This document shows, in pieces, positions 1 through 64,000 of a stretch of DNA of 64,000 bases. How positions within the stretch are numbered: the stretch's first letter is position 1; every line of letters begins with the position of its first letter. The position numbers and the translations under genes are program-made. This DNA is from Flavobacteriaceae bacterium (lineage in GTDB: Bacteria > Bacteroidota > Bacteroidia > Flavobacteriales > Flavobacteriaceae), in the NCBI GenBank assembly GCA_030683815.1, contig JAUXPJ010000019.1:62001-126000 (forward strand), read 5' to 3'. Under the pieces are notes generated by a model, which worked only from the letters and a program-made list of their open reading frames with translations, had not been told where the DNA came from and did not search any database.

Positions 1-940
1 TTTTATAATTAAAATGGTGAATTTCCGATTCGTTATCAACCTCCACCATCACTTCAGGAATTGAAGTTTGCAAAATTTGATATCCGCATTTAGGGATATA
101 AGCCGATACCAATCCGCTACCCATTTTTAGCGCCCCTTTTGCAGTTAAACTTATAGCTCCTATTTTACCGTAACTGCCGCCAATCAAGAGTGAATGTCCG
201 AAATTACCTTTGTGAGAAAATTGATGCCTCGGTTTATACAATTGCTGCAAATCCAGTTTAGTGATAAAAAAATGATTTGTTTCTAAACTATTGATAAAAT
301 CTTGGTTTAATCCGATATCTAAAACTTCAAAATCAGCGCAATACGATTGATTTTCCGGCAGCAGAAATGCCAATTTTGGAACTTGAAAAGTGAGTGTTTT
401 ATTTGATTTGATAACCGCTTCTTGATCATCAACAGTTTTATCAGCCATCAATCCGGATGGCAAATCAATTGAAAGAATATAAGCACCGGAATTGTTTAAT
501 TGTTGTATCAATTTTTTGGTGAATCCATAAGGAGATTTTTTTATACCGACGCCAAAAATGGCATCGATAACAATATCATTTGATTGAATTTCAGGCAACT
601 CATTTTCATCATAAATATGGTGAATTTCAACTTTTAGAGATTTTAGTTTTTCTAAATTTGTTTTAAAATCATCCGACTGTTTATCTGAAAAATGAACAAT
701 ATAACAAGTTATATCCGCATTAATTTCATTTAAATAACGGGCAATTACTAAGCCATCGCCACCGTTATTTCCAACACCGCTAATTATTTTGAAGGGCTGA
801 TTTTTAACTTGATAATTTTTTTGAATAAAATCAAAACACTGAAAAGCTGCATTTTCCATTAAATCTATTGAATTTATTCCTTTTCGACCAATGGTAGCTT
901 TGTCGGCCAGATGAATTTGTTCAGCAGCAAGTATTTTCAT
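1..940 (-). CDS. nnr: NAD(P)HX epimerase/dehydratase, 5' part (partial)
   Basis: Bifunctional repair enzyme for damaged NAD(P)H hydrates: an N-terminal YjeF/AIBP epimerase domain and a C-terminal ADP/ATP-dependent dehydratase of ribokinase fold. The gene starts at the ATG at 940 (MKILAAEQIHLADK) and reads open to the window edge, giving 313 codons of a protein that is normally about 500 residues, so the dehydratase half is cut off. The epimerase motif GVGNNGGDGL, with the NAD(P)-binding Asn-Asn-Gly-Gly-Asp, is visible near residue 55. The dehydratase entry motif HKGNFGHSLLIGGS follows after about residue 235. It is transcribed away from accA, with about 300 bases between them. Confidence 0.9.
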   Translation of the reverse strand, partial: MKILAAEQIHLADKATIGRKGINSIDLMENAAFQCFDFIQKNYQVKNQPFKIISGVGNNGGDGLVIARYLNEINADITCYIVHFSDKQSDDFKTNLEKLKSLKVEIHHIYDENELPEIQSNDIVIDAIFGVGIKKSPYGFTKKLIQQLNNSGAYILSIDLPSGLMADKTVDDQEAVIKSNKTLTFQVPKLAFLLPENQSYCADFEVLDIGLNQDFINSLETNHFFITKLDLQQLYKPRHQFSHKGNFGHSLLIGGSYGKIGAISLTAKGALKMGSGLVSAYIPKCGYQILQTSIPEVMVEVDNESEIHHFNYK

Positions 941-1235
941 AAAATCATTTTAACAATACTCAGTTGGTTCAATATTAAAAAAAACGTCAGTTCGAGTGTT
1001 TTTTGTGCAGTACTCCCCGATACTTTTCAAAATTAAAAATTATTCCTCGAAATGACATGGAACAAAAAATGTATTGAGAACGGCTTATAATAATAATTTC
1101 CTAATTCCCGACACGTTCCGATAAATCGGAACCATCGAACTGATGAAAATTATCATTAAAAAATAATTAAACCAAACGGATTAAATAATGTTTAAATTTA
1201 CTCAATAATTATTTAAAATACATTGATTTTGAGTA
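941..1235. other. Intergenic region with an imperfect inverted repeat and a hairpin
   Basis: No coding potential is seen. An inverted repeat matches at 10 of 11 positions (986-996 gtcagttcgag against 1046-1056 ctcgaaatgac). A perfect 7-bp hairpin follows at 1115-1132 (gttccga, loop taaa, tcggaac). Such palindromic intergenic elements are common in flavobacterial genomes; this copy looks degraded. The promoter of the gene to the left must also lie here, but I could not place it with confidence. Confidence 0.35.
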
Positions 1236-1261
1236 CAAAAAAACCTCTCGGCTGAGAGGTT
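1236..1261 (-). terminator. Intrinsic terminator of accA
   Basis: A perfect 8-bp stem (1242-1249 and 1254-1261, aacctctc/gagaggtt) with a 4-base loop is followed, in the minus direction, by a run of seven T. It begins five bases after the accA stop codon. Confidence 0.9.
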
Positions 1262-1266
1262 GATGA

Positions 1267-2223
1267 TTAATTTTCGTTGTATTCACCCATTTTGGAATAT
1301 TTTTCCATTCGTTTTTCTACGAGTTTCTGAGGTGATAATTTTTTTAAATCTTTATAAGCTTTTAAAATTGTTTTTTCAACTTCTTTATAAGCATTTTCTC
1401 TATCTAAATGGGCACCACCAATTGGTTCTTTAATAATACCATCTATTAACTTCAACTTCTTCATATCGATAGCTGTTAATTTAAGCGCTTCGGCAGCCTG
1501 TTCTTTAAACTCCCAACTTCTCCATAAAATAGAGGAACAAGATTCAGGAGAAATAACGGTGTACCAGGTATTTTCCATCATATAAACTCTATCACCGACG
1601 CCAATTCCCAAGGCACCGCCTGAAGCACCTTCACCAATAACAATGGAAATAATAGGCACTTTTAAAATGGTCATTTCATAAATATTTCTCGCAATCGCTT
1701 CTCCCTGTCCGCGTTCTTCAGCTTCCATTCCCGGATAAGCGCCCGGTGTATCTAATAAAGTAACTACAGGAATTCCAAATTTTTCAGCCATTCTCATTAA
1801 ACGAAGTGCTTTGCGATATCCTTCAGGATTTGACATTCCGAAATTACGATATTGTCTGGTTTTGGTATTATATCCTTTTTGCTGGCCAATAATCATAAAA
1901 GATTGATCACCAATTTTTCCTAATCCGCCAACCATCGCTTTATCATCACCAACAGAACGATCGCCATGAAGTTCCATAAAAGTATCTTTTGTCAGCGCTT
2001 GAATATAATCTAATGTATAAGGTCTTGCAGGATGTCTTGACAACTGAACTTTTTGCCAAGCTGTGAGGTTTTTGTATATTTCTTTTTTGGTTTCTTCTAA
2101 TTTTTTTTCAATACTCTTACAGGTTTCCGCAACATCAACATCGCTTTCAATTCCGATAAGAATACATTTATCTAATTGTTCTTGTAACTCTTTGATAGGT
2201 AATTCAAATTCTAAATATTCCAT
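1267..2223 (-). CDS. accA: Acetyl-CoA carboxylase, carboxyltransferase subunit alpha
   Basis: The alpha subunit of the cytoplasmic carboxyltransferase that moves CO2 from biotinyl-BCCP to acetyl-CoA, making malonyl-CoA for fatty acid synthesis; it pairs with AccD, which is not in this window. The 318 residues match the usual length (about 319). The crotonase-like core is clear: GQQKGYNTK, the [15 protein letters not shown] segment, and the oxyanion-hole glycines in [15 protein letters not shown] near residue 200. The start ATG at 2223 begins the helical N-terminus [10 protein letters not shown]. The gene ends at a strong terminator. A 75-base gap separates it from the EamA gene upstream, so it may be co-transcribed or have its own promoter. 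Confidence 0.97.
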
Positions 2224-2298
2224 ATGATATTAATTTGAGGGAAATACAAATATACTAATTCATCAATTTAAAATGCAAAAATCGATTTTATAATTGTC

Positions 2299-3183
2299 TT
2301 ACCCTATTTTATATTTTTTATATTTTAAGATTCCATTGGCTAAAACCGTAAACAGAATAATTAATGCTCCTGCGTAAAATATGGGATCCATCATCTCTTT
2401 TTCGCCGAAAATTAAAACTGCTAAAAGAATTCCGTAAACGGGCTCTAAATTAATCGTTAACATAATGGTATAAGGGCTCAAATAACGCAATAATTTTACT
2501 GAAACGATAAACGCATAAGCGGTACAAACACTGCTTAATATGATTAGATATAACCAATCGGTTGGTTTTAACTGAAAAAATTCTACGGTAAAATTTCCGT
2601 TGAATAAGAAATAAATGGTGATAGCCAAAACACCAAATAAAATTTGATAAAATGAAATTGTAGCTGCCTCATATTTTTTAACGTATAAGCCATTTAAAAC
2701 AGAAAATGATGCCGATAAAAAGGCGGAAATTAATGCCAATAAAATTCCCAACCAATATTCTGTTTCTACTTTAAAGATGAGATACAGTCCAAAAACCACT
2801 ATTAATCCGAAAAGAATTTCAACATAATTTACTTTTCTTTTAAAAAAAATGGGCTCTAAAAAGGATGTAAATAAGGCGCCGGTGCTTATTGTTACCAACG
2901 CAACCGACACATTTGATACTTTAATGGCTCCGAAAAATGTAATCCAATGCAAAGCAATAATCAATCCGCCAAACAAAAATTTAAGTGCAATTCTGGTGTC
3001 TATTTTTAACGATTTCTTTTTAAATAAAAAATACAACAAAATAAAAATGGAGGCCAACAACATTCGATACCAAACAAGTGGAACGGCATCGATACTAATT
3101 AATGCGCCTAAAATGGCTGTAAAACCCCAAATAAAAACAATGAGGTGTAAGTGAAGGTAATTTTTTAAATTATTTGTTTGCAT
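2299..3183 (-). CDS. EamA/DMT-superfamily membrane transporter
   Basis: Inner-membrane permease of the drug/metabolite transporter superfamily, with about ten hydrophobic segments arranged as two EamA repeats (the first from about residue 10, the second from about residue 145). Substrate cannot be read from the sequence; relatives export metabolites or amino acids. I prefer the ATG at 3183 (MQTNNLKNYLHLHL) over the upstream ATG at 3222, because the family begins with this short polar stretch before the first helix. With this start the gene overlaps the end of the permease gene by 14 bases, as in a coupled operon. 294 residues is a normal length. Confidence 0.85.
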   Translation of the reverse strand: MQTNNLKNYLHLHLIVFIWGFTAILGALISIDAVPLVWYRMLLASIFILLYFLFKKKSLKIDTRIALKFLFGGLIIALHWITFFGAIKVSNVSVALVTISTGALFTSFLEPIFFKRKVNYVEILFGLIVVFGLYLIFKVETEYWLGILLALISAFLSASFSVLNGLYVKKYEAATISFYQILFGVLAITIYFLFNGNFTVEFFQLKPTDWLYLIILSSVCTAYAFIVSVKLLRYLSPYTIMLTINLEPVYGILLAVLIFGEKEMMDPIFYAGALIILFTVLANGILKYKKYKIG

Positions 3184-4255
3184 TTTTATATAAAAAATAA
3201 GCCAAAACACCGAAAACTGCATTTGGTAACCAGACCATTAAGAATGAATTTGTGCCCGCAACTGCGCCTAAAACTTCAGTAATTTTCATAAAAAACACAT
3301 AGATAAACATGAGTCCGATACCTGCAGCCAGATTAATTCCGGTTCCTCCCCTTCTTTTCTTTGATGATAATGAAACTGCAATCAATGTCAGAATAAACGA
3401 TGAAATCGGCAAGCTTGTTCTTTTATGAAGTTCAACAATATGTGTGTTTAAATTCTTTTGACCTCTTTCTTTTGAAGCTTGGATATATTTATACAATTTG
3501 CGTGAAGTCATATCTTTGGCGATAAAATCTTCATTTTGCAAATCAGAAGGAACAAAATTAAAGATGGTATCAAACTTTGACTCAATTATTAGAATATCAT
3601 TTTTGGGTTTTACAAATCTTTTTTTGATGTTATAAATAGAAAATATACTATCGGCAGGATTCCAGCTAACATGCTCTCCCTGCATTTTATATTTTAACTG
3701 ATTTCCTTGATACCTTCCAAATGAAAAATCATATCCTTTACCTGTTTCTATATTAAAATTCCTAAAATAAATATAATCTGTTTCACTTAACTGCAAATTA
3801 GCATCAACTACATAAGTATTGTTATAGAATTTTGTAGAAATGTATGTTCTTTTAAATTCTTGAAAAATCTTATTGCTATGCGGAACAATAAAATGATTCA
3901 TCCCCAATGCAAAAACGGTAACTATTGAAGCACCGATAAAATAAGGTCTTAAAAATCTGGTAAAAGAAATTTTGGCACTGTGAATAGCAATTACTTCTGT
4001 ATTATTAGAAAGTTTAGAGGTAAAAAAAATGGTGGATATAAAAAGTGCCAATGGCATAAAAGTATTGGCATAATATACAATGAAGTTTAGATAATAATCT
4101 TTAATGATAAGTTCCATTGTCAAATCTGGACTGCGTAAGAATTTATCTACTTTTTCAGCAATATCAATGGCAATAGCAATAGGAATTAAAATGAGTAACG
4201 TAAAAATAAACGACCCAAGATATTTTTTTAATATATATAAATCTAAAATTTTCAA
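3170..4255 (-). CDS. LptF/LptG family permease
   Basis: Inner-membrane component of the lipopolysaccharide transport machine (LptB2FG), which with LptB extracts LPS and passes it to the periplasmic bridge. The pattern is typical of YjgP/YjgQ proteins: three N-terminal transmembrane helices (roughly residues 12-120), a periplasmic beta domain (about 130-270), and three C-terminal helices containing the conserved HKRTSLPISSFILTLIAVSLS segment around the fourth helix. Length 361 is typical. LptF and LptG cannot be told apart confidently here. It is 2 bases downstream of tgt, so translation is probably coupled. Confidence 0.88.
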   Translation of the reverse strand: MKILDLYILKKYLGSFIFTLLILIPIAIAIDIAEKVDKFLRSPDLTMELIIKDYYLNFIVYYANTFMPLALFISTIFFTSKLSNNTEVIAIHSAKISFTRFLRPYFIGASIVTVFALGMNHFIVPHSNKIFQEFKRTYISTKFYNNTYVVDANLQLSETDYIYFRNFNIETGKGYDFSFGRYQGNQLKYKMQGEHVSWNPADSIFSIYNIKKRFVKPKNDILIIESKFDTIFNFVPSDLQNEDFIAKDMTSRKLYKYIQASKERGQKNLNTHIVELHKRTSLPISSFILTLIAVSLSSKKRRGGTGINLAAGIGLMFIYVFFMKITEVLGAVAGTNSFLMVWLPNAVFGVLAYFLYKNANK

Positions 4256-4257
4256 AC

Positions 4258-5388
4258 TTATAACCGATTATTCATTTGTTGAACCATTTGATTTTTCCAT
4301 GTGGCAAAATCTCCTGCTAAGATATGTTTTCTTGCTTCACGAACCAACCATAAATAAAATCCGAGGTTATGAATAGAAGCAATTTGTTTTCCCAACAATT
4401 CATTAGAAGCGAATAAATGACGCAAATATGCTTTAGAATAATAGGTATCAACATAGGTGATATTCATTTCATCAATAGAAGAAAAATCATTTTCCCACTT
4501 TTTATTTTTGATATTGATGGTTCCGTAAGCGGTAAAAAGCATGCCGTTTCTAGCATTTCTTGTCGGCATTACGCAATCAAACATATCAATACCTAAGGCA
4601 ATATTTTCGAGGATGTTGATGGGTGTTCCAACTCCCATTAAATAACGAGGTTTATCTTTCGGGAGAATATCGCAGACTATTTCAGTCATTTCATACATTT
4701 CTTCTGTCGGTTCTCCAACAGACAAACCACCAATGGCATTGCCTTCTGCCCCAACTGATGCGATAAATTCGGCTGATTGCTGACGTAGATCTTTATACAC
4801 ACTTCCTTGAACAATGGGGAAAAGTGTTTGATCAAATCCGTATTTTGGCGGAACTTTTTCTAAATGTTCAACACATCTTCTTAACCATCGATGGGTTAAA
4901 TGCATCGATTTTTTGGCGTAGTTATAATCGCACGGATAAGGAGTACACTCATCAAAAGCCATGATGATATCCGCACCGATGGAACGCTGAATTTCCATTA
5001 CATTTTCTGGTGAAAAGAAATGATAAGAACCATCAATATGACTTTTAAACTTCACTCCTTCTTCGGTAATTTTTCTTCTTTCTGATAGCGAATATACTTG
5101 ATATCCGCCGCTATCGGTTAAAATATTTCTATCCCAATTCATGAATTGATGCAATCCGCCCGCTTGTTCTAAAATAGCTGTTTGCGGACGCAAATACAAA
5201 TGATAGGTATTTCCTAAAATAATGTCGGGGTTAATCTCCTCTTTTAATTCTTTTTGATGCACACCTTTTACCGTTCCAGCCGTTCCGACCGGCATAAAAA
5301 TAGGTGTTTCAATAACGCCATGTGCTGTAGTGATACTTCCTGCACGCGCCTTACTTTTTGGATCTAATCCTTTAATTTCAAATTTCAT
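4258..5388 (-). CDS. tgt: tRNA-guanine transglycosylase (queuine/preQ1)
   Basis: Exchanges guanine-34 for preQ1 in tRNAs with GUN anticodons, the key insertion step of queuosine modification. The 376-residue length equals the bacterial norm. Landmarks: LTDSGGYQVYSL with the active-site Asp, GGLSVGEP, and the nucleophile-bearing FDCVMPTRNARNG. Near residue 320, bacterial Tgt normally has a CxCxxC zinc site followed by YLRHL and a distal His. Here the segment reads ITYVDTYYSKAYLRHL, with no cysteine at all, so the three zinc cysteines are replaced while the surrounding helix is kept. The start ATG at 5388 is in the expected place. The gene heads a tight run with the LptF/G-type permease and the EamA gene. 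Confidence 0.95.
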   Translation of the reverse strand: MKFEIKGLDPKSKARAGSITTAHGVIETPIFMPVGTAGTVKGVHQKELKEEINPDIILGNTYHLYLRPQTAILEQAGGLHQFMNWDRNILTDSGGYQVYSLSERRKITEEGVKFKSHIDGSYHFFSPENVMEIQRSIGADIIMAFDECTPYPCDYNYAKKSMHLTHRWLRRCVEHLEKVPPKYGFDQTLFPIVQGSVYKDLRQQSAEFIASVGAEGNAIGGLSVGEPTEEMYEMTEIVCDILPKDKPRYLMGVGTPINILENIALGIDMFDCVMPTRNARNGMLFTAYGTINIKNKKWENDFSSIDEMNITYVDTYYSKAYLRHLFASNELLGKQIASIHNLGFYLWLVREARKHILAGDFATWKNQMVQQMNNRL

Positions 5389-5437
5389 GGGGGCAAAGAT
5401 ACATAATAGGATTTGTTTGAAAATAGATAATTAATCT

Positions 5438-7249
5438 TTATTCAAATTCAGAGACAATAAGCCAATTTGTTTTAGAATATCCGTCTTGGGCGGTAATTGA
5501 TATCGTTTTATTTTGAATTAGATTGATGATTTCTCCGGATTTTATGGAACTTATTGCGCCATAAGGTATTTTAAAATTGAGTTTAACGGCTGTTAAATCA
5601 GTTAATTTTGGAAAAGTTACATAAACTTCTTTATTATCCCAATTTACAATACTTGGCTTGAGTTCTTCTTCAAATTGCACAGCGTATATACCTGTATTAC
5701 TGATAGGAATTCCATTGGCATTGGCTCCTTTTAAACCAAGAATTTCCAAATTACTCATCGGATAGTTTCTTAATTGTATAGCGTTTACATATAATTCCGC
5801 AGTTTCATTATCATCATCAGCAAACAATAAAAACCCTTGATTTTGACCACCCGGAAAAGTATTGTAAACAGACCATCTTCCGCCTTCTATGGGGGTTTCT
5901 CCAACATATTTTCCGTTGATGTATTTCTTAATCGATTTTTCAGAAAAAATAAGTGCAATCCGATTCCAAGTTTCTGCAACTATTTTTCCGTGATAATTAT
6001 TATTAACGCCAATTCCTTTTGAGGTGATAAATAAATCACCGTCATTTTCGTTTTCCGGATTGGTTTGCATCAAGCTGATGAACTTATTTTCACTATTTTT
6101 AGGGATATAAATATCCATCATCAGTGAATAATCAAAATGTAAATCTTCATGGATTCCGGGCGTAAAATTGGTGAACATAAAAAGTCCGTTTTGCGGATTA
6201 AAAGCAGGAACTTTCATCACATTTGCATCAATTTCACTGATTTTTTTGATACCAAATTCTGATGTTTTACCAAATGTTACATTTTGCAAAATTTCTAGAT
6301 TTCTATAACTTAACGGTCTAAATTGACTGCCAATGCCGGTACTTTGCAGATTGTGATGATCAAAATTAAAGTTAGCGGTAGTGCGGTTTCTGGGTGCAAT
6401 TTTAATTTTTTCCTGATCGCAAATGGCTTTCATGGCAGAAATAGCAATGTCAGATTCTACTCCATCAACATTAGCTGCTTTAATTTTTATAATTTCATCT
6501 AAATTATTGGAGGTAAACACCCAAACTTTTGCCTTGTGTTGATGTACTTTATTTACAAATGTTTGAAATTTTAAGTCATTATCAATTGCCAGCGTATAGT
6601 AAACTTCAAAAACTTCACAACCCAAATCGACCAATTCTTTATACCAATTATCGTCATTTATATCATCCGGCATAAATCCGAAATAAATAAATGGAGAATT
6701 TGGGCAATATTTTTTATATTCGAGTGCTTCTTCTTTATTGGCAATGGCTGCCATTAATCTTTTAGGATTTACACCGGTGGTTTTAAGCGCTTTTCCCATC
6801 AAACCTGGTCTAAATTTTTTAGTGTCTAAATAATAATATCCATCATATTTTTCGGCCAATAAAAGTGCTTCTTCCAAAGTAGCTATTTTGGTTCCTTCAA
6901 ACTGACTTCCTTTCCAACTTCCAACATCAAGTTTGAGCAAATCTGCATATTTTGAACCCACAACATAACCTTGTCCGCTACTTGTTCGGTACATCGTTGG
7001 CTGGTCATGAAAAAGTACATAGACATTATCCGAAGTTACATTGACATCAATTTCACAATATTTTACGCCACGTTTAAAGGCCTCTTCGATACCCAACAAA
7101 GTATTTTCAGGGTAAATATCAGAATAACCTCTATGCCCTATTGCTTGAAAACTACAATCAGTATAGTTATACGAAGGTTTGGTTTGCTGCGAGAAAGCCA
7201 CAAAAGCAAGAGAATATAAAACTAAAAAAACACTATGATTTTTCGACAT
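5438..7249 (-). CDS. Secreted glycerophosphodiester phosphodiesterase with C-terminal jelly-roll domain
   Basis: A signal peptide (residues 1-20, ending AFSQQ) is followed by a GDPD domain (about 33-280) with the catalytic pattern HRGYSDIYPENT, CEIDVNVT and FHD. Known family members hydrolyse glycerophosphodiesters to glycerol-3-phosphate and an alcohol. A second region (about 345-505) has the look of a LamG/concanavalin-like beta sandwich (SLMMDIYIP, WNRIALIFS, INGKYVGETP). The C-terminal 70 residues resemble the small Ig-like domain found on Bacteroidota surface proteins. 603 residues is about twice the length of a plain GDPD. It may act on phosphodiester groups attached to a polymer rather than on free glycerophospholipid products. 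It stands alone between tgt and the porin gene. Confidence 0.85.
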   Translation of the reverse strand: MSKNHSVFLVLYSLAFVAFSQQTKPSYNYTDCSFQAIGHRGYSDIYPENTLLGIEEAFKRGVKYCEIDVNVTSDNVYVLFHDQPTMYRTSSGQGYVVGSKYADLLKLDVGSWKGSQFEGTKIATLEEALLLAEKYDGYYYLDTKKFRPGLMGKALKTTGVNPKRLMAAIANKEEALEYKKYCPNSPFIYFGFMPDDINDDNWYKELVDLGCEVFEVYYTLAIDNDLKFQTFVNKVHQHKAKVWVFTSNNLDEIIKIKAANVDGVESDIAISAMKAICDQEKIKIAPRNRTTANFNFDHHNLQSTGIGSQFRPLSYRNLEILQNVTFGKTSEFGIKKISEIDANVMKVPAFNPQNGLFMFTNFTPGIHEDLHFDYSLMMDIYIPKNSENKFISLMQTNPENENDGDLFITSKGIGVNNNYHGKIVAETWNRIALIFSEKSIKKYINGKYVGETPIEGGRWSVYNTFPGGQNQGFLLFADDDNETAELYVNAIQLRNYPMSNLEILGLKGANANGIPISNTGIYAVQFEEELKPSIVNWDNKEVYVTFPKLTDLTAVKLNFKIPYGAISSIKSGEIINLIQNKTISITAQDGYSKTNWLIVSEFE

Positions 7250-7345
7250 TGGGAATTGGATTTTAAACTAATTAAAATTTATCAAAAATAGAAAACAATT
7301 TAATCGATTTTAACTTAACTGATAAATATTTCACCTTTTAAGTGA

Positions 7346-7375
7346 ATAAAAAAAGGGCACTTTAACAATGCCCTT
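7346..7375 (-). terminator. Intrinsic terminator after the porin gene
   Basis: Stem 7353-7359/7369-7375 (aagggca/tgccctt) with a nine-base loop, followed in the minus direction by a T-rich run. It ends the phosphate module transcript or the porin transcript. Confidence 0.8.
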
Positions 7376-7400
7376 GATAAAAATATTTCAAATGTATAAA

Positions 7401-8405
7401 TTAAAACTTAACTTCCAAATTTAAGTATAGCATTGATAAGTCATTTTTGGTTGCCAAATTATAATCCCATACACGGTAGTTTAAGGAAGATTTTACACCT
7501 TTAATTGGTGTATATTGAGCTCCAAAAAGAATTGCATTTCCATCTTTATCAGCATTCCAATTAGCAGTTGATGTTCCTATTTTATTGGATTCTAACAAAT
7601 CATATCTTCCAAAAAATTCAAATTTTTCATTCAACACATAAGTTGAGTATATTGAAAAACCATTTAAATCGTGGTCTAATTCAGCTTCTGTAAACTTTTT
7701 AGCATCATACATTTTGTTGTATTCTGCACCAAATCTCACTTTTTCTTTTTCATATCCGGCAAATAAAGCGATATTCTTAACAGTAGGATTTTCTACTATT
7801 GTTGTACCAACTAATTTTTTACTGTCTTGCTCTGCATAATAAACTTTAAAAATCAATGCTTCAGTTGGGTGATAAATCAAATTCCCACCTACTTTGTATT
7901 TTCCATATAAATCCTGCACTTTTTTATAACCTTCACCATTTAAAACAAATAAGTTCATTTTTAAAGTATTGTGAAGTTTCAATTCTGAATTTAATCCAAC
8001 ATCTGCAGTGGTTCCAAATCCGTGAATATCTTGAAATGATTTGTAGATATAACGATATCCCCAAGTTTTTTCTTGATCACTAAGTTGGTTTAATCCTATC
8101 ATACCTGCTGAAAACTTAGCCCAATCTAGCGCTTTATAATCTACTTGTGCTGCTTTTAAGAAAAAGGTATAATCACTTCCATTATCTTTTCCGACATCCA
8201 ATAAAACTTTGGCTGACCACTTTTCGTTGTAAATATAATCGTAACCTAAATAGACTCTTTCTATTTCAAAAGCACTTTTCTGAAGAGCACCTTCAGTTAA
8301 ATCATTGTGATAATTAAAGAAAATAGTTCCCGACACTTTTCCTTTAGCTTGCGAAAAAACAGCTAATGAGCTAAATATTAATAGAATAGTAATTATTTTT
8401 TTCAT
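7401..8405 (-). CDS. Outer-membrane porin
   Basis: A beta-barrel porin of 334 residues with a signal peptide (1-18, MKKIITILLIFSSLAVFSQA), then alternating amphipathic strands to a C-terminal aromatic-ended strand (LNLEVKF). The sequence contains recurring patterns such as ERVYLGYDYIYNEKWSAKVLLDVGK and RFGAEYNKMYDAKK, typical of Bacteroidota porins annotated as phosphate-selective or general. It lies downstream of the pst-phoU genes on the same strand, separated by 275 bases, which suggests but does not prove a role in phosphate or phosphate-ester entry. It has its own terminator. Confidence 0.75.
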   Translation of the reverse strand: MKKIITILLIFSSLAVFSQAKGKVSGTIFFNYHNDLTEGALQKSAFEIERVYLGYDYIYNEKWSAKVLLDVGKDNGSDYTFFLKAAQVDYKALDWAKFSAGMIGLNQLSDQEKTWGYRYIYKSFQDIHGFGTTADVGLNSELKLHNTLKMNLFVLNGEGYKKVQDLYGKYKVGGNLIYHPTEALIFKVYYAEQDSKKLVGTTIVENPTVKNIALFAGYEKEKVRFGAEYNKMYDAKKFTEAELDHDLNGFSIYSTYVLNEKFEFFGRYDLLESNKIGTSTANWNADKDGNAILFGAQYTPIKGVKSSLNYRVWDYNLATKNDLSMLYLNLEVKF

Positions 8406-8680
8406 TATTTTAAATTTAAATTAATTTTTTTTAACGCATCAAATTTAATTCTCTTAAAGTTAATTTCATATGGATTTAATGAATAATTTCAGTTGAATGT
8501 GATTATAAGCTATATGTATCATCCTAAAATAACTAAATAGGTTTATGAATAAATCCTATAATAGTTATACAACCATCATTTATTAATTAGAAATTGGCTG
8601 CGTTAAGTTTTCAATTACCCGTAATTATTAATGATTCTGATAATTAGGATCTTAAAGTGAGGTTAGTCTTGGTACTAATA
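8406..8680. other. Intergenic region between phoU and the porin gene
   Basis: No gene is seen in these 275 bases. The region probably holds the porin promoter. A weak resemblance to the Pho-box unit (cattcaa on the minus strand near 8495) is present, but I do not consider it secure. Confidence 0.3.
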
Positions 8681-9376
8681 CTAAAGCGGGTTTTCATCTA
8701 TTTGTTGGTGCATAAGATTTTTTCCGATAAGGGAATATAAGGAAGCCTCTGCAATATTTTTAGCATGATCTCCTATACGATCTAAAGAGGAAATAATAGA
8801 ACGCAAATCAGCCATACTTAGTAATAAGGTTTGAATATCGGTCTGACGTTCAATTTCTTTTACAGCCGTTTTCAATAAGTGACGATTTAAATCGTCAAAA
8901 ATAAGTTCTTCTTTCAATATTGAAAAAGCGGTTTCTTTATCATTTTTTTTGAATGAGATTATTGCACTGTTAACCATCGCTATAGTTTGCTTTACCACTA
9001 TATTTAATTTAGGTGTAATTTTAGCATATAATTCAATATCATTTATTTTTTGTTTTAAATGAACCATTTTAATAACGCGATCTGCAATACGTTCTATATT
9101 TTGAACAATTCGATACAGGGCAAATAAGTGTCTTAATTCTGACGCCATTGGTTTGTATAAAACAATTGTTTTAATAATATGATCATCCAGTTTTAGATCT
9201 AACTTATTGATATTTTTTTCGTTTTTTTCTAATTTTTTTAAAACCACCGCTGAAATATTAGGTTCCTTTTGCTCTAATATTTTGTTCAGTATTTCTAATT
9301 GTTCAAGTGTTAAGTTTGATAATTTTAGAAATTCTTTATTTATTTTTTTAAAAGTTGTTTCTTTATTTGTGGTCAT
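8681..9376 (-). CDS. phoU: Phosphate signalling regulator PhoU
   Basis: Negative regulator that connects the PstSCAB transporter to the PhoR kinase and prevents excess phosphate uptake. 231 residues, all-helical, with the two PhoU three-helix repeats; the metal-binding-type motifs ERIADRVIKM (about residue 95) and LDRIGDHAKNIAE (about residue 205) are intact. The N-terminus is about 15 residues longer than in E. coli PhoU. It is the last gene of the pst cluster, 22 bases after pstB. Confidence 0.92.
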   Translation of the reverse strand: MTTNKETTFKKINKEFLKLSNLTLEQLEILNKILEQKEPNISAVVLKKLEKNEKNINKLDLKLDDHIIKTIVLYKPMASELRHLFALYRIVQNIERIADRVIKMVHLKQKINDIELYAKITPKLNIVVKQTIAMVNSAIISFKKNDKETAFSILKEELIFDDLNRHLLKTAVKEIERQTDIQTLLLSMADLRSIISSLDRIGDHAKNIAEASLYSLIGKNLMHQQIDENPL

Positions 9377-9398
9377 GGTTCTAACTATTTTAACAAAA

Positions 9399-10181
9399 TT
9401 AACTAAATTTTCCTGTTAAATACTCATCAGTTCTTTTATCTTTTGGATTGATAAACATTTCTTTAGTTTTTCCGTATTCTACCAATTCTCCCAAGTACAT
9501 AAACATAGAATAATCAGAAATACGCGCTGCCTGAGACATATTGTGTGTTACTAAAATTATGGAATATTGTTCTTTAAGTTCTATTAACAATTCTTCAATT
9601 TTTTTGGTTGAGATTGGATCGAGCGATGAAGTTGGTTCATCCAATAAGATTACTTCGGGCTGAAAAGCCAGTGCCCGAGCGATACATAACCGTTGTTGCT
9701 GACCTCCTGATAAAAAAGTCCCCTTTTGATTTAAAGAATCTTTTACTTCTTTCCAAAGCGCCACATCTTGTAATGATTTTTCAATAATTTCTTCTTTTTC
9801 AGATTTTTTTAATGAAATGCCATTTAATTTATAACCCGCAATTACATTATCTGCAATACTCATATTTGGAAAAGGATTAGGACGTTGAAATACCATTCCA
9901 ATTTTTCTTCGTAACATCATTGTTGACATTTTGGCAGCATCTGCTCCATTTAACAAAATTTGACCTTCTGTTACAATATTTGGATACAAATCATGCATTC
10001 TATTAATGGCTCTTAATAAAGTGCTTTTGCCACAACCTGATGGCCCCATGATAGCCGTAATTCTATTTCTTTTGATGGCTGCACTTACATTGGTTACTGC
10101 GTAATTTCCTTTGTTATAGGCAACAGAAACATTCTTAATTTCGAGCACGGCATCTTTTATTTCTACATTAATTTCGTCCAT
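9399..10181 (-). CDS. pstB: Phosphate ABC transporter ATP-binding protein PstB
   Basis: The ATPase of the high-affinity phosphate importer. 260 residues with Walker A GPSGCGKST, Q-loop FQRPNPFP (typical of PstB), signature LSGGQQQRL, Walker B VILLDEPTSSLDP and the H-loop VTHNMSQAARISD. It works as a dimer below PstC and PstA. It lies 3 bases after pstA, consistent with translational coupling. The start ATG at 10181 gives the family's usual short lead before the first strand. Confidence 0.97.
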   Translation of the reverse strand: MDEINVEIKDAVLEIKNVSVAYNKGNYAVTNVSAAIKRNRITAIMGPSGCGKSTLLRAINRMHDLYPNIVTEGQILLNGADAAKMSTMMLRRKIGMVFQRPNPFPNMSIADNVIAGYKLNGISLKKSEKEEIIEKSLQDVALWKEVKDSLNQKGTFLSGGQQQRLCIARALAFQPEVILLDEPTSSLDPISTKKIEELLIELKEQYSIILVTHNMSQAARISDYSMFMYLGELVEYGKTKEMFINPKDKRTDEYLTGKFS

Positions 10182-10184
10182 TAT

Positions 10185-11087
10185 TTATAAATTTCTTTTT
10201 GATATGATCATTTTTGAAATCAGATTAATTCCCAATACTAACATCATCAGCAATAAAGAAGAAGCCCAGATTAGATCAACCATATTTGGATCATTATAGA
10301 ACTCCCAAATCAATAATGGAATAGCGCTTGTTGGTTTTTCTATATTTAAATTCACTGCCATACTCCCGAGTGCCGTAAGCATTAAAGGAGCTGTTTCACC
10401 TATTACTCTAGAAGTAGCCAACAAAATTCCTGTGATTAAACCACTTAATCCGGAAGGAATTAAAATTCTGAAGATAATTTTATGATACGGAACACCTAAG
10501 GCAAAACCCGCCTCTTTAATGGATACAGGAATCATTTTAAAGGTTTCTTCGGTTGATCGGATAATGAGTGGCAACATCATAATAAACAAGGCAAAACTTC
10601 CTGCCAAAGCAGAAAATCCATTGGTTATAAACTTCACTACCCAAAAATACGAAATTAACCCCAGTACGATGGATGGAACTCCTTGCAAAATATCGGTGAT
10701 ATCCTTTACAATTTTTGCATATCGCTTAGTACCATTTTCATACAGATAAATCCCGATTAAAACTCCAATCGGAATGGCCATTAAACTGGCTAAAAAAACC
10801 ATTAAAATAGTACCTGTGATTCCGTTTAATATACCTCCGGGGATGGTATTTCCGGCTTCATTTGCCAGCATAGCCTGGTAGGTATTGGGTGTTGTTTCAG
10901 TAAAAAAGGAGAGGTTGATTTGTTTGTATCCTTTGCTGATTAATTTTGAAATGATGAGCACTATTGGTGAAATCGTTATCAATGAAAATAAAATGATCAG
11001 ACCGGTGAAGATTTTATCTTTTATAAATCTGGCATCCCATTTTTGATGATTGGATGTTTCCTTTATTTCTGTAATTGATGACACCAT
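10185..11087 (-). CDS. pstA: Phosphate ABC transporter permease PstA
   Basis: One of the two inner-membrane channel subunits of the phosphate importer. 300 residues, six predicted membrane segments, with the EAA-loop consensus EAGFALGVPYHKIIFRILIP between helices 3 and 4 that contacts PstB. The motif IMMLPLIIRSTEETFKMIP is typical of PstA. It is separated by 3 bases from pstC and 3 bases from pstB, so the genes form one operon. Confidence 0.95.
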   Translation of the reverse strand: MVSSITEIKETSNHQKWDARFIKDKIFTGLIILFSLITISPIVLIISKLISKGYKQINLSFFTETTPNTYQAMLANEAGNTIPGGILNGITGTILMVFLASLMAIPIGVLIGIYLYENGTKRYAKIVKDITDILQGVPSIVLGLISYFWVVKFITNGFSALAGSFALFIMMLPLIIRSTEETFKMIPVSIKEAGFALGVPYHKIIFRILIPSGLSGLITGILLATSRVIGETAPLMLTALGSMAVNLNIEKPTSAIPLLIWEFYNDPNMVDLIWASSLLLMMLVLGINLISKMIISKRNL

Positions 11088-11090
11088 TTT

Positions 11091-11942
11091 TTAAATCTTT
11101 TTAATTAACATCTTTCCCAAACCATTGATAAGGCCTGTAATTACAAAAAGCAATAAAGCAATGGCAACCAAAGAACTCAATTTTAAACCATCGGCTTCAC
11201 CAAATTGATTGGCTATCAAACTTGCCATGGTATTCCCAGTATCAAATAAACTTTTGGGGATGATATTGGAATTTCCAATGAGCATGGTTACTGCCATTGT
11301 TTCGCCTAAAGCCCTGCCAAAAGCAAGGATATAACTGGTAAAGATACCGGAACGCGCATTGGGAAGTATCACGTTAAATACTACATCTTTACGCGTTGCA
11401 CCCAAGGAATAGGCAGCTTCTTTCAAATCATTCTGAACCATTTTTATCATTTCTACAGAAATGGAAGTTGCGTAGGGAATTACCATGATTGCCAAAATCA
11501 ATCCGGCAGTAAAAACACCATAACCCTGATCGTTAAATCCCATTTCTACAATCCATGGACGCAGCACATAAAATCCCCATAAACCGTAAACAATAGAAGG
11601 AATTCCGGCTAACATATCTACCATAGTTCCTATAAATGAGGCAATTTTTTTACCCCGATATATTTCACCGATGAAAAGGGAAGTGGAAAATGCCAATGGT
11701 AAACAAATGATGATGGCAATAACAGAAGTGACAACGGTACCCACAATAAATGGCAAAGCACCATAACTTTCTTTTCCTTCCGTAGGATTCCAATCTGTTG
11801 AGGTTATAAATTTTAATCCGAATTTGTTAAAAGCAGGTATGGTACCTTCCATTAAAGAAAGTACCATACCCGATGCTATTAAAATTATGCTTAATGAAGC
11901 AAGGAATAAGATTGTTTTAGTTATTTTTTCTCCATTCAACAT
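11091..11942 (-). CDS. pstC: Phosphate ABC transporter permease PstC
   Basis: Partner channel subunit of PstA. 283 residues with six membrane segments; the EAA-loop consensus reads EAAYSLGATRKDVVFNVILP, and LAGIPSIVYGLWGFYVL is a signature stretch for PstC. It starts at the ATG at 11942, 21 bases after pstS. The order pstS-C-A-B-phoU is the classical one. Confidence 0.95.
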   Translation of the reverse strand: MLNGEKITKTILFLASLSIILIASGMVLSLMEGTIPAFNKFGLKFITSTDWNPTEGKESYGALPFIVGTVVTSVIAIIICLPLAFSTSLFIGEIYRGKKIASFIGTMVDMLAGIPSIVYGLWGFYVLRPWIVEMGFNDQGYGVFTAGLILAIMVIPYATSISVEMIKMVQNDLKEAAYSLGATRKDVVFNVILPNARSGIFTSYILAFGRALGETMAVTMLIGNSNIIPKSLFDTGNTMASLIANQFGEADGLKLSSLVAIALLLFVITGLINGLGKMLIKKI

Positions 11943-11963
11943 CTATAACAAATGTATTTGCTG

Positions 11964-13037
11964 CTATTTTTTTATCAATGGTTCTCCATTGTAAACAACT
12001 GTTTTTAAGATTTCTTTAGCAGTTTCAACTGCTTTTTCAGGAAGTGCGGCATAATTTACCTGTTGCGCCATTGTTTGTGCCTCTTTTTCAATTATCCAAG
12101 ATAAAAACTTCACTGTTTCTTCGGCTTGTGCTTTAGAGCGACCACCATAATTTTGATCTTTGTATAAAATTAACCAGGTAAAACCACTGATAGGATAGGC
12201 ATTTGGATCAGATGAATTGGTTAACATAACTTTTGTATCTGATGGAATTTCTCCTTGAGCAGATGCGCTAATTGATTCAAGACTAGGCGCAATATATTTT
12301 CCTGCACTATTTTCTATTTGTGCAAAAGCTATTTTTTGAGCAAATGCAAATTCAGATCCAATATAACCGATAGCTCCTACAGTTTGCTGAATAGTTCCGG
12401 CAACTCCGGGATTTCCCTTTGCTCCCATTCCAACCGGCCATTGCAATGACTTTCCTCTTCCAACACTTTGCTCCCAATTGGCATTTATTTTACTCATATA
12501 ATCACTGAAAATGTAGGTAGTACCACTTCCGTCAGAACGGTGAACCACAGAGATATTCATATCCGGAAGTTTCAAACCAGGATTGGTTGCTTTTAATTGG
12601 GCATCGTTCCATTTAGTTATTTTCCCCATAAAAATATCGATCAAATTTTGATTGGAAAGTTTTAGGCCTTCAACTCCGGTTAAGTTATAAGCAATTACTA
12701 CGGCTCCAATACAGGTTGGAATATGAACTATTGGAGCTGTAAGTTCTGCTTCTTCTTTTTGATTTAAAAAGGCATCGGTTGCTCCAAAATCAACTACTTT
12801 ATCTTTTAAACTCCTGATTCCGCCACCGGATCCGATTCCACCGTAAGTTAATAAAATTTCAGTATTTTTTGTGTAAGTTTCGAAAGCCATATTGTAAAAT
12901 GGCAATGGAAATGTGGCACCTGCAGCGGTTAAACTAACCGGTTTTGTGTTTTCATTTTCTGATTTATTATCAGATTTACTGTTTTTACATGCTGATAAAA
13001 ACATGACTATTACTAATAAAATGGCAATTCTTTTCAT
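11964..13037 (-). CDS. pstS: Phosphate-binding lipoprotein PstS
   Basis: Periplasmic phosphate receptor of the Pst importer. The signal peptide ends in a lipobox (MFLSACKNSKSDNK), so it is membrane-anchored, unlike soluble E. coli PstS. The phosphate-binding loops are recognisable: AAGATFPLPFYN, GGIGSGGGIRSL and HRSDGSGTTYIFSDY. 357 residues. It is the first gene of pstSCAB-phoU and follows a putative Pho box, so it is probably induced by phosphate starvation. Confidence 0.95.
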   Translation of the reverse strand: MKRIAILLVIVMFLSACKNSKSDNKSENENTKPVSLTAAGATFPLPFYNMAFETYTKNTEILLTYGGIGSGGGIRSLKDKVVDFGATDAFLNQKEEAELTAPIVHIPTCIGAVVIAYNLTGVEGLKLSNQNLIDIFMGKITKWNDAQLKATNPGLKLPDMNISVVHRSDGSGTTYIFSDYMSKINANWEQSVGRGKSLQWPVGMGAKGNPGVAGTIQQTVGAIGYIGSEFAFAQKIAFAQIENSAGKYIAPSLESISASAQGEIPSDTKVMLTNSSDPNAYPISGFTWLILYKDQNYGGRSKAQAEETVKFLSWIIEKEAQTMAQQVNYAALPEKAVETAKEILKTVVYNGEPLIKK

Positions 13038-13089
13038 TTTTTTAAGTTTTATTTTTTGTTTATCTTTTTATCTGCTCCAAAAGTATTAC

Positions 13090-13122
13090 TCCAATGTTAC
13101 CTGAATATTAATTGAATGTTAA
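13090..13122 (-). promoter_or_regulatory. Putative Pho box: three 11-bp direct repeats
   Basis: On the minus strand, 53 bases before the pstS start, three consecutive 11-bp units are visible: TTAACATTCAA (13122-13112), TTAATATTCAG (13111-13101) and GTAACATTGGA (13100-13090). Eleven-base spacing of TnACATT-like half-sites is how PhoB-family regulators bind in other bacteria. No PhoB/PhoR gene is in the window; the assignment rests on position, spacing and the gene downstream. Confidence 0.6.
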
Positions 13123-13133
13123 GTTAATATTAT

Positions 13134-13468
13134 CATTTTTAATATCATATAAATGATTGATTTTTAGTGATTATTACTTATTCTTATCTTATTCATTTAC
13201 CGGAATATTAAAAAGTTGGAATGTGAAAAAGTAAAATATTCTGGAATGGGAGTTTTTTTGTTTCTTAGTGCTGTTGTTAACTAAAATTCTAATTATTTTA
13301 TGAATAATTTTTTGAAGCCATACTAAGGTGTTGCGAGTTGCCAAAGTTATTGATTAAAGATATAAATAATTTCTGCAATTTACTTATAAAACGTTGGGTA
13401 AAACTAATTATGAATAAATACCATTTTAAACACTAAAAGAATATTAACAAGACAAAGAGCTGATTCTA
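13134..13468. other. Intergenic region upstream of the pst genes
   Basis: About 335 AT-rich bases without a convincing gene, RNA or repeat on either strand. It lies between the pst promoter and the end of the DUF1003 remnant. Confidence 0.4.
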
Positions 13469-13843
13469 CTATTCTTTCTTTTCCAATTTATCTAAAGTAT
13501 CTGACATCATCTTGTTTTGATTTTCAAGATGCATAAGTATCGTTTCAATTTCAATTTCTGCCTTTTTATTAATTTCAAAATCTGCATCGGCTTGTATTTC
13601 AGCTCGTACGCTTTGTAAATTCTGTCCAATCATAATAAGTGGCATCAGAAAAATTTGAATCATGTTAGATATAAATAGCCATAAAACGAATGCAGGGAAC
13701 GGATCGAATCGGAACTCTTTTGGTGAAATTGAATTCCACATTAGCCAAAGAACTGTCCAAATGAAAATTATGAAAAAGAATCCCATTGTCCCAACGTGTC
13801 GGGTAATCCATAATGCTAAACTATCAAGGTGTGATAATTTTTC
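13469..13843 (-). pseudogene. DUF1003 family membrane protein lacking its start
   Basis: The open frame runs from just after a stop at 13844-13846 to 13469. It reads EKLSHLDSLALWITRHVGTM, then two membrane segments (FFFIIFIWTVLWLMW and AFVLWLFISNMIQIFLMPLIM), and a C-terminal coiled coil including ADADFEINKKAEIEIE. That is the DUF1003 pattern (IT..VGSM.FF, then Q..R...D...N.KAE.EI). The first ATG (13786) lies inside the conserved domain and would discard LDSLALWITRHVG, so the native start is missing. Upstream sequence switches abruptly to an IS3-family orfA fragment in another frame. A shortened 105-residue protein from the ATG at 13786 is possible. Confidence 0.7.
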
Positions 13844-14003
13844 TTAACCACTGAACCACCGTTGAACGTGCTTGAATACCATATTGTTTTCTGGCTTGGG
13901 TAATTGACAATCGACCCCTTTCAATTTCACTAACGATTTGAAGTTTTAAAGACATACTGTAATCCCGCTGACTACGCTTAACATAATTTGTGTTTCCTTC
14001 CAT
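13824..14003 (-). pseudogene. IS3-family (IS150-like) transposase OrfA, 3'-truncated
   Basis: 59 codons starting at the ATG at 14003. The frame begins MEGNTNYVKRSQRDY and ends in RSTVVQWLRKIITP. It matches the helix-turn-helix OrfA of Bacteroidota IS3-family elements, with IVSEIERGRLSITQARKQYGI as the HTH. Full OrfA proteins run on for about 60 more residues. Here homology stops after WLRK, where the frame enters the DUF1003 gene and ends by chance. Nothing of OrfB, the catalytic transposase, remains, so the element is dead. Confidence 0.8.
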
Positions 14004-14042
14004 AATGTTGTTTTTTATGTATCGCTATTTCAGGACGGGACA
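13836..14042 (-). mobile_element. Remnant of an IS3-family insertion sequence (left end only)
   Basis: The left end probably starts with TGTCCCGTCCTG at 14042 on the minus strand. IS3 elements begin TG, and this is the point where the neighbouring gene fragment loses similarity. It runs through the orfA fragment to about 13836, where the DUF1003 gene begins. The right end and any target duplication were lost with the deletion. Confidence 0.65.
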
Positions 14043-14411
14043 TATTATAATAGACTACATCTTTTATGGCAGCTATAAAATCGATATATAATGTGGCTCC
14101 ACTAACTAATCCTCGAAGTATCAATTTTCCTTTATTGGAATTCCAAGAGTGAGAAATAGCAGGATGACTACCTTGAAGTTGTAAAATATCTGTATTTTTA
14201 TTATATCCTGATAAAATTTGAATATAAATGGCTGTTGTATAGGTATCATCAACATCAAAAACAGCAACATCATCAACAATATTTTGATATGTTTGAGAAT
14301 AATATAAATTGTTTCCGTCAGCAGCTATTTCTGGAGGAGCGTTTAATGCTTAAGAAAAGGAAAAATTGCCAAACGTTATAAATAATGATTAAATGATGCG
14401 TTTTTATTCAT
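14043..14411 (-). pseudogene. N-terminal fragment of a T9SS type B sorting-domain surface protein
   Basis: Open reading from 14349 gives ALNAPPEIAADGNNLYYSQT, then IVDDVAVFDVDDT, AIYIQILSGYNKNTDIL, HPAISHSWNSNKGKL and ATLYIDFIAAIKDVVYYN. This is the characteristic first module of large flavobacterial gliding/adhesion-type proteins that end in a T9SS type B sorting domain. Upstream, a signal-peptide-like stretch from the ATG at 14411 is broken by stops and a frameshift before ALNAPP. Downstream it stops at the IS end at about 14042. The rest, normally thousands of bases, is gone. Confidence 0.7.
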
Positions 14412-14586
14412 AACGTAAAAAAATAGTAAAGAATTTTAGGTTGAAATACGAAGCTTCCTAAAATTCACATATTTTAATTTACCTATACAAAAACTATACT
14501 AAGCTATTTAACAATGATTTTATTTGTTGTGATTTCTACTAAAACAATATCTTTATTGAAAATCAACAAAACTTAATTGATATTTT

Positions 14587-15945
14587 ATGGATTCTAAAAT
14601 TATAAAACCCATTTTAGCAGTAACCCTGGGAGGTTTGCTGTTTGGTTATGATACCGGTGTTATCAATGGCGCCTTGGTATTTTTTAAAGATGCTTTAATA
14701 CTTACTGAGACCGAAGTAGGTTGGGCTGTAGGTTCTGCGCTACTTGGATGTTTAGCCGGAGCTGCAGTTGCAGGTTTTCTTTCTAGAGAATTTGGCAGAA
14801 AAAAATCGCTCATCATTTCAGCATTGTTATTTATCATTTCTGCAATGGGTAGTGCATACTCTTGGGATTTAACTTCTTTAGCTATTTTCAGAATTATTGG
14901 TGGTTTAGGTATCGGTATAGCATCGATGCTTTCTCCGATGTATATTTCAGAAATTTCACCTAAAAATAAACGAGGAGCCATGGTTTCAATGAATCAGATG
15001 GCTATTGTTTCCGGTTTTCTGATTGTATTTTTGGTAAATTATTTTGTCGGACAGGGAAAAAGTTTTGAATGGAACGTTGAAATTGGATGGAGAATGATGT
15101 TTGCCATGGAAGTAATTCCGGCTGGTTTGTTCTTCATTTTATTATTCTGGATACCAGAATCGCCGCGTTGGCACGTATTGAAAGGAAACCTTCCTGCGGC
15201 TAAAAAATCATTGGTATCACTACGCGATACTGATGAAATAGCAGAAGCCGAGGTTCAATCTATATCAGAATCTATTAAGAATGAAACCAAAAGCAGTATA
15301 TCCGCTTTAAAAGGCTTGGGATTTGCCGTTTTTATCGGAATTATGCTGTCCATATTCCAGCAGTTAACGGGTATCAACGCCATTCTATATTACGGTTCTA
15401 AAATATTTGCTTCCTTAGGGAATGCCGCAGAAGATGCCTTATTCCAAAATATTATGTTGGCAGCCATCAACTTTATTTTCACCTTTATCGCCATTAAATA
15501 CGTAGATAGCTGGGGACGAAAACCATTACTTACAGTTGGTGCTTTAGTAATGGCTTTAAGTCTAACGCTACTTACCTACTCTATTTATACCGAAACTTTC
15601 GGAATATTATCGGTAGTGGCATTACTTTCCTTTGTTGCCGCTTTTGCCATGTCATGGGGTCCGGTTGTATGGGTGTTATTATCAGAGATTTTCCCGGACA
15701 ATGCGCGTGATGTAGCGATGTCAATTGCCGTAGCATCTCAATGGCTTTTCAATTATTTTGTTTCACAATCATTCCCCATGTTAATGGAAGAAGACAGTTG
15801 GTTTTATCAGGTAAGTAACGGAACATTCCCCTATTGGATTTATGCGATAAGTTGCGTTATAATGATGGTATTTGTAATTAAATTTATTCCCGAAACTAAA
15901 GGAAAAGACTTGCAGGATATAAGAGCTATGTGGGCTGAAAAATAG
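14587..15945 (+). CDS. MFS sugar porter (sugar:H+ symporter family)
   Basis: Inner-membrane monosaccharide transporter with twelve membrane segments, 452 residues. Sugar-porter signatures are intact: the opening GGLLFGYDTGVINGAL, REFGRKKSL, WRMMFAMEVIPA with PESPRWHV, the central QQLTGINAILYYG, WGRKPLL, and the terminal PETKGKDL. It is similar in layout to XylE/GLUT-like porters, so glucose or another hexose or pentose is likely. It is followed by its own terminator, so it is a separate unit at the head of the glucan locus. Confidence 0.92.
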   Translation: MDSKIIKPILAVTLGGLLFGYDTGVINGALVFFKDALILTETEVGWAVGSALLGCLAGAAVAGFLSREFGRKKSLIISALLFIISAMGSAYSWDLTSLAIFRIIGGLGIGIASMLSPMYISEISPKNKRGAMVSMNQMAIVSGFLIVFLVNYFVGQGKSFEWNVEIGWRMMFAMEVIPAGLFFILLFWIPESPRWHVLKGNLPAAKKSLVSLRDTDEIAEAEVQSISESIKNETKSSISALKGLGFAVFIGIMLSIFQQLTGINAILYYGSKIFASLGNAAEDALFQNIMLAAINFIFTFIAIKYVDSWGRKPLLTVGALVMALSLTLLTYSIYTETFGILSVVALLSFVAAFAMSWGPVVWVLLSEIFPDNARDVAMSIAVASQWLFNYFVSQSFPMLMEEDSWFYQVSNGTFPYWIYAISCVIMMVFVIKFIPETKGKDLQDIRAMWAEK

Positions 15946-15972
15946 ACAGCATTTTACACTTCTTATAAACTT

Positions 15973-16007
15973 AACCGTAATACTCATGTATTGCGGTTTT
16001 GTTTTTT
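15973..16007 (+). terminator. Intrinsic terminator after the MFS porter gene
   Basis: Stem 15973-15983/15988-15998 (10 of 11 paired) with a four-base loop, followed by ttttgtttttt. Confidence 0.8.
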
Positions 16008-16082
16008 GATTATTACAGAATTAATCAAAATGGTTTTTTATATTTGTTTAAAAGGAATCAAATCCTTTTTAGAGCATAATTT

Positions 16083-18896
16083 ATGATGTTTTTAAAAAAA
16101 CAGGTGTTTTTGTTTTACTTATTACTGATTTTATCGGTTAACAATTCATTTTCACAAGCGCTTCCTCCTATAGAAAAATACACACCAGAATCTTATGCCG
16201 GTGGAAACCAAAATTGGATGGTATCACAAGCTTTAAACAAATACATTTATGTAGCCAACAATGAAGGACTTTTAGAGTTTAATGGAGCGGAATGGAAAAT
16301 ATATCCTTCTCCCAATAAAACCATTGTACGTTCTGTAAATGTAATTGGCTCAAAAATTTATACCGGAAGTTATATGGAATTTGGTTCTTGGGAGCACAAT
16401 GAAAAAGGTATCCTGGAGTATACATCATTAAGTGCTTCTATAAAGAAAAATATTCAAGATGATGAGCAATTTTGGAAGATTGTAGATTTTGAAGAATGGA
16501 TCATCTTTCAATCGTTAAATAACATTTACTTATACAATACCCTCCAAAAGAAGTTTTCAATTATTCATTATAACGATATTATAACCAAAGTTTTTATTGT
16601 TGGAAATGCTGTTTATTTTCATGTAATAAACAATGGTATTTATAAGATTCAAGAAGGTAAACCGCAGCTGATGATTAAGGCTGAATTATTTAACAACGAT
16701 TGGGTTACCAATATTTTTGACAATGAAAACGGATTACTTATCATCACCCAAAAAAATGGATTTTTTAAGTTTGCAAATCAATCTTTTTCTAAGTGGAAAA
16801 ATGATTCTGATGCATTGCTTACATCCACCAGTGTTTATAGTTGTATAAAATTAACAGACCAATCAATTGTTTTAGGTACTATTTCTAAAGGAATCATCCA
16901 CTTACAAGACAATGGAAAGGTTATAAACCATTTCAATCAAACTAACGGACTTAGCAATAATACCGTTTTATCATTATTTGAAGATAAAGATCAAAATATT
17001 TGGGCAGGTTTAGATAATGGAATCAATTGCATTAATATCAAATCTCCTATTAACATTTACGATGATGACAAAGGGGAACTGGGTACCGTTTATACTTCGA
17101 TGGTTTTTAATGATTTTCTGTATTTAGGAACCAATCAAGGATTGTATTTAAAACATCTTTCCAGTGAAGAACCATTCAAATTTATTCATGGCACCAAGGG
17201 GCAAGTTTGGAATTTATTCAAAATTGGCAACACTTTATTGTGCGGCCATGATTCGGGAACTTTTTCTATTGAAAATGATAAAGCTACGCTTATTTCACCC
17301 ATTTTAGGAACGTGGAGTTTTAGAAAAATTCCAGGGAATGAACCGTTAATTTTACAAGGTCATTATACCGGATTTAGTGTTTTACAACAAGTAAATGGGA
17401 AATGGAAACTTCGCAATAAAATTAAAAACTTTGACATCTCATCTCGCTTTTTTGAAATAGATGCGCCAAATTCTGTTTGGATGAATCATGAGTACAAAGG
17501 TGTTTATAAATTAATACTGGATAAGGATTATCAAAAGGCAACTAATGTTTCTATTGAATCTTCGCTTCCAAAAGGGAAAAACTCAAGTATTGTTTTGTTT
17601 AAAAACAAATTATTATATGCCTACAAAGGCGGTATTTTCTTTTATAACACCAACTCTAAAACCTTTGTAAAAGATTCTCTACTCACTAATATTTATGAAC
17701 AAGATGTTTTTACATCGGGTAAAATGTTGGTGGATGAAACCGATAAATTATGGCTTTTTACCAAGAACAATATTTACTACCTCTCTTCCGGTCAGTTTTC
17801 TAATAAACCTCTTGTTCATAAATTTCCAATACCATTAGCATTGAGAAAGGCGATGATAGGATATGAAAATATTTCACTTTTCAAAGATCAGACTTATTTA
17901 TTGGGAAAAGTAAACGGCTTCATTACCCTGGAAATTACAAAATCCTTACAAAAAGAGTATGTTATTCACCTCAATTCAGTCAAATTAAAAAAAATAGATG
18001 CTCCTGCAGTCGATTTAGATTTCAGTAAAAAAGGAGATTTTAAACATACCGAAAATTCATTTGAAATCGATTTTAGTGTTCCTGAATATGAAAAACACTT
18101 AGCTATTGATTATCAATACTTATTAGAAGGCATGCATTCTAATTGGACTCATCTGGAAGACGTCAACAAAGTAAATCTTGATAATTTACCACATGGTGAG
18201 TACATTTTAAAAGTAAGGGCACAAGTTGGAGATACACTTACTATGAATGAAATTGTTTTCCCTTTAAAGATAAACAAACCATGGTTTTTATCTGTTACTG
18301 CATGGATAGTTTACTGTTTAATTGCAATCGCCTTAACATCAATTATTCATAAGACCTATAAAAAATATTACCAGAAAAAACACGCTCTTGATCTTGAGAA
18401 ACGACGTAAGGAATTGGAATTAAAAAATTTGGAAAACGAACAGAAAATAATGCAGATTAGAAACGAGCAACTCAATCATGATATTGAAAATAAAAATAGA
18501 GAGCTGGCTATTTCTACCATGAGTATTATCAAAAAAAATGAGGTGTTAAGTAATATTAAAAATGAACTCAAAAATTCACCGGTTAATTCTAATAATAAAT
18601 CGGTTTTAAGATTAATCGACAAAAACTTAAATGATGCTGATGATTGGAATTTCTTCGAAGAGGCGTTTAATAATGCCGATAAAGACTTTCTTAAAAAAAT
18701 TAAAAAAATACACAACACATTAACTCCAAACGATTTAAAAATGTGTGCTTATCTGCGATTAAATCTTTCCTCTAAAGAAATTGCTCCTTTACTCAACATA
18801 TCGGTAAGAAGTGTCGAAATAAAACGATATCGTTTGCGAAAAAAAATGGGATTATTACATGATACCGGTTTAGTCAATTATATTCTTGAAATCTAA
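16083..18896 (+). CDS. Two-propeller sensor with Y_Y_Y domain and LuxR-type HTH (PUL regulator)
   Basis: Probable one-protein sensor and transcription factor of the adjacent PUL. A signal peptide (1-25) is followed by beta-propeller repeats (about 30-620, including NGLSNNTVLSLFEDKDQNIWAGLDNG as a reg_prop unit). Next come a triple-tyrosine domain (about 640-735), one transmembrane helix (about 740-760), and a cytoplasmic coiled coil rich in Glu/Lys. The C-terminal LuxR-like HTH reads LSSKEIAPLLNISVRSVEIKRYRLRKKMG. There is no histidine-kinase or receiver domain, so unlike hybrid two-component PUL sensors it would bind DNA while membrane-tethered. Expected ligand: an oligosaccharide in the periplasm. 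It sits directly upstream of susC. Confidence 0.88.
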   Translation: MMFLKKQVFLFYLLLILSVNNSFSQALPPIEKYTPESYAGGNQNWMVSQALNKYIYVANNEGLLEFNGAEWKIYPSPNKTIVRSVNVIGSKIYTGSYMEFGSWEHNEKGILEYTSLSASIKKNIQDDEQFWKIVDFEEWIIFQSLNNIYLYNTLQKKFSIIHYNDIITKVFIVGNAVYFHVINNGIYKIQEGKPQLMIKAELFNNDWVTNIFDNENGLLIITQKNGFFKFANQSFSKWKNDSDALLTSTSVYSCIKLTDQSIVLGTISKGIIHLQDNGKVINHFNQTNGLSNNTVLSLFEDKDQNIWAGLDNGINCINIKSPINIYDDDKGELGTVYTSMVFNDFLYLGTNQGLYLKHLSSEEPFKFIHGTKGQVWNLFKIGNTLLCGHDSGTFSIENDKATLISPILGTWSFRKIPGNEPLILQGHYTGFSVLQQVNGKWKLRNKIKNFDISSRFFEIDAPNSVWMNHEYKGVYKLILDKDYQKATNVSIESSLPKGKNSSIVLFKNKLLYAYKGGIFFYNTNSKTFVKDSLLTNIYEQDVFTSGKMLVDETDKLWLFTKNNIYYLSSGQFSNKPLVHKFPIPLALRKAMIGYENISLFKDQTYLLGKVNGFITLEITKSLQKEYVIHLNSVKLKKIDAPAVDLDFSKKGDFKHTENSFEIDFSVPEYEKHLAIDYQYLLEGMHSNWTHLEDVNKVNLDNLPHGEYILKVRAQVGDTLTMNEIVFPLKINKPWFLSVTAWIVYCLIAIALTSIIHKTYKKYYQKKHALDLEKRRKELELKNLENEQKIMQIRNEQLNHDIENKNRELAISTMSIIKKNEVLSNIKNELKNSPVNSNNKSVLRLIDKNLNDADDWNFFEEAFNNADKDFLKKIKKIHNTLTPNDLKMCAYLRLNLSSKEIAPLLNISVRSVEIKRYRLRKKMGLLHDTGLVNYILEI
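17446..17479 (+). repeat. 34-bp stretch repeated with two mismatches at 47982-48015
   Basis: This part of the sensor gene (encoding FFEIDAPNSVW) recurs almost exactly 30 kb away in non-coding DNA, matching at 32 of 34 positions. Confidence 0.8.
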
Positions 18897-18917
18897 ATCG
18901 TTTGAGTTTTATTTAAA

Positions 18918-18939
18918 ATTACCTCAACATTACCTCAAC
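18918..18939 (+). promoter_or_regulatory. Perfect 11-bp tandem repeat, possible operator upstream of susC
   Basis: attacctcaac occurs twice in immediate succession (18918-18928 and 18929-18939). One helical turn of spacing suits cooperative binding by a dimer on one face of the DNA. It lies 204 bases before the susC start and just after the sensor gene, which makes that regulator a candidate ligand. Function is inferred only. Confidence 0.4.
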
Positions 18940-19095
18940 TATATCGGTTTCGTTTTTTATTTCAAGATTTTATCTGTTAAGATCGAATTTACTAAAACTG
19001 TTGTTTTTATTGATATTTCATCTTTTTATATTTAAATTAATCAACCTATACAACAATTTATTTTATGTATGTTTTTTGTATAGGTGTTATTTTTA

Positions 19096-19123
19096 TTGTT
19101 TTTGACTTAAAATATTAGATTTG
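19096..19123 (+). promoter_or_regulatory. Putative Bacteroidota promoter of susC
   Basis: TTG (19096-19098), 17 bases, then TAGATTTG (19116-19123) fits the Bacteroidota sigma-ABfr consensus TTG-N17-TAnnTTTG. It is 20 bases before the susC start codon, so the leader would be very short. Confidence 0.5.
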
Positions 19124-19142
19124 AATAACTAAACTCAAAAAT

Positions 19143-22100
19143 ATGAAATCAACTATTTTAACATTCATTTTAGGTTTTGTATCCATTCTTACATATTCGC
19201 AAAACGTTAACATTAAAGGAAATGTTGTTGACGCCAACACCGGAAATGCGCTTCCAGGTGTAAATATCGTAGTGAAAAATACAAGCTTAGGAAGTACTAC
19301 AGATTTCGATGGTAATTTTACCTTATCCAATGTTGCTATTGGGAAAACACTTGTTTTCTCCTATATTGGATATCTACCTAAAGAAATTTTGATAAGTAAT
19401 TCAAATTTTATTAATGTAACCCTTAAAGAAGACACTCAGAGCTTAGAAGAAGTTGTAGTGGTGGGTTATGGAACTCAAAAGAAAAGTGTTGTAACCGGGG
19501 CAATCTCAAGCGTTAAGGCAAAAGACATCGAAAATCTTCCAAGTGGACGGATTGAACAAGCCCTACAAGGAAGAACATCCGGAGTAATTATCGCATCCAA
19601 TTCCGGTCAACCCGGTTCATCCTCAACGGTTAGGGTAAGAGGTATTACCACTTTTGATACTTACGGCGGAAATAATCCATTATGGGTAGTTGATGGAGTT
19701 ATTGTTGATTCTGGCGGAATCGGGTACTTAAATCAATCAGATATTGAATCAATAGAAGTTCTTAAAGATGCCGCATCTTTAGCCATTTACGGTGCTCGAG
19801 CTGCATCTGGTGTAATTATGGTTACTACCAAAAAAGGAAAATCAGGAAAAATCAGTATTAATTATACCGGTTTTACAGGAGTTTCAGCTCCTGCAAAAAA
19901 ACTTAAACTCCTTAACGCCACCCAATATGCTGCCTTGATGAATGAAAAATCTGTTGCGGCCGGAGGGAATGTTTTATTCCCTGATTTAAGCATTTATGGA
20001 GTAGGAACTGATTGGCAAGAAGCAATTTTTAACGATAGTGCTCAACGTCTTTCTCACGAAATCAGTTTAAATGGAGGTAATGATATTTCTAATTTTTATG
20101 CTTCTTTCGGACTAACAGATCAACAAGGAATTGTAATGTCAGAAATATCAAATTATAACAAGAAAAATTTACGTTTAAACTCTACACATAAATTATCAAA
20201 ATTTGTTACCGTTGGTCAAACATTAGGATATGCCCATCAAAAAATAATAGGTATAGGAAATACGAATAGTGAATTTGGAGGACCTTTAAGCTCTGCCATC
20301 AATTTAGATCCAATAACCCCGGTTGTTGTTACAGATCCGGTTGTTGCCAATGGCTCTCTTTACACTAATCCTTATGTGATTAGAGATAAAGATGGAAATC
20401 CTTACGGAATTTCACCTTATGTTGGACAAGAAATGACTAATCCACTTGCTTATGCAAAAACAAGATTGGGAAACTACGGTTGGTCTGATGATATCGTTGG
20501 AAATGCGTTTATTGAAATCACTCCAATTGAAGGTCTAAAATTAAAAACTTCTGTTGGGGCAAAACTTTCTTATTGGGGAGCACAGGGTTTTACACCAAAA
20601 TTTTATTTAAGTCCAACTGTTAATAGTACCGTAATCAATACTTTAAATAGAAGAAATAATAAAAGTTTTGGTTGGAATGTTGAAAATACTTTGACTTACA
20701 GCAAAAAAATAGATAATCACAACTTTACTTTGTTATTAGGTCAAGGAGCAGACAAGGAAAATCAAATTTGGAATGAAATAAGTGTTACTTATAAAAATTT
20801 ATCAACTAATGACTATAAAAAAGCATCTTTTAATGATCCCACAATAACTTTGGCTCAAAGAGAGGGTTATACTTTTGATGGATATGCTCATATTTTGTCC
20901 TCTGTTTTCTCCCGTTTAAATTATGATTACAAAGAAAAATACTTGTTTACAGGTATCATTCGCAGAGATGGCTCTTCTCGATTTGGATCCAATAAAAAAT
21001 ATGGGGTTTTCCCTTCATTTTCTGTTGGTTGGATTGCCTCTAAAGAAAACTTCTGGAAAGAAAATGAATACATCAATACCCTTAAAATTAGAGGAGGATA
21101 CGGTATAACCGGTAATGATGCCATTCCTAACTTTGGATATTTAGCCGTAGTTGCAGGAGGTAGAAATTATACTATTGGCGATGGAAATGCAGTAACTACA
21201 GGTTCAAGTCCGGGAAGAATTGCAAACCCTGATTTACATTGGGAAGAAACAGCACAAACCAACATCGGATTTGAAACTAAGGTATTTGATAATTTTAATG
21301 TAACCTTTGATTGGTACAAAAAAATATCTTCCGGTATTTTACGAGAAAATCCCATTCCCGGATATGTAGGAGCTGAAGCACCTCCTTTTGCCAATATTGC
21401 AGATATGAATAATACCGGGGTTGAAATAGAAATAAGTTATAAGAAAAAATTTAATGAACTAAACTTTTCTTCAAATGCAAATTTTTCTACCTTAAAAAAT
21501 GAAGTTACTTTCTTAGGAAAAGACATCAATTTTATTACTGATTTAGCGGCAGGATTTCAGTCTATGGGACCAATAACCAGAACACAGGTTGGCCAATCAT
21601 ACAACTCTTTTTATGGTTTTCAAACTGATGGAATTTTCCAAAATATGAGTGAAGTAAATGCTTATACTAATTCTTTAGGTGGCTTAATACAGCCCAATGC
21701 AAAACCGGGAGATTTTAAATGGGTAGATGCCAATGGTGATGGAACTATTAATAATAATGACAAAGTATTCTTAGGAAGTCCACTCCCTAAAATAACATTC
21801 GGTTTCACTATCAATATGGATTATAAAGGATTTGATCTTATGGCATTTGCGCAAGGAGCTGCCGGCAATAAAATCTTCCAGGGATTACGCCGATTAGATA
21901 TCCTTAACGGTAACTACCAAACAGACGCATTAAGCCGATGGACAGGGGAGGGAACTTCTAATAATTTTCCTCGTTTAACCAATACAGATACAAACGGCAA
22001 CTTTGGAAAAATGTCTAATTTTTACTTAGAAAATGGTGATTACCTTAGATTTAAGGTTGTACAATTTGGATATACAATTCCTAATTCAGTAATTAGTAAA

Positions 22101-22265
22101 TCCGGTTTAGAAAAAGTTCGTCTTTATCTAACCGGTGAAAATCTATTGACATTAACCAAATATACCGGATTTGATCCGGAAATTGGTGGAAATGTATTAG
22201 GAATAGACAGAGGATATTATCCTCAAGCACGTTCATTTATGTTTGGAGCAAACCTACAATTCTAA
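19143..22265 (+). CDS. SusC-type TonB-dependent outer-membrane receptor
   Basis: Outer-membrane barrel that imports glycan oligosaccharides with TonB energy; the SusD protein encoded next forms its lid. 1040 residues: signal peptide 1-19 (ILTYSQ), carboxypeptidase-regulatory-like domain (about 21-98, with VVDANTGNALPGVNIVVKNT and TDFDGNFTLSN), TonB-box-like EEVVVVGYGTQKK, plug domain with the RGITTFDTYGGNNPLWVVDG segment, then the barrel ending in GANLQF. The SusC hallmark SIEVLKDAASLAIYGARAAS is present. It is 13 bases upstream of susD and starts the operon. Confidence 0.96.
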   Translation: MKSTILTFILGFVSILTYSQNVNIKGNVVDANTGNALPGVNIVVKNTSLGSTTDFDGNFTLSNVAIGKTLVFSYIGYLPKEILISNSNFINVTLKEDTQSLEEVVVVGYGTQKKSVVTGAISSVKAKDIENLPSGRIEQALQGRTSGVIIASNSGQPGSSSTVRVRGITTFDTYGGNNPLWVVDGVIVDSGGIGYLNQSDIESIEVLKDAASLAIYGARAASGVIMVTTKKGKSGKISINYTGFTGVSAPAKKLKLLNATQYAALMNEKSVAAGGNVLFPDLSIYGVGTDWQEAIFNDSAQRLSHEISLNGGNDISNFYASFGLTDQQGIVMSEISNYNKKNLRLNSTHKLSKFVTVGQTLGYAHQKIIGIGNTNSEFGGPLSSAINLDPITPVVVTDPVVANGSLYTNPYVIRDKDGNPYGISPYVGQEMTNPLAYAKTRLGNYGWSDDIVGNAFIEITPIEGLKLKTSVGAKLSYWGAQGFTPKFYLSPTVNSTVINTLNRRNNKSFGWNVENTLTYSKKIDNHNFTLLLGQGADKENQIWNEISVTYKNLSTNDYKKASFNDPTITLAQREGYTFDGYAHILSSVFSRLNYDYKEKYLFTGIIRRDGSSRFGSNKKYGVFPSFSVGWIASKENFWKENEYINTLKIRGGYGITGNDAIPNFGYLAVVAGGRNYTIGDGNAVTTGSSPGRIANPDLHWEETAQTNIGFETKVFDNFNVTFDWYKKISSGILRENPIPGYVGAEAPPFANIADMNNTGVEIEISYKKKFNELNFSSNANFSTLKNEVTFLGKDINFITDLAAGFQSMGPITRTQVGQSYNSFYGFQTDGIFQNMSEVNAYTNSLGGLIQPNAKPGDFKWVDANGDGTINNNDKVFLGSPLPKITFGFTINMDYKGFDLMAFAQGAAGNKIFQGLRRLDILNGNYQTDALSRWTGEGTSNNFPRLTNTDTNGNFGKMSNFYLENGDYLRFKVVQFGYTIPNSVISKSGLEKVRLYLTGENLLTLTKYTGFDPEIGGNVLGIDRGYYPQARSFMFGANLQF

Positions 22266-22278
22266 AAAATAAACTATT

Positions 22279-23787
22279 ATGTTACAGAGAATTAAATTTC
22301 TAATAATAACTGCTATAACAATAGTTGTAGCCGTTTCATGTTCTACCGATTTTCTTGAAGTAGAACCTAAAGGATTGCCTTTGGAGGTAAATTATTACAA
22401 AACCGAAGAAGAAGCTAAAGCCGGCTTGATAGCGGTTTATGATTTGATGCGTAAAAACTCAGGCGGGTTTGAAAATATGATTACCATGTTCAATGCTGGA
22501 TCTGATGATCACTTTGCCGGTGGCGGCGGTCCTTCTGACGGAGCGGGAATTCAATCATTTTCTAACTATACAATAGACGCTAATACAGTACCAAGAAGTT
22601 TTTGGAGCGATTATTACAGAGGTATTTATAGAGCCAATATTTTACTGCAAAAATTACCGGATGTACCAATGGATGTTGCCGTGAAAGCACGGTTTACTGC
22701 AGAAACAAAAGCGCTTCGCGCCTTCTATTACTTCAATTTGGTAAATATGTTTAAAAATGTTCCGTTAATTTTAACTCCTTTAGCGGCTTCAGAAATTTAT
22801 ACGGTTACACAAGCTAAACCGGAAGATGTCTATAAACAAATAGAACTTGATCTTACAAGTGCTATATCTTCTTTACCGGCAACAATAAATAAATCGGTAG
22901 ATGGAGGTCGTTTTACAAAAGGTGCAGCTCAGGCACTTCTGGGAAAAGTATATTTATATCAAGGGAAAAATGCCTTAGCTGCCACTCAATTTTTGGAAGT
23001 AAACGGTACTCCGGGAGGTGTTAATCAATATGGAAACCGATTGCTCGCCAACTTCAATGATCTTTGGCTTGTAAGCAGTAAATTTAATACCGAATCATTA
23101 CTCGAAGTTTCTCATTCCAGTCAAAATTCTCATTGGGGAATTTGGGGAGGCAATGCAGACGAAGGAAATACCGTAAATGTTATGGTGGGCCCTAGAAGTT
23201 ATTCTAAACCAGTAGGATCACCGGCACCTGATTTACCATCGGGCTGGAGTTTTAATGTAATAACACAAGAATTCTATGATGTAATTAAAACAGACCCACG
23301 TTTTGGTGCAACGGTTCTAGATTTAAAAGCTTTGAAAGCAGCAGGGCAAGCAAGTTATTTTTCCGGTCACATGGACACAGGTTACTTTTTAAATAAGTTT
23401 ATTCCAAGACGATCTGACGTATATTCAGGTGGTGGAGATGCCGTATTAAATTACAAGCAAAATACTTATGCGATTAGATTAGCTGATACATATTTAATGG
23501 AAGCTGAAGCATTAGGCGGAACTGGCGCCAGAGCTCAAGCACTTTTAGATGCTGTTAGAGCCAGAATTGGACTTCCCTCTATTCCGGTTTCTTTAAATGC
23601 AATTGCTGATGAAAGAAGACTCGAATTAGCAGGTGAAGGATTCCGATTTTTCGATTTAGTCAGAACTGGAAAAGCGGCTGCTGAATTATCTGGCAGAGGA
23701 TTTGTTGCCGGTAAAAATGAAATTTTCCCAATTCCATACAGAGAATTAGAAAACACCAAATTGGCACAAAACCCTAATTATAATTAG
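22279..23787 (+). CDS. SusD/RagB family glycan-binding lipoprotein
   Basis: Surface lipoprotein that caps the SusC channel and binds the polysaccharide. The signal peptide ends in a lipobox (VVAVSCSTDF), so Cys21 would be lipidated, and acidic residues follow. The SusD pattern is clear: FLEVEPKG, TPR-like helices (AETKALRAFYYFNLVNMFKNVP), and the C-terminal motif VRARIGLPS...RRLELAGEGFRFFDLVRTGKA...FPIPYRELENTKLAQNPNY. 502 residues is typical. Confidence 0.96.
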   Translation: MLQRIKFLIITAITIVVAVSCSTDFLEVEPKGLPLEVNYYKTEEEAKAGLIAVYDLMRKNSGGFENMITMFNAGSDDHFAGGGGPSDGAGIQSFSNYTIDANTVPRSFWSDYYRGIYRANILLQKLPDVPMDVAVKARFTAETKALRAFYYFNLVNMFKNVPLILTPLAASEIYTVTQAKPEDVYKQIELDLTSAISSLPATINKSVDGGRFTKGAAQALLGKVYLYQGKNALAATQFLEVNGTPGGVNQYGNRLLANFNDLWLVSSKFNTESLLEVSHSSQNSHWGIWGGNADEGNTVNVMVGPRSYSKPVGSPAPDLPSGWSFNVITQEFYDVIKTDPRFGATVLDLKALKAAGQASYFSGHMDTGYFLNKFIPRRSDVYSGGGDAVLNYKQNTYAIRLADTYLMEAEALGGTGARAQALLDAVRARIGLPSIPVSLNAIADERRLELAGEGFRFFDLVRTGKAAAELSGRGFVAGKNEIFPIPYRELENTKLAQNPNYN

Positions 23788-23804
23788 ATAATAAAACTTT
23801 GATT

Positions 23805-24899
23805 ATGAATAAATTAAATCTAATTTATAGCTTCGTTCTTTTACTGGCTATTACAATTGTAAGTTGTACTGAAGATGGAATTGATCAAGATCTTTCATTT
23901 TTGAATACAGCTAATTCCGGAAATTATGGTAAAATTTTTGATATCAGCAATGACAATTCCGGTAATGTAAAAATAACGCCAACCGGTGAAGGTATTTCTT
24001 CATTTAGCGTTAATTACGGACATGGTACCGCGGCATCTGTAAAAGTAATGCCCGGAAATAGTACCACCTACGCTTATCCTGAAGGACAATATACTGTTAA
24101 AATTACGGCTTCAAACATTACAGGCGGACAAACAGAAAATTCATATCCTTTAACGGTAACTTATAGAGCCCCTGAAAATTTGACATTTAATACTACTATC
24201 AGTATGTACACCATAAGAGTTTCGGCATCAGCTTTATATGCCAAATCATTTTTAGTATATTTTGGTGATGTAGCCAATGAAGTAGGAACACCTTTAGCAA
24301 TTGGTGCAACTACTCCTATAAAAACTTATGCTACAGCAGGGGTATATACGGTAAAAGTAGTTGCCTTAAGTGGTGGTGGTGCTAAAACTGAAAGCAGCAG
24401 AAGTATCACTATTTATAACCCGCTTGCGCTTCCTTATACTTGTGAATTGGCTACTCAAAATTATTTAGCCGGAGGAACTTTTGGAGGTGTTAATTACTCA
24501 ATTGTTACGAATCCATTTCCTGCCGGCTTAAATACTTCTGCAAATGTAGTTAAGTTTGAAAAACCTGTTAATGCAGAAGAATGGGCCGGCACTTGGAAAC
24601 CGCTTGATATTCCAATTGATCTAAGTACCGGAACCAAAATTAAAATGCTTGTTTATGCTACCGAAGTTGGTAAAAATGTAGGTTTAGAATTACAAGCATC
24701 TACCAATGGTGCGCCAAACACTGTAATTTTTGTTCCTGTTACTGTTGCTAATCAATGGGAAGAACTTGTTTTTGATACAACAACAAATCCTGTTATTCCG
24801 GTCGGAGCAACATACAAACAATTCAATATTAATTACAATAGACCGAACAAAGGTTTAGGTGAAGTAATTTATATCGATAATATTAGACTAACTAATTAA
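23805..24899 (+). CDS. Surface glycan-binding lipoprotein with PKD-like domains
   Basis: Probable surface glycan-binding protein, in the position of SusE/SusF. The lipobox is TIVSCTEDG; two PKD/Ig-like modules follow (about 35-120 and 125-210, e.g. TYAYPEGQYTVKITAS and KTYATAGVYTVKVVALS). A C-terminal region (about 215-364) reads like a carbohydrate-binding beta-sandwich (PLDIPIDLSTGTKIKMLVYA, YIDNIRLTN). I start it at the ATG at 23805; a TTG six bases earlier is less likely. It follows susD by 17 bases. No enzymatic motif is seen. Confidence 0.8.
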   Translation: MNKLNLIYSFVLLLAITIVSCTEDGIDQDLSFLNTANSGNYGKIFDISNDNSGNVKITPTGEGISSFSVNYGHGTAASVKVMPGNSTTYAYPEGQYTVKITASNITGGQTENSYPLTVTYRAPENLTFNTTISMYTIRVSASALYAKSFLVYFGDVANEVGTPLAIGATTPIKTYATAGVYTVKVVALSGGGAKTESSRSITIYNPLALPYTCELATQNYLAGGTFGGVNYSIVTNPFPAGLNTSANVVKFEKPVNAEEWAGTWKPLDIPIDLSTGTKIKMLVYATEVGKNVGLELQASTNGAPNTVIFVPVTVANQWEELVFDTTTNPVIPVGATYKQFNINYNRPNKGLGEVIYIDNIRLTN

Positions 24900-24911
24900 A
24901 AATAAGATAAA

Positions 24912-25871
24912 ATGAATAAGATTTTAAAATACTTATCAGCACTGTTCTTATCGTTGACCATCCTTTTTATAGGATGTCAAGAAGATGAATATTCCTTAGG
25001 CGATTTAACTGCTCCGTCAGGAATCGTGATAAATACCGAAATTGTTGGATCTAATAGTTCCAATCCCAATGGCGATGGTTCTGGGGATGTGAAAATAACA
25101 GTTACTGCTAATGATGCACTCGCTTATAAAATTGATTTTGGAACCTCAACTACCTTAAACCTTGTCCCTTTGGTGGATGGAAAAGTTACCAAAAAATTCA
25201 CAACTACCGGTGTTAATACCTATAGACTAACTGTAATTGCTTACGGCAAGGGAGGATCTTCATCTAATTTAACTAAAGACATCACTGTAAGAAGTGATTT
25301 CAATCCGGCTCCGGCTATTGTAACTGCTTTAACTAATAACGCGTCCAAATCATGGATGGTAGATAAAAGTGTACCGGGTCATTTTGGTGTCGGACCATGG
25401 AATGTCGGCTCTGTTAGACCAGAATGGTGGGCGGCTGCCATAGATGAAAAAGTAAATTGCTGTAATTGTTTTTATACCGCAAGATTTACGTTTACGAAAG
25501 TAGCATCAACCAATACCTATACATTAACAGTTGCAACTCCAGATGGTGCCTTTACTAAAACAGGTGCTTTAGCGGGTGGACTATCAGGTATTCCTGCTTC
25601 CGGATCTGAAGGTTGTTATGCTTATGCCGGAGGTACATCTGCATTTACATTCGGACCTGCAACCTCAGGAGTTCCTGCGGCAGGTACTGCACCTAATTCC
25701 GGATCTACCCAAACAAGTATCAATTTGTCTGGTGTAAATACCTTTATCGGATATGGCGCCTTACAAAAAGAATATGAAATTTTGGAGATTACCCCTACTT
25801 ATATGTACCTCAGAATCAGAGGAACAGAAACAGGAAATGCCTGGTATTTGAAACTAATACCGGCACCTTAA
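24912..25871 (+). CDS. PUL-encoded surface lipoprotein, probable glycan-binding
   Basis: 319-residue lipoprotein (lipobox LFIGCQEDE). Its first module (about 25-125) is PKD-like and shares the opening IVGSNSSNPNGDGSGDVKIT with the next protein, a GH16 enzyme, which has IVGANTSNPNGDGSGTIILN at the same place. The two genes therefore probably share a domain duplicated within the locus. The C-terminal half, containing NASKSWMVDKSVPGHFGVGPW and a CCNCF cluster, is of the kind seen in SusE/F-position binding proteins; no catalytic motif is visible. It is the last gene before a terminator. Confidence 0.75.
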   Translation: MNKILKYLSALFLSLTILFIGCQEDEYSLGDLTAPSGIVINTEIVGSNSSNPNGDGSGDVKITVTANDALAYKIDFGTSTTLNLVPLVDGKVTKKFTTTGVNTYRLTVIAYGKGGSSSNLTKDITVRSDFNPAPAIVTALTNNASKSWMVDKSVPGHFGVGPWNVGSVRPEWWAAAIDEKVNCCNCFYTARFTFTKVASTNTYTLTVATPDGAFTKTGALAGGLSGIPASGSEGCYAYAGGTSAFTFGPATSGVPAAGTAPNSGSTQTSINLSGVNTFIGYGALQKEYEILEITPTYMYLRIRGTETGNAWYLKLIPAP

Positions 25872-25894
25872 TATTATTTTAAAGTTACGAAATG

Positions 25895-25923
25895 CCCAGA
25901 GCAAAAATTGCTCTGGGTTTTAT
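25895..25923 (+). terminator. Intrinsic terminator between binding-protein and enzyme genes of the PUL
   Basis: A perfect 10-bp stem (25895-25904/25908-25917, cccagagcaa/ttgctctggg) followed by ttttatt. It separates susC-susD and the two binding proteins from the hydrolase genes. Confidence 0.85.
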
Positions 25924-25959
25924 TAAAAAGTACAATAAAATAATACCAATTCTTTTCTT

Positions 25960-27072
25960 ATGATAAAAAATAGTTTAATCTTTAGGTTTTTTAAAAAGTC
26001 AAGTTATTTATGTAAGATCAATATGTTTTTTATTATTCTGATTAATACTTTTATCTTGTTTATAAGTTGTGGCGGAGGTACCAAGGATGATGACCTATCA
26101 ACAACTCCTTCCAATTTGGTAATTACAGCCAATATTGTTGGTGCAAACACTTCAAACCCAAATGGAGATGGTAGCGGAACTATAATTCTCAATTTTTCAG
26201 CAGAAAATGCAACTTCCTACAAAGTGAATTTAGGGAATGGTCAAATCATAGAAACCTCTTTCAAAACACTTACACATACGTATGTAAATTCGGGAACCAA
26301 TACTTACACCATTTATATATCTGCCTACAATGCCGATAAATTTATTTCAAAAAGTGTTGCTGTTACCATTTATGTGGTATCAAAACTTCTTTGGTCTGAT
26401 GAATTTAACACCAATGGAGCTCCAAACCCTACGTATTGGAATTATGATATCGGAACAGGGTCAAATGGCTGGGGAAATAATGAATTACAATTCTACACCA
26501 ACCGGGCTGAAAATGTAATAGTTGAAAATGGCATATTAAAAATCATTGCAAAAAAGGAAATTTATAGTGGGAGCAACTATACTTCTGCCAGAATTCTTAC
26601 AAAGGATAAATTTTCGTTTAAATACGGCAGTGTGGAAATTAGAGCAAAATTGCCCACCGGCGGCGGAACCTGGCCTGCACTTTGGATGTTAGGAAGTAAC
26701 ATAGGTACCGTTGGATGGCCGGCTTGTGGAGAAATTGATATCATGGAACACAAAGGCAATGATTTAAATAAAATATATTCTGCACTACATCATCCGGGAC
26801 ACTCAGGAAGTAATCCTGATAGCGGAAATATAACGATCTCCAATGCAACAACCGAATTTCATATATATAAAGTAGATTGGAAAGAGAACAGCATCAAATT
26901 TTATGTTGATAATCAGTTAATTTACTCTTTTTCCAATAACCAAAATGTGCCTTTTAATCATAATTTCTTTTTGATTTTTAATTGTGCAATGGGTGGAAAT
27001 TTTGGGGGAAGTATTGACCCTAATTTCACTTCAGCAACTTTTGAAATTGATTATGTAAGGGTATTTCAATAA
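25960..27072 (+). CDS. GH16 endo-beta-glucanase (laminarinase-like) lipoprotein
   Basis: Retaining endo-acting enzyme, probably on beta-1,3-glucan. A signal segment ends in a lipobox (LFISCGGG). A PKD-like module follows (about 50-140) and then the GH16 jelly roll (about 143-370) with the catalytic signature GEIDIMEHKG: nucleophile E258, D260 and acid/base E263, in the beta-bulged ExDxxE form of laminarinases. WPALWMLGSN and FEIDYVRVFQ are further family landmarks. Start is uncertain: ATG 25960 gives a long basic n-region; ATG 26023 gives a compact signal peptide. It is likely a surface enzyme making oligosaccharides for SusCD. Confidence 0.92.
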   Translation: MIKNSLIFRFFKKSSYLCKINMFFIILINTFILFISCGGGTKDDDLSTTPSNLVITANIVGANTSNPNGDGSGTIILNFSAENATSYKVNLGNGQIIETSFKTLTHTYVNSGTNTYTIYISAYNADKFISKSVAVTIYVVSKLLWSDEFNTNGAPNPTYWNYDIGTGSNGWGNNELQFYTNRAENVIVENGILKIIAKKEIYSGSNYTSARILTKDKFSFKYGSVEIRAKLPTGGGTWPALWMLGSNIGTVGWPACGEIDIMEHKGNDLNKIYSALHHPGHSGSNPDSGNITISNATTEFHIYKVDWKENSIKFYVDNQLIYSFSNNQNVPFNHNFFLIFNCAMGGNFGGSIDPNFTSATFEIDYVRVFQ

Positions 27073-27121
27073 CATCACAACTAATGGCCGATTTTTTACC
27101 AAAATAAAATAAATGTGTAAA

Positions 27122-28939
27122 ATGAAAATATTTTTAGGGTTTCTGTTATTACCGATCATGGCACTGTCGCAGGTGCTCCTAATTAATACATCTAACCGAA
27201 ACAGTACCACCTTAAATGGCAACTGGAATTATATAGTTGACCCTTATGAAACAGGATATTACAATTTTCACTCAGAGGTGTACGATCAAAAAAATGTAAA
27301 TTCCCCGGCGGCATTTTATAATAATTATCATGCAAAAAACAAATCAGAATTGGTAGAGTACGATTTTGATAAATCCCCATTTTTATCTATCCCCGGCGAT
27401 TGGAATTCGCAGAAGGAAAACCTGCTGTATTATGAAGGAACCCTATGGCTAAAAAAATCTTTCGATTATAATTTATCCAATAGCTCCAACCGTTTGTTTT
27501 TATACTTTGGCGCGGTAAACTACAAAGCCGAAGTTTATTTAAACGGAACCAAATTGGGTGTTCATGAAGGCGGCTTTACTCCATTTAATTTTGAAATCAC
27601 TTCTGTTGTAAAAGCAAAAGATAATTATTTGGTAGTCAAAGTTGATAACAAACGTTTTAAAGAAGCAGTGCCAACAATTAATACAGACTGGTGGAATTAT
27701 GGCGGTATTACAAGAGATGTATTGTTAATAGAAGAACCTGCCGTTTTTATCCAAGACTATACAATTCAACTAAAAAAAGGAACCAATAGTACTATTGCCG
27801 GTTTTATAAAGCTGAGCAATGCAGTTAAAGACGAAAAAATTACCATCAGCATTCCTGAACTCAAAATAGAAAAAGAAATACAAACATCCGCCGAAGGAAA
27901 TATCCAGTTTGAATTTAGTGTGTCATCAAAGAGTGGAAAAATAAAATATTGGTCTCCAACTTCACCAAAACTTTATGAAGTCTTTATAAAAACGTCTCAT
28001 CAAACATTAAAAGATGATATTGGTTTCAGAACCATTGAAACAAAAGGCGTCGATATTTTGCTGAATGGCAAATCAATTTATTTAAGGGGTATCAGTATCC
28101 ATGAAGAGTATGATGGCAGCAGGGCAAATGGCGAATCTGATGCGTTAGTGCTTTTAACATGGGCAAAAGAATTAGGATGCAATTTTATCCGGTTAGCACA
28201 TTATCCGCACAATGAATACATGCTCCGTATGGCCGACAAAATGGGCCTAATGGTTTGGGAAGAAATCCCCGTTTATTGGTCTATTGATTTTAATAACAAT
28301 ACAACTTATAACAACGCAAAAAACCAATTGACAGAAGTTATTACAAGGGATAAAAACAGAGCTAGTGTAATCATCTGGTCCATGGCCAATGAAACTCCTT
28401 TGTCAGAAGCCCGTAATTCTTTTTTAAAAAACCTTATCAACCATACAAAAATGCTTGATAGTACAAGATTAATCAGTGCTGCACTATTAACCCGTGGAGA
28501 AAAAGGAGTAGGTATCATTGATGATAAAATTGGTGAGCATTTAGATATAGTAGCTTTTAACCAATACATGGGATGGTACGGAGGAGATTTAGCAACTGCG
28601 CCAAATGCGAAATGGGAAACTCCTTTTAATAAACCTGTTGTTGTTTCAGAATTTGGCGGTGATGCATTACAAGGATTGCACGGTACTAAAGATGAACGTT
28701 GGACAGAGGAATACCAAGAATATCTTTATCAGCAAAATTTATTGATGATAGAAAAAATACCCAATATAAGAGGGATAAGCCCTTGGATATTAACCGACTT
28801 TCGTTCTCCTAAAAGAGTATTACCCGGCATACAGGATGGATATAACAGGAAGGGATTAATCTCTAATAAAGGCATTAAAAAGAAAGCATTTTTTACGCTA
28901 CATGCTTTTTATAAAAAAATGGCGCTTCAGTATAATTAA
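27122..28939 (+). CDS. GH2 family glycoside hydrolase
   Basis: Exo-acting hydrolase with the GH2 three-domain layout: sugar-binding jelly roll (about 25-190), Ig-like domain (about 200-290) and TIM barrel (about 295-605). The acid/base is E424 in WSMANETPLS and the nucleophile E510 in VVSEFGGDA. A signal peptide (MKIFLGFLLLPIMALSQ) places it in the periplasm or outside. I use the ATG at 27122 because the ATG nine bases upstream adds only MCK. The sequence resembles beta-glucuronidase-type members more than LacZ, but the sugar cannot be fixed; in this locus a beta-glucosidase or removal of a side sugar is plausible. Confidence 0.88.
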   Translation: MKIFLGFLLLPIMALSQVLLINTSNRNSTTLNGNWNYIVDPYETGYYNFHSEVYDQKNVNSPAAFYNNYHAKNKSELVEYDFDKSPFLSIPGDWNSQKENLLYYEGTLWLKKSFDYNLSNSSNRLFLYFGAVNYKAEVYLNGTKLGVHEGGFTPFNFEITSVVKAKDNYLVVKVDNKRFKEAVPTINTDWWNYGGITRDVLLIEEPAVFIQDYTIQLKKGTNSTIAGFIKLSNAVKDEKITISIPELKIEKEIQTSAEGNIQFEFSVSSKSGKIKYWSPTSPKLYEVFIKTSHQTLKDDIGFRTIETKGVDILLNGKSIYLRGISIHEEYDGSRANGESDALVLLTWAKELGCNFIRLAHYPHNEYMLRMADKMGLMVWEEIPVYWSIDFNNNTTYNNAKNQLTEVITRDKNRASVIIWSMANETPLSEARNSFLKNLINHTKMLDSTRLISAALLTRGEKGVGIIDDKIGEHLDIVAFNQYMGWYGGDLATAPNAKWETPFNKPVVVSEFGGDALQGLHGTKDERWTEEYQEYLYQQNLLMIEKIPNIRGISPWILTDFRSPKRVLPGIQDGYNRKGLISNKGIKKKAFFTLHAFYKKMALQYN

Positions 28940-28954
28940 ATAAAACATATACCA

Positions 28955-30511
28955 TTGAAAAAACAATTTGTTTATTTTGTATTAATCGCAGCATGCATTG
29001 CTTCATGCGGTGTTTCTAAAAATGCTGCTGATAACAAAACCGTATTTGCAGATAATATTATTGTTGCCCATCGCGGTGCCTGGAAGAAAAATAATCTTCC
29101 TGAAAACTCTGTTGCATCTCTTAAACATGCAATAGAATTGAAATATGCCGGTTCAGAATTTGATGTAAGAATGACGGCAGATGATTCACTAATTGTGAAT
29201 CATGACCCTCATTACAATAAACTTCCAATAGAAAAAACAAACTATGCAGACTTAATTGCTTTCAAACTTTCCAACGGAGAAAAGCTGCCTACTTTAAGGG
29301 AATATATCTTGACAGGTGTTGAAAACAATATTTCTACAAGATTAGTTTGTGAAATAAAACCATCCGAAATAAGTAAAGAGCGGGGAAAAACAATTGCTGC
29401 AAAAGTTGTTCAACTGGTACATAAACTTAAAGCACAACATAAGGTTGAGTACATCAGCTTTGACTATGATATTCTCAAAAAAATAATTGAGATAGATCCA
29501 AAAGCAAGTACACAATATTTAGAAGGCAATAAATCTCCCGACCAATTAAAAGCCGATGGTATCAGTGGAGCCGATTATCATTTTTCTGTATTTAAAAACC
29601 GCCCGGAATGGATAGAAAGTGCAAAAAAGAATAACATTACTTTAAATGCCTGGACAGTGAATGAAGCCGCCGATATGGACTGGTTGCTGGCAAATGGCTT
29701 TGATTTTATTACTACCGATGAGTCGGAATTGTTGTTTGAAAGAATAAAAATTTCACCAACTGCTGCCGGATGGAAATTAGTTTGGAGTGATGAATTTGAC
29801 TATACAGGATTGCCAGATTCCACTAAATGGACTTATGAAGTTGGCGGGCATGGTTGGGGCAATAATGAGCAACAATTTTATTTAGAAAAATCATTAGAGA
29901 ATTCTTATGTAAAAGAGGGCAAACTGCACATTGCGGCTTTAAAAAAAGATTTTGAAAATTTACACTATACCTCTGCCCGATTAACTACCTATGAAAAATT
30001 TTCTTTACAATACGGGAAAATTGAAGTATTGGCAAAATTACCTGAAGGAAAAGGAAATTGGCCTGCCATTTGGATGCTTCCCGAAAGTATTCGCAAAAAA
30101 ACAGAACCATGGCCTCTTTGTGGTGAAATCGATATTATGGAACATGTGGGTAAAGATCCAAACATGATACACGTATCTCTACATTCCCAATTATACAATC
30201 ATATGCATAACACGCAAATTACGCATTTTGAAAAATTTCCTGACGTGTTTAACACTTTCCGTTTATATGCTGTTGAATGGACCGAAAATAGCATCAAATT
30301 CTATATTGATAATAACTTGTTTTATGAAGCATATAAAGGTCAAGATGGAAAAGTTACTACCAACGAAGGATGGCCTTTTGATAAACCCTATTTTCTAATT
30401 TTAAATTTGGCCATCGGTGGAAATTGGGGTGGTGAAGTTGATGATACTATTTTCCCAAATGTAATGCAAGTTGATTATGTGAGATTCTATCAAAAAACAG
30501 ATTTAAATTAA
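28955..30511 (+). CDS. Fusion of glycerophosphodiester phosphodiesterase and GH16 glucanase (lipoprotein)
   Basis: A TTG start at 28955 gives a clean lipoprotein signal (MKKQFVYFVLIAACIASC). Residues about 33-250 form a GDPD domain with its active-site residues in place: HRGAWKKNNLPENS (H39), SEFDVRMTADD, VNHD and EIKP. Residues about 270-515 form a GH16 domain with GEIDIMEHVG (E391, D393, E396), close in sequence to the GH16 encoded at 25960. Both halves look active. One protein would cleave a phosphodiester and a beta-glucan backbone. The join is in frame without any stop or shift, and the following gene starts 1 base after its stop, so the fusion looks real and part of the operon. Confidence 0.9.
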   Translation: MKKQFVYFVLIAACIASCGVSKNAADNKTVFADNIIVAHRGAWKKNNLPENSVASLKHAIELKYAGSEFDVRMTADDSLIVNHDPHYNKLPIEKTNYADLIAFKLSNGEKLPTLREYILTGVENNISTRLVCEIKPSEISKERGKTIAAKVVQLVHKLKAQHKVEYISFDYDILKKIIEIDPKASTQYLEGNKSPDQLKADGISGADYHFSVFKNRPEWIESAKKNNITLNAWTVNEAADMDWLLANGFDFITTDESELLFERIKISPTAAGWKLVWSDEFDYTGLPDSTKWTYEVGGHGWGNNEQQFYLEKSLENSYVKEGKLHIAALKKDFENLHYTSARLTTYEKFSLQYGKIEVLAKLPEGKGNWPAIWMLPESIRKKTEPWPLCGEIDIMEHVGKDPNMIHVSLHSQLYNHMHNTQITHFEKFPDVFNTFRLYAVEWTENSIKFYIDNNLFYEAYKGQDGKVTTNEGWPFDKPYFLILNLAIGGNWGGEVDDTIFPNVMQVDYVRFYQKTDLN

Positions 30512-30512
30512 A

Positions 30513-31349
30513 ATGAAAAAAAAATCAATTTTAATAGTTTTTATGCTGTTGAGTGTGATTTCATCTGCTCAAACTTTAAAATTGATGACCTATAACATTC
30601 GGCTGGATGTGGCTGTTGATGGCGAAAATGATTGGAATCATCGCAAAGATTTTTTCACCGCACAATTAAAATTCTACGAACCTGATGTTTTGGGTGTTCA
30701 AGAAGCTGCACCAAATCAAGTAGTAGATATTGCAACTGCGCTTTCTCAATACGACATGGTTGGCATTGGCAGAGATGGTATTGGAAAAGGTGAATCCTCC
30801 AATATTTTTTATAAAAGAGATAGATTTTTGCTTATAGAAACCAATACTTTTTGGCTTTCTGAAACCCCCGATAAAATTTCAAAAGGCTGGGATGCCGCTT
30901 TTAACAGGGTTTGCACCTATGCCCTTTTTAAAGATTTAAAAGCCAAAAGAAATATTTGGGTTTTCAACACACATTTAGACCATATTGGTGAAGAAGCCCG
31001 AACTAAAAGCATCCAATTAATTTTATCCAAAATAGCAACGGCAAACACCAAAAATTATCCGGTTATTTTTATGGGCGATTTTAATTCAGAACCGACAACT
31101 GATAGAATAATAGCACTTAAAAATACCATGAACGATTGCCGTGATATTTCTGAAGAAAAACCTTTTGGACCTTCGGGAACTTTCAACGGATTCAATCACC
31201 ATGAACCCGTTACTTTACTGATTGACTATATTTTTATATCAAAAAATAATCCATTAAAAGTAAAAAAATACGCCATATTAAGCGATTCTAAAGATTTAAA
31301 ATACCCCTCAGACCATTTACCGGTTTATGTTGAACTTAGTTATAAATGA
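30513..31349 (+). CDS. Secreted endonuclease/exonuclease/phosphatase-fold hydrolase
   Basis: 278 residues with a signal peptide (1-19, SVISSAQ) and all EEP landmarks: LMTYNIRLD, LGVQEAAPNQV with the metal-binding Glu, THLDHIGEEAR, MGDFNSEPTTDR and the terminal SDHLPVYV. EEP enzymes split phosphodiesters or phosphomonoesters in nucleic acids, inositol phosphates or sphingomyelin. A secreted one wedged between the GDPD-GH16 fusion (1 base upstream) and a GH30 gene (1 base downstream) is more likely to act on a phosphate group on the glycan than on DNA. Substrate is inferred. Confidence 0.85.
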   Translation: MKKKSILIVFMLLSVISSAQTLKLMTYNIRLDVAVDGENDWNHRKDFFTAQLKFYEPDVLGVQEAAPNQVVDIATALSQYDMVGIGRDGIGKGESSNIFYKRDRFLLIETNTFWLSETPDKISKGWDAAFNRVCTYALFKDLKAKRNIWVFNTHLDHIGEEARTKSIQLILSKIATANTKNYPVIFMGDFNSEPTTDRIIALKNTMNDCRDISEEKPFGPSGTFNGFNHHEPVTLLIDYIFISKNNPLKVKKYAILSDSKDLKYPSDHLPVYVELSYK

Positions 31350-31350
31350 T

Positions 31351-32799
31351 ATGCAAACAACCAGAAATTATCCATATTACATCCTACTATTCACACTTAT
31401 TAGTTTATCTTTTAAGTGTACTCCCACTAGTGATGTTGCTGTAAATCCGCCCAATCAACCTCCTGTTGCCAATGAAGTTGATTTTTGGTTGACCAAAGCC
31501 AATCAATCGGTTAAGTTACAAAAACAAAATGCTATTTTGGCATTTGGAACTGCTTACAACAATTATCCATCTATCGAAATTGATCTATCACAAACATTTC
31601 AAACCATTGACGGATTCGGATTTTCGCTTACCGGAGGCAGTGCTCAAGTAATCAATCAATTAAATCCGGAGAAAAAACAAGAATTATTGCAAGAATTATT
31701 TGGTTTTAATCCCAATTCAATTTCAATAAGTTATTTAAGAATAAGCATTGGCGCATCCGATTTAGATGAAGCTGCTTTTTCCTACAATGATTTACCAAAC
31801 GGAACTACTGATGTGAATTTAACACAGTTTTCTTTGGCACCTGATATGACCCATTTAATTCCGGTACTCAAAGCCATTTTATTGATCAATCCGAAAATCA
31901 AAATAATGGGAAGCCCCTGGTCACCACCTGTTTGGATGAAAGACAACAACAGTACCATTGGTGGAAGTTTACAAGCTCAATATTACAGCGTTTATGCCAA
32001 CTATTTTGTGAAATATATTCAAAAAATGAAGGAACAAGGCATTACAATCGATGCTATCACTCCACAAAATGAACCTTTACATCCGGGAAACAATCCAAGT
32101 ATGTATATGACCGCAACGCAACAAGCAGATTTTATTAAAAATCACCTTGGTCCCGCTTTTCAATCGGCCAATATTTCAACTAAAATTATTATTTACGACC
32201 ATAATTGTGATAAACCTGAGTATCCAATAGCTGTTTTAAATGATGCCAACGCAAAAAAATTCATCGCAGGTTCCGCTTTTCATTTATATGCGGGTAATAT
32301 CAGTGCTTTGTCTGTTGTTCGCAATGCGCATCCTGATAAAGATTTATATTTTACAGAACAATACACTTCATCAGCCGGAGATTTTGATGGCGATTTAAAA
32401 TGGCATCTGAAAAATGTAATTATTGGATCGATGCGCAATTGGAGTAAAACAGCACTCGAATGGAATTTGGCTAATAATCCGTCATTCGGCCCTCACACTC
32501 CCGGCGGATGCACCACTTGTAAAGGTGCCATAACCATAGAAAGCAGTTCCAATTTCACCAGAAATGTGAGCTATTATATTATCGGCCATGCTTCCAAATT
32601 TGTTCCAAGCGGTTCTGTAAGAATTGCCAGTACTTTAACCGGAAATTTACACAATGTGTGCTTTAAAACACCAGAAGGTAAAATTGTTTTAATTGTTTTA
32701 AATGATGGCACCACTAATGAAATATTTAACATCAAACACAATTCAAAATGGATAACTACTTCTTTAGAAGCTGGTTCTGTGGCGACTTATATTTGGTAA
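31351..32799 (+). CDS. GH30 family glycoside hydrolase (first copy)
   Basis: Secreted (alpha/beta)8 enzyme with a C-terminal beta domain, 482 residues. It has the GH30 opening TIDGFGFSLTGGSAQ, acid/base E241 in TPQNEPLHPGN and nucleophile E336 in YFTEQYTS. The signal segment ends SLSFKCTPT, a likely lipobox. I start at the ATG at 31351, one base after the previous stop; the upstream ATG at 31327 would overlap the EEP gene and give a poor signal peptide. GH30 members in beta-glucan PULs are commonly beta-1,6-glucanases (subfamily 3), which fits debranching of a beta-1,3/1,6-glucan. Confidence 0.88.
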   Translation: MQTTRNYPYYILLFTLISLSFKCTPTSDVAVNPPNQPPVANEVDFWLTKANQSVKLQKQNAILAFGTAYNNYPSIEIDLSQTFQTIDGFGFSLTGGSAQVINQLNPEKKQELLQELFGFNPNSISISYLRISIGASDLDEAAFSYNDLPNGTTDVNLTQFSLAPDMTHLIPVLKAILLINPKIKIMGSPWSPPVWMKDNNSTIGGSLQAQYYSVYANYFVKYIQKMKEQGITIDAITPQNEPLHPGNNPSMYMTATQQADFIKNHLGPAFQSANISTKIIIYDHNCDKPEYPIAVLNDANAKKFIAGSAFHLYAGNISALSVVRNAHPDKDLYFTEQYTSSAGDFDGDLKWHLKNVIIGSMRNWSKTALEWNLANNPSFGPHTPGGCTTCKGAITIESSSNFTRNVSYYIIGHASKFVPSGSVRIASTLTGNLHNVCFKTPEGKIVLIVLNDGTTNEIFNIKHNSKWITTSLEAGSVATYIW

Positions 32800-32821
32800 A
32801 ATCCTTATAAAATTTTAGATT

Positions 32822-34297
32822 ATGAAAAATATTACAACCGCTTTTCTTTTACTAATTCTATTTTCCGGATGTCAACAGAAAACAAATACAATTCTGTCTG
32901 ATTCTGCTAATCAGTTTGATAAAACTATCAAAGTTTATACAACTGCACATCATACCAACTTAAAGTTAACGCTTACTGATTCTATTTTATTCGAAGATTT
33001 TCAACAACCTTTGGAAACTGAATCTTCTATTTCAGTGAATCCAAGAAATCAATTTCAATCCTTTTTAGGAATTGGAGCGGCACTGACCGATGCTTCTGCA
33101 GAAACTTTTTATAAACTTCCAAAAGCACAGCAAGAAAAATTGTTGGAAGCATATTTTAGTCAAGAAAAAGGAATTGGTTATACATTAGCGCGAACCATTA
33201 TTCACAGTTGTGATTTCTCTAGTGCAAGTTATACGTATGTTGATGAAGGCGATGCCGAATTGAAAACTTTCAATATTGACCATGACAAACAATTTAGAAT
33301 CCCGTTTACCAAAAAAGCCATTGCCGCTGCCGGAGGTAAACTTACCATGTATGCAAGTCCGTGGAGTCCGCCCGCTTTTATGAAAACCAACAACAACATG
33401 CTTCAAGGAGGCAAACTAAAACCCGAATATTACCAAGCTTGGGCTAATTATTTTGTAAAATTTATCAATGCCTATGAAAAAGAAGGAATCCCTATTTGGG
33501 GATTGTCCATCCAAAATGAGCCGATGGCTACTCAACGTTGGGAATCTTGTATTTATACGGCTGAAGAAGAACGTGATTTTTTAAAAAATAACTTAGGCCC
33601 CACCTTAGAAAAAGAAGGTTTAGGTGCTAAAAAAATTATTGTTTGGGATCACAACCGTGATTTAATTTATCAAAGAGCCAATGTTATTCTCAATGATCCT
33701 GAGGCAGCCAAATACGTTTGGGGAATTGGATTTCATTGGTATGAAGATTGGAAAGACGGAGTCCCAATGTTTGATAACGTAAGAAAAGTACACGAAGCTT
33801 ATCCTGATAAAAATTTAATTTTTACCGAAGGAACCAATGAAAAATACGACCTCAACAGAATTAAAGAGGAAGATCCAAAACTGGCTGAACGTTATGGAAA
33901 ATCAATGATCAATGATTTTAACAACGGTACTGTTGGCTGGACTGATTGGAATATTTTATTGGATGAAACCGGAGGTCCAAACCATGTTGGTAATTTATGT
34001 TTTGCTCCTGTTCATGGCAACACCAAAACCGGAGAGCTCACTTTTACCAATTCCTATTATTATTTGGGTCATTTTTCAAAATTTATCCGTCCGGGTGCCA
34101 AAAGAATTTCCAGTGGTTCCAGTTCAAACAAACTGTTGACTACCGCATTTATCAATGAAGATGGCAGTATGGCAATTGTGGTGATGAATCAAAGTGATGA
34201 TGCAGTTTCGTATAGCTTAACTTTAGATTTAAAAACAGCCCAGGTTAAAACGCCTCCACATGCTATTCAAACCATTATCATAAAACCTGCTCAATAA
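32822..34297 (+). CDS. GH30 family glycoside hydrolase (second copy)
   Basis: 491-residue lipoprotein (lipobox LFSGCQQK) with FLGIGAALTDASAETF, acid/base E233 in SIQNEPMATQRWESC and nucleophile E336 in IFTEGTNEK. It is clearly a different branch of GH30 from the preceding gene: the GIGAALTDASAE and NEPMATQRWESCIYT forms are those of the glucosylceramidase/beta-1,6-glucanase group. Two non-identical GH30 enzymes side by side suggest endo and exo, or two linkage contexts. It is 22 bases after the first copy. Confidence 0.9.
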   Translation: MKNITTAFLLLILFSGCQQKTNTILSDSANQFDKTIKVYTTAHHTNLKLTLTDSILFEDFQQPLETESSISVNPRNQFQSFLGIGAALTDASAETFYKLPKAQQEKLLEAYFSQEKGIGYTLARTIIHSCDFSSASYTYVDEGDAELKTFNIDHDKQFRIPFTKKAIAAAGGKLTMYASPWSPPAFMKTNNNMLQGGKLKPEYYQAWANYFVKFINAYEKEGIPIWGLSIQNEPMATQRWESCIYTAEEERDFLKNNLGPTLEKEGLGAKKIIVWDHNRDLIYQRANVILNDPEAAKYVWGIGFHWYEDWKDGVPMFDNVRKVHEAYPDKNLIFTEGTNEKYDLNRIKEEDPKLAERYGKSMINDFNNGTVGWTDWNILLDETGGPNHVGNLCFAPVHGNTKTGELTFTNSYYYLGHFSKFIRPGAKRISSGSSSNKLLTTAFINEDGSMAIVVMNQSDDAVSYSLTLDLKTAQVKTPPHAIQTIIIKPAQ

Positions 34298-34333
34298 TTT
34301 TAACTGATATCAATCAAAAAAAAAACAACCAAA

Positions 34334-35851
34334 ATGAATAAATTATTCACCATAAGAATCAGTTTAATTGTAGCACTCGGCGGTTTCCTTTTGGGATTTG
34401 ACAGTGCGGTAATTTCCGGAACCATCACTGGAATCCGAACCTATTTTGAAATGTCTGATTGGGAATTGGGATTTGCCGTAGGATGTGTCATTTTCGGAGC
34501 CATGTTCGGAAACATTGCTGCAGGTCCAGCCAGTGATCGTTTTGGAAGAAAAAATATATTAATTATCACCGCATTTTTATTTACCATATCAGCAGCTTGG
34601 TCTGCTTTAGCAACTTCTTATCCCGAATTTATCATTGCCAGAATGATTGGTGGCGTAGGAATTGGTGCCGCTATTTTAATTGCTCCTATCTATATTGCAG
34701 AAATTGCTCCTCCAAAACAACGGGGAAGTTTGGTTTCTTTAAACCAACTCAACATAGTGATTGGTATATCCATAGCTTATTTTAGCAATTATTTTTTAAA
34801 AGATATTGAAGTTGATAATTGGCGATGGATGCTGGGAGTTGAAGTAGTTCCTGCTTTATTTTATTTTGTTACCTTATTTACCGTTCCTGAAAGTCCGCGT
34901 TGGTTAATCAATCGCATTAATGAAACAGAAAAAGCACAAAAAATCTTAACTAGAATTGGAGGTATCGATTACGCAAAAATTACCACGCAAGAAATTCTCA
35001 AGCACAAAAATCTAAATATTAAAAAAGGAACTTACGCCGATTTCTTCAGTAAAAAAATGAATACCATCTTAATCATCGCCTTTGGATTGGCATTTTTTCA
35101 ACAGATTACCGGAATCAACGCCATTTTTTATTATGCCCCAACCATTTTTGAACAAGCCGGTGGCAGTACAGATTCCTCTTTTCTACAAGCAATTGTTGTC
35201 GGATTAACCAATTTAGCGTTCACTTTTGTAGCCATTTGGTTAATTGATAAATTAGGCAGAAAACCACTCTTAATAATCGGTACCGCAAGTATGTCTGTTG
35301 CTTTATTTCTGGCAACCCTCGCCTTTAACAATGCTACTTATCATTTTAACAAAGAAAACATCAGCAAAGTTGATCAAAACAAAATACAAATCGCTTTAAA
35401 AACGTTGGAAGGAACAACTTATAATTCTCAAACCGAGTTATATCAAGGTATTGAAACAATACTAACACCCGAACAAACCAAAATTTTTAAAACTTCCTAC
35501 GCAAAAAATTTCATCAATATCAATGCTTTTCAGGTTCTTTCTGCAATCTTATTGTATGTGGCTGCATTTGCCATTTCATTAGGTCCGGTGATGTGGACGA
35601 TGCTTTCGGAAATTTTCCCGAACAATGTTAAAGGAATAGCCATTTCTATCGTCGGATTTTTCAACTCACTGATCAGTTATTCAGTTACCCAGTTATTCCC
35701 TTGGGAATTATCCAACTTAGGCCCCACATTAACCTTTGCCATCTATACCATTTTAGCCATTTTATCTTTATTATTTGTGTTGAAATATGTAAAAGAAACC
35801 AAAGGAAAAACCTTAGAAGAATTAGAGGATCTTCTTATAAAACAATCATAA
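34334..35851 (+). CDS. MFS sugar porter, second copy
   Basis: 505-residue inner-membrane sugar porter of the same family as the protein at 14587, with GFLLGFDSAVISGT, RFGRKNIL, PESPRWLIN, QQITGINAIFYYAP, LGRKPLL and KETKGKTL. It carries an extra hydrophilic insert of about 50 residues (about 345-395, TYHFNKENISKVDQNKIQIA onward) before the ninth helix, as in other Bacteroidota porters. Set inside the hydrolase operon, it is likely to bring glucose or short glucan products across the inner membrane. Confidence 0.9.
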   Translation: MNKLFTIRISLIVALGGFLLGFDSAVISGTITGIRTYFEMSDWELGFAVGCVIFGAMFGNIAAGPASDRFGRKNILIITAFLFTISAAWSALATSYPEFIIARMIGGVGIGAAILIAPIYIAEIAPPKQRGSLVSLNQLNIVIGISIAYFSNYFLKDIEVDNWRWMLGVEVVPALFYFVTLFTVPESPRWLINRINETEKAQKILTRIGGIDYAKITTQEILKHKNLNIKKGTYADFFSKKMNTILIIAFGLAFFQQITGINAIFYYAPTIFEQAGGSTDSSFLQAIVVGLTNLAFTFVAIWLIDKLGRKPLLIIGTASMSVALFLATLAFNNATYHFNKENISKVDQNKIQIALKTLEGTTYNSQTELYQGIETILTPEQTKIFKTSYAKNFININAFQVLSAILLYVAAFAISLGPVMWTMLSEIFPNNVKGIAISIVGFFNSLISYSVTQLFPWELSNLGPTLTFAIYTILAILSLLFVLKYVKETKGKTLEELEDLLIKQS

Positions 35852-35854
35852 ATC

Positions 35855-37168
35855 ATGAAAAACATACTTATTATATCGTTGCTATTTGGAACGCTGCTAA
35901 ACTGTAAAAAAATGCCAGATCAAAATGCTGCAGCAACTCAAGAAGATCCCGCTAAAGTAGCAATCGTAAAAAATGGAGAACGCTTCGAATTACAAGTCAA
36001 TGGCAAACCTTTTTACATCAATGGAGCCGGCTTGGAATTTGGAAATATAAAAGCTTTGGCTCAACATGGAGGAAATTCATTCAGAACATGGAGAACTGAA
36101 AATGGAGAACAAAGCGCTAAAGAAGTGTTGGATGAAGCTCATAAATATGGATTGATGGTGATGATGGGCATTGAAGTGGCTCGCGAACGACACGGATTTG
36201 ATTACGATGATTCTACCGCGGTTCAAAATCAATTGGCTGATATTAAACAACAAGTAATGGAACTCAAAGATCATCCTGCTTTGTTAATTTGGGGCATCGG
36301 CAATGAATTGAATTTACAATACACCAATCCAAAAGTTTGGGATGCTGTCAACGATATTTCAAAAATGATTCATGAAATTGATCCCAATCACCCAACAACT
36401 ACCAGTTTAGCCGGTATTTCCAAAAAGGAAATTGATTATATCAAAGAAAAATGCACTGATTTAGATATTCTTTCCGTTCAGATGTATGGCGATTTACCCA
36501 ACCTGCCTAAACTGATTAAAGAGTTTGGATGGAACGGATCATATATGGTAACAGAATGGGGTGCAACAGGGCATTGGGAAGTTCCTAAAACCAGTTGGGG
36601 AGCTCCTATAGAACAAAACAGCACTGTCAAAGCGGATTATTATTTAACACGTTATCTAAAAGGAATAGAAGTCGATAAAAATCAATGTATTGGCTCCTAT
36701 GTTTTTTTGTGGGGTCACAAACAAGAGCGCACTCCCACTTGGTATGGCATCTTTTTAGAAAATGGCGATGAAACAGAATCGGTGGATGTGATGCATTTTA
36801 TTTGGAATCAAAAATGGCCGAAAAACAGAACACCAAGAATTGAATCCTTTGTTTTAAACCAAAAAACTGCTCACGAAAATATAATCCTTCAAGCCGAAAA
36901 TAAGGCAGTTGCTACGGTAAAAATATTCGATTTTGAAAATGATAAAATTACCTATCGATGGGAAATTTTACCGGAAGTTGCTCAATTATCAGAAGGAGGA
37001 GATTATGAAGAACGCCCTAAAAGCGTAGAAGGAATTGTTTTCAATCAACAGGAAGGAACAGTAACTTTTAACATTCCTTCTCAAAAAGGAGCGTATCGTT
37101 TATTTGTATATGCATCTGACGGAAACCATCATTCAGCCACGGCAAATATTCCATTTTTGGTAAACTAA
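35855..37168 (+). CDS. Clan GH-A TIM-barrel glycoside hydrolase, family uncertain
   Basis: 437-residue lipoprotein (lipobox TLLNCKKMP). After a short N-terminal strand region (GERFELQVNGKPFYINGAG) there is a TIM barrel (about 50-330) with E151 in WGIGNELNLQ as acid/base and E234 in MVTEWGATGHW as nucleophile, the clan GH-A arrangement. The C-terminal 90 residues form an Ig-like domain (TVKIFDFENDKITYRWEI). Automatic pipelines would probably label it 'GH2 TIM barrel', but the GH2 N-terminal sugar-binding and Ig domains are absent. It may belong to GH2, GH158 or a neighbouring family; in context a beta-glucan enzyme or transglycosylase is likely. It starts 3 bases after the porter gene. Confidence 0.75.
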   Translation: MKNILIISLLFGTLLNCKKMPDQNAAATQEDPAKVAIVKNGERFELQVNGKPFYINGAGLEFGNIKALAQHGGNSFRTWRTENGEQSAKEVLDEAHKYGLMVMMGIEVARERHGFDYDDSTAVQNQLADIKQQVMELKDHPALLIWGIGNELNLQYTNPKVWDAVNDISKMIHEIDPNHPTTTSLAGISKKEIDYIKEKCTDLDILSVQMYGDLPNLPKLIKEFGWNGSYMVTEWGATGHWEVPKTSWGAPIEQNSTVKADYYLTRYLKGIEVDKNQCIGSYVFLWGHKQERTPTWYGIFLENGDETESVDVMHFIWNQKWPKNRTPRIESFVLNQKTAHENIILQAENKAVATVKIFDFENDKITYRWEILPEVAQLSEGGDYEERPKSVEGIVFNQQEGTVTFNIPSQKGAYRLFVYASDGNHHSATANIPFLVN

Positions 37169-37278
37169 ACATTGTGAAGAATCGATTCATTACTGGAAAT
37201 CTATAAAAAATTGGGAAGTTAATATTGATGCGTAAATAAAAAGAACAATACTCAAAATAATAACTTATTTTAGTAACT

Positions 37279-39567
37279 ATGAAACATTTAACAATCTTAC
37301 CATTGATGTGTTTATTGATGTCTTTTGTCGGTTATACCCAAAACCCCGATTTAAGTAACAAAACAAAAGAATCGACAAGCTCTAAAAAGGTTGATTCTTT
37401 AATGTCATTGATGACTTTAAAAGAAAAAGCGGGTCAAATGCTCAATATCGGCTTACCTGCCATACTGGCGGGAGGTTACTGGGATAAAAAAGAAAAAGCA
37501 GTTTTTGATGAAACAAAATTTCAGCAATTAATAGTTGATGATGCGGTGGGCTCCATCCACAATACGCCAGGATATCCGGCAGAACGGGAAGATTGGTATC
37601 AAATCATTAAAAAAATACAGGATTCGGCTATGAAAAAAACCCGTTTGGGAATTCCTGTTTTATATGGTATTGATAATATTCATGGAGCTAATTATGTCAA
37701 TGGCTCAATACTTTTTCCGCATCAAATTGCTGTGGCAGCCACATGGAATACCGGGTTGTCAAAAAAAGTAGGCGAAATAACTTCGTATGAATCGAGAGCG
37801 GCATCACTTCCTTGGAATTTTAATCCGAATGCAGATGTGGCTATCAATCCTCTTTGGGGGCGAATTGCGGAAAGTTTTGGTGAAGATCCTTATCTCATTT
37901 CAGAAATGACAACTGCTTATATGAACGGTTCTCAACAAAAAGGATTAGAGAATTCTACCAGTACCGCAGTCTGCTTAAAACATTTTATTGGATACGGTGC
38001 CGGAAAAAACGGTAAGGATCGAGCCAATGCACTTATCCCCGAAAATTGGTTGCGGCAGTATTTTTTGCCGCCTTTTGAAAAAGCCATCAACAATGGAGCT
38101 ATGGGAGTTATGATTAGCTCCAATGCAGTGAATGGAATTCCGTGTCACATCAATCAATACTATATAACTGATATTCTTAAAGGCGAATTGGGTTTTAAAG
38201 GCGTGGTGATTTCAGATTTTAGCGATATTGATTTTCTGGTTGATGCACATCTTTCTGCAAAAGATAAGCGCGAGGCAACAAAAATGGCTGTCAATGCCGG
38301 ATTGGATTTGATTATGAATCCTTTTAATGCCGATATTGTTGAAATAATTGTCGATTTGGTTGAAAAAGGAGAAATTCCGATGAGTCGGATTGACGATGCG
38401 GTAAGTAGGGTTTTGCGTCTTAAATTTTATTTGAATCTATTTAATGCACCTTATCACAAGCCCAAAAATTACCCGGACTTTGGCAGTGAAAAACACATCG
38501 ATGCAAACTATAAAACCGCCACTGAGGCCATCACACTTTTAAAAAATAAAAACGAAATCCTTCCGCTTTCCAACAACAAAAAAGTGCTCGTTGCAGGATA
38601 TTCGGCTAATTCAATTAATGTACTGAATGGCGCTTGGTCAAGGTCTTTTCTGGGTCAAGATACCACTTATAATGATCCCAATAAACTAACTATTTTAGAA
38701 GCCATAAAAAAACAAATTGGTGTAAATAATGTTGAGTTTGTTGAAGGAACTGATTATTTAGAAGATATCAATTCTGATAAAGCAGTTGCAAAAGCCAAAA
38801 AAGCAGATTATATCATTGTGTGTGTGGGTGAAATTCCGGCTACCGAAAAGCCATCGGATATCAATGAATTGGAACTTCCCAAAGTACAACAAGAACTGAT
38901 TAAGAAACTTTCCAAAACAAAAAAACCGATTATTTTGGTGATGATTCAGGGAAGACCTAGAATTATCAGAGAAATAGAACCACTGGCAGATGCCGTTATT
39001 ATGGGATATCTTCCCGGTGAAGAAGGCGGAAGAGCCATTGCTGATGTCATTTATGGCAACGTAAATCCGAGTGGCAAATTACCTTACACCTATCCTAAAT
39101 TTTCTGGAAATACCTTGACTTATTATCACAAAAAAACAGATATCAGAGATGTAAACTGGGGATTTGACGGTTTTTATCCGCAATATGAATTTGGCTTTGG
39201 CTTATCTTATACTACTTATGAATATTCAAATTTAAAAATGAGCGCCGATTCCTTAAAAAGTGCAGAAGAACTCAAAATTTCTGTTGATGTCAAAAACACC
39301 GGAAGTCGGGAAGGAAAAGAAATTATTGAAGTTTATATAAAAGATTTAGTAGCCACGGTTTCACCGGATTCCAAAAAATTAGTCCGGTTTGATAAAATAA
39401 CATTCATGCCGGGAGAAATCAAAACTGTTCATTTCATTATCAATTCAGACGATTTGGCAAGCATCGGAATCGATAATAAATGGATTACAGAAGAAGGCGA
39501 ATTTGAATTGCAAGTTGGAGGAAACCCTCAAAGTTTGCTTAAAAAAGTTTTTTATTTCAAAATGTAA
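37279..39567 (+). CDS. bglX: GH3 beta-glucosidase (BglX-like)
   Basis: Periplasmic exo-beta-glucosidase that trims glucan oligosaccharides to glucose. 762 residues: signal peptide (1-20, SFVGYTQ), TIM barrel with PVLYGIDNIHG, CLKHFIGYGAG and nucleophile D313 in KGVVISDFSDI, then the alpha/beta sandwich (about 400-620), then a fibronectin-III-like domain (about 670-755, LKISVDVKNTGSREGKEIIEVYI). A 110-base gap precedes it, so a separate promoter is possible. Confidence 0.93.
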   Translation: MKHLTILPLMCLLMSFVGYTQNPDLSNKTKESTSSKKVDSLMSLMTLKEKAGQMLNIGLPAILAGGYWDKKEKAVFDETKFQQLIVDDAVGSIHNTPGYPAEREDWYQIIKKIQDSAMKKTRLGIPVLYGIDNIHGANYVNGSILFPHQIAVAATWNTGLSKKVGEITSYESRAASLPWNFNPNADVAINPLWGRIAESFGEDPYLISEMTTAYMNGSQQKGLENSTSTAVCLKHFIGYGAGKNGKDRANALIPENWLRQYFLPPFEKAINNGAMGVMISSNAVNGIPCHINQYYITDILKGELGFKGVVISDFSDIDFLVDAHLSAKDKREATKMAVNAGLDLIMNPFNADIVEIIVDLVEKGEIPMSRIDDAVSRVLRLKFYLNLFNAPYHKPKNYPDFGSEKHIDANYKTATEAITLLKNKNEILPLSNNKKVLVAGYSANSINVLNGAWSRSFLGQDTTYNDPNKLTILEAIKKQIGVNNVEFVEGTDYLEDINSDKAVAKAKKADYIIVCVGEIPATEKPSDINELELPKVQQELIKKLSKTKKPIILVMIQGRPRIIREIEPLADAVIMGYLPGEEGGRAIADVIYGNVNPSGKLPYTYPKFSGNTLTYYHKKTDIRDVNWGFDGFYPQYEFGFGLSYTTYEYSNLKMSADSLKSAEELKISVDVKNTGSREGKEIIEVYIKDLVATVSPDSKKLVRFDKITFMPGEIKTVHFIINSDDLASIGIDNKWITEEGEFELQVGGNPQSLLKKVFYFKM

Positions 39568-39577
39568 GTTCAACAAA

Positions 39578-40276
39578 ATGAAAATTACAGTTAAATTTTT
39601 TTTTCTCACCCTTTCGCTTTACTGTTGGGGACAAACCGAAACAACGGGTAGTATCACATCTGAAATTACACATCAATTTGAATTGAACTATATTTTATCT
39701 AAACCACAAAACCAGCAAGAAAAAATGCCTCTCATTGTATTTCTTCACGGTTCCGGTGAAAAGGGAAATGATTTAGAAAAATTAAAAATTCACGGTCCTT
39801 TAAAATATTTAAAAACACATCCATTAGAAGCTTATGTTCTTGCTCCTCAATGTCCGGAAAACAACTATTGGGATTCAGAAGAATTGTATCTTTTGATTAA
39901 AAAAGTGGTAGCTGAAAACAACATTAATCCGAATCGAATTTATTTAACGGGTTTGAGTATGGGTGCTTGGGGCGCGTGGAATTTAGCATATGCACATCCC
40001 GAAATGTTTGCGGCTTTGGTTCCAATTGCCGGTTTTGTTGACCGCGTTCCGATGATTGAAAATTGTAAATTGGCGCAAATTCCTATCAGAATTTATCACG
40101 GTTTGCTCGATAATGTGGTGGATGTTCATTATTCAATCAACATCTTTAAAAAACTTAAAGAATGTAATAAAGACATCAAACTCCATATTTTTGATGATGC
40201 CTGGCATGACAGTTGGACGCGTGTTTATGACAATCCTGAAATTTATAATTGGATGTTATCGCAACAAAAAAAGTAG
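39578..40276 (+). CDS. Secreted alpha/beta-hydrolase esterase (prolyl-oligopeptidase/CE1-like)
   Basis: 232 residues with a signal peptide (to about residue 18, LYCWGQ). The serine-hydrolase triad is visible: LIVFLHGSGEKGND for the oxyanion hole, nucleophile Ser in LTGLSMGAWG, Asp in YHGLLDNVVD and His in DDAWHDSW. Such proteins in PULs are often acetyl or feruloyl esterases. The ATG at 39578 is chosen because it begins the signal peptide; the upstream ATG at 39503 lies inside the GH3 gene. It starts 10 bases after the GH3 stop and ends the plus-strand locus. Confidence 0.82.
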   Translation: MKITVKFFFLTLSLYCWGQTETTGSITSEITHQFELNYILSKPQNQQEKMPLIVFLHGSGEKGNDLEKLKIHGPLKYLKTHPLEAYVLAPQCPENNYWDSEELYLLIKKVVAENNINPNRIYLTGLSMGAWGAWNLAYAHPEMFAALVPIAGFVDRVPMIENCKLAQIPIRIYHGLLDNVVDVHYSINIFKKLKECNKDIKLHIFDDAWHDSWTRVYDNPEIYNWMLSQQKK

Positions 40277-40298
40277 ATTAATATGCTTAATTCGGCAT

Positions 40299-43200
40299 CT
40301 ATTTCAAAATCAAGTTTTCATCAACTTCAATCACTAATTTTTTAAACGCTCCGCTCCTATCAAACAATTTATTGGATTGATTTTCATCTAATGTTAAGCT
40401 ATCTATTGTAGTAATAATACCCTCAAAATCAAACAAATGAATGGTATTTTGATGCGATAATTGGTAAATAATGGGTAACTGGCAAAAGGTAAAACACAAC
40501 TGACCTTTTTCTAATGAAATTGCTTGTTTTTGCTGATGAACATCCTCCAACTGTATCGTTTTATTTTGGCTTAAAAATTCAGATTTACGAAGCAATAACG
40601 GATTGAAAGTCAATTTCCCCTCCTTTACACGAATTCCCAATTCTCCAAATCTTGAAATAACATCTTCTTTAACCTGACCGGTCATTCCGGGTTGTTGAAC
40701 ACCGGCATTTCCGGGTGTATGAGAATACGGATCTGTCGGAAATGCGCCGTAGCTATCCGGTGATTTATACATTCCAATTCCTTCGCGGATGGAGTAATAA
40801 TGATTGGCTAATTGACTCAGAATTTCTTTATTTTCATTCGTTTCAACGCCTCTCCAATAACATTCTTGAACCGCTAATAAGAGTTTGGAAACCATATGCC
40901 AATAAATGCTTCCCAATCCTTCATAGCCATAAAAAGTACCGGATCTACCTGTAAATAGTTTGTGTTGGAAAGTATTTTCAAAGATGTCTAAAATCAATTT
41001 TCTATCGATATTTACCAAGTTTCCATATCCTTTTTGCGTCAGTTTTTCCAACGCACTTTCAACAGAAGATTGATTGTTAAAATCAGCATTAAAATGATAA
41101 ATGCCATTGATATCCTGTTCCATCAAATCCGTATTTTTATCTTCAATAAGCTTTTTTAACAAGGCTGATTGATTTACCAAATCATCCTTTATGCAATTCT
41201 TCTCTGTAAATCGTTTTAATTGTCTGTCGGGATACAACAAATAACTCTGTTGATTTTCTCTATATAATTGACTTTTACTGAGCGATTCTAAATTCTGAAG
41301 AACCTCTTCCGCAGTTAAAAAACCGGAACTTAACACCGCCACTTGTCCTTCCAACATTTCGTACAAATGCGTGATGGAAACCGATTTTTCATCATCAAAA
41401 TTGATAAGATTATAGGCGTGATACAAAGAATCTGAGCGTTTATTCGCTTTGATGGAATGATTAATAAACTTTAAACTTATATCAATAAATGAAATAACAT
41501 CTTCTGAATTGATTGCTTTTTTGTCACTTTTAAAGTGGTGATTATAAATTTTAGAACGATAATTTTCACTAATCAATCCTAATATATCCATAAATTTTTT
41601 GCGTTGCTCCTTATTAAAAAACGAATTTAAAGTTGATTCAAATTGATGAAAATGCTGATGGACAGCCGAAAATAAATCAAAAACATCTTCGGAAACGGCA
41701 AAATTTTCTTGCAAATTATCACTTATTAATTCTCGCAGAAAAACCAAATACCTTCTCAAGTAATAAAGAGTTACCATAGAAGTTCCGTTTCCTACCAAAG
41801 CGTTGTTGGCATCATTCCATTCGGGTCGTTGGGTATTGAGCCAAATTCCGGCTTCCGGAATAAAATTGACCAATTTAGCCAAAGCACTGATCAATAATTT
41901 CTCCATCAAATTAACGTAATGTAAACTTCCAGATTGGTTATTCATCAAAGTGGCATCGGTTCCTTTTGATGTAATTTCCTTTCTTAATTGATTGTCCAAT
42001 TCCGCATCAAACTCAATGGTATCTTTCGGATTTTTGAAAATTTCATTATAGGATTTAATTTTATACGGGACATTGGCATACACGAAAAGTTCTTGATGTA
42101 ATAGCTCTTTTAATTCATTTGGTTGAAACTGATTTGACAACTCTAATAACTTCAACAAATATATAATTTGATGATCGCCCCAATAACCGATAAATGACCA
42201 AGGATCATCGTGTTCTACCGTTTCCCAATCAAATCCGTATTTGTTGATTCGATATGGATTGTAACCCTCAAAAGTGGAAGCATTTGCAAATTTTGCAATC
42301 ATACTTTCCAAAAATCGTGGATAGGAATACGCCAGGGCTTCCCAATTTTGAAAAATATCACGCCAATTTCCTTCATAATTGAGGATTTTATTTCCTTTTT
42401 CATCTTTGGTTTCAATCGAAAATCGATTCCAAGGCCTGCTGGGATCTCCGTGTCTTCTGCTAAATTTTAGCGGAAGATACATCAATGCCAATCGATTTAA
42501 ATCAGCTGATTCAATCGATTTAAGTTGAAAAAGCAACTCTTGATAAGAGATTAATGAGGGTAATTGTTTAAAAAATGATGCTTGTATTTCAGCTAACTTC
42601 TTATTGGATTTTGAAATATATTCTATAAAATCATTTGACTCAACACTGTAATTAAAATCAAAAATACCACCTCGCATGATATTGAACATAGCATTGGAGA
42701 AATGGCGGTTATTTACCATTTTATCTTCCGTAAATTGCAATCCGTCAGCATTTCCAGCCAGTTGCGTTAATTTTTGTGTTCCTTTTTGAATATCATCAAA
42801 AACCGTCTTGATAATTTCTGGTGCATTTTTAATAAAGTGATTGAGTTTGGCAATCTCTGAAGAACCTTGATTTACCTCGGCAACAGTAATCCATTGCTTT
42901 GTTTCTTTAGGTTGAAGTTGCAGTTCTGATTGAATAAAATACGCCCCTTTCTCGGCTCTGACATCTGTTTCCTGCTCAATATCGAAACCACTTCTAAAGT
43001 GTTCTAACTGAATTGAACTCACCAATTTTTTGCTGTTTTCTAAACCGCAGGACCAAACGGTGGTTGCTTTCAACGCTTCACCGGGTTCCGGACGATCAAC
43101 AATTACAGCACTTAACATCACAATTCCAAGACCTGTTTCTGGAATCAGTTCATTTTTTTTGTAGGCATTCACCAAATTACTTTTATCATTTTGCAACGCA

Positions 43201-43775
43201 CTTGAAATTCCGTAGGGAAGTAAATTTTGGATTCCATCAAGTAGCGATACTTCCACTTTTTCAGGATTATGGTTGATTAATTCAGCAATTTTTACAAACC
43301 CAAATTGCTCACTAAAATTCCAATGATACCGGAAAGTGAGTTGTAAATCAGCGTTAAATTCTTCAAAGATAAGTTTGTTTCCAAGTGTGTTTTTATAGCA
43401 ATTTCGTTGTGTTTTATAAATTCCCGGAAAACGATTCGAAAACGGTTCCCAAAGCGAGATTTGTTTATTTTGGCTAACTAAAAATATTGTTTTACTTCCC
43501 GTAATTTCAGCCGATTCTGTAATTTTGTCATCGGTATAATAAGGAAATAAGGCATTGTCTGCATTTTTTCTTCCGGCAGTTAATCCACCGTTACTCGCCA
43601 TAAACATCCAATGATCTGAATCACTCACCACACTCATAAAAAATGGGCGCATCCTATCAACATTGGATATTTTATAATAGATTTCGTTGTTAATGGTGCA
43701 GTATTCTCCGGTAACTTCTGAGTTCTTCAACAGCTGATTTTTACCTGCAAAAATTGATTTGATTTTTGATGACAT
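40299..43775 (-). CDS. Large cytoplasmic glucan phosphorylase (GH149-like, beta-1,3-oligoglucan)
   Basis: 1158 residues, no signal peptide. Its order is that of GH94-clan phosphorylases: N-terminal beta sandwich (about 1-330, WMFMASNGGLTAGRKNADNALFPYYTDD), a helical linker, an (alpha/alpha)6 barrel interrupted by a long insert, and a C-terminal beta sandwich. Barrel landmarks are NYEGNWRDIFQNWEALAYSY, GYWGDHQIIYLLKLLE and WNDANNALVGNGTSM. The size, about 1.4 times cellobiose phosphorylase, matches GH149, the beta-1,3-glucan phosphorylases known from Euglena and bacteria; GH161 is the alternative. It would convert imported beta-1,3-oligoglucans and phosphate to glucose-1-phosphate. It is transcribed towards the PUL, with only 22 bases between the stop codons. 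Confidence 0.75.
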   Translation of the reverse strand: MSSKIKSIFAGKNQLLKNSEVTGEYCTINNEIYYKISNVDRMRPFFMSVVSDSDHWMFMASNGGLTAGRKNADNALFPYYTDDKITESAEITGSKTIFLVSQNKQISLWEPFSNRFPGIYKTQRNCYKNTLGNKLIFEEFNADLQLTFRYHWNFSEQFGFVKIAELINHNPEKVEVSLLDGIQNLLPYGISSALQNDKSNLVNAYKKNELIPETGLGIVMLSAVIVDRPEPGEALKATTVWSCGLENSKKLVSSIQLEHFRSGFDIEQETDVRAEKGAYFIQSELQLQPKETKQWITVAEVNQGSSEIAKLNHFIKNAPEIIKTVFDDIQKGTQKLTQLAGNADGLQFTEDKMVNNRHFSNAMFNIMRGGIFDFNYSVESNDFIEYISKSNKKLAEIQASFFKQLPSLISYQELLFQLKSIESADLNRLALMYLPLKFSRRHGDPSRPWNRFSIETKDEKGNKILNYEGNWRDIFQNWEALAYSYPRFLESMIAKFANASTFEGYNPYRINKYGFDWETVEHDDPWSFIGYWGDHQIIYLLKLLELSNQFQPNELKELLHQELFVYANVPYKIKSYNEIFKNPKDTIEFDAELDNQLRKEITSKGTDATLMNNQSGSLHYVNLMEKLLISALAKLVNFIPEAGIWLNTQRPEWNDANNALVGNGTSMVTLYYLRRYLVFLRELISDNLQENFAVSEDVFDLFSAVHQHFHQFESTLNSFFNKEQRKKFMDILGLISENYRSKIYNHHFKSDKKAINSEDVISFIDISLKFINHSIKANKRSDSLYHAYNLINFDDEKSVSITHLYEMLEGQVAVLSSGFLTAEEVLQNLESLSKSQLYRENQQSYLLYPDRQLKRFTEKNCIKDDLVNQSALLKKLIEDKNTDLMEQDINGIYHFNADFNNQSSVESALEKLTQKGYGNLVNIDRKLILDIFENTFQHKLFTGRSGTFYGYEGLGSIYWHMVSKLLLAVQECYWRGVETNENKEILSQLANHYYSIREGIGMYKSPDSYGAFPTDPYSHTPGNAGVQQPGMTGQVKEDVISRFGELGIRVKEGKLTFNPLLLRKSEFLSQNKTIQLEDVHQQKQAISLEKGQLCFTFCQLPIIYQLSHQNTIHLFDFEGIITTIDSLTLDENQSNKLFDRSGAFKKLVIEVDENLILK

Positions 43776-43894
43776 TATTCAATAATTTACTATTTCAAAT
43801 GTACCTTTATTTCTTCGGAGGCACAACCTCAAAAGTCTAAAAACCTATAAAATACATGAATTTTAACGAAAGCGTTTTGCCGCTGTTTTCAGCG

Positions 43895-44059
43895 TCAGGA
43901 AACCTGGATATTTTTATTGATTATTTGATATAATTCTGCTTGCTGATTATCCATTTTTAAAAGTCTGGATTTTGTATGTTTGGATTCAGCAAGTGTATGG
44001 GCAGCTTCATATATATTATGAGTCAGTTCCGCCGCTTTTTTTAACGATATTGTTACGCC
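43895..44059 (-). other. Open coding-like stretch downstream of the cytochrome b gene
   Basis: Directly after the double stop of the cytochrome b gene, the same frame stays open for about 50 codons, reading KKAAELTHNIYEAAHTLAES, SRLLKMDNQQAELYQIINKN. It is amphipathic and helical with no start codon that would include it, so it may be a 3' relic of a lost gene or a chance frame. The rest of the 290-base gap shows nothing recognisable. Confidence 0.25.
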
Positions 44060-44065
44060 TTGTTA

Positions 44066-44758
44066 TTAATCATCATCATGCTTATAGTATTCATTATTTT
44101 CAACCTCATTCCCTTTTGTATTTATTTGCAGTTCATAAGCTAAATAGAAAATGATAAATGGGATTATAAGCCATAACAAAGAAAATATTTTATGGAAACC
44201 ATTCAACCGGGTGTTTTTAGTTTCGATATTTTTAAATCCTGTGAAAATTGATTGAAGTGTTCCAGTTTTCCCATGAAATAATGTATCGGCTAATACACCA
44301 AGTATGTGAATACTCACTAAAGCTAAAAAAAGGTTTGCCATTACTTCGTGTGATTCTTCGAGAAACTCTTCGTTAATTCCCATACTTAATACGTTATTTT
44401 CAGTTGCGTATAGTAAGTATCCCGAAATGCTGCATAAAATCCCAACCAAAAGAATAAACAACGCAATTACTGATGCTGCCGGATTATGGCCTGCATATGT
44501 TTTTGCTTTTGAAAAATAGGTCTTTATAAACTCTTTCTGGTTTTTCAATCCGATGGGAAAATCCTTAAAATTTGAATACTTTGGCCCGAATAATCCGAAT
44601 AAAAGTCTAAAAACTATCAATGTGCCAACAAAAGCTCCGAAAGCAAAATGCAAATTTCTAAGATTATCAAAATCGCCTAAAATATAAGCAACTGCAAATC
44701 CAACAGCTAAAAACCAGTGAAAAATTCTTGTCGGTAATGTCCAAATATAAGTTCTCAT
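44066..44758 (-). CDS. Cytochrome b561-like di-haem membrane protein
   Basis: 230 residues, four or five membrane helices, of the cytochrome b/b6 (Ni-Fe hydrogenase cytochrome b-like) family. Candidate haem-ligand histidines are in LPTRIFHWFLAVGF, NLHFAFGAFVGTLIVFRLLFGLFGP, EESHEVMANLFLALVSIHILGVL and the late FHKIFSLLW. It would carry electrons between quinol and a periplasmic partner. No partner dehydrogenase is adjacent; a DUF6448 gene lies upstream across a terminator. The acidic tail EYYKHDDD is unusual but not informative. Confidence 0.82.
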   Translation of the reverse strand: MRTYIWTLPTRIFHWFLAVGFAVAYILGDFDNLRNLHFAFGAFVGTLIVFRLLFGLFGPKYSNFKDFPIGLKNQKEFIKTYFSKAKTYAGHNPAASVIALFILLVGILCSISGYLLYATENNVLSMGINEEFLEESHEVMANLFLALVSIHILGVLADTLFHGKTGTLQSIFTGFKNIETKNTRLNGFHKIFSLLWLIIPFIIFYLAYELQINTKGNEVENNEYYKHDDD

Positions 44759-45039
44759 AATATTTAAATTTTGTAGATTAATTTAAAATCTTTGTCGGTT
44801 TTTTCATAATAAGGCATAACGTTTGCCTTATGGTTAGTCTGGCATTTCAAATGGCGTTGTTTTCAATTTACAGTAAACGTAAATAAAAGCCCCAAATTAT
44901 GCAAACTACTAACTGCCTAATTATTTATCCCGCGTGTCAGGTTTTTGTGCATTTTATATACTTAATTACATAATTAAACCTTCTTCGGATATCGAAGAAG
45001 GTTGTTACTTAACGAATGTAAAGTTACTAACATCGATTA
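44759..45039. other. Gap between DUF6448 and cytochrome b genes
   Basis: Contains the terminator described at 44967-45003 and presumably the cytochrome b promoter. No gene is seen in the rest. Confidence 0.35.
44967..45003 (-). terminator. Probable terminator after the DUF6448 gene
   Basis: A perfect 11-bp stem (44977-44987/44993-45003) with loop gatat, followed on the minus strand by a weak T tract (TTTAATTAT). Confidence 0.65.
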
Positions 45040-45690
45040 TCAGTTATGATCGGAATGAGCAGAACTTCCATGTTCAAGTATTGAATGAATACCTTCAAGA
45101 GTATGGGTATAATCAACATATGCTTTTACATATGCTCTTCCTTGTTCCAAAGATTTATTTTTAACTTTAGATAATTCCATCAATTTGTGGTACTTTTCTT
45201 TAACTACTTTTTCAATATGGGCTGTAAATTTAGTTGCCAGATCGTCAACGCTATCGATCGCAATAGAATTATCAGCCATCTTTACAATTTGACTTGTACT
45301 CCCTGCCGGTTTTAGTCCGGTATAAGGTGCTCTTTCAGTTTCTCTATGCAATCGAACCAGGGTTTCAAAGAAGTGTTTTTCAATAATTTCATAGATTTCC
45401 TTATCCCCTTTTTTCTGTTTAAAGGTTTTGTTAAACAATGTTGTAATTTCCTCCTCTTGATTTTTATTTACCCATTTTAAAACAATATTTACATTATTTG
45501 TTTCGAGGGCTTTGATTGCATCTTTGATCACCGGACCATCATAAGAATCGCAATGGGCAAATGTTACTTGTGAAGAGAAAAAGAAGATTGAGAATAAAAG
45601 CAGGGGTAAAATCCTGAATTTTACGGTGCTTCTAAATTTTTTTTGACTTTTTAAATCTTCTTCTAAATGGTTTTTAATTTTTGTTGTCAT
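45040..45690 (-). CDS. DUF6448 family exported protein
   Basis: 216 residues: a basic N-terminal stretch of about 25 residues, a signal-type hydrophobic segment (ILPLLLFSIFFFSSQVTFA) and a mature part beginning HCDSYDGPVIKDA, which is the mark of DUF6448. The rest is helical with many His and Glu, including HFFETLVRLHRETERAPYTGLKPAG, and ends HGSSAHSDHN. Function is unknown. The histidines suggest metal or haem contact, but that is speculation. The proximity to a cytochrome b gene may be meaningful. An internal start nearer the signal segment is possible. Confidence 0.75.
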   Translation of the reverse strand: MTTKIKNHLEEDLKSQKKFRSTVKFRILPLLLFSIFFFSSQVTFAHCDSYDGPVIKDAIKALETNNVNIVLKWVNKNQEEEITTLFNKTFKQKKGDKEIYEIIEKHFFETLVRLHRETERAPYTGLKPAGSTSQIVKMADNSIAIDSVDDLATKFTAHIEKVVKEKYHKLMELSKVKNKSLEQGRAYVKAYVDYTHTLEGIHSILEHGSSAHSDHN

Positions 45691-45856
45691 TATTTCTACA
45701 TTTTTAAATTAATAATTATTGTGAACGATTTCTCGAGCAAAAGTATAACACAGCACAAGGTTAATCGCTCTATCTTATAAAGTGGGACTTATAGAATTGC
45801 CAGAGAGGGTACCCACTGATAAAGTGAGACCTGGTGTATTTAGAAGAAAATCAGGA

Positions 45857-46993
45857 TTAAGACTTAGTAAAAGCCAATTTATACTGAGAAGGGGTTTGAT
45901 CCGTAAATTTCTTAAATATTCTGTTAAAAGCAGATTTGGAGTTAAATCCGGAATCAAGTGCAATACCCAAAAGTGAATAATTTTCAAATTTCGGGTCTAT
46001 TATCTTTGCTTTAACTTCTTCTACTCTGAACTGATTTACAAAATCGAAGAAGTTAATATTGAATTTTTCATTAATAATCTGCGATAAATAATGAGATGAA
46101 ATCCCTATCTCTGACGCTAATTGAGGCAGTGTCAAATTAGGATTTAGAAAGGGTTTTGATGAAACCATACAGTTACTCAGCCTATCTGTATATTGGTCAG
46201 CTTCTATTTCTGTTAATGGAGAGCTTGAGTATTTTATTTTGGCCTCAGTTATAAAAAATTGTTCGGTGGTAAAATCGTTTGTAAATATTACTTTTTGTTT
46301 TAACCCAAAATAACCAATCAGAATAACAAAAACAGACAATGAAAGAAATAATCCATCTGTGCAAAAAACCATTGAGAACAGATTGAACACATGATGAATT
46401 ACGGTAATAATAATTAATGCAGTCCAAACAATACCAAAAATGTAAACAAGTTTTCTAAGCCACTCCAGATTAATAATTTCAGAAAAAGAGAAATTATTAA
46501 ATATGTTAATGTCATGTTTTTTTAACAGTTTTACAGAGCGTGCAAAGTAGAACGGACCAGACAATGCCGTAATGATTAAAAAAATGATGAAAAGAAAAGG
46601 AGGATTAATATCTAAATGAACATAGTCCATTCTTATCGTTTCTGTAACATCAGGAAAGAAAGAAATGATTAAAAGATAAAGGTTAAATAAAATAAATGGC
46701 GCCAGATGGATCAGGTCTTTTCTTTTGAAAATCTTTTTATATGAAACCAATGCAGAAACATAAATAAATAAGAATCCTCCCTGCAGTAGGAATAAAGAAA
46801 TAAAACTGATTGATAATAGATGAAAATGGGTAAACAAATCGTGTGAATAAAAAGAATATAACCCAATAAATAATCCTAAATATATTAACCATAAAATTAA
46901 TATATTGTCATGTAATGCTTTGTATTTTTTCTGAAGAAGTAAAATTGAAAAAAAGAATGCATTAAATGCAGCTATTAAAAAAATGTATTTCAT
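45857..46993 (-). CDS. Membrane-bound AraC-family transcriptional regulator
   Basis: 378 residues: seven or eight hydrophobic segments (about 3-235) followed by an AraC/XylS double helix-turn-helix (about 270-375, LTLPQLASEIGISSHYLSQIIN and LLGIALDSGFNSKSAFNRIFKKFTDQTPSQYK). The membrane part is the kind common in Bacteroidota and probably senses a signal in the envelope. It lies alone and reads leftwards towards the DUF6448 and cytochrome b genes, which are therefore candidate targets. Confidence 0.88.
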   Translation of the reverse strand: MKYIFLIAAFNAFFFSILLLQKKYKALHDNILILWLIYLGLFIGLYSFYSHDLFTHFHLLSISFISLFLLQGGFLFIYVSALVSYKKIFKRKDLIHLAPFILFNLYLLIISFFPDVTETIRMDYVHLDINPPFLFIIFLIITALSGPFYFARSVKLLKKHDINIFNNFSFSEIINLEWLRKLVYIFGIVWTALIIITVIHHVFNLFSMVFCTDGLFLSLSVFVILIGYFGLKQKVIFTNDFTTEQFFITEAKIKYSSSPLTEIEADQYTDRLSNCMVSSKPFLNPNLTLPQLASEIGISSHYLSQIINEKFNINFFDFVNQFRVEEVKAKIIDPKFENYSLLGIALDSGFNSKSAFNRIFKKFTDQTPSQYKLAFTKS

Positions 46994-47182
46994 CTATTCA
47001 ATTATAACATTTAGATTATTAGTCAAATCTCCGAATTTTTTAGTTTAGTTTCTATTTTTTTTATTTTCTTACATAAAGCCAACGGTTGAGCCCGTATGTT
47101 TGTCAATATAAGATATTACGGTATAAAGATATACATTTAAGGAAGTACAAAAACCGCGCTGATTGGTGTTGTTAAGCTGGGT

Positions 47183-47533
47183 TTATTTTTTTTCTGCTGC
47201 TGTAATAAATACCCAGGTTAATGAGGATCCCATAGTTGTACAAATTCCCAATTCATTGCTTGTAGGTTTTCTGCAATCAAGTCTGATTAGAATATCAGAT
47301 GTTTTTAATTCATCGGGTAAGTTCTTTGCAATATATAAGTTTTCAATAACCGAACTTCCAATTTTTTCTTTTATCTCATCCATACCAGAGATGAATTGGA
47401 TAGTAAATTCACCACAATCCTGATTTTGTCCAATGACTTGTGCAACATATTTCAATTCATTATGATCTTCTTTATCACATGCCAGAATAATAACAAGCGA
47501 ACAAAACAAAAAAAGAGCTGTAAGTGGTTTCAT
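47183..47533 (-). CDS. Small lipoprotein, unknown function
   Basis: 116 residues from the ATG at 47533: a signal peptide with lipobox (MKPLTALFLFCSLVIILACDKED), then a compact domain with three further Cys (QDCGEF, LDCRKP, GICTTM). The longer frame from a GTG at 47647 adds a non-signal stretch and is unlikely. I do not recognise the family. Its neighbours are a regulator and gene relics, so the context gives no function. Confidence 0.6.
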   Translation of the reverse strand: MKPLTALFLFCSLVIILACDKEDHNELKYVAQVIGQNQDCGEFTIQFISGMDEIKEKIGSSVIENLYIAKNLPDELKTSDILIRLDCRKPTSNELGICTTMGSSLTWVFITAAEKK

Positions 47534-47722
47534 AATTTGCTTTTTTATAATCTTTCCAACCGCAAAATTCATGCAAAACGCATATGGATCTGCTATAAAT
47601 GCGGCACAACGGTTTTTTATAAAAGTCAGTAACTGAAAAGTACGCACATACTTTCCCGATTAAGCACTGAAGTTAGCAGAACGTGTTGAATTTCAGATTA
47701 TAAAATCCAGCCGTTATTGCTT

Positions 47723-47860
47723 TTAATTATGTTTAGCTTCTTTTAATTCCTTTTCAAGATGGTCCAAATATAATATTCCATTTAAATGGTCAATTTCGTG
47801 TTGAAAGATAACTGCGGTAAAATTATTATCAATGCTAACAGAAAATAATAGTAAGAAGTG
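47723..47860 (-). pseudogene. def: Peptide deformylase fragment (C-terminal motif only)
   Basis: The frame ends VIFQHEIDHLNGILYLDHLE and carries the HExxH metal site and the LNGILYLDHL continuation typical of peptide deformylase. The 84-codon open frame starts at 47977 inside a hairpin, and the residues before SIDNNFTA show none of the other two deformylase motifs (GxGLAAxQ, EGCLS). It is therefore a relic of a def gene rather than a working enzyme. Confidence 0.6.
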
Positions 47861-47960
47861 GTGTTTTAAACTAGACAGACTATTATACCTAGATTTTAAA
47901 AACTCATCGGTAAATAATTCCTCTTTTTTTATGTCTGTATAAAATTTAAAATTAAACAAA

Positions 47961-47990
47961 AAAGCTTGGGTAATCACCCAGGCTTTTTTG
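47961..47990. terminator. Bidirectional terminator-like hairpin
   Basis: aaagcttgggt (47961-47971) and acccaggcttt (47976-47986) form an 11-bp stem with one G-T pair. T runs follow on the plus strand and, as A runs, on the minus strand. No intact gene ends here, so it may be left from a deleted gene. Confidence 0.5.
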
Positions 47991-48015
47991 AAATAGATGC
48001 ACCAAATTCAGTTTG
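47982..48015 (+). repeat. Relic of a PUL sensor gene (copy of 17446-17479)
   Basis: 32 of 34 bases match the sensor gene at 17446-17479, and the plus-strand frame reads FFEIDAPNSV as in the sensor. Beyond this stretch the similarity ends and the frame runs into stops. Confidence 0.65.
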
Positions 48016-48148
48016 TGTCCATTCTCGTTTTTCTCTTTCTATCTTAATGAATTGTCCGAAACTTGCCGTTTTTTAGATTTTACAAATTATGATTTGACCT
48101 TATTTTATCGAATGTAATTATAATTTGTGAATTTAGAGTCAGGTGCGA
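48016..48148. other. Non-coding stretch before the left palindromic repeat
   Basis: No gene, RNA or structure that I can support. Confidence 0.3.
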
Positions 48149-48220
48149 TGGAAAATTTTAGCTCTTTTGGTTTTGTGAAGCGTTGGCTGTGTGTTGTGCA
48201 AAACCAAAAGAGCTAAAATG
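48149..48220. repeat. Palindromic repeat, left copy
   Basis: A 72-bp unit with 20-bp perfect terminal inverted repeats (48156-48175 and 48199-48218, beginning ttttagctcttttgg) around a 23-base centre containing gcgttggctgtgtgttg. A nearly identical unit in the same orientation lies at 50847-50919. The two flank a TonB receptor gene and a small Cys-rich gene. It could be a MITE-like element or a recombination site; as RNA it would fold into a long hairpin. Confidence 0.85.
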
Positions 48221-48234
48221 TGCGGCTGACAAGT

Positions 48235-50409
48235 TTACAGCTTTATTTTCAGTCCACCGTTTACAACAAATCCGTCAATTGGCGCATAAATGTCCCTGAA
48301 TGTCGGATTAGTAATTAAACCTGTATAAATAGTGTCAAACCGTGTCTGCCTTGTATTTAGAAAGTTTTCAAAATTTACGAATATTGAAAAACGCTCCCAT
48401 AATTTTTCAACCATTAGACCAGAAATCCAATATTCTTTTCCAGTCGCTCCGTCATTTAATTTTTGCGGACTAAAATAATATGCCTCCAAACCGATTTTTA
48501 GTTTGTCTTCAATTTCATACATCAAAATATTATTCAGTCGGTGTTGAGCAACCAAAGGAAATGTCGTTTCATTTCCGTTGTAATGTTGCTTGACATCTGC
48601 TAATGTGTAGCCGATGAAAAGTTTGAAATCTTCGTAAGTCAGTTTGATATTTGTTTCAATTCCTTTGGTTTCTATGAAACCTTTGGGCTGTTGAAATTCA
48701 TATAAGCCAGTCATTGTCGGAACAAGAACCAACGGATTTTTTACTTGTGTATAAAACAGCAAAGTATTTATACTAAAAAACATTTTATCCGAAAGCGGTG
48801 TTTTATAATTGATGTCAAAATTTCCACCGATGGATTGCTCAGCTTTTGTTTTTGAAACATCAATTGGCAATACATTTCTAAACTGTATCCGCTCTGCGTC
48901 CTCTGTAAAAACAGTCGGTGTCTTGTATCCTAAACCCGTGCCAAGCCGCATAGATAGTTTTTGATTGACCTTTAAAAGTGCGGAAATTCTCGGTAATGCA
49001 AAAAAACCGTATTCGTTTTGATAGTCGCCCCGCAAGCCGGTTTCAAGTATAAATTTTTCAGTTGCGTTCCAGGTGTTTTGAACAAACGCACCAAAGGTTG
49101 TGTGATTGTAGTCAACTACTTTTGATGTGTCAGATTTATTTTGATTGAATTTGTCTGTCCAAAGATTTAAACCGGTTACCCATTCAGATTTTTCTCCTTT
49201 GTGATTGTAAGTTGCTTCGCTGAATGAAGATAGTTGAACTCCTGAAAATTTGAAGTTTGGAATTTCAATCATTCTATCATAATAACTGACGCTGTTTTTA
49301 AAAGCAAATTTTGATTTGTCATTTACTTTGCGGTCAAGTCCTAATTGAGTGCTGAAACGATTGGTTTTATTTTTCTCAAAGTAAGAATGTATGCTGTCTC
49401 CTTTGTTTTCAATGTATTTTATATCGCCACCGATGCGGTCTTCAATTGTGCTGTTAACGCCAATGTTAAGCGTTGTTTTATCATTGAAGTAAACAAACAA
49501 TTTCGGATTTACAGTATATCTTGTGTATTTCGGAATTGCTGTAAATCCGATTTTTGCAGGGTCATAAGGTGTTCCTAAATTGTAGGAAGCAAAAATGGTT
49601 GTGCCGACTTTCTTGAATTTCTGCGAATAAAATCCACTTGCGTCTAAACCTAATGCAGATGTTCCATTAAGCATAAAACTTAATTCTCTTTTTTCTTTCG
49701 GTGTTTTTGAAACAAGATTTACTAATCCCGCAATAGCACCGCCACCGTAAAGAGTTGATGAAGCGCCTTTAATTACTTCCACTTGTTTTAAGTCAAGCGG
49801 AACAATTTGTAATAAACTTAATCCGCCCGAAAAGCCCGAATACAAAGGGAAACCGTCTCGCAAAATCTGTGTGTATTTTCCGTCAAGCCCTTGAATGCGA
49901 ATACTTGAATTATAGGATGTAGCAGATGTTTGCTGTGTTTGTATGCCTGTGCTTTCGTTCAACATCATACGAATATCTCCAGGTTTCATACTTCCTTTTT
50001 CTTCTAATTCTTCTCCAGAAATGGCTTCTATTCTTGTCGGAATGTTGTCAATGGTTCTGCTGGAACGGGTGGAAGAAATTACCAGTTCTTCCAGTTCTTC
50101 GCCTTCGTCAGCAGAAAGCAGAATTTCTAAAGGTTGGAGCTGTGTCAAAGGGAAATTAAATGTGTCGGTTTTCTCCTGATAGCCGATGTAACGAAAGATG
50201 ATGATTTGTTTTCCATCAGGAATATTTTCGATTTCAATAAAACCGTTTTGGTCTGCACTTGCACCATTGGTTGTGCCTTGCAAAATTGCTGTTGCACCGA
50301 TAAGCGTTTCTTTGCTTTCGCTGTTTTTGATAATGGCTTTGAATGTATTTTGTCCGAAAGCCAACGATGTATATATGATTGCCAACAAAGATAAGATGAA
50401 ATTTTTCAT
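48235..50409 (-). CDS. TonB-dependent outer-membrane receptor with carboxypeptidase-like domain
   Basis: 724-residue outer-membrane receptor, probably for a metal chelate or siderophore rather than a glycan: it lacks the SusC hallmarks and has no SusD partner. Signal peptide 1-19 (LAIYTSLAFGQ), a carboxypeptidase-regulatory-like domain (about 20-105, IIKNSESKETLIGATAILQG), plug (SIRIQGLDGKYTQILRDGFPLYSG, EVIKGASSTLYGGGAIAGLVN) and a 22-strand-type barrel ending GGLKIKL. The upstream Cys/His-rich protein points to a metal. It lies between two copies of a palindromic repeat, so may be a mobile or recently acquired segment. Confidence 0.9.
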   Translation of the reverse strand: MKNFILSLLAIIYTSLAFGQNTFKAIIKNSESKETLIGATAILQGTTNGASADQNGFIEIENIPDGKQIIIFRYIGYQEKTDTFNFPLTQLQPLEILLSADEGEELEELVISSTRSSRTIDNIPTRIEAISGEELEEKGSMKPGDIRMMLNESTGIQTQQTSATSYNSSIRIQGLDGKYTQILRDGFPLYSGFSGGLSLLQIVPLDLKQVEVIKGASSTLYGGGAIAGLVNLVSKTPKEKRELSFMLNGTSALGLDASGFYSQKFKKVGTTIFASYNLGTPYDPAKIGFTAIPKYTRYTVNPKLFVYFNDKTTLNIGVNSTIEDRIGGDIKYIENKGDSIHSYFEKNKTNRFSTQLGLDRKVNDKSKFAFKNSVSYYDRMIEIPNFKFSGVQLSSFSEATYNHKGEKSEWVTGLNLWTDKFNQNKSDTSKVVDYNHTTFGAFVQNTWNATEKFILETGLRGDYQNEYGFFALPRISALLKVNQKLSMRLGTGLGYKTPTVFTEDAERIQFRNVLPIDVSKTKAEQSIGGNFDINYKTPLSDKMFFSINTLLFYTQVKNPLVLVPTMTGLYEFQQPKGFIETKGIETNIKLTYEDFKLFIGYTLADVKQHYNGNETTFPLVAQHRLNNILMYEIEDKLKIGLEAYYFSPQKLNDGATGKEYWISGLMVEKLWERFSIFVNFENFLNTRQTRFDTIYTGLITNPTFRDIYAPIDGFVVNGGLKIKL

Positions 50410-50450
50410 TTGTCTAATAATTTAAGTTAATGATGTAAATAATAGAATTG

Positions 50451-50490
50451 GCGGTGCTTCGCACCGCTAACGAAAGTGGCGGAGCCACTT
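50451..50490 (-). other. Two adjacent short hairpins upstream of the TonB receptor gene
   Basis: gcggtgc-ttc-gcaccgc (50451-50467) and aagtggc-gga-gccactt (50474-50490) are perfect 7-bp stems six bases apart, GC-rich in an AT-rich region. They lie in the leader between the Cys-rich gene and the receptor gene. Possible roles: mRNA stabilisation, differential expression, or a small repeat element. Confidence 0.6.
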
Positions 50491-50499
50491 ATTTTATCA

Positions 50500-50814
50500 T
50501 TAACTTATTTTGGGAGGTTGCCAGATTTTAGAAAAAAAGTCAGATACAAATTGAGATTTGTAAATAGGAACTAATTTGTCTTTTACAAAAGGAACTTCCT
50601 TGAAGTCAAACCCCGACCTTGCAATAACAAACCCCGAACAAGTTCCGCAGATAAAAAATGGGGAGCAAGTATTGCAGTCGCAGTCTTTATGGTCTTTTGA
50701 ATGATTGTCTGTGTGTCCTGTTTTTATTTCGTCATTGCAGTTGTCGTCCGAACAGCCAGGTACTGTTGCAAGGAACAAAACATATAATGATAGTATGAAA
50801 CAAAGTATTTTCAT
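50500..50814 (-). CDS. Small exported Cys/His-rich protein (DUF6660-like)
   Basis: 104 residues with a signal peptide (ending VPGCSDDNC). The mature part carries a metal-binding-looking cluster: TGHTDNHSKDHKDCDCNTCS, then CGTCSGF. This resembles the DUF6660 proteins encoded beside TonB receptors and metal-efflux systems in Bacteroidota. A role in metal binding or delivery to the receptor encoded 90 bases downstream is inferred. Confidence 0.65.
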   Translation of the reverse strand: MKILCFILSLYVLFLATVPGCSDDNCNDEIKTGHTDNHSKDHKDCDCNTCSPFFICGTCSGFVIARSGFDFKEVPFVKDKLVPIYKSQFVSDFFSKIWQPPKIS

Positions 50815-50846
50815 CGGTGCAAATATAGTAAATGTCTGTCGTGTGG

Positions 50847-50919
50847 TGGAAAAATTTTAGCTCTTTTGGTTTTGTGAAGCGTTGGCTGTGTGTTGTGCAA
50901 AACCAAATATGCTAAAATG
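50847..50919. repeat. Palindromic repeat, right copy
   Basis: Same unit and orientation as 48149-48220. It has one extra A near the start and changes in the right arm (caaatatgctaaaa instead of caaaagagctaaaa) that break its inner pairing. The central gaagcgttggctgtgtgttg is identical. Confidence 0.85.
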
Positions 50920-51052
50920 AGAGTTGGCAATTCCTTTTTTTTATTTTCTGTCTTTAGGTAGCAAAAAATTCATTGTCGAACTGTCACTTTCTTTTTTTTA
51001 CAATGAACGCTAAAGTTTAAACAAACACTCGTTTTAATGTATTTATTGGTTG

Positions 51053-51649
51053 TTATCTGCATCGTTGTTTTCTCTCTTTTAAAACATTTTCAATTTCCTT
51101 TAATTTAAAGTCTTTTGCTTTTAATAAAATTAAAAAGTGATAGAGCAAATCCGCGGCTTCGTTTTTAAATAAATTGGCATCATTATCTTTAGCTTCAATA
51201 ATTAATTCTACGGCTTCTTCGCCAACTTTTTGAGCAACTTTATTAATTCCGCTTTTGTATAATTGATTGGTATAAGAAGCTTGTTCATCATGATCTATCC
51301 TGTCAGAAATAGTTTGTTCCAGCTCATACAAAAAACCTTTTGAAGTTTCTTCTTTAAAACAAGATGTTGAACCTGTGTGGCAAGTTGAACCTTTGGGAAA
51401 AGCTTTAATTAAAACAGTATCATTGTCACAATCCATTTGTAAATCTTTGACCATTAAGAAGTTACCAGATTCTTCTCCTTTGGTCCAAAGTCTGTTTTTA
51501 CTTCTGCTAAAGAAAGTTACTTTACCTTCTTTTATTGTTTTTTCGTAAGCTTCTTTGTTCATGTAGCCCAGCATTAAAACTTGTAAAGTTAATTCATGCT
51601 GAATAATAACCGGAACTAATCCGTTTCCTTTTGTGAAATCTATTTGCAT
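51053..51649 (-). CDS. hisIE: Bifunctional phosphoribosyl-AMP cyclohydrolase/phosphoribosyl-ATP pyrophosphatase
   Basis: Catalyses the second and third steps of histidine synthesis. 198 residues: HisI domain (about 1-105) with the metal ligands in [10 protein letters not shown] and [12 protein letters not shown], and HisE domain (about 110-195) with the helical [14 protein letters not shown]. The fusion is the normal form in Bacteroidota. It overlaps hisF by 10 bases and is the last gene of the operon. Confidence 0.97.
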
Positions 51650-52398
51650 CTTATTGAAATTTTTTCTGTTCTTAAATAATCTTTTAAATCGGGTATTGAT
51701 AACTCTCCGTAGTGAAATATACTTGCCGCCAAACTACCTGTGGCCAGTGTTTTTTCAAATACTTCTTTAAAGTGATCTTTTGTACCGGCACCGCCAGAGG
51801 CAATTATGGGAATGTTGACTGCTTTACTCACTTTATTTGTAATATCGATGGCAAAACCAGCTTTTGTTCCATCATTATTCATAGAGGTAAGCAGTATTTC
51901 TCCAGCACCCAGTTGCTCAACTTTTTTTGCCCATTCAATTGTTTTTAATGAAGTCGGGGTTCTGCCTCCGTTCACAAAAACTTTCCATTCGTTATTTTCA
52001 AATTTAGTATCTATGGCAACAACTACACACTGACTCCCAAACTGATTTGCAATTTCGGTAATTAAGGCCGGGTTTTTAACTGCCGATGAATTAATGCTCA
52101 CTTTATCTGCACCTGCTTTAATGAGATTGGCTACATCTTCAATAGAATTGATTCCTCCTCCTACCGTAAAAGGTATGTTTATTTCCAAAGCAATTTGTTT
52201 GACTAATTCAATGAGTGTTTTTCTGTTCTCAATGGTAGCCGTTATATCCAGAAACACCAATTCATCAGCTCCTTGTTCCACATATTTTTTAGCTAATTCT
52301 GTAGGATCTCCGGCATCACGCAATTCAACAAAATTGATTCCCTTTACAGTTCGCCCGTCTTTAATGTCTAAGCATGGTATTATTCTTTTTTTCAACAT
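51640..52398 (-). CDS. hisF: Imidazole glycerol phosphate synthase, cyclase subunit
   Basis: TIM-barrel cyclase that with HisH turns PRFAR and glutamine-derived ammonia into imidazole glycerol phosphate and AICAR. 252 residues; catalytic Asp in [14 protein letters not shown] and the second Asp in [13 protein letters not shown] are present. It overlaps hisA by 7 bases at its start and hisIE by 10 bases at its end. Confidence 0.97.
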
Positions 52399-53105
52399 AG
52401 CTTTTGCAGTTCTTTTAAAGTAATGTTTCCTTCATAAATAGCTTTTCCAATGATGGCTCCTTCACAACCAATCTCTTTTAACTGTTCTAAATCTTTAATT
52501 GAAGAAACCCCTCCGCTCGCTATTAAATTTACTTTTGATTGAGATAAAATATCGGCATATAACTCGTTTGATGAACCTTGTAACATACCGTCTTTAGCGA
52601 TATCGGTACAGATAACCTGCTGAATACCTTTCGCTTCATAATTCTTTATAAAATCAATTACATCCAGTTCAGCGTTTTTTAACCAGCCATGAGTCGCAAT
52701 TTTTCTATTAAGGCAATCTGCTCCTAATATTATTTTATTGTAACCATATTTGGTTAACCATTTTAAAAATAGATCAGGGTTGTTTACGGCAATACTTCCT
52801 CCGGTTATTTGACAGGCACCACAATCAAAGGCGATTGCTACATCTTCATCCGATTTTAATCCTCCGCCAAAATCAATTTTTAAGTTGGTTTTAGAAGTAA
52901 TTAAATCCAATACTTTATAATTAACGATGTGTTTTGATTTTGCCCCATCTAAATCAACCAAGTGCAAGTATTGTATTCCATTCGCCTCAAATGCTTTGGC
53001 TACTTCTAAGGGGTTTTCATTGTACACTTTTTTGGTGTTGTAATCTCCTTTTGACAGTCTGACGCATTTACCGTCTATGATATCTATTGCGGGTATTAAT
53101 CTCAT
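52392..53105 (-). CDS. hisA: ProFAR isomerase
   Basis: TIM-barrel Amadori isomerase of histidine synthesis, 237 residues. Catalytic residues lie in [19 protein letters not shown] (Asp8) and [14 protein letters not shown] (second Asp). It is homologous to hisF next door, the classic duplicated pair. It overlaps hisH by 4 bases. Confidence 0.97.
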
Positions 53106-53680
53106 AATTCTAAAAAATTTAATAGGATTTGCTCACCGATATCTGCTGATTTTTCAGGATGAAATTGGGTAGCATAAAAATTGCCTTTCTGCATAGCCGC
53201 ACTAAATGGCTGTATGTAATCACAAACAGCGGCAGTCTGTCCGCTGATTTCTGCATAATAGCTGTGCACATAATAAACATCATTGTCTGTAGTGATGTTT
53301 TTAAATAAACATCCACTAATGCTTGAGAAATTATTCCAACCCATATGTGGGACTATAGCTGTTGGAGGAAATATTTTTACCTTGGAATTAAAAATTCCCA
53401 AACATTTGGTATTTCCTTCTTCTGTAGTTTCACACATTAACTGCAATCCTAAACAGATACCCAGTATTGGATTTTTAACAGATAAAATGACTTTGTCTAA
53501 CCCTTTTTCGGTTAAATATTTCATTGCAGAACCAGCTTCACCAACACCCGGAAAAATAACTTTATCGGCACTAAGTATCGTTTCAGCATCATCTGTAATA
53601 ATGCTTTCGAAACCTAAACGTGTCAATGCATTTTGCACCGAACTAATGTTGCCTGCATTGTATTTGATGATGGCTATCAT
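53102..53680 (-). CDS. hisH: Imidazole glycerol phosphate synthase, glutaminase subunit
   Basis: Class I glutamine amidotransferase supplying ammonia to HisF. 192 residues with nucleophile Cys in [10 protein letters not shown] and the His-Glu pair in ATQFHPEKS. The N-terminal [14 protein letters not shown] is typical. It overlaps hisB by 4 bases. Confidence 0.97.
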
Positions 53681-54768
53681 AAACTTCCTTTTGTACTTGG
53701 TATTGAAAAATCATCAGTTTTAGATTTAGCCATCTTTATTGCTTTTGCAAAAGCTTTAAAAATGGACTCAATCTTGTGGTGTTCGTTATCGCCTTCCGCT
53801 TTAATATTTAAATTACATTTGGCAGCATCGCTAAACGATTTAAAAAAGTGCATAAACATCTCTGTAGGCATTTCTCCAATCATTTCTCTCTTAAATGCTG
53901 CTTTCCAAACTAACCACGGTCTGCCGCCAAAATCGACTGCTACTTGAGCTAAACATTCATCCATCGGCAATAAAAATCCATAACGCTCTATTCCTTTTTT
54001 AGATCCTAAAGCAGTTGTAAAAGCTTCGCCTAAAGTTAATGCAACATCTTCTATGGTGTGGTGTTCATCAATTTCCAAATCGCCGTCAACCTTAACAGTT
54101 AAATCTATATTTCCGTGTTTGGCAATTTGCTCCAGCATGTGATCGAAAAATCCAAGTCCGGTTGAAATAGCGTTTTTTCCGGAACCATCTAAATTAATTT
54201 CAACAATAATCTCCGTTTCATTTGTTTTACGGCTGATTGCTGCAGTTCTTGGCACTGCTTTCAGATATCTATAAATTGTCGCCCAATCTGTGGTTGATAA
54301 AACATCCTCATTTACTTTTTCATTTCCAATAAAAATGGCTTTACTCTTTAAGTTTACAGCTAATTCAACATCCGTTAGCCGATCTCCAATTACAAAAGAA
54401 TTGGCTAAATCATAATCACCATAAATGTATTTATGGAGTAAACCTGTTCTTGGTTTTCGGGTATCTGCATTATCTTCAGGGAAACTCTTATCGATTACTA
54501 TTTCCGAAAATTCTACCCCTTCATTTTTAAATGCCTGAATTATTTTGTTTTGAGCCGGCCAAAAAGTTTCTTCAGGAAAAGAATTGGTGCCTAAACCATC
54601 TTGATTGGTGACCATTACCAATTCATAATCCAGCTCACGGGCAATTTTCGCCAACCATTGAAAAACACCCGGGTAGAACTCTAACTTTTCTAAACTATCC
54701 AATTGATAATCTAAAGGAGGTTCAATAACGAGTGTTCCATCCCGATCTATAAAAAGTACTTTCTTCAT
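53677..54768 (-). CDS. hisB: Bifunctional histidinol-phosphatase/imidazoleglycerol-phosphate dehydratase
   Basis: 363 residues: an N-terminal HAD-type phosphatase (about 1-165, [12 protein letters not shown] with the nucleophile Asp, and [12 protein letters not shown]) and a C-terminal dehydratase (about 170-360, with the manganese-binding [11 protein letters not shown] and the later [14 protein letters not shown]). The fused form is shared with enterobacteria. It overlaps hisC by 4 bases. Confidence 0.97.
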
Positions 54769-55796
54769 ATCGATATATTTTTAAAAGCATTTAACAACTG
54801 AATATTTTCCTCTGGTGTACCGATTGTAACGCGGATGCAGTTGTGTATGATATTATTTCTATTTCTTGTTATTATTTTTTGGTTTACTAATTCATCATAA
54901 ATTCTGTTGGCATCACTTACTTCTGTTAATAAGAAGTTGGCATCAGATGGATAAACTTTTATCACCTGATTAAGTTGATTCAATTCAACTTTTAATTTTT
55001 CTTTTTCATCCTTAATGGTTTGAAGATTTTGTTTAAAAACAGCATCATTACTTAATGCATTTATAGCTGCCTGCTGGTTTAGTTCACTTACATTATAAGG
55101 AGGTTTTACTTTATTAAATAATTGAATAATATCCTTGTTTGCATAAGCTATTCCAATTCTTGCCGCTGCTAATCCCCAAGCTTTGCTGAAGGTTTGACTC
55201 ACTATCAAGTTGGGGTATTGCGCTGTCATTGTAATCCAAGATTCGGAAGCGCTAAAATCGATATAGGCTTCATCGATGATAACAATGCCTTTGAATTGCT
55301 TTAATAAATATTCAATAGCTGCTTTATTAATTAAGTTGCCCGTTGGATTATTGGGTGAACAGATGAAAATTAATTTTAAAGCACTGTCTGACAGGAAATC
55401 TTTGGCAAGGTTTAAATCAATTTGAAATTCAGTTGTTAAAGGAACTTTAATCAATTCAACAGCGTTGACAGCCGCGGAAACATCATACATCCCATAAGTT
55501 GGAGTGAAGGTTAATGCTTTATCTTTATTTGGATCGCAAAAAATCCGATAGGTCAAATCAATTACCTCATCACTGCCGTTTCCAACAAAAATATTCTCGG
55601 CATTTATCTTTTTCAGTTCAGCCAACTTTTGTTTTACTTCTTTTTGATAAGGATCAGGATATCTGTTCAATTCGCCAAAAGGATTTTCGTTGGCATCTAA
55701 AAAAATACCGGTATTTCCACTAAACTCATCTCTGGCACTGGAATAAGGCTGAAGAGATAAAATGTTTTCTCTTGCGATGTCTTTTAATTTAAACAT
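54765..55796 (-). CDS. hisC: Histidinol-phosphate aminotransferase
   Basis: PLP enzyme of fold type I, 343 residues. It has [36 protein letters not shown], the Asp-Tyr pair IDEAYIDF and the Schiff-base Lys in [16 protein letters not shown]. It overlaps hisD by 8 bases. Confidence 0.96.
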
Positions 55797-57078
55797 TGTC
55801 TATATTTTTTAATCTGATAGAAACGGCATTTTTGTGTCCGAATAATTCTTCTGCTTCAGCCATTATTTCAATAGCCGGACCAATATTTTTCAGGCCTTCT
55901 TTACTTAGTTTCTGAAAGCTTATTTTTTTCTGAAAACTATCCAGTGAAACACCGCTATAGTTTTTCGCAAATCCATTTGTTGGCAGCGTGTGATTTGTAC
56001 CGCTTGCATAATCACCGGCACTTTCGCAACTGTAATTTCCCAGAAACACAGAACCGGCATTAATTATTTTGTCACTGTAATTGGATGCATTTTCTGATGC
56101 TATAATTAAGTGCTCAGGAGCGTACAGATTACTAAAATCAATACAATCATCCATATTGTTTAACAGAATGGATTTACTGTTTTTTAAAGCTTGCATTGCA
56201 ATCTCTTTTCTAGGTAATTGCGCTAATTGTTTTTCTACTTCTGTAAGTGATTGATTGATAATTGATTCACTGTTAGACAGTAAAATTACCTGACTATCTG
56301 CACCGTGTTCAGCCTGTGACAATAAATCGGCTGCTATAAATGCCGGATTAGCTGTTTCATCCGCAATCACTAAAACTTCACTTGGTCCGGCAGGCATATC
56401 AATTGCTATTCCATCTTGTTGAATTAGTTCCTTTGCTTTGGTTACAAATTGATTTCCCGGGCCGAATATTTTATATACCTGAGGAATGGTTTCTGTTCCA
56501 TAAACCATAGCAGCTATAGCCTGTGCACCGCCAACTTTGTAAATTTGGTTGATACCGATTAAATTGGCTGTATATAAAATGGCAGGATTTATTTCTCCAT
56601 CTTGATTTGGAGGAGTACATAAAATTATTTCTCTGCATTCAGCCAATTTTGCAGGAATTCCCAACATCAATATGGTAGAGAAAAGAGGAGCAGTACCACC
56701 GGGTATGTATAACCCGACCTTTTCAATACCCACACTTTTTCTCCAGCATTCAACTCCTTTAGTAGTTTCAATGAGTTGCTCTTCCATTTTTTGAGAAGCG
56801 TGAAATTTTTCAATGTTTTGTTTGGCAATTTCAATGGCAGCTTTTAACGGATAGGATACTAAAGACTGAGCTTTGGCAATCTCTAAATCACTTACTCCAA
56901 GTTGCTCTAATTTTACGTTGTCAAATTTTTTACCATATTGTAAAAGTGCTTGATCTTGATTTTTTTTGACATCGTTTAAGATCTTACTAACAAGCTTACT
57001 CAGTTCCTCTTTCTCCATTTTTGGACGTTCAGTTAATGCCCGCCACTCCCTTTTATTTGGGTTCTTATATACATTCAT
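55789..57078 (-). CDS. hisD: Histidinol dehydrogenase
   Basis: Zinc- and NAD-dependent enzyme for the last two oxidations of histidine synthesis. 429 residues; GLYIPGGTAPLFST, GPGNQFVTKAKEL, QAEHGADSQ with a zinc ligand, and YAPEHLII with the catalytic Glu-His are in place. The start codon overlaps the hisG stop by one base (TAATG). Confidence 0.97.
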   Translation of the reverse strand: MNVYKNPNKREWRALTERPKMEKEELSKLVSKILNDVKKNQDQALLQYGKKFDNVKLEQLGVSDLEIAKAQSLVSYPLKAAIEIAKQNIEKFHASQKMEEQLIETTKGVECWRKSVGIEKVGLYIPGGTAPLFSTILMLGIPAKLAECREIILCTPPNQDGEINPAILYTANLIGINQIYKVGGAQAIAAMVYGTETIPQVYKIFGPGNQFVTKAKELIQQDGIAIDMPAGPSEVLVIADETANPAFIAADLLSQAEHGADSQVILLSNSESIINQSLTEVEKQLAQLPRKEIAMQALKNSKSILLNNMDDCIDFSNLYAPEHLIIASENASNYSDKIINAGSVFLGNYSCESAGDYASGTNHTLPTNGFAKNYSGVSLDSFQKKISFQKLSKEGLKNIGPAIEIMAEAEELFGHKNAVSIRLKNIDNV

Positions 57079-57935
57079 TACAATACTATTTTATCAATTG
57101 GGATTATTAAAATTCCTTCTGCTCCCGCATTTTTTAACGCATCAATTACATTCCAAAATTTATCTTCGTCTATTACACTGTGTAACGAACTCCAACCTTT
57201 TTCAGCCAAAGGGAGTATAGTGGGACTTTTTAATACAGGCAAAATAGCACTCACTTCTTCTATTTTGGCATTCGGCACATTCATTAAAATATACTTGGAG
57301 TTTTTAGCTCTTAAAACGGCTTTCATTCTAAATAAAAGCTTATCTAGTATTTGTTCTTTAGCAGCATCCAGTTTTAATGATTTTACAAGAACAGCTTCTG
57401 ATTTTAATATAAGCTGAGTTTCTCTTAATCCATTTTTGAACAAAGTACTGCCTGAACTTACAATGTCACAAATTCCATCTGCTAAACCAATGTTGGGAGC
57501 TATTTCTACTGAGCCGGAAATAGTGTGTATTTCAGCATTAATGTTGTGCTGCTTTAAAAAGGAATTTAAGGTGTTAGGATAGGAAGTAGCGATTTTTTTT
57601 CCTTCAAAATACGTTAAAGAATCTCCTTTTATTTCTTTAGGTACCGCCAGTGATAGTCTGCATTTAGAAAAACCGAGTTTTTCAATTATCGCAACATCTT
57701 TCTGCGTTTCAATTAGTAAGTTTTCACCCACTATGGCAATATCAACAACACCGTCTTCTATATATTGAGGGATATCCGAATTCCTTAAATACAAAATCTC
57801 TAAAGGGAAATTTGAAACGCTTACTTTCAGTTGATCTATTCCGTTATCTATTGCTATTCCGCAATCTTTCAGGAGTTTAAGAGAATCTTCATTTAATCGT
57901 CCGCTTTTTTGGATGGCAATCTTTAGTTTACTCAT
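57078..57935 (-). CDS. hisG: ATP phosphoribosyltransferase, long form
   Basis: First committed and feedback-inhibited enzyme of the histidine pathway. 285 residues from the ATG at 57935 (MSKLKIAIQKSGRL); a start 30 bases earlier would add an unrelated stretch. It has the phosphoribosyl-binding DGICDIVSSGSTL and the extra C-terminal ACT-like regulatory domain of the long, HisZ-independent form (about 215-283). It is the first structural gene after the attenuator. Confidence 0.97.
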   Translation of the reverse strand: MSKLKIAIQKSGRLNEDSLKLLKDCGIAIDNGIDQLKVSVSNFPLEILYLRNSDIPQYIEDGVVDIAIVGENLLIETQKDVAIIEKLGFSKCRLSLAVPKEIKGDSLTYFEGKKIATSYPNTLNSFLKQHNINAEIHTISGSVEIAPNIGLADGICDIVSSGSTLFKNGLRETQLILKSEAVLVKSLKLDAAKEQILDKLLFRMKAVLRAKNSKYILMNVPNAKIEEVSAILPVLKSPTILPLAEKGWSSLHSVIDEDKFWNVIDALKNAGAEGILIIPIDKIVL

Positions 57936-57975
57936 TTTTTTTATTTTTTGTATCTGAGTAAACATTTGGGGCTAT

Positions 57976-58011
57976 AAACAAAAAACCCGTCTGATTTACT
58001 CAGACGGGTTT
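57976..58011 (-). terminator. Attenuator terminator of the his operon
   Basis: A perfect 12-bp stem (57983-57994/58000-58011, aaacccgtctga/tcagacgggttt) with a five-base loop, followed on the minus strand by TTTTTTG. It lies between the leader peptide and hisG. Its 5' arm and loop (57999-58006, CGTCTGAG on the minus strand) can instead pair with CTCAGGCG at 58050-58057 within the leader: eight pairs, one of them G-U. Confidence 0.92.
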
Positions 58012-58037
58012 TGAAATATTGTTTTAAATTACATATA

Positions 58038-58100
58038 TCATTTCCATATCGCCTGAGAGCAATTATGAGAAAGATGATGATGTAATTGTGTTAAGTTCAT
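58038..58100 (-). CDS. hisL: Histidine operon leader peptide
   Basis: A 20-codon frame that starts at 58100 as MNLTQLHHHLSHNC and has His at positions 7, 8, 9 and 12. It ends with a TGA 27 bases before the terminator stem. A ribosome stalled at the His codons would leave codons 15-17 free to form the antiterminator; a ribosome reaching the stop would mask them and let the terminator form. This is classical attenuation; no riboswitch is needed. Confidence 0.9.
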   Translation of the reverse strand: MNLTQLHHHLSHNCSQAIWK

Positions 58101-58118
58101 TTTTTTATATTGATTGGG

Positions 58119-58126
58119 CAAATGTA
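58119..58126 (-). promoter_or_regulatory. Putative -7 element of the his operon promoter
   Basis: TACATTTG on the minus strand matches TAnnTTTG and sits 18 bases before the leader start codon. No clear TTG is seen at the -33 distance, so the call rests on the -7 box and position. Confidence 0.45.
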
Positions 58127-58179
58127 AGAAGTTTTTTTAATTAAAAAAATTATTATCATGAGTCTTTGCAGATCACCGT

Positions 58180-58827
58180 TTACATTTTCCAATTCAGTTC
58201 ATAATTTTGTTTTGCCCACTGGATCGATGGATAAATCCATTCTCTCAGGGGCTTGAACAAAAAACCATGTCTAAGTCCCGTATTCAGTTCGATTTCTTTA
58301 AATCTAGAAACTTTTAAACTTGATGTTTCTTTTCTTTTAATTGCAGAAACACCTAATATATCCGTTTTTTCATATATCGTTAAAATATTTCCGCAAAAAT
58401 TTATATCAGGCAAATTTTTAATATCGATGTCTCTGAAACTTCCGATAAAAACAAAGTTTACCACCGGATTATTTAAAAAAGTAGATACATATTGAGCTAT
58501 ATATCCACCTTTTGAAGTTCCTATAACAGTAATTTGGGCAGGTTTTAACCCATTTAGCAATAAACTGTCTATTTGAGTAACAATTTTTTTAGCATATTCT
58601 TTTACATCTGTATTTGCCGGTCTTTTTTCACTAAAGACTTTAAATCCTTCTTTCTTAAATTCATTAAGAATCTCAAGATATTCGGCCTTTCCATATTCGG
58701 GATGTTCTTCATCTAAATGATGCTCTTCAATAAATCTATTATGAAGGAAGAAAATGTGATTTTGTCCAAAACTGCAAACTGAATAGATTGAACAAATTAA
58801 TATTAGAATCATTTTTTTTGTTTTCAT
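58180..58827 (-). CDS. Secreted alpha/beta-hydrolase, substrate unknown
   Basis: 215 residues with a signal peptide (ending VCSFGQ). Probable triad: Ser in VIGTSKGGYIAQ (a GxSxG site as GTSKG), Asp in IYEKTDILG and His in TGLRHGFLF. The first strand reads HIFFLHNRFIEEH. Bacteroidota proteins of this type are annotated only as alpha/beta hydrolases. It is an isolated gene between the his and thr-met operons. Confidence 0.7.
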   Translation of the reverse strand: MKTKKMILILICSIYSVCSFGQNHIFFLHNRFIEEHHLDEEHPEYGKAEYLEILNEFKKEGFKVFSEKRPANTDVKEYAKKIVTQIDSLLLNGLKPAQITVIGTSKGGYIAQYVSTFLNNPVVNFVFIGSFRDIDIKNLPDINFCGNILTIYEKTDILGVSAIKRKETSSLKVSRFKEIELNTGLRHGFLFKPLREWIYPSIQWAKQNYELNWKM

Positions 58828-58974
58828 TTCACACGATATTTGTTAAATTTACCGAACGACCTGCTAAACGAGGCTACGTTCAAGATTTTAAATATACGAA
58901 TTTACCCATCATATTTAAAAAATTAATTGAACGGTACCAAATTGCTTTTACCTATACATATTGATGTCTTTTTT

Positions 58975-61404
58975 TTATTTTCTTTCAGTAATTCTCAATA
59001 AATCTCCAAAAACACCTCTGGCAGTAACTTCTGCACCTGCGCCGGCTCCCTGAATAACAATAGGATTATCGCCATAGGACTCTGTATAAATTTCAAATAT
59101 AGAATCAGCGTTATTAAGTTGACCCAACGAACTTTTTTCAGGGACGGATATAAGTTTAACTTCTAAACTTCCTTTATTTTTTTGTAAATCTCCCGACAAA
59201 TCACCTATATATCTTAACACATGTTTCTCCTTCTGGTCTTCTTTTATTTTTTGATAAACAGGATTTAACTCTTCTATTCTTGATAAAAAATCTTGTGTAC
59301 TTCCATCTTGTAAAAAAGTTGGAATTAAATTATGTATTTTTATTTCATTAAATTCATTTTGCAAATCCAATTCTCTAGCTAAAATCAATAATTTTCGAGC
59401 TACATCATTTCCGCATAAATCTTCTCTTGGATCAGGTTCTGTGAGTCCTTTGTCAATGGCTTGTTGTAATATGTCGCTAAAAGAACTTTCTGATTCAGAA
59501 AAATGATTGAATATAAAACTTAAAGATCCGGAAAAAACGCCTTTAATACGAGTAATATTTTCGCCTGATGCATGTAATATGCTGATCGTATCAATCAATG
59601 GCAAACCCGCGCCAACATTGGTTTCATACAAATAATTTTTATTATTCTTTTTAAGCGATTCTCTTAATTTTTTGTAGCTCAAATAACTTTGGGTGTTGGC
59701 TGTTTTATTGGATGAAATTAAATCAAATCCATTTTCTGCCAATGGAATATAATTATCAATAAAAGTGGTGCTGGCAGTATTGTCTATTGCAATTAAGTTT
59801 TCAAAATGATATTTTTGGGCAAACTCAATAATGTCAGTAATGCTTTTGTTGTTATTGGGAGCTTTGTCATATTCCTCTTTCCAATTATTGGATATACCCT
59901 CTTTATTTAAAAGAATTTTTTTAGATCCTGCAATGGCAAATATGTTTAAATTGATTTCTTTTCTTTTAAGGATTTTATTTTTTGAATTAAGGATTTGATT
60001 TATTAATGCTCCCCCAACAGTTCCCTTTCCAAAAATGGCAATATTTATGTTTTTTGAAATTCCAAAAATCTGTGAGTGGATAACATTTATTGCTTTATTT
60101 ACATTTTTATTATCGATAACTAAACCGATATTATTTCCGTTTAATGTGTTGTTAATTAATAATATATCAATATTGTTTTTTATTAATGCATTAAATGAGG
60201 ATGAAAAATTGTTAATATTCTGACCAATAATTGTAATAACAGAAACTTCTTTTTTTGAAATAATTGAACTGATGTCTTTTGTTTGAATTTCGGCTTGAAA
60301 TTCTATTTTTAAAGCGTTAACGGCTGTTTTAATATCCTTCTCTGAGATAATAAAACCAATACTTCTTTCTGATGAACCTTGTGAAATGACACTAACACTT
60401 ATTTTATTCTGGTTCATAGTAGAAAATATACGCGCGTCAATCCCTTTTTTTCCAAGTAATCCTTTGCCTTCAATATTAATAAATCCTATTTCATTTTGAA
60501 CGGAAATAGATTTTACTTCTTTGTCAGTTATTTCATTATTAATTAAAGTTCCTGTGGTATTAGGGTTATAGGTATTTAAGATGCGCAATGGAATGTTCTT
60601 TTCTACTAATGGAATGATGGTTTTTGCGTGTAAGATAGAAGCACCGAAGCTTGCCAACTCGCTAGCTTCATTAAAATTTAATTGTTCAATTATTTTAGCA
60701 TCACTTACCTGATCTGGATTAGCGGTGTATATTCCATCTATATGTGTATAATTCTGTACTTCAGAAGCATTTAAGTATTTTGCAATTAAAGAAGCTGAAT
60801 AATTACTTCCATTTCTTCCTAAAGTGGTGGTTTGACTGTTTTTATTCGATGTAATAAAACCGGTAACTATTGGAATAGTTTCTTCATCAAAAGAATTGTA
60901 CCAATTTACAGTATTGGTTTTGGAAAGCTCATCTAGGATTTGTGCGTTTCCAAAATTATCGTTTGTTTTTAAGAAATCTCTACTGTCAATGGTGTTGCTT
61001 TTTATTCCATTTTGGTTTAATAAAGAAGCAATCATTTTTGCGGCTAATAATTCTCCTTGTGCCAAAACCAAATCTTTTACTTTTAAACTATAATCTTCTA
61101 CCAATTTTACCCCTTCAAATGTTTTTTCCAATAAGGTAAATTCTTTATGGTAATCGATATTTTTATTGGGTTCTATTTGATATTCTTTAAATGCTTTCCA
61201 TTCAACGGCATAATCTTCTCCATTTTTTGCTTTATCCAAAATGAGTTCCAAACAGTCTGTTGCATTTCCTCTGGCAGATAAAACAATTATCATCTTCTCT
61301 TTTGAATTTATTTTGTTTTTAATGATAGCAATAACGTTTTCTATTCCCTGACCATTGGCTAGGGATTTCCCTCCGAACTTGATTATTTTCATTTCTTCTC
61401 TCAT
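58975..61404 (-). CDS. thrA: Bifunctional aspartate kinase/homoserine dehydrogenase I
   Basis: First and third steps of the aspartate pathway to homoserine. 809 residues: kinase domain (about 5-285, IIKFGGKSLANG, TLGRNGSNYSA, HIDGIYTANP), two ACT-type regulatory domains (about 305-445), and the NAD(P)-binding homoserine dehydrogenase domain (about 455-805, NIAIFGKGTVGGALINQI, SSNKTANTQ, YETNVGAGLPLIDT, GLTEPDPREDLCGNDVARKLLILARE). Its start ATG overlaps the metX stop. A start at Met5 (61392) is also possible. Being in an operon with metX and metY, it supplies homoserine for methionine. Confidence 0.96.
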   Translation of the reverse strand: MREEMKIIKFGGKSLANGQGIENVIAIIKNKINSKEKMIIVLSARGNATDCLELILDKAKNGEDYAVEWKAFKEYQIEPNKNIDYHKEFTLLEKTFEGVKLVEDYSLKVKDLVLAQGELLAAKMIASLLNQNGIKSNTIDSRDFLKTNDNFGNAQILDELSKTNTVNWYNSFDEETIPIVTGFITSNKNSQTTTLGRNGSNYSASLIAKYLNASEVQNYTHIDGIYTANPDQVSDAKIIEQLNFNEASELASFGASILHAKTIIPLVEKNIPLRILNTYNPNTTGTLINNEITDKEVKSISVQNEIGFINIEGKGLLGKKGIDARIFSTMNQNKISVSVISQGSSERSIGFIISEKDIKTAVNALKIEFQAEIQTKDISSIISKKEVSVITIIGQNINNFSSSFNALIKNNIDILLINNTLNGNNIGLVIDNKNVNKAINVIHSQIFGISKNINIAIFGKGTVGGALINQILNSKNKILKRKEINLNIFAIAGSKKILLNKEGISNNWKEEYDKAPNNNKSITDIIEFAQKYHFENLIAIDNTASTTFIDNYIPLAENGFDLISSNKTANTQSYLSYKKLRESLKKNNKNYLYETNVGAGLPLIDTISILHASGENITRIKGVFSGSLSFIFNHFSESESSFSDILQQAIDKGLTEPDPREDLCGNDVARKLLILARELDLQNEFNEIKIHNLIPTFLQDGSTQDFLSRIEELNPVYQKIKEDQKEKHVLRYIGDLSGDLQKNKGSLEVKLISVPEKSSLGQLNNADSIFEIYTESYGDNPIVIQGAGAGAEVTARGVFGDLLRITERK

Positions 61405-62369
61405 TTGAAAATTGGTTTTAAAAATTGTGTAAGTTGTTCGTTCTCAATTAAAAAGGCATCATGTCCGTGGATAGATTTTATCTCACGGTATTGGTTCTTT
61501 ATTTCTAGTTGATTTAAAAGTAATTTTGTTTTTATATTTTCCTCTTTTACAAAAAATAAGTCACTATCCACAGCTATTTGAACAATAATAGATTTTATAG
61601 GTTTAACTATTTCTTCAAAAGACAACTTTTCTGTAGTTATATCAACTGTGGTCAGTAAATGATTCATCATTAAATAGGCATTTATATCAAACCTGTTTTT
61701 TAGTTTTTCTCCATGGTGATCTAACCAAGACTCTACATTAAATTGCTTATTAGATGCTGTTTTTGTTCGATTAAATTTTTGGGTGAAAGACTTAGGTGTT
61801 CTATAAAATAACATCGCCATTTTTCTGGCATCTTGTAAAGGATTTTTTGAGTTTTTTAATAGTTGATCTTGGACATAATTATGTCCAATAATCCAATCTG
61901 TAGATTTCCAATCAGAAGCAATAGGAATAAGGTATTTTATGAAGCCAGGCTGTAAAGCAGCCATTTCCCATGCAATGCCTCCGCCAAGTGATCCGCCTAT
62001 TACTGCGTATAATTCGGTAACTCCCATTTCATTTAAAACTAAATTGAATATCGCGGCTATATCTTTTGCCGTAAAATCATTGTAATTTTTTATGCTCTTT
62101 GCTTGATATCCATTTCCATGAATATTAAAAGCAACAACAGTGTATTTGTCAGTATTAATAACTTTGTTTTTACCAACAATTTCATTCCACCAACCTTTTT
62201 TTTTGCTGAGAAGATCTGAATTTCCCGTCAAAGCGTGGTTAACCACAACTACCGGAGCAGTATGTAATTTTTTGCCAAATACTTGATAAGTGGTATCCAA
62301 ATTTTCATATTGGATACCACTATATGTTGTGTATTTTTTTAAATTACAGGTTATTAATCTATTCATCAT
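61401..62369 (-). CDS. metX: Homoserine O-acetyltransferase family protein
   Basis: Alpha/beta-hydrolase-fold acyltransferase activating homoserine for sulfhydrylation. 322 residues with VVVNHALTGNSDL, nucleophile Ser in VIGGSLGGGIAWEMA, Asp in VDSDLFF and His in SIHGHDAFLIE. It is shorter than classical MetX (about 370) because the lid domain is compact, as in other Flavobacteriia. The start may be either of two adjacent ATGs. It lies between metY and thrA on the same strand. Confidence 0.9.
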   Translation of the reverse strand: MMNRLITCNLKKYTTYSGIQYENLDTTYQVFGKKLHTAPVVVVNHALTGNSDLLSKKKGWWNEIVGKNKVINTDKYTVVAFNIHGNGYQAKSIKNYNDFTAKDIAAIFNLVLNEMGVTELYAVIGGSLGGGIAWEMAALQPGFIKYLIPIASDWKSTDWIIGHNYVQDQLLKNSKNPLQDARKMAMLFYRTPKSFTQKFNRTKTASNKQFNVESWLDHHGEKLKNRFDINAYLMMNHLLTTVDITTEKLSFEEIVKPIKSIIVQIAVDSDLFFVKEENIKTKLLLNQLEIKNQYREIKSIHGHDAFLIENEQLTQFLKPIFK

Positions 62370-62434
62370 CTATTTACAAATAATATTAATTGCATTTGAA
62401 TTGAGAAAAAGATTGAATTTTAAATCGCTCATGG

Positions 62435-63709
62435 TTATATTTGTTTTAATGCTTGGTCAATATCTTCTTTCAAGTCTTCAATATCTTCTAATCCAACCGA
62501 TAGTCGGATTAAATCTTGGCTTACTCCTGCAGTTAATTGTTGCTCTTCAGTAAGTTGTTGATGAGTAGTGCTTGCCGGATGAATTATCAAAGATTTGGTA
62601 TCTCCAATATTTGCAAGTAAAGAGAATATTTTTGTTGAATCAGTCAGTTTCTTAGCTGCTTCAAATCCGCCTTTCAAACCAAACGTAACCACACCACTTT
62701 GTCCGCTTGGCAAGTATTTCTGTGCCAATTCAAGGTATCTGCTGCTTTTTAATCCGGGATAGTTTACCCATGAAATTTCATCTTTCGTTTGTAACCATTG
62801 AGCGAATTTTAAGGCATTTTCCGAATGTTTCTTTATTCGAACTTCCAAAGTTTCTAAACCTTGAATAATTTGAAAGGCGTTGTACGGACTTAAAGCCGCT
62901 CCGAAATCTCTTAAACCTTCTATTCTCAGTTTTACAATAAATGCTGTTTCGCCTAAAGTTTCCGAGTATTTTAGCCCATGATAACCTTTGGAAGGCTCAG
63001 TGAATTCTGTAAATTTTCCACTTGTCCAATCAAAAGTTCCAGCATCAATAACTACACCTCCCAAAGATGTTCCTTGACCTCCAATAAATTTTGTTAAGGA
63101 GTGAATTACAATATTGGCTCCATATTTTATAGGATTCAATAGCGCAGGAGTAGCAACTGTGTTATCAACAATCAAAGGAATCTTATTTGCTTTTGCAATT
63201 TTTGCGATTTCTTCGATATCAAGAACATCTAATTTTGGATTTCCAAGAGACTCTATAAAAATAGCTTTGGTATTCTCTTGAATTGAATTTTGAAAGTTTT
63301 CTACATTATCAGCATTCACAAAACTTGTTTCTATCCCTAATCTTGGTAAAGTTACATTGAGTAAATTATAGGTTCCTCCATATAAACTGCTCGAAGAAAC
63401 AATATGATCACCAGATTTAAATAAGGTTAAAAAAGTTGTGGCAATTGCGGAAGTACCAGATGCAAAAACTACCGCACCAATTCCACCCTCAATAACTGCC
63501 AATCTTTTTTCAAGAATATCATTGGTTGGATTGTTTAATCTGGTATAAATAAATCCAAATTCTTTTAATCCAAATAAATTGGCAGCATGGTCAGTATCGT
63601 TAAATACATATGAGGTAGTTTGATAAATTGGAACAGCTCTCGTTCCTTGGGTTAATTTTGTGTCGTGCCCTGCATGCAGAGCGTTTGTTGTTTTAGTTAA
63701 ATTTGACAT
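62435..63709 (-). CDS. metY: O-acetylhomoserine sulfhydrylase (aminocarboxypropyltransferase)
   Basis: PLP enzyme that makes homocysteine from O-acetylhomoserine and sulfide. 424 residues: ALHAGHDTKLTQGTRAVPIYQTTSYVF, FIYTRLNNPTNDILEKRLA, SSSLYGGTYNLL, DNTVATPALLNP and the PLP-Lys in VIHSLTKFIGGQGTSLGG. First gene of metY-metX-thrA, behind a Cys/Met-rich leader and terminator. Confidence 0.96.
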   Translation of the reverse strand: MSNLTKTTNALHAGHDTKLTQGTRAVPIYQTTSYVFNDTDHAANLFGLKEFGFIYTRLNNPTNDILEKRLAVIEGGIGAVVFASGTSAIATTFLTLFKSGDHIVSSSSLYGGTYNLLNVTLPRLGIETSFVNADNVENFQNSIQENTKAIFIESLGNPKLDVLDIEEIAKIAKANKIPLIVDNTVATPALLNPIKYGANIVIHSLTKFIGGQGTSLGGVVIDAGTFDWTSGKFTEFTEPSKGYHGLKYSETLGETAFIVKLRIEGLRDFGAALSPYNAFQIIQGLETLEVRIKKHSENALKFAQWLQTKDEISWVNYPGLKSSRYLELAQKYLPSGQSGVVTFGLKGGFEAAKKLTDSTKIFSLLANIGDTKSLIIHPASTTHQQLTEEQQLTAGVSQDLIRLSVGLEDIEDLKEDIDQALKQI

Positions 63710-63737
63710 TTTATTATGTTTTTTTAAATATTCAAGA

Positions 63738-63779
63738 ATAAAAAAAGTCCCTTTGGTTAGGTATTACCGAAGGGACTTT
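63738..63779 (-). terminator. Attenuator terminator of the metY-metX-thrA operon
   Basis: A perfect 10-bp stem (63744-63753/63770-63779, aaagtccctt/aagggacttt), followed on the minus strand by TTTTTTTATT and 35 bases before metY. The loop contains GGTAATACC (minus strand, 63760-63768), exactly complementary over nine bases to GGTATTACC (63814-63822) at codons 26-29 of the leader peptide. Confidence 0.9.
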
Positions 63780-63805
63780 AAAACTGCTGTTAGTTTATAT
63801 ATCTT

Positions 63806-63898
63806 TCAATTTGGGTAATACCATAGCATTATGTAGATTATCATGCACATATACATTTGTTGGAAGCAACAACATACTATGGTTTGGTTATTTATCAT
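63806..63898 (-). CDS. Cys/Met-rich leader peptide of the metY operon
   Basis: A 30-codon frame starting at 63898. It begins MINNQTIVCCCF, continues QQMYMCMIIYIM and ends LWYYPN. Apart from the start it has four Met (15, 17, 19, 24) and four Cys (9, 10, 11, 18), both rare residues. A terminator and a sulfhydrylase gene follow, so it reads as a ribosome-mediated attenuator answering to charged tRNA-Cys and/or tRNA-Met. No SAM riboswitch is required. I see no TAnnTTTG box in the 25 bases between its start and the next terminator upstream. Confidence 0.88.
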   Translation of the reverse strand: MINNQTIVCCCFQQMYMCMIIYIMLWYYPN

Positions 63899-63915
63899 TT
63901 TTATTAATTATTATT

Positions 63916-63948
63916 CAAAAAAAAAGCCTTTGCAATATGCAAAGGCTT
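63916..63948 (-). terminator. Upstream terminator, only about 25 bases before the Cys/Met leader
   Basis: A perfect 11-bp stem (63924-63934/63938-63948, aagcctttgca/tgcaaaggctt) followed on the minus strand by nine T. It ends a transcript entering from beyond the window edge, or is the first of two attenuators in series. Confidence 0.88.
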
Positions 63949-63967
63949 CGTTAATTATATTTTTTGT

Positions 63968-64000
63968 CTAGTTTATACAATTATGGCCTTCGCGTAAATT
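63968..64000 (-). other. Open frame end at the window edge, possible second leader peptide
   Basis: On the minus strand the frame NLREGHNCIN ends in TAG at 63968-63970, 19 bases before the terminator stem. Its GAAGGC (63991-63986) can pair with GCCTTT in the terminator's 5' arm, the same arrangement as in the his and metY leaders. The start lies outside the window, so it could equally be the end of an ordinary gene. Confidence 0.35.

Follow-up and report, generated by a model that had tools for sequence, protein, structure and literature searches.

Near one end of the window (the whole 64-kb stretch of DNA analyzed here) lies a minus-strand gene cluster, metY–metX–thrA, that is preceded by two short open reading frames (ORFs), each followed by a predicted terminator. 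The elements, in the order leader 1, terminator 1, leader 2, terminator 2, metY, metX-like gene, and thrA, are as follows:

64044-63973 in window numbering (L004:2045-1974), minus strand: leader 1 ORF, MKKQTTNMACMMCKEIYAKAIIV, with three internal Met and two Cys codons
63986-63993, minus strand: segment 2 of attenuator 1, GCGAAGGC, which can pair (one G-U among the pairs) with GCCTTTGC in the 5' arm of the terminator that follows; p = 0.007
63923-63949, minus strand: predicted terminator 1, GAAGCCTTTGCATATTGCAAAGGCTTT followed by a T run; GCCTTTGC, which would pair in the antiterminator, is at 63946-63939
63806-63898, minus strand: leader 2 ORF, MINNQTIVCCCFQQMYMCMIIYIMLWYYPN, 30 codons
63814-63822, minus strand: segment 2 of attenuator 2, GGTATTACC, ending about 4-5 nt before the stop codon; p = 0.003
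63744-63779, minus strand: predicted terminator 2, 10 bp, AAAGTCCCTT...AAGGGACTTT plus a T run; segment 3, GGTAATACC, at 63768-63760
62435-63709, minus strand: metY, O-acetylhomoserine/O-acetylserine sulfhydrylase family (TIGR01326, 644 bits, cut-off 495)
61401-62369, minus strand: metX-like homoserine O-acetyltransferase (best NCBIfam match TIGR01392, 194 bits against a cut-off of 500, far under the curated cut-offs for the MetX families; substrate assignment putative)
58975-61404, minus strand: thrA, fused aspartate kinase/homoserine dehydrogenase (NF006959, 747 bits, cut-off 726)

The window contains 291 bases upstream of metY, and the last 28 bases of leader 1 (63973-64000) alone fall inside it; the remainder lies past the window edge and was read from L004, the contig sequence that extends beyond that edge. 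The sequence TAAATTTG begins 17 nt upstream of the leader 1 ATG and fits the consensus of the Bacteroidetes -7 box, so transcription probably begins close to the start of leader 1, within a few bases of it.

The original prediction described a single attenuator before metY–metX–thrA, made up of a 30-codon ORF with four Cys and four internal Met codons, a 10-bp terminator with a T run, and an exact nine-base complementarity between the end of the ORF and the terminator loop. We located the ORF at 63898-63806, with Cys at codons 9, 10, 11, and 18 and internal Met at codons 15, 17, 19, and 24, and the terminator at 63779-63744, and GGTATTACC (63822-63814) is indeed the exact reverse complement of GGTAATACC (63768-63760) over nine bases. 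Two elements of the description had to be amended. The loop is involved in the pairing, but GGU of GGTAATACC can pair with ACC in the upper stem of the terminator; and leader 2 and terminator 2 stand as described, but another leader and terminator lie just upstream, so that the arrangement is tandem. The pairing between the end of leader 2 and terminator 2 was computed at -13.8 kcal/mol, a value that 300 dinucleotide shuffles never reached (p = 0.003). Within the 64-kb window, no further short ORF containing four or more Met or Cys codons and at least 15% Met/Cys had a scanned terminator within 90 nt downstream.

We compared the regions upstream of metY in two sets of relatives. The first consisted of 80 metY loci, the best 80 of at least 557 relatives by protein similarity and hence biased toward near ones, and the second of 40 upstream regions taken from 246 genomes of the order, 50 of which had metY; the sets partly overlap (L087/L022 and L088/L044 are seemingly the same genomes). 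Units consisting of a leader and a terminator numbered 61 in 38 regions, the window's included, and 23 of these regions had two units. Leader ORFs were picked as the longest ATG ORF of 12–60 amino acids that ended 15–40 nt before a terminator, that is, by position alone, so that Met/Cys content could not bias the choice. All 56 distinct ORFs picked in this way before metY terminators had at least 15% Met plus Cys (median 28%), as against 3 of 23 ORFs picked before control terminators of the same loci, and one of those three (in L079) resembles Flavobacterium's own leader 1, farther upstream. Relative to the large ORFs of the same loci, Cys was enriched 35-fold and Met 17-fold in the leaders, and other residues by no more than 1.4-fold. 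ATG and TGY triplets made up 433 of 1,408 (31%) in the leader frame, compared with 157 of 1,352 (12%) and 51 of 1,352 (4%) in the other frames. The leaders thus display, by frame-specific enrichment, the clustered codons for pathway amino acids in a short ORF that are a hallmark of ribosome-mediated attenuators, and the conservation of Met/Cys codons among relatives that had been anticipated is borne out.

The two amino acids are not equally constant. Internal Met codons were present in 56 of 56 distinct leaders and Cys codons in 52 of 56; Cys was absent from every unit in two of the 38 regions (L120 and L122), and leader 2 of L006 and of L007 contained Met alone. From these counts we infer that the constant signal would be Met, with Cys as a usual yet dispensable second one. 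The exceptions also favor an alternative in which the attenuators sense methionine alone, the Cys codons being neutral passengers or marking a joint shortage under sulfur limitation. We judge this unlikely, while according it real weight, for the enrichment of Cys exceeds that of Met, and Cys codons often stand two or three in a row beside Met, an arrangement that drift would hardly preserve. The sulfhydrylase family makes products on the way to methionine and, for certain members, to cysteine, which could explain the presence of both codon types.

Most leader 3' ends are complementary to the 5' side of their own terminator, usually near the stop codon. In some relatives the complement extends farther into the 5' arm of the terminator, with 12 contiguous pairs in L011; since relatives pair into the 5' arm, we dropped capture of the terminator loop alone. 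Fifteen of the 61 units were removed as near-identical before pairing was tested against swapped and shuffled partners, leaving 46 nonredundant units. The mean pairing energy of a leader end with its own terminator was -12.4 kcal/mol, compared with -8.6 kcal/mol for swapped partners, and 0 of 2,000 permutations equaled the native value. The same held in subsets, with 0 of 5,000 permutations for the 14 units nearest metY and 1 of 5,000 for the 19 leader-1 units. Individually, 33 of the 46 units paired at p ≤ 0.05 against shuffled ends and 13 fell short. Only 8 of the 46 rows had the unit's own terminator as the top-ranked partner, as related units share sequence.

Compensatory changes point in the same direction, and together with the preference for the own terminator they support the expectation that the complement would covary in relatives. 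For leader 2 (14 sequences), 96.8% of the cells of the antiterminator were paired, as against 25%–53% when the partner was slid; 3 of 11 pairs had changed on both sides and 5 of 11 were invariant, and the number of pair types was not unusual (71 of 500 shuffles were as high). The hairpin of terminator 2 was 100% paired in the same number of sequences, with changes on both sides in 4 of 12 pairs. In L008 and L009, one base each of segment 3 had changed along with both of its alternative partners, as expected for two mutually exclusive helices. For leader 1, 80.8% of the antiterminator cells were paired in an alignment that retained all 23 rows, poorly aligned ones included, compared with 29%–48% when slid, and one pair was GC in 14 sequences and AU in 8. 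Paired cells and covariation score beat all shuffles and slides, but in the number of pairs changed on both sides (135 of 500) and of pair types (464 of 500) shuffles often did as well, and end pairs were often broken. Covariation support, as judged from these alignments, is weaker for leader 1 than for leader 2. Pairing and covariation thus point to an antiterminator that involves the leader 3' end and excludes the terminator, and a predicted intrinsic terminator, with compensatory changes in its hairpin, lies between leader ORF and first structural gene.

The leader 1 alignment had a further feature, a TATTGT-like stretch kept just before the stop codon, past segment 2. The C-terminus of the peptide is frequently T/A-I-V at this point, and in L108, L111, and L117 the stretch could lengthen the antiterminator. 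Separately, the region upstream of metY in L053 (1-174) keeps GGTATTGCC and its exact complement GGCAATACC with no clear terminator; the contig ends there.

We also folded the nascent RNAs of the 46 units in silico. When a ribosome was masked at Met or Cys codons that free segment 2, the mean probability of the antiterminator exceeded 0.5 in 45 of 46 units, and segment 2 was left free by 274 of the 355 Met/Cys codons. With the ribosome at the stop codon the antiterminator probability was zero, by construction of the masking. When no ribosome was present the antiterminator was still favored in most units, with a median probability of 0.73. In the completed RNA at equilibrium the terminator beat the antiterminator in nearly all cases (by our reading of the rows, its probability was below 0.5 in 3 of 46), from which it follows that antitermination would have to be kinetic. 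As for a hairpin that would protect segment 2 (1:2), the window fold has one of 10 bp, and a pair of it is lost in L005.

In light of these results we propose, with a probability of about 0.86, that two ribosome-mediated transcription attenuators in series control metY–metX–thrA. What can be read from the DNA is two ORFs with two terminators, an enrichment of Met/Cys codons specific to the leader frame, pairing kept by compensatory changes, a box resembling a promoter, and SAM-I riboswitches at the same place in many relatives; from these we infer leader translation, stalling, readthrough, the identity of the effective amino acid, and the response to amino acids. RNA polymerase would start just 5' of leader 1 and transcribe both units in turn, followed by the genes. 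With methionyl- and cysteinyl-tRNA in good supply, the ribosome would reach the leader stop codon and cover segment 2, allowing the terminator to form. When charged tRNA is short, the ribosome would stall at the upstream Met or Cys codons and leave segment 2 exposed, and the free segment could then capture the nascent 5' arm and loop of the terminator (segment 3) while the 3' arm is still to be synthesized, with readthrough as the outcome. As both terminators must be passed, placing two in series should make basal expression lower and the response steeper. The earlier reading of the locus as Met/Cys leader-peptide attenuation is, in this extended form, supported.

The organism appears to use the same layout elsewhere, for the window contains a leader of similar geometry:

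58100-57982, minus strand: His leader attenuator before hisG, MNLTQLHHHLSHNCSQAIWK, with its terminator at 58012-57982

The end of this leader, CTCAGGCG, can pair with CGTCTGAG of its terminator, one of the pairs being G-U, with a pairing energy of -13.2 kcal/mol. The terminator begins 25 nt past the stop codon and segment 2 ends 8 nt before it; the corresponding distances are 23 and 9 nt for leader 1 and 26 and about 4-5 nt for leader 2. The His leader differs from the metY leaders in being a single unit with His codons. Elsewhere in the genome, a scan of 60 of the 61 ATGATGTGY sites (the metY copy aside) and 30 of the 308 TGYTGYTGY sites yielded one weak Met/Cys leader candidate next to a terminator (L145), and the loci of metF, PF01507, and five PALP-family genes had no Met/Cys leader. 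A further match to the leader region, C17 (76% over 79 query bases), was rejected as just a terminator that, by eye, ends an OmpA-like gene.

The genome also contains a sensor of another kind. SAM-I (S-box) RNAs sense S-adenosylmethionine directly, and the single RF00162 (SAM-I) match in this genome precedes an apparent methionine synthase gene (metH by eye) and metF. A scan of the genome for RF00521 (SAM-II) gave no match, and neither did its control, so that this negative carries no weight. SAM-I occupies the position before metY in many related Flavobacteriia and is absent from it in the window.

A different kind of signal could in principle be read by the same peptides. Peptides with CC and MxM motifs can bind Cu(I), and Cys-rich leaders that respond to copper are known elsewhere, so that the leaders might sense a metal or a thiol-reactive signal (for example, copper on the nascent peptide) rather than tRNA charging. 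We regard this as very improbable: the units precede metY, where relatives have SAM-I (although, the own-genome scan aside, units were sought only there); Met/Cys content is preserved across leaders in which other peptide residues vary; and the His leader in the window has the same layout. We regard as equally improbable a ligand-binding riboswitch with incidental ORFs. Such an RNA might account for the strong fold of the 221-nt leader, which was better than all 200 shuffles (z = -3.94), but an Rfam scan of the window gave no match at gathering level, the SAM riboswitches of Rfam 15 and the T-box included, and a permissive scan gave sub-threshold matches only. Thus neither scan matched a SAM riboswitch at the leader, the fold that the original prediction had named as counting against it if conserved there. 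Moreover, the aligned 3' halves have no conserved core except the terminator, the complement, and the short stretch at the leader 1 stop codon, and Met/Cys enrichment is confined to the leader frame. Finally, AT-rich DNA commonly yields short ORFs and self-complementary stretches, but conservation, in-frame enrichment, and the permutation and compensatory tests reduce to almost nothing the chance that a random AT-rich ORF merely sits before an ordinary terminator.

Returning to attenuation by Met/Cys leaders, we examined how these are distributed relative to SAM-I, which was called by sequence motif except at 17 loci on which Rfam was run. Rfam placed SAM-I just before metY in six of the 17 (L010, L070, L085, L097, L104, and L116). 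By the motif scan, with Rfam confirmation where it was run, nearly every upstream region of the two sets had either SAM-I or a Met/Cys leader. A tree of 82 MetY proteins contained 63 with SAM-I, 17 with leaders, and two with neither (one with only 174 upstream bases); the 40 upstream regions from the order-wide set divided into 21 with a leader, 16 with SAM-I, and three with neither. SAM-I was flagged in 0 of the 38 leader regions, and no counted unit shared a region with it. Left out of the unit count was L123, which has a SAM-I match before metY and a Met/Cys-rich ORF near a weak hairpin. On the MetY tree the leader label changed at least four times, two of the changes being forced by well-supported branches; as the tree was built by a quick method and has three long branches, the number of exchanges is rough.

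With distance from the window's relatives this pattern, as far as upstream sequences can tell, is thinner. In a class-wide sample (105 matching genomes, from which 19 newly taken metY upstream regions were read), 15 regions had neither sensor (one of them having almost no upstream sequence), one was SAM-I-like, and three had leaders. Among the three, L229 repeats L076 (a Crocinitomix pair), and L239 and L254, with two units and one, belong to other families. In 16 of the 38 regions the promoter box TAnnTTTG stood 5–45 nt ahead of the first leader found, compared with 58 of 1,358 background windows and 0 of 23 second leaders. It was absent near the first leader found in the other 22, and in several Flavobacterium the first unit found was leader 2.

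The layout of trp- and his-type attenuators comprises an ORF rich in codons for the product, alternative antiterminator and terminator structures, and the operon. Those of Proteobacteria resemble the window's system in having a codon-rich short ORF, an antiterminator that alternates with an intrinsic terminator, and then the operon. The window's system differs in that it would read two sulfur amino acids by two complete units in series, that it occurs in Bacteroidetes with a promoter-like box almost at the leader start, and that a conserved 1:2 protector hairpin is at most a candidate feature of it. Methionine operons are usually discussed in connection with SAM riboswitches, T-boxes, or repressors. 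Passages of PMC1262725 assign S-boxes to methionine operons, predict Cys leader ORFs before sulfur genes, and describe the cys leaders as being without obvious terminators and the methionine operons of Actinobacteria as being without conserved upstream RNA structures. Polycysteine leader ORFs of mycobacteria (Canestrari 2020, as cited in PMC13236596) likewise place Cys codons before sulfur genes. The mycobacterial case is termed translation attenuation in the text of PMC13236596, whereas the leaders of the window have predicted intrinsic terminators and contain Met codons. As for the tandem form, PMC3641672, in passages that restate the trp case, describes mgtCBR of Salmonella, in which two short ORFs in one leader likewise act in tandem. 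The mgtCBR ORFs sense different signals (ATP and proline) and, as described there, the structures are unlike intrinsic terminators, whereas both ORFs of the window carry Met/Cys and both are followed by predicted intrinsic terminators.

Sensor exchange as such is also already known, as switches between a T-box or riboswitch and a leader peptide before the same gene, for example hisS, are reported in PMC2965389, passages of which mention neither metY nor Met/Cys leaders nor Bacteroidetes. Closest in taxonomy is PMC9723704, which reports "strong clues" of leader peptide attenuation before amino acid biosynthesis operons of Flavobacterium psychrophilum, of the same bacterial family. Passages of it name no metY or Met/Cys leader, and overlap with its tabulated cases is possible. 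Nothing further on Met/Cys leaders came from passages of PMC7366714, PMC2864571, and PMC4833913. Attenuation by Met codons of a leader peptide, at metY or elsewhere, was not found in the literature searched, nor was a Met/Cys leader of metY. That literature consisted mostly of the main texts of open-access papers, so the absence is weak evidence. We conclude that the kind of attenuation is classical and that its tandem form and the exchange of sensors are known, and that the Met/Cys version at metY is apparently new.

These observations incline us, somewhat further toward acceptance than doubt, to a broader proposal: that this is a class of sulfur-amino-acid attenuator without earlier description, in which two leaders in series would read the charging of both Met-tRNA and Cys-tRNA and so gate homocysteine synthesis as an integrated sulfur sensor. 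The class would be common among Flavobacteriales, with scattered cases in the rest of Bacteroidia, and would have been exchanged with SAM-I at metY more than once, with SAM-I in this genome kept on the methyl-transfer branch (metH–metF). If so, tRNA charging would read sulfur entry and S-adenosylmethionine would read methylation in this genome. The presence before one gene, within one bacterial order, of either a metabolite-binding or a translation-reading RNA would amount to a natural experiment on sensor replacement, and an amino-acid attenuator with two like stages would make the purpose of the second stage directly testable. Working attenuation would also imply a coupling of transcription to translation in Bacteroidetes that is tight enough for such control.

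Several individual loci deserve mention. A leader pair like that of the window precedes metY in Crocinitomix and in metagenome-assembled genomes (MAGs) labeled Saprospiraceae or Chlorobiota (L076 and L084, L008, L009, the last three being the MAGs), partly on long branches; transfer of metY together with its attenuators, or misbinning, is possible. In Lutibacter maritimus (L011), metY follows leaders, and a SAM-I riboswitch (L011:5350-5450) separates it from a metX:thrA fusion; in the window no Rfam family was matched between metY and metX. Finally, RF01726 (SAM-II) matches occur in the metY loci L010, L011, L028, L052, L085, L097, and L116, and in L028 and L052 the match adjoins what appears, by eye, to be the start of a divergent metK.
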